The notes under the pieces: generated by a model
What the model was told of the DNA's origin: nothing
What the model saw: the letters and a program-made list of their open reading frames with translations, nothing else
The model's database searches: none
Made by a program: the position numbers and the translations under genes
Part shown: positions 1 to 35,562 of the stretch, one piece after another
Position numbering within the stretch: position 1 is the stretch's first letter
Layout: each line of letters begins with the position of its first letter
NCBI GenBank assembly: GCA_016176555.1
Contig: JACOWY010000023.1
Location: 1-35,562, forward strand
DNA: 35,562 nt
Reading direction: 5' to 3'
Source: Candidatus Chisholmbacteria bacterium
GTDB taxonomy: Bacteria; Patescibacteriota; Microgenomatia; UBA1400; JACOWY01

Positions 1-1
1 A

Positions 2-623
2 GGTCATAGCCAAAACATAAAATTGTTCGAACTCGGCACTGTCTTTTACCCCACCCAGTCCTCTACAATCTTGCCTGACCAACCGACTGAGCTTGGCCTA
101 GTCGCCACACCTTCGGACTTTCGTTATTTTAAAGGCGAAATGGAATTTCTGCTTAAATCACTGAATCTCGAGGTGTCTTTGATTAGGGCCAAGAAAAAAC
201 AACCATTCTTTCACCCTCAAAACCAAGCCACTGTTTTCTTGGAACAATCACCGGTGGGAAAGCTAGGCGAAATCCTTCCTCCTCTCCTACCGCTAGATAC
301 ACCTCCGGCGTACGGCCTGACTCTAAATATTACTAAACTCATGCCTCATCTGTCCCTCGGGCATAGCTACCCCCCGCAGTATCCTTATCCGCCTTTCATC
401 GAAGACTACACTTTTATGCTACCTCCCAAAACTCCCATCGGCCATGTTTTAGACGATATCTTGGCTACTTCCAAATTGGTGGAAAGAGCGAATTTAAAGA
501 CAATCTTCAGACAGAACTACACCTTCACCATCCACTTCCGCGATCCCCCCCATCCGCAAAAAGATTGTGGAGAATCTCACCAAACACTTCTCCACCAAAC
601 TCATCGGTCAAGTAAAACAATAA
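2..623 (+). CDS. pheT: Phenylalanine--tRNA ligase beta subunit, C-terminal part (5' truncated by window; apparent 1-nt frameshift at C7 run 545-551)
   Basis: Reads GHSQNIKLFELG...; FELG core motif and FDX-ACB-like YPPFIEDYTF. The open frame runs on to 766, but skipping one C gives RKKIVENLTKHFSTKLIGQVKQ* ending at 623, the expected C-terminus style. Confidence 0.8.
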
Positions 624-672
624 TTCAACACATCTGGTATAATCTTCCGAAAATTACGCTTGTAATCAACAT

Positions 673-984
673 ATGCCTGATGAAATCGAAACTCGTCCGG
701 CTGAAGGAGTCGATCCTCAAACGGCCGCCAATAAATTCATCCACGACGCGCTCTTACCTTTCTTGACAGCCACAGCTGATCCATCTAAAGCAGCTCTTCG
801 AGGCATACTAAAGGATTACCTAAGTCAAAGAGTACAAGGTAGGTTTGATTATGCAAATGTGGCTGCCGAACTGGAAATAATAATTGGCGGGGCCGATGCT
901 ATGGAACTAAACCTTGGTCCAGAATATAAGCAGTACGTCCAAGTCCAAGAGCTTCTTACCACCAGATTCCCAGAATTTTATTAG
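673..984 (+). CDS. Small hypothetical protein (103 aa)
   Basis: ATG ORF preceded by a TGGTATAAT extended -10-like sequence at about 635-643; no family recognised. Confidence 0.55.
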   Translation: MPDEIETRPAEGVDPQTAANKFIHDALLPFLTATADPSKAALRGILKDYLSQRVQGRFDYANVAAELEIIIGGADAMELNLGPEYKQYVQVQELLTTRFPEFY

Positions 985-1008
985 GCCTGGTCCAACTAAG
1001 CAGTACTC

Positions 1009-3558
1009 TCACTCATCCCAATCCTGGTTCACCCCAATCTTCACCCCATTGCTCTCTCGTTCCTCGCCGTTCTTGAGCCGCACTCGCGCCTTGAGGGTAT
1101 ACGCCCCGTCATCGAGTGTCAGAGTCGTGTTGTAGGGTGACTTAGTTAATTCTTCCTCCACGCTCCCATCCACCAAAATCCGCACCCACTCTATCTCCGA
1201 GTTGGCCACCGCTGTCACCTTCACCGTTACGTCGTTATCATTGATTCGCTCTTCATTCGAAGGCTCAGTCATCGACACCACTAAATCGTCATTTTGGCTG
1301 CATGGCTCAGTGGGCGGGTGATAGCGGCTGTCATCCACAGTGGCGAGCCACTCATCAATTCCTTTCTGCCACATATTTTGCCCGCCGCCAGTCAGGGGGT
1401 CATCTTCCTTAAGCACAATAAACTCTTTCTCTTCGCTATCGCCTTTAGCCATGTCCAAGGGAGTCGCCAACTTCCCCGAAGACTTACACACCTTAAGTTT
1501 GGCGTGAATCGGATCATCACCCGTCGGCACCGTGCCTTGAATAAAGTACTCACTTCTTGAGGGAAAACCGTCGTGCTCAGGGTATCCAGAGATCGAATCA
1601 ACTAACCTTGCCTCTACCCCCGCAGGAGCGCTGAACGCCTCATCTGGTCGATCACTCAATACTTCCAGGAAAATCCGCCGCCAAATCGGCGCTGCTCCCG
1701 TCACTCCCGACGCCACCTCCCGCATCTGGCTGTTGTCGTTGTTCCCTACCCACACGCCTACGGCCGTGTCGCGTGTCCATCCCACCGTCCAGTTATCCCG
1801 CTGGTCATTGGTCGTTCCAGTCTTAACTGCAATGCTTCTGCCAGCAATATTAATCAAAGAATTGGCCCCAAAAGTCAGCAGCCTAGCATTGTTATCCGAC
1901 AAAATGTGATTGATGAGAAACGCTTCTTCTTCGGAAAGCACTCGTTTACCTTTTGCCTGCCGATGCTCAAACAAAACTTTGCCATTGCGGTCTTCCACTT
2001 TAAGAATCGCCACTGGTTTGACCGTCTCGCCCCCGTTGGAAAACGCACTATACGCCGTCACCATGTCGAGGAGCCGCACCTCACCGCCACCTAAAGTCAC
2101 CGACAATCCAAACCGCCTCACATTCTCGTTAGTGGGTTCAAGTGTGGTAAACCCCAGGTCATACGCCACCTCCAGCATGTCTTGTACCCCCACTAAAGCG
2201 AGCACCTTCACCGCCGGCAGGTTTAAAGAGCTGCCCAAAGCGTATCTTAGCTGTACTGGGCCCCTAAATTCCCCGTCGTAGTTAGTCGGCGCATAAGGGT
2301 CGTTAGGGTCCCCCGACGGAAACTCTGTCCGCACATCCGCGATCTCTGTCGCGGGTGTCAAACCTTTGCGAAACGCCGTCACATAAGTCACCGGCTTAAT
2401 CGCGCTCCCCGGTTGCCGCCGCGACAGCACCACATTCACTTGTCCGTCATAATCCTCGGCAAAATAATCTTTGCTCCCCACCATGGCCAAAATCTCGCCG
2501 GTCTGGGTATCCATCACCAGCGCCGCCCCATTGGTAATATCCAAATCTTCCACTTTCTCAATCTCCGAAGCTACAATCTCTTGCGCTTCCCTTTGCAAAT
2601 CAAAGTTAAGACTCGTGGTCACCCGTAACCCCCCTTGCTCCACCAAGCGTTCCCCAAACATCTCATCCAGTTGTTCTCGCACATAAAACACAAAATGGGG
2701 GGCATTAATCCCTTGGGACGCCGGCGCAAACTCCACGTCCGCAAGAAGCTCCGCCGCCGCCTTCTCTTCCTCCGCAGTTATATAGCCATCCTCCCGCATC
2801 CTTCTTAACACCGCCTCAGTCCTCCCGATATAGGCCTTAGGATTGGGCCCATACGGCGAGTAAGCGGTAGGCAGCTGCGGCATTCCCGCCAAAATGGCAC
2901 TCTCCACTAACGTTAATTCACCCACCTCTTTTTTGAAATACACTTCCGCCGCCGTGCCCACCCCCCAAGCCGTACCGCCATAAGGCGCTTCATTCAGATA
3001 CATCTGCAGAATTTCATCTTTGGTGAATCTCCTCTCAATCTGCACCGCCAAGATAAATTCTTTGATTTTGCGCCCCAAACTTCGCTCCGAAGTCAGTAAC
3101 ACGTTTTTCACCAATTGCTGCGTCAGCGTCGACCCCCCCTGGGCTCTGCCTCGGGTAAACAACCGCAAGATCCCTCTTGTCATCCCCGCCGGATCAAACC
3201 CCTCATGTTTGTAAAAATCTTTATCTTCAATGGCAATCGTTGCCTGCCTGAGGTCTTCTGGGATCTGCTCCAAAGCCACTGGATTTCTATTCTGATCCCC
3301 AAAAATGTCGTAAAGAAGCTCTCCCTCCCGATCAAAAATCCGTGTCGCAAACCCTTCCCGCCTGATCACCCCATCCGGCCCCGGCAAATCCCGCGAGTAC
3401 CAAGCAAATAAGATGACCGACACCAATAAAAATCCCACCACCCCCACCAAACCCAATATGGCGACGGCCCGCCACAATTTGGCCTTTTGCCGTCTACGAA
3501 AATCTCCCCGCACCAACTGCCGCCTTCGCCGATTCCGCCACACATTCAACCAAGACAT
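1009..3558 (-). CDS. Class A penicillin-binding protein (PBP1A-type transglycosylase/transpeptidase) with C-terminal Ig-like domain
   Basis: N-terminal TM; EDKDFYKHEGFD and GGSTLTQQLVKN transglycosylase motifs; SRRQPGSAIKP and VKTGTTND transpeptidase motifs; Big-like tail. Confidence 0.95.
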   Translation of the reverse strand: MSWLNVWRNRRRRQLVRGDFRRRQKAKLWRAVAILGLVGVVGFLLVSVILFAWYSRDLPGPDGVIRREGFATRIFDREGELLYDIFGDQNRNPVALEQIPEDLRQATIAIEDKDFYKHEGFDPAGMTRGILRLFTRGRAQGGSTLTQQLVKNVLLTSERSLGRKIKEFILAVQIERRFTKDEILQMYLNEAPYGGTAWGVGTAAEVYFKKEVGELTLVESAILAGMPQLPTAYSPYGPNPKAYIGRTEAVLRRMREDGYITAEEEKAAAELLADVEFAPASQGINAPHFVFYVREQLDEMFGERLVEQGGLRVTTSLNFDLQREAQEIVASEIEKVEDLDITNGAALVMDTQTGEILAMVGSKDYFAEDYDGQVNVVLSRRQPGSAIKPVTYVTAFRKGLTPATEIADVRTEFPSGDPNDPYAPTNYDGEFRGPVQLRYALGSSLNLPAVKVLALVGVQDMLEVAYDLGFTTLEPTNENVRRFGLSVTLGGGEVRLLDMVTAYSAFSNGGETVKPVAILKVEDRNGKVLFEHRQAKGKRVLSEEEAFLINHILSDNNARLLTFGANSLINIAGRSIAVKTGTTNDQRDNWTVGWTRDTAVGVWVGNNDNSQMREVASGVTGAAPIWRRIFLEVLSDRPDEAFSAPAGVEARLVDSISGYPEHDGFPSRSEYFIQGTVPTGDDPIHAKLKVCKSSGKLATPLDMAKGDSEEKEFIVLKEDDPLTGGGQNMWQKGIDEWLATVDDSRYHPPTEPCSQNDDLVVSMTEPSNEERINDNDVTVKVTAVANSEIEWVRILVDGSVEEELTKSPYNTTLTLDDGAYTLKARVRLKNGEERESNGVKIGVNQDWDE

Positions 3559-3574
3559 ACAAGTCCTAAGTATA

Positions 3575-3653
3575 GCAAGAGATCCATTATTTCTTCCAAT
3601 AAGCGCTACCTCGGCTAATCCTGAGCCTAGCGAAGGAGAAGCGTAGAGATAAC
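3575..3653. repeat. Dispersed repeat family A copy (GCAAGAGATCC..AATAAGCGC.ACCTCGG..GTAGAGATA)
   Basis: Shared flanks with 10008-10062, 10659-10726 and 24118-24168. Confidence 0.75.
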
Positions 3654-3713
3654 CGGTCTAGGCTAAATTTTCACTGTTCACAAGAGGTATGTTACACTAA
3701 CTTCAAACAAGCA

Positions 3714-4877
3714 ATGAAACCATCTTCAGATCTCCTCTCTCGCCGCGTCGCGAAAGTGTTACCTTCTAAAGAGGGCTTACAAAAACTCCTCTCTCAAAAG
3801 AAAATTCGCCTCTATCAAGGTTTCGATCCTACAGGCACGAGACTCCACCTTGGCCACTCTATTGGTCTAAGGAAGTTAATGGAGTTTGCCGGAGCCGGCC
3901 ACGAAGTCATCTTCCTCTTTGGCACTGGCACTGTCTTAGTCGGCGATCCTTCCGAGCGCGCCTCCGGCCGCACCCTCATCACCCAGGCAGAAATTGATGC
4001 CAACATCAAAACCTGGAAAAAACAAGCCGCAGCCTTGGTCGACTTTGACCGAGTCAAGATTATGCAAAATGGCGACTGGCTGACCAAGCTGACGTTGAAA
4101 GACATCATCGACATCGCCTCGAGAATCTCCGCCGTCCAACTTTTCAAACGCGAATCCTTTACTCGCCGCATCAAAGCCGGGGATACGATCTGGTATCACG
4201 AAACCATGTACCCTCTACTCCAAGGGTATGACTCGGTGGCCATGGACGTGGACCTCGAGATCGGTGGCACCGACCAAGAATTTAATATGCTCGTGGGCAG
4301 AGAACTGATGCGCAAGATGAAGGGAAAAGAAAAATACGTCCTCACCACTCCCATGATCGTCGGCATCGACGGGAAGCTAATGAGCAAAACCTCCGGCAAC
4401 TGCGTCTGGCTCACCGACACGCCCGAAGACATGTATGGCAAATTGATGCGCCTCCCCGACGAACACATCACGACTTATCTCCAACTCGTCACCGACATCC
4501 CACTTGAAGACATCAGGGGTCTTCCCCATAAACCACTAGAGAATAAAAAACGTCTCGCCTTTGACGTCACCCGTCAGTTTCACGGCGAGTCGAAAGCCCA
4601 AGTCGCTGCCAAAAACTTTGAGCTCACGATTCAACAGCGTCAAGCACCAATCAACATCCCCACAATCACCCTCACGGCGAACTCAGGAGCAACAATCATC
4701 GACGCCTTTGAGCAAGCCGGAATCACCCAGAGTAGGGGAGAGGCCAAAAGGTTAATCGCCCAACCCGGCACCGTCACTATCAACGACCAACCGATCACTG
4801 ACATCAACTACCCTTTCTCCCAAGTTAAAGGCACCTTAAGAGTCGGCAGACGTTGGTTTGAAATCAAACAACAATGA
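3714..4877 (+). CDS. tyrS: Tyrosine--tRNA ligase
   Basis: YQGFDPTGTRLHLGHSIGL, GGTDQEFNMLVGRELM, KMSKT-like LMSKTSGN; C-terminal S4 domain. Confidence 0.95.
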   Translation: MKPSSDLLSRRVAKVLPSKEGLQKLLSQKKIRLYQGFDPTGTRLHLGHSIGLRKLMEFAGAGHEVIFLFGTGTVLVGDPSERASGRTLITQAEIDANIKTWKKQAAALVDFDRVKIMQNGDWLTKLTLKDIIDIASRISAVQLFKRESFTRRIKAGDTIWYHETMYPLLQGYDSVAMDVDLEIGGTDQEFNMLVGRELMRKMKGKEKYVLTTPMIVGIDGKLMSKTSGNCVWLTDTPEDMYGKLMRLPDEHITTYLQLVTDIPLEDIRGLPHKPLENKKRLAFDVTRQFHGESKAQVAAKNFELTIQQRQAPINIPTITLTANSGATIIDAFEQAGITQSRGEAKRLIAQPGTVTINDQPITDINYPFSQVKGTLRVGRRWFEIKQQ

Positions 4878-4978
4878 GACTGACCCACCGCCGCCAAAAA
4901 ATCTGGACCATCATCGTCGCCATCGCCACCATCGCCCTCGTTCTTACGTCTTTGCTCCCATTCTTATCTACTTTCTAA
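4874..4978 (+). CDS. Small single-TM protein (34 aa), start overlapping tyrS stop (ATGA)
   Basis: MRLTHRRQKIWTIIVAIATIALVLTSLLPFLSTF*; basic N-terminus then hydrophobic helix; translational-coupling overlap. Below the size cut of the ORF track. Confidence 0.55.
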   Translation: MRLTHRRQKIWTIIVAIATIALVLTSLLPFLSTF

Positions 4979-4990
4979 CACCCAAAATGT

Positions 4991-7051
4991 ATGGTCACTA
5001 ATCGTTTGACTTTCGAGGATCTCGAAAAGCCTGTCGCCTCCTTACCTCTCATCGGCCCGGCCACCGCCAAACGCTTAGAAAAAATCAATATCTTCACCAT
5101 CGCAGATCTCCTCCTCCACCCACCCCACCGTTATCATGACTTTAGCCACATTGTTACCATCGCCACAGCAAAAGTAGGGGACACAGTTACTATCCAAGGC
5201 GAGATCACCAAAAGTCTTATGCTGCCGACTCGCAGTCGCGTTACTCTCCAAAAATTCACCTTCACCGACACTACCGGCTCCATTGACATCACCTACTTCA
5301 ATCAGCCCTACTTACTCTCTACCCTCAGGCGGGGGACTGAGGTCAGCCTCGCCGGAGTCATCGAAAGCCATCGCGGTAAAGTAGGTTTAGTTTCTCCTGA
5401 ATATGAAATCATCAAACCCAACCAACCCCTCCTCCACACCGGCCGCCTCATCCCCCAGTACCCTGAAACCAAAGGCGTCAGCTCTAAATGGTTAAGATCC
5501 CGTCTTGCCCCTTTACTTTCCCTGCTTCCTTCAATCGATCCTTTACCCGAAACCCTGCGCCAAAAACACGAGCTTATTCCTTGGAAAGAAGCTTTAAGCT
5601 CCCTCCATTACCCCCAAAATGAGTCCCAAGCCCTAAAAGCCCGGGCCCGCTTAGCCTTCGATGAGCTAATATTTTTACACCTCAAAAGTCTCCTCCTCAA
5701 AAAAAGGTGGCAGCGTCGCCCAGCCACCACCGCATTGCCTCTCACTGACACAGAGGTGAGTCTGTTTGTAAAATCCTTACCCTTCACCCTTACCTCTGCC
5801 CAACACCGGGTCATCGAGGAAATCCGCCACGATCTGTCCCGAGTCATCCCCATGAATCGGCTGCTGGAAGGCGACGTCGGCTCTGGCAAAACAGTCATTG
5901 CTGCGTTCAGCCTTTTTGCCGCCCTCCGCCACCAAAAGCTTGGGGTCATCATGGCCCCCACTCAAATTTTGGCCCACCAACACGCCCAAACCCTCAAAGA
6001 AATCCTTAAACCCTTCGGCGCTCGCATAGCCAGCGTCACTTCTGGCTCAAAACTAAAAGTTTACCCTGAGCGAAGTCGAAGGGCTAATATTCTCGTCGGC
6101 ACCCACGCCCTACTCCATCGTCAACTTCTATTGCAACGCGCCGCCGTCACCATCGTTGATGAACAACACCGCTTTGGGGTAGCCCAGCGCGCCGCTTTAA
6201 AAAACCTCAAATCCACCCCCCACCAACTCACCATGACTGCCACTCCCATCCCCCGCACCGTGGCTCTCACCCTTTACGGCAATCTCGATCTCTCCTTTCT
6301 CGATGAGTCGCCACCCGGAAAGCGTCTCCCTAAAACCTGGGTAGTGCCTCGCTTCAAACGCCCCAACGCCTACCACTGGATAGAAGATCGAGTCCTCAAG
6401 CACCACGACCAAGTGTTTATCGTTTGTCCCCTGATTGAATCGTCAACTAAAGAATCTATGCTCCAAATCAAGGCAGCCACCGCCGAATTCCAAAATCTTA
6501 AAAAGATTTTTCCGCAGCTCTCTCTTGACCTTTTGCACGGCCGTCTCAAGGCAAAAGAGAAAACCGCCATCATTCACCGTTTTTCCCGTGGTTTAACCCA
6601 CATCCTCGTCACCACTCCAGTGGTCGAAGTCGGCCTCGATATTCCTGCTGCTTCTATCATGCTCATCGAAGCCGCCGAGCGCTTTGGCCTGGCGAGCTTA
6701 CATCAGCTCCGTGGCCGCATCGGCCGGCGCAACCAAGATAGCTTTTGTCTTCTTTTCCCGAGTGACTCCGCTCCTCCCACCACCCATCGCTTAAAGCTCC
6801 TCGAAACCGAAACCTCGGGCATGAAACTGGCCGAAGCTGACCTCAAACTAAGAGGCCCCGGAGAGCTCTATGGCACCAGCCAGAGTGGCTTTTTTAGCCT
6901 GAAAATTGCAGCGCTCTCTAACACCCCACTAATTAAACTCACCAAAACGGCAGCAGAAAAACTCCTTCACCACAGTCCCTCGCTCACCAAATACCCGCTG
7001 CTCAAACAAAAACTCAACGTGTTGCTTGACCAAGCTGTCGTCCCCAACTAG
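4991..7051 (+). CDS. recG: ATP-dependent DNA helicase RecG
   Basis: LLEGDVGSGKTVIA Walker A, VDEQHRFGVAQR, TMTATPIPRTVALT, LHQLRGRIGRRNQDSFCLL. Confidence 0.95.
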   Translation: MVTNRLTFEDLEKPVASLPLIGPATAKRLEKINIFTIADLLLHPPHRYHDFSHIVTIATAKVGDTVTIQGEITKSLMLPTRSRVTLQKFTFTDTTGSIDITYFNQPYLLSTLRRGTEVSLAGVIESHRGKVGLVSPEYEIIKPNQPLLHTGRLIPQYPETKGVSSKWLRSRLAPLLSLLPSIDPLPETLRQKHELIPWKEALSSLHYPQNESQALKARARLAFDELIFLHLKSLLLKKRWQRRPATTALPLTDTEVSLFVKSLPFTLTSAQHRVIEEIRHDLSRVIPMNRLLEGDVGSGKTVIAAFSLFAALRHQKLGVIMAPTQILAHQHAQTLKEILKPFGARIASVTSGSKLKVYPERSRRANILVGTHALLHRQLLLQRAAVTIVDEQHRFGVAQRAALKNLKSTPHQLTMTATPIPRTVALTLYGNLDLSFLDESPPGKRLPKTWVVPRFKRPNAYHWIEDRVLKHHDQVFIVCPLIESSTKESMLQIKAATAEFQNLKKIFPQLSLDLLHGRLKAKEKTAIIHRFSRGLTHILVTTPVVEVGLDIPAASIMLIEAAERFGLASLHQLRGRIGRRNQDSFCLLFPSDSAPPTTHRLKLLETETSGMKLAEADLKLRGPGELYGTSQSGFFSLKIAALSNTPLIKLTKTAAEKLLHHSPSLTKYPLLKQKLNVLLDQAVVPN

Positions 7052-7140
7052 CTTTCTCACTCTGGATACGCTAAAATACAGATTAATGAGCAATGAGCAG
7101 AAAACAGGAAAAAATGAGTTCAATTATCAAAGCATTGTTC

Positions 7141-7190
7141 ATTTTGAGCTCAGCGAAAAAAAACGGCTGAGTCTAACGAAGCGTAGTTAT
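7141..7190. repeat. Dispersed repeat family B copy (ATTTTGAGC..GCGAAAAA..CGGCTGA..GCGYAGYTAT)
   Basis: Shares both flanks with 12819-12879 and 21098-21148. Confidence 0.75.
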
Positions 7191-7219
7191 TGTTTCTTGC
7201 TCATTGTTTCCTAACTAGT

Positions 7220-7375
7220 ATGGGCGCCTTACCCAAACGAAAAATCTCCACTCATCGAAAAGGGCGCCGCCGCCGCGCCTTCAAAAATATCGTCCTCACC
7301 AAACTCAAAGCTCGCCTCGATAAAGTCGCCCATATCGAAAGAAAATCTCGATACCTAGCCAATTCCTCAAACTAA
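7220..7375 (+). CDS. rpmF: 50S ribosomal protein L32
   Basis: MGALPKRKISTHRKGRRRRAFKN... typical L32 N-terminus; the 7190 start in the ORF track is too far upstream. Confidence 0.8.
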   Translation: MGALPKRKISTHRKGRRRRAFKNIVLTKLKARLDKVAHIERKSRYLANSSN

Positions 7376-7387
7376 CTTCAGTACCGC

Positions 7388-7747
7388 ATGAAGGCTGCCA
7401 CCGACCCCCGTCATAAAAAGCGCGAACAAAAAGTAAAATTGCTTTATACCTATAGCTTTTCTCCAAAAGTTATAGACCCCAAAATCAAAGGTGTCGTTAC
7501 TAAGCTCGATCAAATAGACGCGTCTATTGCCACTCATGCTCGGGAGCGCCCCCTCAATCAAATTAACCGCATTGACCTCGCTATCCTCAGGCTCGCCGTC
7601 TCTGAGCTGCTGTTTGCCGGCCAAATCCCCCAAAAAGTAGTCATCGACGAAGCCGTCGAGCTAGCTAAGACTTTTGGCTCTGATGCCAGTCCCAGTTTCG
7701 TTAATGGCGTCCTCGGTAGCCTCCTCAGTCACGAAAAACCAGCATGA
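7388..7747 (+). CDS. nusB: Transcription antitermination factor NusB
   Basis: INRIDLAILRLAVSELLFAGQIPQKVVIDEAVELAKTFGSDASPSFVNGVLG signature. Confidence 0.92.
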   Translation: MKAATDPRHKKREQKVKLLYTYSFSPKVIDPKIKGVVTKLDQIDASIATHARERPLNQINRIDLAILRLAVSELLFAGQIPQKVVIDEAVELAKTFGSDASPSFVNGVLGSLLSHEKPA

Positions 7748-8448
7748 ATCCTACCCCCACTAATTTTACTGATCTAGAAAAAAAATTAAATTTCTCCTTC
7801 AAGGACAAGTCGCTCCTCGCCCAAGCCTTCATCCATCGTTCCTATCTCAACGAAGCCAGCCGCCCATCTCTCGAGTCCAACGAACGGCTCGAATTTTTAG
7901 GCGACGCGGTCTTAGAGTTAGCGGTCTCAGAATTTCTCTACCTCCATCTCCCCGGAAAACCCGAGGGCGAACTCACGAGCCTCCGCTCGTCCCTAGTTAA
8001 AACCGACACCCTCGCCCAAGTGGCCACAAAACTTAATCTTGGGACATACCTAAAAATGAGTCGAGGCGAAGAACTGGGAGGCGGCAAAACCAATAAAAGT
8101 TTACTCGCCAACACCACCGAAGCTCTCTTGGGCGCTATCTACCTCGATCATGGTCTTAGTCAGGTCGTCTCCGTCGTCGAGAGATACCTCTTTCCGAAAC
8201 TTTCTACCATTATTAATCTGGGCCTGCACCGCGATTCCAAAAGCACTCTTCAGGAAAAAGTTCAATCGCAAGGTCTGCCTACCCCCGAATACTACGTCCT
8301 CACTGAAAAGGGACCCGATCACCAGAAAACCTTCGTAGTTGAAGTCCTCGTCGGCAATAAAAAGTGGGGAGAAGGCAAAGGTTCTAGCAAACAACGAGCC
8401 GAAACCCAAGCCGCCCGCGATGCCCTAGCCATGCTCGAGAAAAAATGA
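7744..8448 (+). CDS. rnc: Ribonuclease III
   Basis: NERLEFLGDAVLELAVSEFL signature and C-terminal dsRBD (STLQEKVQSQGL...GKGSSKQRAETQAARDAL). Confidence 0.95.
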   Translation: MNPTPTNFTDLEKKLNFSFKDKSLLAQAFIHRSYLNEASRPSLESNERLEFLGDAVLELAVSEFLYLHLPGKPEGELTSLRSSLVKTDTLAQVATKLNLGTYLKMSRGEELGGGKTNKSLLANTTEALLGAIYLDHGLSQVVSVVERYLFPKLSTIINLGLHRDSKSTLQEKVQSQGLPTPEYYVLTEKGPDHQKTFVVEVLVGNKKWGEGKGSSKQRAETQAARDALAMLEKK

Positions 8449-8572
8449 TAAACTTAAATAAATAATGAGTAGGAAAGAGGGAATAAGAAATAATGAATAT
8501 AAGCAACTATTTCCCAAGAAGAAGCTAACCCATACATTACTCATTACTTCTTACTCATTACTCATTAACCCT

Positions 8573-8818
8573 ATGCTCAAAATTCGTCTCACTCGCACCG
8601 GCAAAAGAGGCCAACCGAGCTATCGTGTTGTGGTCAAGGAAAGAAGATCCAAACGCGATGGAGGCTCGGTAGAAATCTTGGGTACCTACGACCCCTTGCC
8701 TCACCCCAGCCTTATTCACCTCAACGTCGAGCGCTACCACTATTGGCTCTCCAAAGGTGCCCTCCCTTCACCCACAGTCCAAAGTTTAGTCACTAAATTA
8801 AAGGCTCAGAAAGGATAA
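8573..8818 (+). CDS. rpsP: 30S ribosomal protein S16
   Basis: MLKIRLTRTGKRGQPSYRVVVKERRSKRDGGSVEILGTYDPL; internal ATG at 8573 is the real start. Confidence 0.93.
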   Translation: MLKIRLTRTGKRGQPSYRVVVKERRSKRDGGSVEILGTYDPLPHPSLIHLNVERYHYWLSKGALPSPTVQSLVTKLKAQKG

Positions 8819-8825
8819 CCCTCTT

Positions 8826-9191
8826 ATGAAAGCCCTCGCCGAATATATTTTTAAAAACATTGTCGACAACCCAGATAAAGTCAACATCACCCAATCAACT
8901 ACCGAAGATGGGGGAGTTCTTCTCACCGCCACCGTCGCTGAAGAAGACATGGGCAAAGTCATCGGTAAAAGCGGCAAGGTCATCAACGCCATCCGCCAGG
9001 TACTCAAGATAGCGGCCATCCGCCAAAATAAGCGAGTCAACCTCACCTTAGCCGAGCCCGAAGGTTCAACCAAAAACACAGAGAAGCCGGCTGATAAAGA
9101 TGCCTCGCCCTCCCAAGAGGAAGACACTCCAGTCTCCCCAGAGGAACCCGGCGCTGAATCCCCAGTCCCTCAGGCCGAGCCTGAAAAGTGA
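8826..9191 (+). CDS. khpA: KH-domain RNA-binding protein (KhpA/YlqC-like) with acidic/Pro-rich tail
   Basis: KALAEYIFKNIVDNPDKV...GKVIGKSGKVINAIRQVLK; directly downstream of rpsP as in many bacteria. Confidence 0.88.
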   Translation: MKALAEYIFKNIVDNPDKVNITQSTTEDGGVLLTATVAEEDMGKVIGKSGKVINAIRQVLKIAAIRQNKRVNLTLAEPEGSTKNTEKPADKDASPSQEEDTPVSPEEPGAESPVPQAEPEK

Positions 9192-9202
9192 GCCTCCTTA
9201 AG

Positions 9203-9958
9203 CTACAAAGACATGAAGTCGGTCTTCCCCGTTGGTACCAGTGGTGACACCTCTACTTCAGGTACAGTTAGACTGGTCAAGGCAGTATACGTTTGCTCCT
9301 CCGCAGCGGTAATTTCCTTGATTGGCGTTTCCCCGGCTCCAATCGTCTCTGGTGGAGGCGCATAGTAATACGTCACTTTCATCCTGCTGGTGAGCTCCGC
9401 CGCTCCCTCCTCCCGCACCGAGGTAAAATCCGCTATCGTCACCACAGGCAACGATTTCTGCATCTCGCTTATAAACGCGCCCGCCTTGGCTAAATCCCCA
9501 ATCACCGTCACCAACATTTCCGTCGCCTCTTCATTTTTCTCCAAAGTCACCTTTTTTGTTCTCCCCACGGTTTGTGACAATTGCTTTTCCATAACTGTCC
9601 TCGTCGGCTGCCCCAACACTTCAACCCCCGCAAAAATAACTCCAGAGCGCAACGCCACTTGCCTCAGGGAACCAATAAAATATCCCAACTCCTCACTCGA
9701 AGGCAACGCTTGATTAATTCGTTCTGTCCTCCCCCGCAACATCGCCGCGTCAAAACTCCCCAATACCGCCACCTTTGTCTGAAGTAAAACCAATTTCTCT
9801 CTCATTTCCTCTTCTACTCTAAAGTCTTCAATTAATCCTTGCACTTGAGGAATCAGCACCACCAACGTCAAAACCACCACGAGCCCGATACTTACCGTCG
9901 GGAACACCAGTTGCCGAAACGCCTGTCTTCGTCCAAAAAAATCAAATGCTTGTGCCAT
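9203..9958 (-). CDS. pilO: Type IV pilus assembly protein PilO-like
   Basis: Single N-terminal TM, coiled coil, location next to pilN/pilM. Confidence 0.7.
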   Translation of the reverse strand: MAQAFDFFGRRQAFRQLVFPTVSIGLVVVLTLVVLIPQVQGLIEDFRVEEEMREKLVLLQTKVAVLGSFDAAMLRGRTERINQALPSSEELGYFIGSLRQVALRSGVIFAGVEVLGQPTRTVMEKQLSQTVGRTKKVTLEKNEEATEMLVTVIGDLAKAGAFISEMQKSLPVVTIADFTSVREEGAAELTSRMKVTYYYAPPPETIGAGETPIKEITAAEEQTYTALTSLTVPEVEVSPLVPTGKTDFMSL

Positions 9959-10007
9959 ATTGAGCTTGCGAAATACCTCGGCCGAGCGCGAGCTCAGCTT
10001 AGAGATT

Positions 10008-10062
10008 GCAAGAAATTCCTTAGAAATCTAATAAGCGCAACGCAACCGCAGGGTTGCATAAC
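10008..10062. repeat. Dispersed repeat family A copy (diverged 3' half)
   Basis: gcaagaaattccttagaaatctaataagcgcaacgcaaccgcagggttgc. Confidence 0.65.
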
Positions 10063-10111
10063 ATTAAATCTTTTACTTTAAATCAGCGTTAAGCCCGCCG
10101 CGTGAGGCGGG

Positions 10112-10657
10112 TCATGTGCCAGCAAACAAAAGGCTAAAGCTGTAGTATCCCTTGCTCGTTTTTTCTACCGTCTCGACTGTGACTAAACTCACTACAGGTT
10201 GAGAGGCCTCAAGAGCCATCAATTCCTCAAAGGCCAACACCAACGCCCGTAAACTGGTCGTCTCCACCACCACTTTGAGCCCACTTTGTGGTTGCAATGT
10301 CACTTCTCTTATGGTTGCCCCATCGAAACTTACTGCGTCTAATTGCTCCAAAAACTCACCCCAAGGCCGCTGCTCCCTCAGCACTTTCGCCGCCACCCCG
10401 AGTTTTTTCTTTAAAAGCAGATGCTGGCTTTCCACTTCAGCATATTGTTGCAACTTTGTCTCGACATTTTCTATCGCCTCCGCTTTAGCTCGAGTTAACT
10501 GAGCCATAAACAACCTGGCCCCAAAAATTGCCAATATCCCTAATCCATAGATACCCAAAATCAAAAAACTACCCCGCTTTACCCGCCGATACCACCTCTC
10601 GGAAAAAAGTTCCCGGGCACCCTTTCGAGGTAAAAGATTTATATCCAGCCTCACCAT
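10112..10657 (-). CDS. pilN: Type IV pilus assembly protein PilN-like
   Basis: MVRLDINLLPRKG... N-terminal INLLP motif, TM helix, position between pilM and pilO. Confidence 0.85.
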   Translation of the reverse strand: MVRLDINLLPRKGARELFSERWYRRVKRGSFLILGIYGLGILAIFGARLFMAQLTRAKAEAIENVETKLQQYAEVESQHLLLKKKLGVAAKVLREQRPWGEFLEQLDAVSFDGATIREVTLQPQSGLKVVVETTSLRALVLAFEELMALEASQPVVSLVTVETVEKTSKGYYSFSLLFAGT

Positions 10658-10658
10658 T

Positions 10659-10726
10659 GCAAGAGATCCTTAAATCATCTAATAAGCGCAACCTCGGGTC
10701 GCCTCGGGCGACCGTAGAGATATTTA
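10659..10726. repeat. Dispersed repeat family A copy with hairpin core GGTCGCC-TCG-GGCGACC
   Basis: gcaagagatccttaaatcatctaataagcgcaacctcgggtcgcctcgggcgaccgtagagatattta. Confidence 0.75.
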
Positions 10727-11740
10727 CATCTCCCTTAAAGCCATACCCACCGCCACCGTGAACACCGCCCCGATTCCTCCTAACCGCTGCCGCTGTTGGG
10801 GCGTCAAATTCAAAGCTGCAAACGGATCCCCAATGACCACTTCGACACCAAGCTCAGAAGCTAGCGTACTCGTCACCTCGGGTAAATAAGCCCCTCCGCC
10901 GCTTAAGATCAATCTCCGAATCCCGCCACTGTAGGTACTAGCATAAAAGTGCTGAGCCTTTTTAAACTCGGAAACTAAGCTAGAGAAAACTCCGAGAAGT
11001 GAAGTTCGCACTTTACCTTGAAGTTGATTCTTATCCAAACCGTATGTCCGTTTATATTGCTCCGCCGAAGCTACTTCCAAACCCAAATCCGCTGCCAGGG
11101 CTCTGGTTAAAGCCATCCCCCCGGTAGAAATTGACCGCGTAAATACCACCGTCTCTCCCTGGACAATACCTATATCAGTTGTCCTCGCCCCCAAGTGCAC
11201 TAAAAGTTGGGCGTTATTCTGCTGTTGGGTCATTGCCCTCGCAACCCCCAGCATTTCCGTCTCCAACGCCTCTAGCTCTAAGTTGGCTAGCTCCAAAATT
11301 TTCACCATCCGATTCACTACCGCCACCGGCGCGGCTACTAGAAACACCCGCATCTTGTTACTGCCTATAGCCTGAGGTTGAGATAAAATTCTGTAATCAA
11401 GCTGCACTTCCGCAATAGGAATAGGAATATACTGTTCTGCCTCCCAATTGATGGCAGAAGCAAGCTCAGACTCTGAGAGGGTGGGCATTTCCACCACCCG
11501 CGTGTACACCTTCGACTCTGGGAGACCCACCACTACTCTTCGCTGCTTAACGCCTGCATCTGTCGTCAACTTTTTAATCGCTTGGGCTATCTGTACCAGT
11601 TCTTGTTCATTATCGGTATCTACGTTCCCCACGGGGTTAACCGCCAAACCAAAAGCCGTCAACTTCGGCTGCTTCTTATTGCCGGTAAGCTCTATGAGCT
11701 TAATTGATGAAGAACCAATATCTAATCCAAAGGCAGGCAC
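10724..11740 (-). CDS. pilM: Type IV pilus assembly protein PilM
   Basis: FGLDIGSSSIKLIEL; actin-like ATPase fold; LSGGGAYLPEV. Confidence 0.93.
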   Translation of the reverse strand: MPAFGLDIGSSSIKLIELTGNKKQPKLTAFGLAVNPVGNVDTDNEQELVQIAQAIKKLTTDAGVKQRRVVVGLPESKVYTRVVEMPTLSESELASAINWEAEQYIPIPIAEVQLDYRILSQPQAIGSNKMRVFLVAAPVAVVNRMVKILELANLELEALETEMLGVARAMTQQQNNAQLLVHLGARTTDIGIVQGETVVFTRSISTGGMALTRALAADLGLEVASAEQYKRTYGLDKNQLQGKVRTSLLGVFSSLVSEFKKAQHFYASTYSGGIRRLILSGGGAYLPEVTSTLASELGVEVVIGDPFAALNLTPQQRQRLGGIGAVFTVAVGMALREM

Positions 11741-11874
11741 AGCATCACCTCACGAGGTGTAGTGTAACCTTCTCATGATAACAAGATATTCGTTAAAACT
11801 CTAATCAGCTTGCTTACCATCTATCTACTTTTGACCATTGATCTGTCTTAATCTAGCGTGATACCCTGGATATC

Positions 11875-12204
11875 ATGGCCAAACCAAATCCCAACGCTTC
11901 TGTGACCCACGGCCACCTCATGGATGCAGTCGACACCATCATGAGAGGCATAGACGGGTGGATGGAGAAAATAGACCAACGCTTTAAGAAAATAGACCAA
12001 CGCTTTAAGAAAATAGACCAACGCTTTAAGAAAATAGACCAACGCTTTAAGAAAATAGACCAACACTTTGATAAATTGAAAGCAGACGTGCTTGAGAATC
12101 GCCGTCGCATCGACGACATCAAGACCGACCTTTCCGACACCCCCACGAGAAAGGAATTTAACGAACTCAAATCCAAAGTCCATCGTTTCCACCCCACTAA
12201 CTAA
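11875..12204 (+). CDS. Small coiled-coil protein with heptad tandem repeat (KIDQRFK)
   Basis: 109-aa ORF on the strand opposite to flanking pil genes; perfect 21-bp in-frame repeat. Confidence 0.65.
   Translation: MAKPNPNASVTHGHLMDAVDTIMRGIDGWMEKIDQRFKKIDQRFKKIDQRFKKIDQRFKKIDQHFDKLKADVLENRRRIDDIKTDLSDTPTRKEFNELKSKVHRFHPTN
11968..12072 (+). repeat. 21-bp tandem repeat (aaaatagaccaacgctttaag), 4 identical units plus 1 degenerate
   Basis: Direct reading of the sequence; unit length is exactly 7 codons. Confidence 0.95.
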
Positions 12205-12206
12205 AC

Positions 12207-12806
12207 CTAAAAACTTCTTAACCCCACCGAGGTAGAAAACTGAGCCGTTGCTGCCTCGGTTACGTCACCAGTTCTCCCCGCTTGGCTTAAGGTAAACGCT
12301 GCTTTTACTAAAGGCGGCCTAAAACTATCGCCCACCCCCTCACACCAAAATGCGCAATAAGTCACATTCACTCGGTCAGACGTCAACCGTTCAGTATTAC
12401 TGGCTATATACCCGTTCCCTTCGGCATCCACTTCACACGAAAAAGTCAGCTGGGTCCGATCTCTAGCCGTCAAAGTCACACTCACTGCCTCAGGATCGAC
12501 CTGGTTTATCGCACACGCCTCCACAGTCAGAGAATTCCGAGTTAGCTGCTCGATGCGTGACAGGGCAAACTGACCATTCTGCTTCACCTCTGTGGTCACA
12601 TCTACCTTACCTCCCCCTCTAATGGCCGAGAAAAAAAGGCTCGTTGCCGCCACCGCCAAGGCCCCCAAGATCCCCACCGCCACCACCAACTCAAGCAGCG
12701 TGTAGCCAAATTGCCTGCCCGCCGTAGCTTCCGGCTCGCAAATCGGCTGAAATAGGAGATTTTGCGTCGCCGCGAAGCGAGTGGCGGGAAAATTACCTTT
12801 TTTCAT
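12207..12806 (-). CDS. Prepilin-like protein (PilW/GspJ-like)
   Basis: Type IV prepilin N-terminus GYTLLELVVAVGILGALAVAATSLFF after a long leader. Confidence 0.75.
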   Translation of the reverse strand: MKKGNFPATRFAATQNLLFQPICEPEATAGRQFGYTLLELVVAVGILGALAVAATSLFFSAIRGGGKVDVTTEVKQNGQFALSRIEQLTRNSLTVEACAINQVDPEAVSVTLTARDRTQLTFSCEVDAEGNGYIASNTERLTSDRVNVTYCAFWCEGVGDSFRPPLVKAAFTLSQAGRTGDVTEAATAQFSTSVGLRSF

Positions 12807-12818
12807 TTTTAATTTTTC

Positions 12819-12879
12819 ATTTTGAGCTTTGCGAAAAAGAGCGGCTGATCCGGCGTTTTGCCGGAGAGGCGTAGCTATT
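12819..12879. repeat. Dispersed repeat family B copy with CCGGC-gtttt-GCCGG core
   Basis: attttgagctttgcgaaaaagagcggctgatccggcgttttgccggagaggcgtagctattt. Confidence 0.75.
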
Positions 12880-12901
12880 TTTAACTTTTAACTTTACACT
12901 T

Positions 12902-13405
12902 TTAATTTGAAATGTCCCACATGGTCAGCTTAGTCTCCACCTCGGCTGAAAATTCCTTTGCGCCTTCTTCCCAAAACACCGTGACGTTCACATCAGTTGT
13001 TCTTACTTTCGAGGTGGGATCGGGCGGCGGGGGTTCAGGCGCTCCGAGCGTGATCGTCACTTCCCGGGCGTATTCCCCATCTATAAGATCACCCTGGGGG
13101 CACTCACCTAATTGATCAAACGTCAAGGCGTTAATGCAGTAGGTGGTTGCCGTTACTCCTCCCTTATCTAAAAATCCATCCCACCCCAACACACTGCGCT
13201 GGTTGCGCACCCACTCCGCCCCTTCTTGGGCTAAAAACGTCGCTCGCGCTTTATGCTGCGAGAATCGGCTACTGCGGATCGCCAAAATCACCGCCACCGC
13301 CACAGTCGTCAGCACCAGCGCCACTATCATTAGGGCAATCAATACCTCAACGAGCGACTGCCCTTTTTCGTTACGAATCGAAAATGTAGTCCTAAATTTT
13401 CTCAT
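12902..13405 (-). CDS. Prepilin-like protein (PilV/GspI-like)
   Basis: EKGQSLVEVLIALMIVALVLTTVAVAVIL prepilin motif. Confidence 0.78.
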   Translation of the reverse strand: MRKFRTTFSIRNEKGQSLVEVLIALMIVALVLTTVAVAVILAIRSSRFSQHKARATFLAQEGAEWVRNQRSVLGWDGFLDKGGVTATTYCINALTFDQLGECPQGDLIDGEYAREVTITLGAPEPPPPDPTSKVRTTDVNVTVFWEEGAKEFSAEVETKLTMWDISN

Positions 13406-13451
13406 CTCTCACCATTATTAATTATCCATTGAACCTATTTCAAAGCTACCT

Positions 13452-13514
13452 TGTCATCCTGAGCGCAAGCGAAGGATCTCAGCAGATTATTCGGCCTTCA
13501 GCCTCAGAATGACA
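13452..13514. repeat. Imperfect palindromic element with TGTCATYCTGAG termini
   Basis: tgtcatcctgagcgcaagcgaaggatctcag...ccttcagcctcagaatgaca; ends are inverted repeats. Confidence 0.75.
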
Positions 13515-13548
13515 GTTTTGAAACGAATTCATTGTCCATTTTCAATTC

Positions 13549-14166
13549 TTAAGGTGTGCACGTTTCCACCAGCCCGTCATCGTTCACTTCTCCCACCTCC
13601 GACACCCTCACTCGATATATATAGTTGTAACCAGAAACACAAAACTGCTCGGCCACTCCACCTTGAGCCAAAACGCGAAATAGCGTCCCAATCCCACTTG
13701 TTTCCAACGTCACCCCTTTGCCTAATGTCTCTGTCCCCAGAGATACTTCGTACTCATTACTCCCCTCCACGCAGAATACCTTCAAAGAATATTCGTCGTT
13801 ACTTACCACCAGAAGCTCATATCGATCCAACGTACTTCCCTCATAAGCACCTCCCTCTTGGCAATCCGCCGGTTTTTCCCCCGCTGCTGCTTTACCTTGA
13901 ATAAACCGAATATCGTTGTAAAGTTTTTTGCCCGCCCCCACCACCAACTGCCGCTCGTTATAGCGGTTATACGCCGCCAAGCCTCCAGAAACCAAAAGCG
14001 CCGAAATCACCACCACCACCATCAATTCAACCAGGGTAAAGCCTCGATCATCAGATCGAAGCAGATCAAAAACAGATAAAACCAGATTTCGCCATCGCCT
14101 CCTAATTCTTATCTGTTTACATCTGCTTACCATCTGTTTAGATCTGGTGACTATATCTGCTTTCAT
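13549..14166 (-). CDS. Prepilin-like protein (GspH-like) with unusually long repeat-derived leader
   Basis: RGFTLVELMVVVVISALLVSGGLAAYN; leader MKADIVTRSKQMVSRCKQIRIRRRWR. Confidence 0.75.
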   Translation of the reverse strand: MKADIVTRSKQMVSRCKQIRIRRRWRNLVLSVFDLLRSDDRGFTLVELMVVVVISALLVSGGLAAYNRYNERQLVVGAGKKLYNDIRFIQGKAAAGEKPADCQEGGAYEGSTLDRYELLVVSNDEYSLKVFCVEGSNEYEVSLGTETLGKGVTLETSGIGTLFRVLAQGGVAEQFCVSGYNYIYRVRVSEVGEVNDDGLVETCTP

Positions 14167-14169
14167 CCG
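14052..14169. repeat. Phased CAGAT (x4) / ATCTG (x5) inverted array, ~10.5 bp spacing
   Basis: CAGAT at 14052, 14062, 14073, 14083; ATCTG at 14111, 14121, 14132, 14142, 14155. Confidence 0.85.
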
Positions 14170-14173
14170 CTGT

Positions 14174-14707
14174 CTACGGGTTTGTCACCGCGTAATTACA
14201 CGCCTTGCCTCCTCCGCTGCCTCCACAGTTATTCCCAGGTCCACAATACAAATCATTATCAGGATCAGCTACTTGCTCTAGGTGAGCACATAGCTCATAA
14301 GTGCGAGGGTCAGTGGGATTTGCCGGATCAGGCACATACTCATAACCAAAATCCGTGGGCTTCGGATCTTCAGGTAAACTTTGTATATAGTCCTCTACCT
14401 CAAGCGTATCCAAATCGGGCGGATACTCCCGCTTATCGCTCCGATAAATCTCTAGTGCCGTTCTAATCTGCTCCAAATCGGCAATCCGCTTCCCATCTCG
14501 CGCTTTTCGATTCGTCGACTGGTAGCTAAACACCCCAATCGAAGTCAGCAGCCCGATGATCGTAATCGTCACTAAAAGTTCGATCAAGGTAAACCCAAGA
14601 TCAACTGATCGAAGCTGATCAAAAACTGATCGAAGCAGATGGACGAACTTTTTGCTATCTGACTGTTTCTGCTTGTTTTCTAATTTCATCTGTTGATTAC
14701 TGTACAT
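14174..14707 (-). CDS. Prepilin-like protein (GspG/PilA-like)
   Basis: LGFTLIELLVTITIIGLLTSIGVFSYQSTNRKARDGKRIADLEQIRTALEIY. Confidence 0.82.
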   Translation of the reverse strand: MYSNQQMKLENKQKQSDSKKFVHLLRSVFDQLRSVDLGFTLIELLVTITIIGLLTSIGVFSYQSTNRKARDGKRIADLEQIRTALEIYRSDKREYPPDLDTLEVEDYIQSLPEDPKPTDFGYEYVPDPANPTDPRTYELCAHLEQVADPDNDLYCGPGNNCGGSGGGKACNYAVTNP

Positions 14708-15203
14708 TTTCTACACATTGCCACGGTCCGTCACCAAATTGACATTCATATCCGCTAGGCACATCACTAGCATTGCCATCAACCTCTTCAAGGCGCGCAC
14801 AAGCACAATAGCCATCCCCAACACCATACTCAATAATGTACTCATAGGCATCTCCTGTCGCCTGATTTTTGTCGCGTGGATCCAAAGGTAAATTTCCTCC
14901 CGGAAATTCACTTCCTCCCTCCGTATCGTTAACCGGGTACACTCCATCATTAGCCACATAATACTGCTCAAAAGCGTTTTGAATCGTTTTCAAATCTCCT
15001 TGTCTTTGAGCGTCAAACCCCCGCCGCTGTGATTTCAGAAAATTACCAAACAAGAGCGATCCCAATATCGCAATCAATCCCATCACTACCAACACTTCTA
15101 CCAAGGTAAAACCCGTATCAACAGATCGCCATCGCCTCCAAATTCTTATCTGTTTACATCTGCTTATCATCTGATTAGATCTGGTGACTATATCTGCTTT
15201 CAT
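14697..15203 (-). CDS. Prepilin-like protein (GspG/PilA-like) with repeat-derived leader
   Basis: TGFTLVEVLVVMGLIAILGSLLFGNFLKSQRRGFDAQRQGDLKTIQNAFEQYY; leader MKADIVTRSNQMISRCKQIRIWRRWR. Confidence 0.8.
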   Translation of the reverse strand: MKADIVTRSNQMISRCKQIRIWRRWRSVDTGFTLVEVLVVMGLIAILGSLLFGNFLKSQRRGFDAQRQGDLKTIQNAFEQYYVANDGVYPVNDTEGGSEFPGGNLPLDPRDKNQATGDAYEYIIEYGVGDGYCACARLEEVDGNASDVPSGYECQFGDGPWQCVENVQ

Positions 15204-15213
15204 CTGTTGACTA

Positions 15214-16020
15214 TTAAAACCCCAAATACCTCATATACGTCTGCCACATCCTCTCACCCCACACCAAAGCCGAGAGGGTGCCGACTACTAAAAAAGGTCC
15301 AAAAGGCACCGTCTGCTTTAAACTTCGTTTCCGGCTTATTATCAGTATGATTCCGACTATTGCCCCTGTCAAGAAAGCCAGAACCAAAGCCACCAGAGTC
15401 TTAGGCCACCCGAGCACTAACCCGATGGCAAATGCCAGCTTCACGTCGCCCCAGCCCATACCTTTACCTTTTGTCAACAAAATTAAAATCCCAAAGAAAA
15501 AACTCGCCCCCACGGCCGAAGCCACATACAGCAAAAAGTCCTCAAGCTTCATAATCCCCATCACCGTTAACCCAAACCGATACAAAAACGCCACCACCGC
15601 CACCCCCACCGTAAACACATCCGGCAACACGCCATAGTAAAGATCAACCACTGCCATGCTCAAAAACGCCACTCCGACTACTAACCAAAACGTCGGTTGC
15701 ACCCACGTATACGGCGGCTGAGTTAGCCTAAAAAAAAGCGTCCCTACTTGAAGCCACCACACAAACAAGAGGGCCGTCAAAAACTCCAACACCGGGTAGC
15801 GCCAGGAAATTTTCTGGCCACACCACCGACACTTACCTCGCAGCATCAAAAAAGAGAGCAGGGGAATGTTGTCATACCAAGCAATTTGCCTGTGGCAATG
15901 CGGGCATTTCGATCGGCCGCGCCAAAAACTCTCGCCCGTGAGCATCCGATAGACCACCACATTCAAAAACGATCCTACGGCCAAACCCATTAAAAAGACT
16001 ATGAAAACCACACTGAGCAT
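15214..16020 (-). CDS. pilD: Prepilin peptidase / N-methyltransferase
   Basis: GSFLNVVVYRM, CPHC...CRWC zinc motifs, GMGWGDVKLAFAIGL aspartate motif. Confidence 0.95.
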   Translation of the reverse strand: MLSVVFIVFLMGLAVGSFLNVVVYRMLTGESFWRGRSKCPHCHRQIAWYDNIPLLSFLMLRGKCRWCGQKISWRYPVLEFLTALLFVWWLQVGTLFFRLTQPPYTWVQPTFWLVVGVAFLSMAVVDLYYGVLPDVFTVGVAVVAFLYRFGLTVMGIMKLEDFLLYVASAVGASFFFGILILLTKGKGMGWGDVKLAFAIGLVLGWPKTLVALVLAFLTGAIVGIILIISRKRSLKQTVPFGPFLVVGTLSALVWGERMWQTYMRYLGF

Positions 16021-16124
16021 GTCGTGAGCCTAGCACAAGCAAAACGAATTAGGAAGTAAGAAGTAGAAGTAGGAAGTAGGAAGTATGAATTAAAAATCAA
16101 GAAATAAAAAGCGGGAAACGTAAA

Positions 16125-16670
16125 CTACTGGGGTAAACAAATGTAACAAGTGGTGTCAGGATAAGGACCAGCACCACATGTTGCGGCAGTAGTATTGGTG
16201 ACTTCTGTTAACGCCGCGATTTCCCCACTCCGGCCAGCTATCGACTCCGGCTCAAAGCACACACTCACTACACCCGCTGCATCCTCGCTCACAAACAGTC
16301 TTTTATCTAAATCAGCATCAGTAATGGACGCCCGATTGGCAAACTGCGCCTTTATCTCACCTTGTTCTATCAGCAGTTCATCATCTGTGGCGGGCGTGCC
16401 AAAGTTCGGGTTCACTCCTGCCCGAACCGTCGTTCCGCTGCAATCAGTCCCGTTCCACGGATAACAACCATAGGTGGTGTAGAAACGGTCGTAAGCCCCC
16501 AAAAGTTCCCTGGCGTCTGCCTGCCGCTGCGTGTCTCTGCCTTTGCGCACCAACTCCACCGGGTTAATCGCCGCTAAAACCGCTATCGCCAAAATCCCAA
16601 TGAGAATTATGACAATCAAAATCTCAATCAGCGTAAACCCCTTGGAAAATCTCGGAAGCACTTTTCTCAT
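16125..16670 (-). CDS. Type IV prepilin (candidate major pilin)
   Basis: SKGFTLIEILIVIILIGILAIAVLAAINPVELVRKGRDTQRQADAREL; short canonical leader. Confidence 0.82.
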   Translation of the reverse strand: MRKVLPRFSKGFTLIEILIVIILIGILAIAVLAAINPVELVRKGRDTQRQADARELLGAYDRFYTTYGCYPWNGTDCSGTTVRAGVNPNFGTPATDDELLIEQGEIKAQFANRASITDADLDKRLFVSEDAAGVVSVCFEPESIAGRSGEIAALTEVTNTTAATCGAGPYPDTTCYICLPQ

Positions 16671-16737
16671 AAACTTGATTATCTCTTGTCTATATGATTT
16701 ATGATTTATGATCTTCTCTTGTACTTTTTGTACTTTT

Positions 16738-17943
16738 TTAAAACTGACTGGTTAGGTTATAGATTGGCAGGATAACTGCTATCACTAAAAATCCGACTCC
16801 AAAACCCAGTACTATCATAATGAGTGGTTCTATGGCTGTTGTCAAGCCCTTGATCTTCTGCTCCGCCTCTTCTTCAAAATAACGCGATAACTTAGTCAAC
16901 ACCTCATCGAGTTTCCCGGTTTCCTCGCCCACCGCAATCATCTGCGGCACTATCGCCGGAAAATAAGGCTCCCTAGCTAACGTCGCCGCTAAAGGAAAGC
17001 CTTTTTCCACCGACTTCACCGCTTCGCCCAAAGAATCCTGAAATACCGTGCTATCTAACGCTTCCTTAACAATGGTCAAAGCCTCCACAATCGAGATCCC
17101 CGCACTGACAAGAAGCGCCATCGTCCGCGTAAACTCCGTCAAAATCACTTCTCCCCGCAATGGCCCAGCGATGGGAATCCTCAGAAGATACAAATCGAAC
17201 TTATGCTTACCTCTCGGCGTCCGCAGCCAGCTTCTAAACGCCATGACCGAAAGGATAACGAGTGCCAGAAACAGATACCAAAATCTGTTGGTAAACTTTG
17301 AGGTGTTGATGAGAACTTGGGTCGTGGCCGGTAGCTCTGCCCCAAAGTCTTGATAAAGACTGGTGAGCCTGGGAATCACAAATACCAACATCACGATGGC
17401 TACCACCACCATGCCCGTGAGCACAATCGAGGGATAAATGAGCGCTCCCTTCACTTTAGCCTTAAACTCTTCTTGTTTCTCCATCGTCTCCGCCAACCTC
17501 CCCAAAGTCTGATCCAACGCTCCTGCCGCTTCTCCCACCCTCACCAAAGCAATATAGACTTTAGAAAATACCAGAGGGTGCCGTTCCAATGCTGCCGCAA
17601 AACTCAGCCCCCCCTCCACATCCCTTAAAATCTGCGCCACCACTCGACCAAATTTTCTCTCCGTTTGTGATTCCAAAATTACCAATGAATCAGTCACCGA
17701 TAAGCCCGCCACCACCATGGTCGCCAGCTGCCTGGTAAACGTCGTCACCTGCCGGTGGGTCACCCGGTCAATAAATCGATCCAGAAAAGCTATCGACCGC
17801 CCATCTGTCTTAGGCTTGAGTTTCACCACAAACAATTCCCGTTTGCGCAGGAGCTCCACCGCCACCTTTTCATCCCGCGCCTCAATCTGTCCTTTGATTG
17901 TTTTCCCTTCAGCATTTTTGACGGTGTAGAAGAATTTTTCCAT
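16738..17943 (-). CDS. pilC: Type IV pilus inner-membrane platform protein PilC
   Basis: Two GspF repeats (FTRQLATMVVAGLSVTDSL; FTRTMALLVSAGISIVEAL). Confidence 0.95.
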   Translation of the reverse strand: MEKFFYTVKNAEGKTIKGQIEARDEKVAVELLRKRELFVVKLKPKTDGRSIAFLDRFIDRVTHRQVTTFTRQLATMVVAGLSVTDSLVILESQTERKFGRVVAQILRDVEGGLSFAAALERHPLVFSKVYIALVRVGEAAGALDQTLGRLAETMEKQEEFKAKVKGALIYPSIVLTGMVVVAIVMLVFVIPRLTSLYQDFGAELPATTQVLINTSKFTNRFWYLFLALVILSVMAFRSWLRTPRGKHKFDLYLLRIPIAGPLRGEVILTEFTRTMALLVSAGISIVEALTIVKEALDSTVFQDSLGEAVKSVEKGFPLAATLAREPYFPAIVPQMIAVGEETGKLDEVLTKLSRYFEEEAEQKIKGLTTAIEPLIMIVLGFGVGFLVIAVILPIYNLTSQF

Positions 17944-18056
17944 GATCAGAAAACCTAATCATCCAAGAGAGCTTTTCTTGCCCCGCTCAAAATTATTTAT
18001 GATTTATGATATTTGATATATGATTTCTCTCTAGAGTTAACTCAATAACTCAGTCC

Positions 18057-19118
18057 CTACTTACTGCCTTGAAGTAATCTAGCCAACTCATTCGGCCGTA
18101 AACTAAAGCTCTGGGCCACATCCATGGCAATCTCGCCCGCCTTCACCCATTGAGCCAAACTCCCTTCGAGTGTCATCATCCCGAGCTCCGCCGAGGTTTG
18201 AATCACATTATCAATCTGATGTGTCTTGGCTTCGCGAATGGTATTTCTTACCGCAGGTGTCGCCAGCAAAACCTCAGTCGCCGGCACCCGCCCTCCCTTG
18301 ATCGAAGGTATCAAGCGTTGCGACAGCACTACCTCAATCGAATTGGCAAACTGCATCCGCACCTGCTGCTGTTGGTGCTCAGGAAACACATCAATAATCC
18401 TATCGACTGTTTGCGCCGCGCTGTTGGTGTGCACTGTCGCCAACACCAAGTGTCCCGTTTCTGCCACGGTAATTGCCGCCGCAATCGTTTCGTAATCCCT
18501 TAGTTCCCCCACGAGTACCACGTCCGGATCTTGCCGCAACACACTTCTTAACGCCACCTTCCATGAGTGGGTGTCAGCATGGAGCTCCCGCTGGGAAATA
18601 AAACTTTTCGCCGGCTGGTGTAAAAACTCAATCGGATCCTCAATCGTCACAATGTGCTCCGCCCGCGTCTGGTTTATCTCTTCGATTATCGCCGCCAGAG
18701 TCGAGCTTTTACCGTGCCCCGTGGGCCCGGTGACGAGCACCAACCCTTGCCTTAAACTCGCAATTTGGTGAATTTGCTTCGGCAGCCTCAATTGCTCCAC
18801 CGTCAAGATTTGAGATGGAATCAAACGTAAAGCCGCCGACATCGACCCCTTCTGATGGTAGGCATTGACCCTAAATCTCCCGGTCTCTCCAAACGCAAAA
18901 GAAAAGTCAATCTCCTTATTAGCCAAAAACAAATCTTTCTGCTCCGGGGTCATGATCGCCATCACTAAAGTCTTTGAGAGTTCCGCCGTCAATGCTTCTT
19001 TACCGCTGATTTGCGAAATCACCCCATCGATCCGCAAGCTCGGCGGCACCCCTACCACCAAATGTAAATCAGACGCCTTCCGCTCCACTGTCAGTTGCAA
19101 CAGTTCTTGAATTTCCAC
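18057..19118 (-). CDS. pilT: Twitching motility retraction ATPase PilT
   Basis: VTGPTGHGKSSTLAA Walker A, VLVGELRDYETIAAAITVAETGHLVLATVHTNSAAQTVDRIIDVFP. Confidence 0.95.
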   Translation of the reverse strand: MEIQELLQLTVERKASDLHLVVGVPPSLRIDGVISQISGKEALTAELSKTLVMAIMTPEQKDLFLANKEIDFSFAFGETGRFRVNAYHQKGSMSAALRLIPSQILTVEQLRLPKQIHQIASLRQGLVLVTGPTGHGKSSTLAAIIEEINQTRAEHIVTIEDPIEFLHQPAKSFISQRELHADTHSWKVALRSVLRQDPDVVLVGELRDYETIAAAITVAETGHLVLATVHTNSAAQTVDRIIDVFPEHQQQQVRMQFANSIEVVLSQRLIPSIKGGRVPATEVLLATPAVRNTIREAKTHQIDNVIQTSAELGMMTLEGSLAQWVKAGEIAMDVAQSFSLRPNELARLLQGSK

Positions 19119-19177
19119 TTTATGCCTCTCCCTATATATGATTTCTTATATATGATTTATGATCTTGCCTTCTAAAG

Positions 19178-20977
19178 CTACGTCTCCGCTACCCTTAAGA
19201 CCTCCTCCACAGTGGTCATACCTTCCAAAATCTTCAGATACCCATCTTGCTTCATCAGCATCATCCCCGCCGCTACCGCTGTCTCTTCTACTTGATCGGC
19301 GCTCGCCCGCTCCAAGATGAGCTGGCCGATCTTGTCTGAGACGGAGAGGGCTTCAAAAATCCCAATCCGCCCGCTATACCCCGTATCGCCACACTGTTTG
19401 CACCCCTGGCCACGCATGAGCGTGAGACTATTTTCCTGCATATTCTGCTGTTGCAAGAAGGCGGTAAACAAAGGCCCCAGGACTTTCTTAATATCCGCCA
19501 CTACCTCAGGCGGGGGAGTATAGGCTCGCCGGCAACTGGTGCACACCCGCCTTACCACCCGTTGCCCCACCACCGCCGTCAAAGTGCTGGCGAGTAAGAA
19601 TGGTTCAGCTTTAAGATCCAAGAGTCGCGGCAGGGCCCCTGAAGCCGAGTTGGTGTGCAGCGTCGAAAACACCAGATGGCCCGTCAGCGCAGCTTGAATG
19701 GAGAGCTCCGTCGTCTCGTTATCGCGAATTTCACCTACCATGATAATGTTTGGGTCTTGCCTCAGCATGCTCCGGAGCCCGGACGCAAACGTCAACCCCG
19801 CTTTGGGATTCACTTGTACCTGATTCACCCCCGGCACCTCATACTCCACCGGGTCTTCCAAGGTCACAATATTTACTCTTGGCGTATTCACGATGGCCAA
19901 AATGGCATAAAGTGTCGTCGTTTTCCCACTCCCCGTTGGCCCCGTAATCAAAATAATCCCGTGGGGCACCTTAACCGCTTCTTGGAGCAAAGTCAGAGCT
20001 CGTCCCCTCAAGCCTAATTCAGGCAACGTCGGTACTTTCTGCGATTTCTGAAGGAGCCGCATCACGATCTTTTCGCCGTGCACTGAAGGAAGACTTGAAA
20101 TCCGCAAGTCTACCTCCTCGTCACCAGCTTTAAATGTAAATCTCCCATCCTGAGGTATCCGTTTTTCGTCGATCTTCATGTTCGAGAGGATCTTAATCCG
20201 CGACACCACTGCCTCGTGGACGTTCCGCGGCAATACCAGTTTTTCCTGCAAAATCCCGTCGATGCGATACCGTACCCTCGTCTGGCGCTCCATCGGTTCA
20301 ATGTGCACGTCCGATGCTCTGCCTTTAATCGCAAACTCCAAAACTGTACTCACAATTTTGGCAATGGGAGCTTCTCGAATCACGTGCCCGAGTTCCGTCG
20401 CATCCACTATCCGAGTCTGCTGCCCCTCACCTGTATCTTTTAAAGCCGCCACCACCTCCGATGACAGGCTCTGGGCATAACGCTCTGCGATGGCTGCCTC
20501 TATGTCTGTCGCCGTTGCCAAGGCCGGCTTCAATCTCATCCCGCTCTTCTGTTCCACAAATTCAATCGCCTGCAAATCCAAAGGATCTTGCATCGCCACT
20601 TCCAAGGTGTTGTCCGCTCGATCAATTCCAAATGGAAACAAATGATAGCGCCGTGCCACATTCTCCGGCACTCGATTCATCGCCTCTGGGCTTACCCCCA
20701 TATCCGCCAAATGCACCAACGGAATGTTGTAGTAAGTCGCTTTAGCCTCTGCCAGCTTTTCCGGAGAGACTACTTGGCGCTCATCCAATAAGTCTTCCGC
20801 CGCTCTACCCGTATTAGCACTCTCAAGCTTCAACTGATCGTAATTACTTTGGGTCAAATCCCCTCGCTCCAACAACACATCCAAAAGGCTTCTGCCCTGG
20901 GAAGACGATAAATTCGGCAAAGGTTGAGCTTGAGGGGCAGGAGTGGTCATGCTATTGATACTCAAGGAGAAGCGCAC
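19178..20977 (-). CDS. pilB: Type IV pilus assembly ATPase PilB
   Basis: ITGPTGSGKTTTLYAIL, IMVGEIRDNETTELSIQAALTGHLVFSTLHTNSA, CTSCRR and CKQCGDTGYSGR zinc motifs. Confidence 0.95.
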   Translation of the reverse strand: MRFSLSINSMTTPAPQAQPLPNLSSSQGRSLLDVLLERGDLTQSNYDQLKLESANTGRAAEDLLDERQVVSPEKLAEAKATYYNIPLVHLADMGVSPEAMNRVPENVARRYHLFPFGIDRADNTLEVAMQDPLDLQAIEFVEQKSGMRLKPALATATDIEAAIAERYAQSLSSEVVAALKDTGEGQQTRIVDATELGHVIREAPIAKIVSTVLEFAIKGRASDVHIEPMERQTRVRYRIDGILQEKLVLPRNVHEAVVSRIKILSNMKIDEKRIPQDGRFTFKAGDEEVDLRISSLPSVHGEKIVMRLLQKSQKVPTLPELGLRGRALTLLQEAVKVPHGIILITGPTGSGKTTTLYAILAIVNTPRVNIVTLEDPVEYEVPGVNQVQVNPKAGLTFASGLRSMLRQDPNIIMVGEIRDNETTELSIQAALTGHLVFSTLHTNSASGALPRLLDLKAEPFLLASTLTAVVGQRVVRRVCTSCRRAYTPPPEVVADIKKVLGPLFTAFLQQQNMQENSLTLMRGQGCKQCGDTGYSGRIGIFEALSVSDKIGQLILERASADQVEETAVAAGMMLMKQDGYLKILEGMTTVEEVLRVAET

Positions 20978-21097
20978 ATAAATTTGTCCGCTTCCACATT
21001 GCTTTATCTATGATAACCTACAATCGGTCGTCAAGCCAACAAGTTACACCCCAAAAGCTTTCTCACGCTTAAATGCATGTCTGCTATCTGTCATCTT

Positions 21098-21148
21098 ATT
21101 TTGAGCGGAGCGAAAAAGAGCGGCTGAGCGAAGCGAAGCGCAGCTATA
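21098..21148. repeat. Dispersed repeat family B copy
   Basis: attttgagcggagcgaaaaagagcggctgagcgaagcgaagcgcagctat. Confidence 0.75.
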
Positions 21149-21186
21149 TATGATTTATGATATTTGATATTTGATATCTCAAATCT

Positions 21187-21849
21187 ATGCACGCCATCCT
21201 TTTGTTCGGTGGCCCCGCCGCAGCCCGCCACCACCAAACCATCCAAACTGCTACCCAAACACTTAAAACTTCCCCCCAGAATTTGGCTCATCATCCCGAT
21301 GCGTTTTTAGTTGGGTCGGAAGATAAAACCACCTCCATTACTATCGCCGTGGTTCGGGAACTCAAGACTTGGCTCAGCCGTTCTCCGCTCATATGCCCCC
21401 AAAAAGTCGTCCTCATCGAAGATGCCGACCTACTCACCATTCCGGCTCAGCATGCTCTCTTAAAGTCACTCGAAGAACCCCCCTCACCGACAGTGTTTAT
21501 TCTCACCACCTCAAACTCCAACTTGCTCCTCCCGACCATCCGTTCTCGTTGCCAGCTCGCTAGAGTGCCAAGTAGTCCTCAAGCCACCTCTCACCCTCAA
21601 ATTACCGCCCTGCTGCAAAAACTCTCCGCCGCCTCTCCCGGAGAAAAAATCCTCCTCGCCCGCAATGTGGCTACCTCAAAAGACGCTGCCATAGATTTTT
21701 GCCGTCAACTCCTAGACACCCTTAGATTCGAAGCTCGTCACCACACCATTCGTCCCCTCATTTTAAAAGCTACTGCTCGCGCCCTCAAATTCCTCAGCCA
21801 AAATGTCAACCCCAAGTTAGTCGTCGAAGACCTGTTCTTAAAGCTCTGA
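21187..21849 (+). CDS. holB: DNA polymerase III delta'-like subunit
   Basis: KVVLIEDADLLTIPAQHALLKSLEEPPSPTVFILTTSNSNLLLPTIRSRCQ. Confidence 0.85.
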   Translation: MHAILLFGGPAAARHHQTIQTATQTLKTSPQNLAHHPDAFLVGSEDKTTSITIAVVRELKTWLSRSPLICPQKVVLIEDADLLTIPAQHALLKSLEEPPSPTVFILTTSNSNLLLPTIRSRCQLARVPSSPQATSHPQITALLQKLSAASPGEKILLARNVATSKDAAIDFCRQLLDTLRFEARHHTIRPLILKATARALKFLSQNVNPKLVVEDLFLKL

Positions 21850-22034
21850 GAGCCAACAAATGGGCTCTCGATCCCTTTACTCTCCTCTCTGATCTTGATA
21901 AAATAAACTTCCTAGGGCTAAGAGCCCTCGGGATTCTCCCTTTCGGGAGAAGAAGTATGTTACGCTTTGTATTCTCCGGCTGCGCCGGATCATTCTTTTT
22001 AGATCGCCTTCAGCCGTGGGCTGAGAGCCCACGG
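21848..22034. other. Array of five stem-loops in the holB-gyrB intergenic region
   Basis: Perfect stems at 21848-21869, 21914-21928, 21934-21951, 21975-21989 and 22014-22034; the fourth and fifth are followed by T runs. Confidence 0.8.
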
Positions 22035-22059
22035 TTTTCGGCTATCTTGTAATAATTAA

Positions 22060-24105
<2,046 letters not shown>

Positions 24106-24117
24106 TGAGTGTCAACG

Positions 24118-24168
24118 AATTACCTCGGCCGATCCTGAGCCTGCGAAGGAGAGACGTAGAGATAATTA
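24118..24168. repeat. Dispersed repeat family A copy (3' half)
   Basis: aattacctcggccgatcctgagcctgcgaaggagagacgtagagataatta. Confidence 0.7.
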
Positions 24169-24320
24169 AATAGTTGCTCGGCTAGAGCCATCCCGCTCAG
24201 CGGGATACTCAAACTCGCTACCTTAGATATATAAAAACAGAGCTTGCTGAGCCATCCCGCTCAGCGGAACATTCAACTCGCCACATTACCCTATGATAAA
24301 AGACAACGCTAGCTATCATC

Positions 24321-25985
24321 ATGAAAGAACCATTTAACCCTGGCTGGCAAGGAATACCTGACCCTGAACCAGAACAAAAGAAAGACATCCTCATCGAGAT
24401 CGGCACCTCTTTATATCCACTTTCACCACAAACTCAAAAATACGTCGGTCTAGCAACGAAATCAGAGTATGAACACAACTCTTCGGTACTAATAATTAAC
24501 GAACCACACTTTGACGTTACGGGCCAATTCGCTGTCTATAAACTTCTAGAAACATTCTTCACCGAAACCCCCCAACTCGTCTCAGAGACCACCTTTTTGG
24601 CTGAAGGCCTTCCAGTAAATCAGACTCTCTCGCTAGCTCCCTTAGTCGATGCTATCCCCAATCCAGACGAAGATACAATCTGGGAAGTTCTTTCAACGTT
24701 CTTAATCCCCGGCTATGCAGCTTATGCCTGGAAATTCAATCCCCATCTTCCAATAGTAGGAACGGAAGATCCTAGTTTGTATCAACTCTCTAGAGACATG
24801 TGGGCCAACATGCCAGCAAACCCGAGTGCTCAAGAGTTGGCACTGTGGAACGTTAGTGTTGCAGCGAGAAACAGGCAAATAGCAAAAACATTAATAGAAC
24901 ACACCCAAAGGCTTCAAAATCCCATCCTTTTTATAGGTGACGCCCATCTTTTAGGACTGTCGAAAGTCGTCGGCCGACAAGATGCAAAAATGCCCTTGGA
25001 TATATATGACTTCCTAAAAGAAGAAAAAGTGGGCCACACGTTTCTAAGCACAACATCATCTAAACGCAGAACGAGACAGAATGTCGAAACATACAGACGC
25101 CTGATGCTTGCCCAGCAAAGTGGAAAATATGAAGACTATATCTCACTGATGCTTACAGGCGAACGTGAAACTACCGTCACTCCCTCTCCCGAAAACGCCG
25201 CAGAATATTTGAAACTCATCTTAGGAAAACGCCAAGGTTCTCCAGGGGAAACACACCCAAGCCCATCAAAGGCATTCTCCCTCCAACGGGAAAACAGATT
25301 TATCGATGCAGCCCAAGAATACTCTGCGCTAAGCGCAACTAAACCAGGCGTTCCTGGTTACATAATCTCTGTCCAAGAATCCCTTTTAAGGGATGTAACA
25401 TCTAAAATCCTCAGAGCAAAAAAGGGGCCTGGGTCAAAACAAGGCCCACCAGAACCTAATCTGCCCCTGTTTGGGCCACGAATCGCCAAGGATCACTATC
25501 ATCGAGTGTCACAATTTGCGACCCAGTTTTCTAAAACTCCCGGCCACCAAGAAACAATCAATAACGCTATGTCTCCTCAATGGGAAACCAGATATGGTGG
25601 TGCACTTGTCATTGCTGCGGCCGAAGAAATCGGCCAAGCAAGAATTAGGGCCTTTGAAGCAAGGCATACTCTACCCAATGGTCGCATCAACAGGGTAGAT
25701 ATCGCTACTACCAACAATATTGCTGTAGAGTGCAAAAATGCTGCAAGTTGGGTTCCTCGAAGCAGGATCAATAAATGGGTCGAGCAAGCTATCACCCGAC
25801 TGAAACAAAGTCGAGAAAATTACCACTATTCCGCCACGGTGATCGTTGTACCACAACAACAGAATGCGGAAAAAATTCAAACCGAGGTAGACACTTACTT
25901 ACGGTTGAAACATCCTCACCTCTTGCGTAAAATAAGGGTGTGCCGAGTAAATGAGCTGAACCAATTGCTCAGGCAATATAGATAA
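24321..25985 (+). CDS. Putative two-domain protein: TIKI/ChaN/EreA-like N-terminus and PD-(D/E)XK-like nuclease C-terminus
   Basis: SSVLIINEPHFDVTGQFAVYKLLETFF...FLAEG...ARNRQIAKTLIEHTQRLQNPILFIGDAHLLGL; C-terminal GRINRVDIATTNNIAVECKNAASW (D-x(n)-ExK pattern). Confidence 0.55.
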   Translation: MKEPFNPGWQGIPDPEPEQKKDILIEIGTSLYPLSPQTQKYVGLATKSEYEHNSSVLIINEPHFDVTGQFAVYKLLETFFTETPQLVSETTFLAEGLPVNQTLSLAPLVDAIPNPDEDTIWEVLSTFLIPGYAAYAWKFNPHLPIVGTEDPSLYQLSRDMWANMPANPSAQELALWNVSVAARNRQIAKTLIEHTQRLQNPILFIGDAHLLGLSKVVGRQDAKMPLDIYDFLKEEKVGHTFLSTTSSKRRTRQNVETYRRLMLAQQSGKYEDYISLMLTGERETTVTPSPENAAEYLKLILGKRQGSPGETHPSPSKAFSLQRENRFIDAAQEYSALSATKPGVPGYIISVQESLLRDVTSKILRAKKGPGSKQGPPEPNLPLFGPRIAKDHYHRVSQFATQFSKTPGHQETINNAMSPQWETRYGGALVIAAAEEIGQARIRAFEARHTLPNGRINRVDIATTNNIAVECKNAASWVPRSRINKWVEQAITRLKQSRENYHYSATVIVVPQQQNAEKIQTEVDTYLRLKHPHLLRKIRVCRVNELNQLLRQYR

Positions 25986-26001
25986 ATAGATAAAAAGTAA
26001 T

Positions 26002-26703
26002 ATGTACGACTACGCATTTACGTTCTACAAACCAAACAAAACGTTTTTTGAACCTGGAGAATTAACACGAACTGTTAGCTTTCTTCAAAGAGACGGCTAC
26101 GAAGTCGAATTCCGATCACCTCCACTAGCAACAACTAAAGAAGGCCAACCCCTCTTTAGGCCGAAAGAGGAAGAAATAGGAGCAATTATAAGAAAGGGGG
26201 GGGTGGAGCTTAATCTTTTTGCTAGTGCTGCCGAGGGCCCGATGGGGGCAATAGCTGACTTATCTATCACAGAAGACGACTTGAAAGAGTCAGTTACCCA
26301 AAATACCTCACTGTTAACCCAAGCCGCCATGATCGTTTTCAAAGGCCTACAACCCCTTTTTGCTTGGGGAGACCACGAATTAGAGCTGGATAAACTGCAA
26401 CCATTCTTGAGCTTCGATAAAATAGGCGCCCTAGCCTGGGCTAACCTTTTCAGCCAAGAGCTCACCGAACATCTAGGGGGAATAGACCAAGTCTTACTCC
26501 ATCCAACATGGCAGAAAGAGCAAAAACAAGCAAAGCTTACCCTAGGTGCACTTTCTTTAGTTTTGATAACACTCTCACCATCTCCAGCGGACCCTGTCCA
26601 CGCCACTACTGCACTGCAATGTGACCGGAGATACCCCGGGGCCATTATTAAATCTTTCCAAACCCTTTCCCTAGCGGAGGCAAGAAATATTGTTAATGAA
26701 TAA
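26002..26703 (+). CDS. Hypothetical protein (233 aa), likely co-transcribed with upstream nuclease-like gene
   Basis: Starts 16 nt after the upstream stop; no family recognised; hydrophobic stretch near C-terminus. Confidence 0.6.
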   Translation: MYDYAFTFYKPNKTFFEPGELTRTVSFLQRDGYEVEFRSPPLATTKEGQPLFRPKEEEIGAIIRKGGVELNLFASAAEGPMGAIADLSITEDDLKESVTQNTSLLTQAAMIVFKGLQPLFAWGDHELELDKLQPFLSFDKIGALAWANLFSQELTEHLGGIDQVLLHPTWQKEQKQAKLTLGALSLVLITLSPSPADPVHATTALQCDRRYPGAIIKSFQTLSLAEARNIVNE

Positions 26704-26722
26704 GAAACAAAAATAAAAGAAT

Positions 26723-28717
26723 ATGTATCTCCAACTCGCTCTCGCTTCAAGTTTAATAGCCGTCCTCTACGGTTTTTATCTCACCTATCAGATTCTCAAG
26801 CTTCCTCGGGGCACCGCTGACATGAACAAAATTGCTGACGCCATAGCCCAGGGTGCGCAGGCATTTCTTAAACGCCAATATCAAACGATTGGACTCATCG
26901 CTATCGCCATTATTGCCGTTCTGTGGTTAACCCTCGGGTCGCTTTCCGCCATCGCTTTTACCATCGGCGCGCTCTGCTCGGCTCTCGCCGGGTTTATCGG
27001 CATGAATGTGGCGGTGAGGGCCAACGTCCGCACCGCTCAGGCTGCGAAACTGGGTCTTTCAGCAGCGCTGACCACTGCTTTCCAGGGGGGTGCCGTCACC
27101 GGGCTCATGGTTGCCGGCCTTGCCCTGGGATCGGTTGCAGTCACCTTTCTGGTCATCGGAGGAGAGGGAGCTAACCTTGCCCACCTGGTAGCGCTGGGTT
27201 TTGGCGGTTCACTCATTTCCGTTTTTGCCCGTTTGGGCGGCGGTATCTACACCAAAGGTGCCGACGTGGGTACAGACATGGTCGGCAAAATCGAAAAGGG
27301 GATACCTGAAGATGACCCCCGAAATCCCGGAGTGATTGCTGACCTCGTCGGTGACAACGTGGGTGATGATGCTGGCATGGCTGCTGACCTATTCGAGACC
27401 TACGTGGTTACGGCTGTCGCCACCATGATTTTAGGCCAACTCACGTTCCCAAATTTTCCCAACGCCCTCACTTTCCCCTTAGTAGTAGGTAGTGGCGGCA
27501 TTATCGCCTCAATTATCGGCACCTATTTTGTCCACTTAGGCAAAGATAAAAAAATCATGCCAGCTCTCTATAAAGGCCTCATCGCCGCCTCTCTAGTCAG
27601 CGGTCTTCTCTATTGGGGTATCGCCCAAAATGTCATGGCTGGTAACGGACTTTTGAGCTCAATGCAGCTTCTCTTTACAAGCCTCATCGGCATCGTCGTC
27701 ACCGTCGGCATGGTGGCCATCACCGAATTTTACACCTCCAAATCCTATGACTCAGTCAAGCATTTGGCCGCAGCTTCTAACACCGGCCATGGCACCAACA
27801 TCATTGCTGGGCTAGCCATCTCCATGAAGTCAACTCTTCCTCCAGTCCTTTTGATCGGCCTCGCCATGCTCGGGGCATTTTCACTCGGGGGCCTCTATGG
27901 CATTGCCGTCGCTGCCATGGCCATGCTCTCCTTAACCGGCATTGTCGTCTCGATCGACGCCTTTGGCCCGATCACTGATAACGCCGGGGGCATTGCCGAA
28001 ATGACCAACCAACCTCAAAGCATCCGCCGGGTTACCGATGCCCTCGATAGCGTTGGCAACACCACCAAAGCGGTCACCAAAGGTTTTGCCATCGCCTCGG
28101 CAGGACTCGCCGCCTTAGTCCTATTTGCTGCCTACACGCAAGAACTCAAAGTGAGCGCCGGAGCATTTAGCCTCCAAGATCCATATGTCGTCGTCGGGCT
28201 ATTAATCGGCGCGTCCTTACCATACGTCTTTGGCGCGATGAGTATGGAAGCAGTTGGCAAAGCCGCCGGAGCAGTGGTAGTTGAAGTTCGCCGCCAGTTT
28301 AGGGAGATCAAAGGCATCATGGCAGGCAAAGCCACACCCGAGTATGGCAGAGCTGTCGATATCGTCACCCAAGCGGCTATTCGAGAAATGATCGTGCCTG
28401 CGCTCTTACCGGTCGGCGTCCCCATCGCCGTCGGCTTCACCTTAGGTTCTGCCGCTTTGGGGGGGCTCCTCATGGGCACCATCGTCACCGGACTTTTCGT
28501 GGCTCTATCGATGACCACGGGCGGTGCTGCCTGGGATAACGCCAAAAAGTACATCGAGGAGGGCCACTTCGGCGGCAAAGGTTCCCCAGCCCATCAAGCC
28601 GCAGTTACCGGCGACACGGTTGGCGACCCCTACAAAGACACCGCTGGTCCAGCCATCAATCCTATGATCAAAGTGGCCAATATCGTCGCCCTCATGATTG
28701 CAGGTTTTATCAGCTAA
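26723..28717 (+). CDS. hppA: Membrane-bound proton-translocating pyrophosphatase (K+-independent type)
   Basis: [76 protein letters not shown] (Lys in GNTTKA); multi-TM. Confidence 0.95.
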
Positions 28718-28768
28718 ACCCCCAGGATCCAAGCAGTCTTTCGCAGCCTAACTGGCTAAATTCTATCT

Positions 28769-35562: not shown

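What the first reader, a model, noticed from the sequence alone, without database searches (positions are those of the whole stretch)
24321..25985. Unusual domain fusion: TIKI/ChaN-like module plus PD-(D/E)XK-like nuclease
N-terminal half has a GExH-like start (LIINEPHFD), ...FLAEG..., ARNRQIAKTLIEH and ILFIGDAHLLGL, resembling the EreA/ChaN/TraB/TIKI superfamily. C-terminal half has GRINRVDIATTNNIAVECKN, a D...ExK nuclease pattern. I know of no standard family with this architecture; it could be a defence or inter-bacterial effector protein.
Basis: partly seen in the sequence, partly recalled or inferred. Interest (0 to 1): 0.72.

Follow-up and report, generated by a model that had tools for sequence, protein, structure and literature searches.

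The report
Nuclease toxin fused to TIKI enzyme
A tiny uncultured (CPR) bacterium carries a rare, apparently foreign gene pair: one protein that joins a TIKI-type hydrolase to a DNA-cutting-type nuclease, followed by a second gene that looks like its antidote, which makes it a probable bacterial toxin and immunity pair of an architecture I could not find described.

Summary
Window 24321-25985 (+) is one intact 554-aa gene. Residues ~20-250 carry all four 2Glu/2His residues of the TIKI/ChaN/Ere superfamily (E61, H63, E95, H209), conserved in a 41-45% identical relative. A two-sequence AlphaFold2 model of this part (pLDDT 61, pTM 0.64) finds ChaN and HopBA1 as its two best matches among 350,542 PDB chains. 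Residues ~376-554 carry E435, D460, E470xK472 and Q489 of a PD-(D/E)XK nuclease, conserved in a 44% identical relative; the support is consistent but weaker. A second genome of the class, outside the window's order, carries the nuclease with the same partner (43%) but without TIKI; a third carries TIKI without the homologous nuclease. The pair sits as a 2.6-kb, low-GC3 insert inside a gyrB-hppA-gyrA trio that is otherwise conserved in the order. Only these three loci turned up. Best reading: a horizontally acquired nuclease toxin with cognate immunity, TIKI being an exchangeable N-terminal module. Delivery route and TIKI's role are unknown. A new variant of toxin-immunity systems.

The parts
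24321..25985 (+). 554-aa fusion protein: TIKI/ChaN-like domain (res. ~20-250), helical linker (~250-375), PD-(D/E)XK-like nuclease (~376-554)
24378..25070 (+). TIKI/ChaN/Ere-like domain, residues 20-250; candidate catalytic residues E61, H63, E95, H209; R183 and N184 also conserved
   Evidence: model pLDDT 61, pTM 0.64; PDB ranks 1 and 2 ChaN and HopBA1; hhalign to TraB/GumN P=0.0012 with RN and H in register, controls P=0.46 and 0.41
25239..25412 (+). short linker segment, residues ~307-364, looks TPR-like (by eye); conserved (37%) in the relative that lacks TIKI
25446..25982 (+). PD-(D/E)XK-like nuclease domain, residues 376-554; E435, D460, E470-x-K472, Q489
   Evidence: A3 alignment 44%; phrog_244 E=3.4e-4, pPIWI_RE_REase 0.021, PDDEXK_15 0.053; model secondary structure
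26002..26703 (+). 233-aa putative immunity protein, TsiV/DUF3396-like, 16 bp downstream
   Evidence: PF11876 E=0.027; its 43% relative also hits PF11876 at the same place, E=0.019; pair conserved in a second genome
22138..24105 (+). gyrB, upstream flank of the insert
26723..28717 (+). hppA (H+-pyrophosphatase, PF03030), downstream flank of the insert

Best explanation
The two genes are a toxin-immunity pair gained by horizontal transfer. The 554-aa protein is the toxin. Its C-terminal PD-(D/E)XK domain would cut nucleic acid using D460, E470 and K472. The 233-aa product of the next gene would bind that domain and block it in the producing cell, as TsiV3 does for the VRR-Nuc effector TseV3. The N-terminal TIKI domain, with an intact 2Glu/2His site, is an exchangeable module: most likely a hydrolase or peptidase that either frees the nuclease from its carrier or attacks a second target. 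Shown here: one intact ORF, both folds or motifs with conserved catalytic residues, the partner gene, its pairing in a second genome, modularity, and insertion into gyrB-hppA-gyrA. Inferred: toxicity, neutralisation, what activates or delivers it, and the role of TIKI.
For: TIKI fold and residues: with the residue pattern in PMC6254334. Nuclease. Partner of TsiV type in two genomes, next to the nuclease in both; TsiV is the immunity family of PD-(D/E)XK effectors (PMC9635880). Modularity: G462 has nuclease plus partner without TIKI; G670 has TIKI but no detectable homologous nuclease. Horizontal gain: gyrB is directly followed by hppA, then gyrA, in relatives of the order; GC3 is 0.41 and 0.42 against 0.52-0.62 in most neighbours; no homolog in 88 order-level relatives.
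Against: No toxicity data. The TsiV match is below Pfam's cut-off (14.3 against 25 bits). The nuclease gives no family match above threshold, and its relative does not hit the same weak families. There is no signal peptide, TM segment or known secretion trunk domain and no secretion genes beside it. Only three loci exist, one cut by a contig end and one with a frame change.
Confidence: 0.6

Rival explanations
1. An intracellular toxin-antitoxin or abortive-infection module. The fusion protein stays in the cytosol held inactive by the downstream protein; the TIKI domain senses or processes a signal, for example on phage infection, and the nuclease then kills or arrests the own cell.
For: No leader or TM segment in either protein. 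Two genes on one strand with a 16-bp gap. Weak similarity of the nuclease to defence nucleases: pPIWI_RE_REase; Avs4 and DUF4297-HerA at the top of a non-significant fold list.
Against: No PADLOC family reaches significance for any of the proteins. The partner resembles the immunity protein of a secreted effector, not a known antitoxin. The N-terminal module differs or is absent in G462.
Confidence: 0.35
2. A contact-dependent effector exported to other bacteria, perhaps through the type IV secretion system that is widespread in Patescibacteria, with TIKI as the exported N-terminal module.
For: Partner resembles TsiV. Modular exchange of the N-terminus is the logic of polymorphic toxins (PMC3482391). 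Patescibacteria carry a T4SS homologous to monoderm conjugation machinery (PMC12102498).
Against: No export signal recognised, no secretion gene nearby; presence of a T4SS in this genome was not tested.
Confidence: 0.3
3. A metabolic or DNA-repair protein that happens to join two enzyme domains, with the downstream gene as an ordinary subunit; no conflict role.
For: Lies between housekeeping genes; PD-(D/E)XK folds are common in DNA repair.
Against: Extremely rare (3 loci in more than 800 genomes), deviating GC3, inserted into a conserved trio, one copy with a frame change, immunity-like partner.
Confidence: 0.1
4. A decaying, non-functional remnant.
For: The G462 relative has one frame change, between L012:10409 and 10430.
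Against: The window copy is open over 554 codons with all catalytic residues, and the partner is intact.
Confidence: 0.05

Closest known systems
ChaN (PDB 2g5g) and the TIKI/TraB/Ere superfamily
   Same: Predicted fold: best PDB match. ExH, E and H residues in order; 'RN...GxxHL' segment as in TraB/GumN.
   Different: No Pfam model matches at any E-value; compact spacing between E95 and R183; fused to a nuclease.
TseV/TsiV: VRR-Nuc T6SS effectors with DUF3396 immunity proteins (PMC9635880)
   Same: C-terminal PD-(D/E)XK nuclease followed by a DUF3396/TsiV-like gene.
   Different: No PAAR-like domain or VgrG; TIKI domain instead; nuclease does not match the VRR-NUC model; host is a CPR bacterium; TsiV match below cut-off.
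Polymorphic toxin systems, REase-fold toxin domains (PMC3482391)
   Same: E, D, ExK, Q residue pattern of Tox-REase domains; C-terminal toxin, adjacent immunity gene, exchangeable N-terminus.
   Different: No recognised trafficking domain; TIKI, EreA and DUF3396 are not mentioned in the text held of that survey.
RRSP (TIKI-superfamily endopeptidase, PMC6254334)
   Same: 2His/2Glu set in the same order with similar spacing.
   Different: Single effector domain of a very large toxin acting on eukaryotic cells; no nuclease, no immunity gene.

Membership tests
TIKI/ChaN/Ere superfamily | 2Glu/2His set (ExH, E, H) conserved | tested here: met
   E61, H63, E95, H209; all conserved in P0003; pattern as in PMC6254334
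TIKI/ChaN/Ere superfamily | Parallel-sheet alpha/beta core of the superfamily | tested here: met
   Model pLDDT 61, pTM 0.64; PDB ranks 1, 2, 14 and 36 are ChaN, HopBA1 and BcR135 entries. Moderate-confidence model; best E 2.6e-3
TIKI/ChaN/Ere superfamily | Profile-profile match to TraB/GumN proteins | tested here: inconclusive
   hhalign P=0.0012, probability 19.5%, motifs in register; controls P=0.46 and 0.41
Any Pfam TIKI-type family (PF01963, PF04187, PF05139) | Match to the Pfam model | tested here: not met
   No hit even at E=10; PF04187 and PF01963 find nothing in this genome
PD-(D/E)XK nuclease superfamily | D...(D/E)xK, with helix-1 E and helix-2 Q, conserved | tested here: met
   E435, D460, E470, K472, Q489 conserved at 44% identity
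PD-(D/E)XK nuclease superfamily | alpha-beta-beta-alpha-beta core | tested here: inconclusive
   Single-sequence model: strands 459-463 and 465-471, helix 480-496, strand 505-510, pLDDT 58-90 from 471 on; fold hits include XPF, Hef, Avs4 and DUF4297 at E>0.3; hhalign to Mrr P=0.05 with D and ExK in register
TsiV (PF11876) | Score above the curated cut-off | tested here: not met
   14.3 and 14.8 against 25 bits, for two relatives 43% identical, same profile region
TseV/TsiV T6SS effector pair | VRR-Nuc domain, PAAR-like domain or T6SS genes | tested here: not met
   No VRR-NUC or PAAR match; no T6SS gene recognised in the window
Polymorphic toxin system | C-terminal toxin with adjacent immunity gene and exchangeable N-terminal region | tested here: met
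   Arrangement met in sequence; three loci only
Polymorphic toxin system | Recognised trafficking domain or secretion route | tested here: not met
   No leader, TM segment or known trunk domain
Polymorphic toxin system | Toxicity neutralised by the partner | not testable with these tools
   Needs an expression assay
Known anti-phage defence system (PADLOC) | Match to a system component | tested here: not met
   Only pPIWI_RE_REase at E=0.021 and, for the relative of the partner, BrxB at E=0.028

The most novel reading that the evidence does not exclude
A TIKI-domain-led toxin family confined to Microgenomatia-type CPR bacteria, in which a catalytic TIKI domain is the common N-terminal trunk carrying different C-terminal toxins with matched immunity genes, used by epibiotic bacteria against hosts, competitors or phages.
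Probability: 0.2. Interest if true: 0.75.

Novelty: new variant of a known kind. Interest (0 to 1): 0.55.

Why it matters
Little is known about the weapons or defences of CPR bacteria, which mostly live attached to other cells. A nuclease toxin with an immunity gene, led by an enzyme of the family that includes Wnt-cleaving Tiki, erythromycin esterases and ChaN, would add an architecture I could not find described. It can be tested directly with two genes in E. coli K-12. It would also extend TsiV-like immunity beyond secretion-system effectors.

Tried and rejected
Whole-protein Pfam, NCBIfam, PADLOC, PHROGs and PDB sequence searches gave no family for the TIKI part. The dynein and THAP11 hits of the two-row profiles are chance. 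The NapC hit of the nuclease part is rejected as chance. Plasmid, phage and viral-contig searches found no relative. Genome-contig scans gave only the G670 record, Ca. Woesebacteria DeMMO2_52. Single-sequence folding of the full protein failed outside the nuclease core (pLDDT 38). A fold search against viral structures gave nothing. Weak class and phylum hits at E 0.01-0.1 were judged chance (L005, the one inspected, lies in an unrelated 901-aa ORF). The 28-nt and 23-nt repeats upstream do not bracket the pair, so they were not read as element ends. I considered but did not adopt a programmed frameshift in the G462 relative.

Full report
What is there. The finding's coordinates hold one open frame, 24321-25985 (+), 554 aa. 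The window is contig C66 of a 1.0-Mb draft genome. The class is inferred to be Microgenomatia-type CPR, because the relative found in the same class (G670) is the same 3424-bp contig as JAGVFE010000016.1, Candidatus Woesebacteria.

Relatives. tblastn finds no homolog in 88 other genomes, nearly all of the window's order, nor in 379 others sampled across the phylum. In 374 genomes sampled across the class it finds two. G462 encodes the linker and nuclease (44% identity over residues 376-549). G670 encodes the TIKI part (46% over residues 22-215, continuing more weakly to 312) and is cut by a contig end. Viral, phage and plasmid collections have none. A profile search of the class with the two TIKI sequences adds none.

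TIKI half. The superfamily's catalytic set is two Glu and two His (PMC6254334: ExH, then E 28 residues on, then H 100 residues further). The window protein has E61-x-H63, E95 (32 on) and H209 (114 further). G670's protein keeps all of them, and R183-N184 too, while differing at more than half of all positions. A model made from just these two sequences reached pLDDT 61 and pTM 0.64. Against 350,542 PDB chains its first two matches are ChaN (2g5g, probability 0.95, E 2.6e-3) and HopBA1 (5t09, 0.75, E 0.028), with the Ere-type BcR135 structures at ranks 14 and 36. These are proteins that PMC6254334 lists as TIKI structures. Profile-profile comparison with eight TraB/GumN proteins gives P=0.0012 with the RN and H motifs in register, against 0.46 and 0.41 for unrelated controls. 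No single score is overwhelming, but independent routes agree.

Nuclease half. E435, D460, E470-x-K472 and Q489 are conserved with G462. That is the 'E, D, ExK, Q' pattern tabulated for REase-fold toxin domains (PMC3482391). The single-sequence model is poor overall (pLDDT 38) but gives the C-terminal core pLDDT 58-90 with strands 459-463 and 465-471, helix 480-496, strand 505-510. Weak profile hits include phrog_244, a RusA-like Holliday junction resolvase family (E 3.4e-4), pPIWI_RE_REase (0.021) and PDDEXK_15 (0.053). A non-significant fold list contains Avs4, DUF4297, XPF and Hef near the top. Alignment to Mrr places D and ExK in register but only at P=0.05. I accept the assignment at about 85%.

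The partner. Sixteen bases after the stop lies a 233-aa gene, 26002-26703. Its only Pfam match is TsiV, 'Type VI immunity for VRR-NUC', E=0.027, below the cut-off. The G462 nuclease gene is followed after a few bases by a 43% identical gene whose only Pfam match is also TsiV, at the same profile region, E=0.019. TsiV/DUF3396 proteins neutralise PD-(D/E)XK effectors by covering the DNA-binding site (PMC9635880). Formal membership in TsiV is not met.

Modularity. In G462 the nuclease module has a short, unrelated N-terminus and no TIKI domain; the space upstream to the neighbouring gene is about 150 bp. That copy also has one frame change between the linker and the nuclease, so it may be decaying. 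In G670 the TIKI protein runs off the contig in sequence that does not resemble the window's nuclease; its last residues (RGHDFET) are reminiscent of the first helix of a restriction-type nuclease, which is a remark, not a result. The N- and C-terminal halves therefore occur apart.

Origin. In relatives of the order that have hppA, gyrB is followed by hppA and then gyrA, usually within 200 bp. In the window 2.6 kb, holding exactly these two genes, lies between gyrB and hppA. Their GC3 is 0.407 and 0.415, against 0.52-0.62 for most other genes measured. This points to horizontal gain. One relative (G026) has a different ~950-bp insert at the same place.

Mechanism and open points. Neither protein has a leader or TM segment, and no secretion gene is adjacent. 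Patescibacteria widely carry a type IV secretion system (PMC12102498), a possible but untested route. An intracellular antiphage or toxin-antitoxin role is about as likely as export; both are sub-readings of the toxin-immunity explanation, so their confidences lie inside it rather than beside it. The TIKI domain keeps an intact active site, so I expect catalysis, but whether it processes its own chain, acts on a second target or senses a signal is not known. No paper found in the open library combines TIKI with polymorphic toxins.

Noticed in passing
window 24083-24105 and 24212-24234: The last 23 bp of gyrB are repeated (91%) 129 bp downstream, in the gap before the fusion gene; a 28-nt direct repeat (24185, 24249) lies beside it. 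Possibly a trace of an insertion event.
   Followed up: partly
L038:517-1470 (G026): A different ~950-bp insert with small unrelated ORFs sits at the same gyrB-hppA junction in a relative, so this junction may be a recurrent landing place.
   Followed up: partly
window 31487-33046 (-): Radical SAM gene (PF04055) with GC3 0.383, the lowest measured in the window; may also be acquired.
   Followed up: no
window 4991-7051 (+): RecG-like ORF carries a 'VYPERSRRA' stretch, resembling a small repeat element read in frame; similar 'ALSEAEG' and 'LRSGQA' strings occur in ORFs of L013.
   Followed up: no
L013:1-110 (-): C-terminal end of the G670 TIKI protein (RGHDFET) differs from the window nuclease and may start another nuclease domain; cut by the contig end.
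   Followed up: no
L012:5846-7085: Two ORFs that look like LAGLIDADG homing endonucleases in the G462 contig that carries the nuclease-immunity pair.
   Followed up: no
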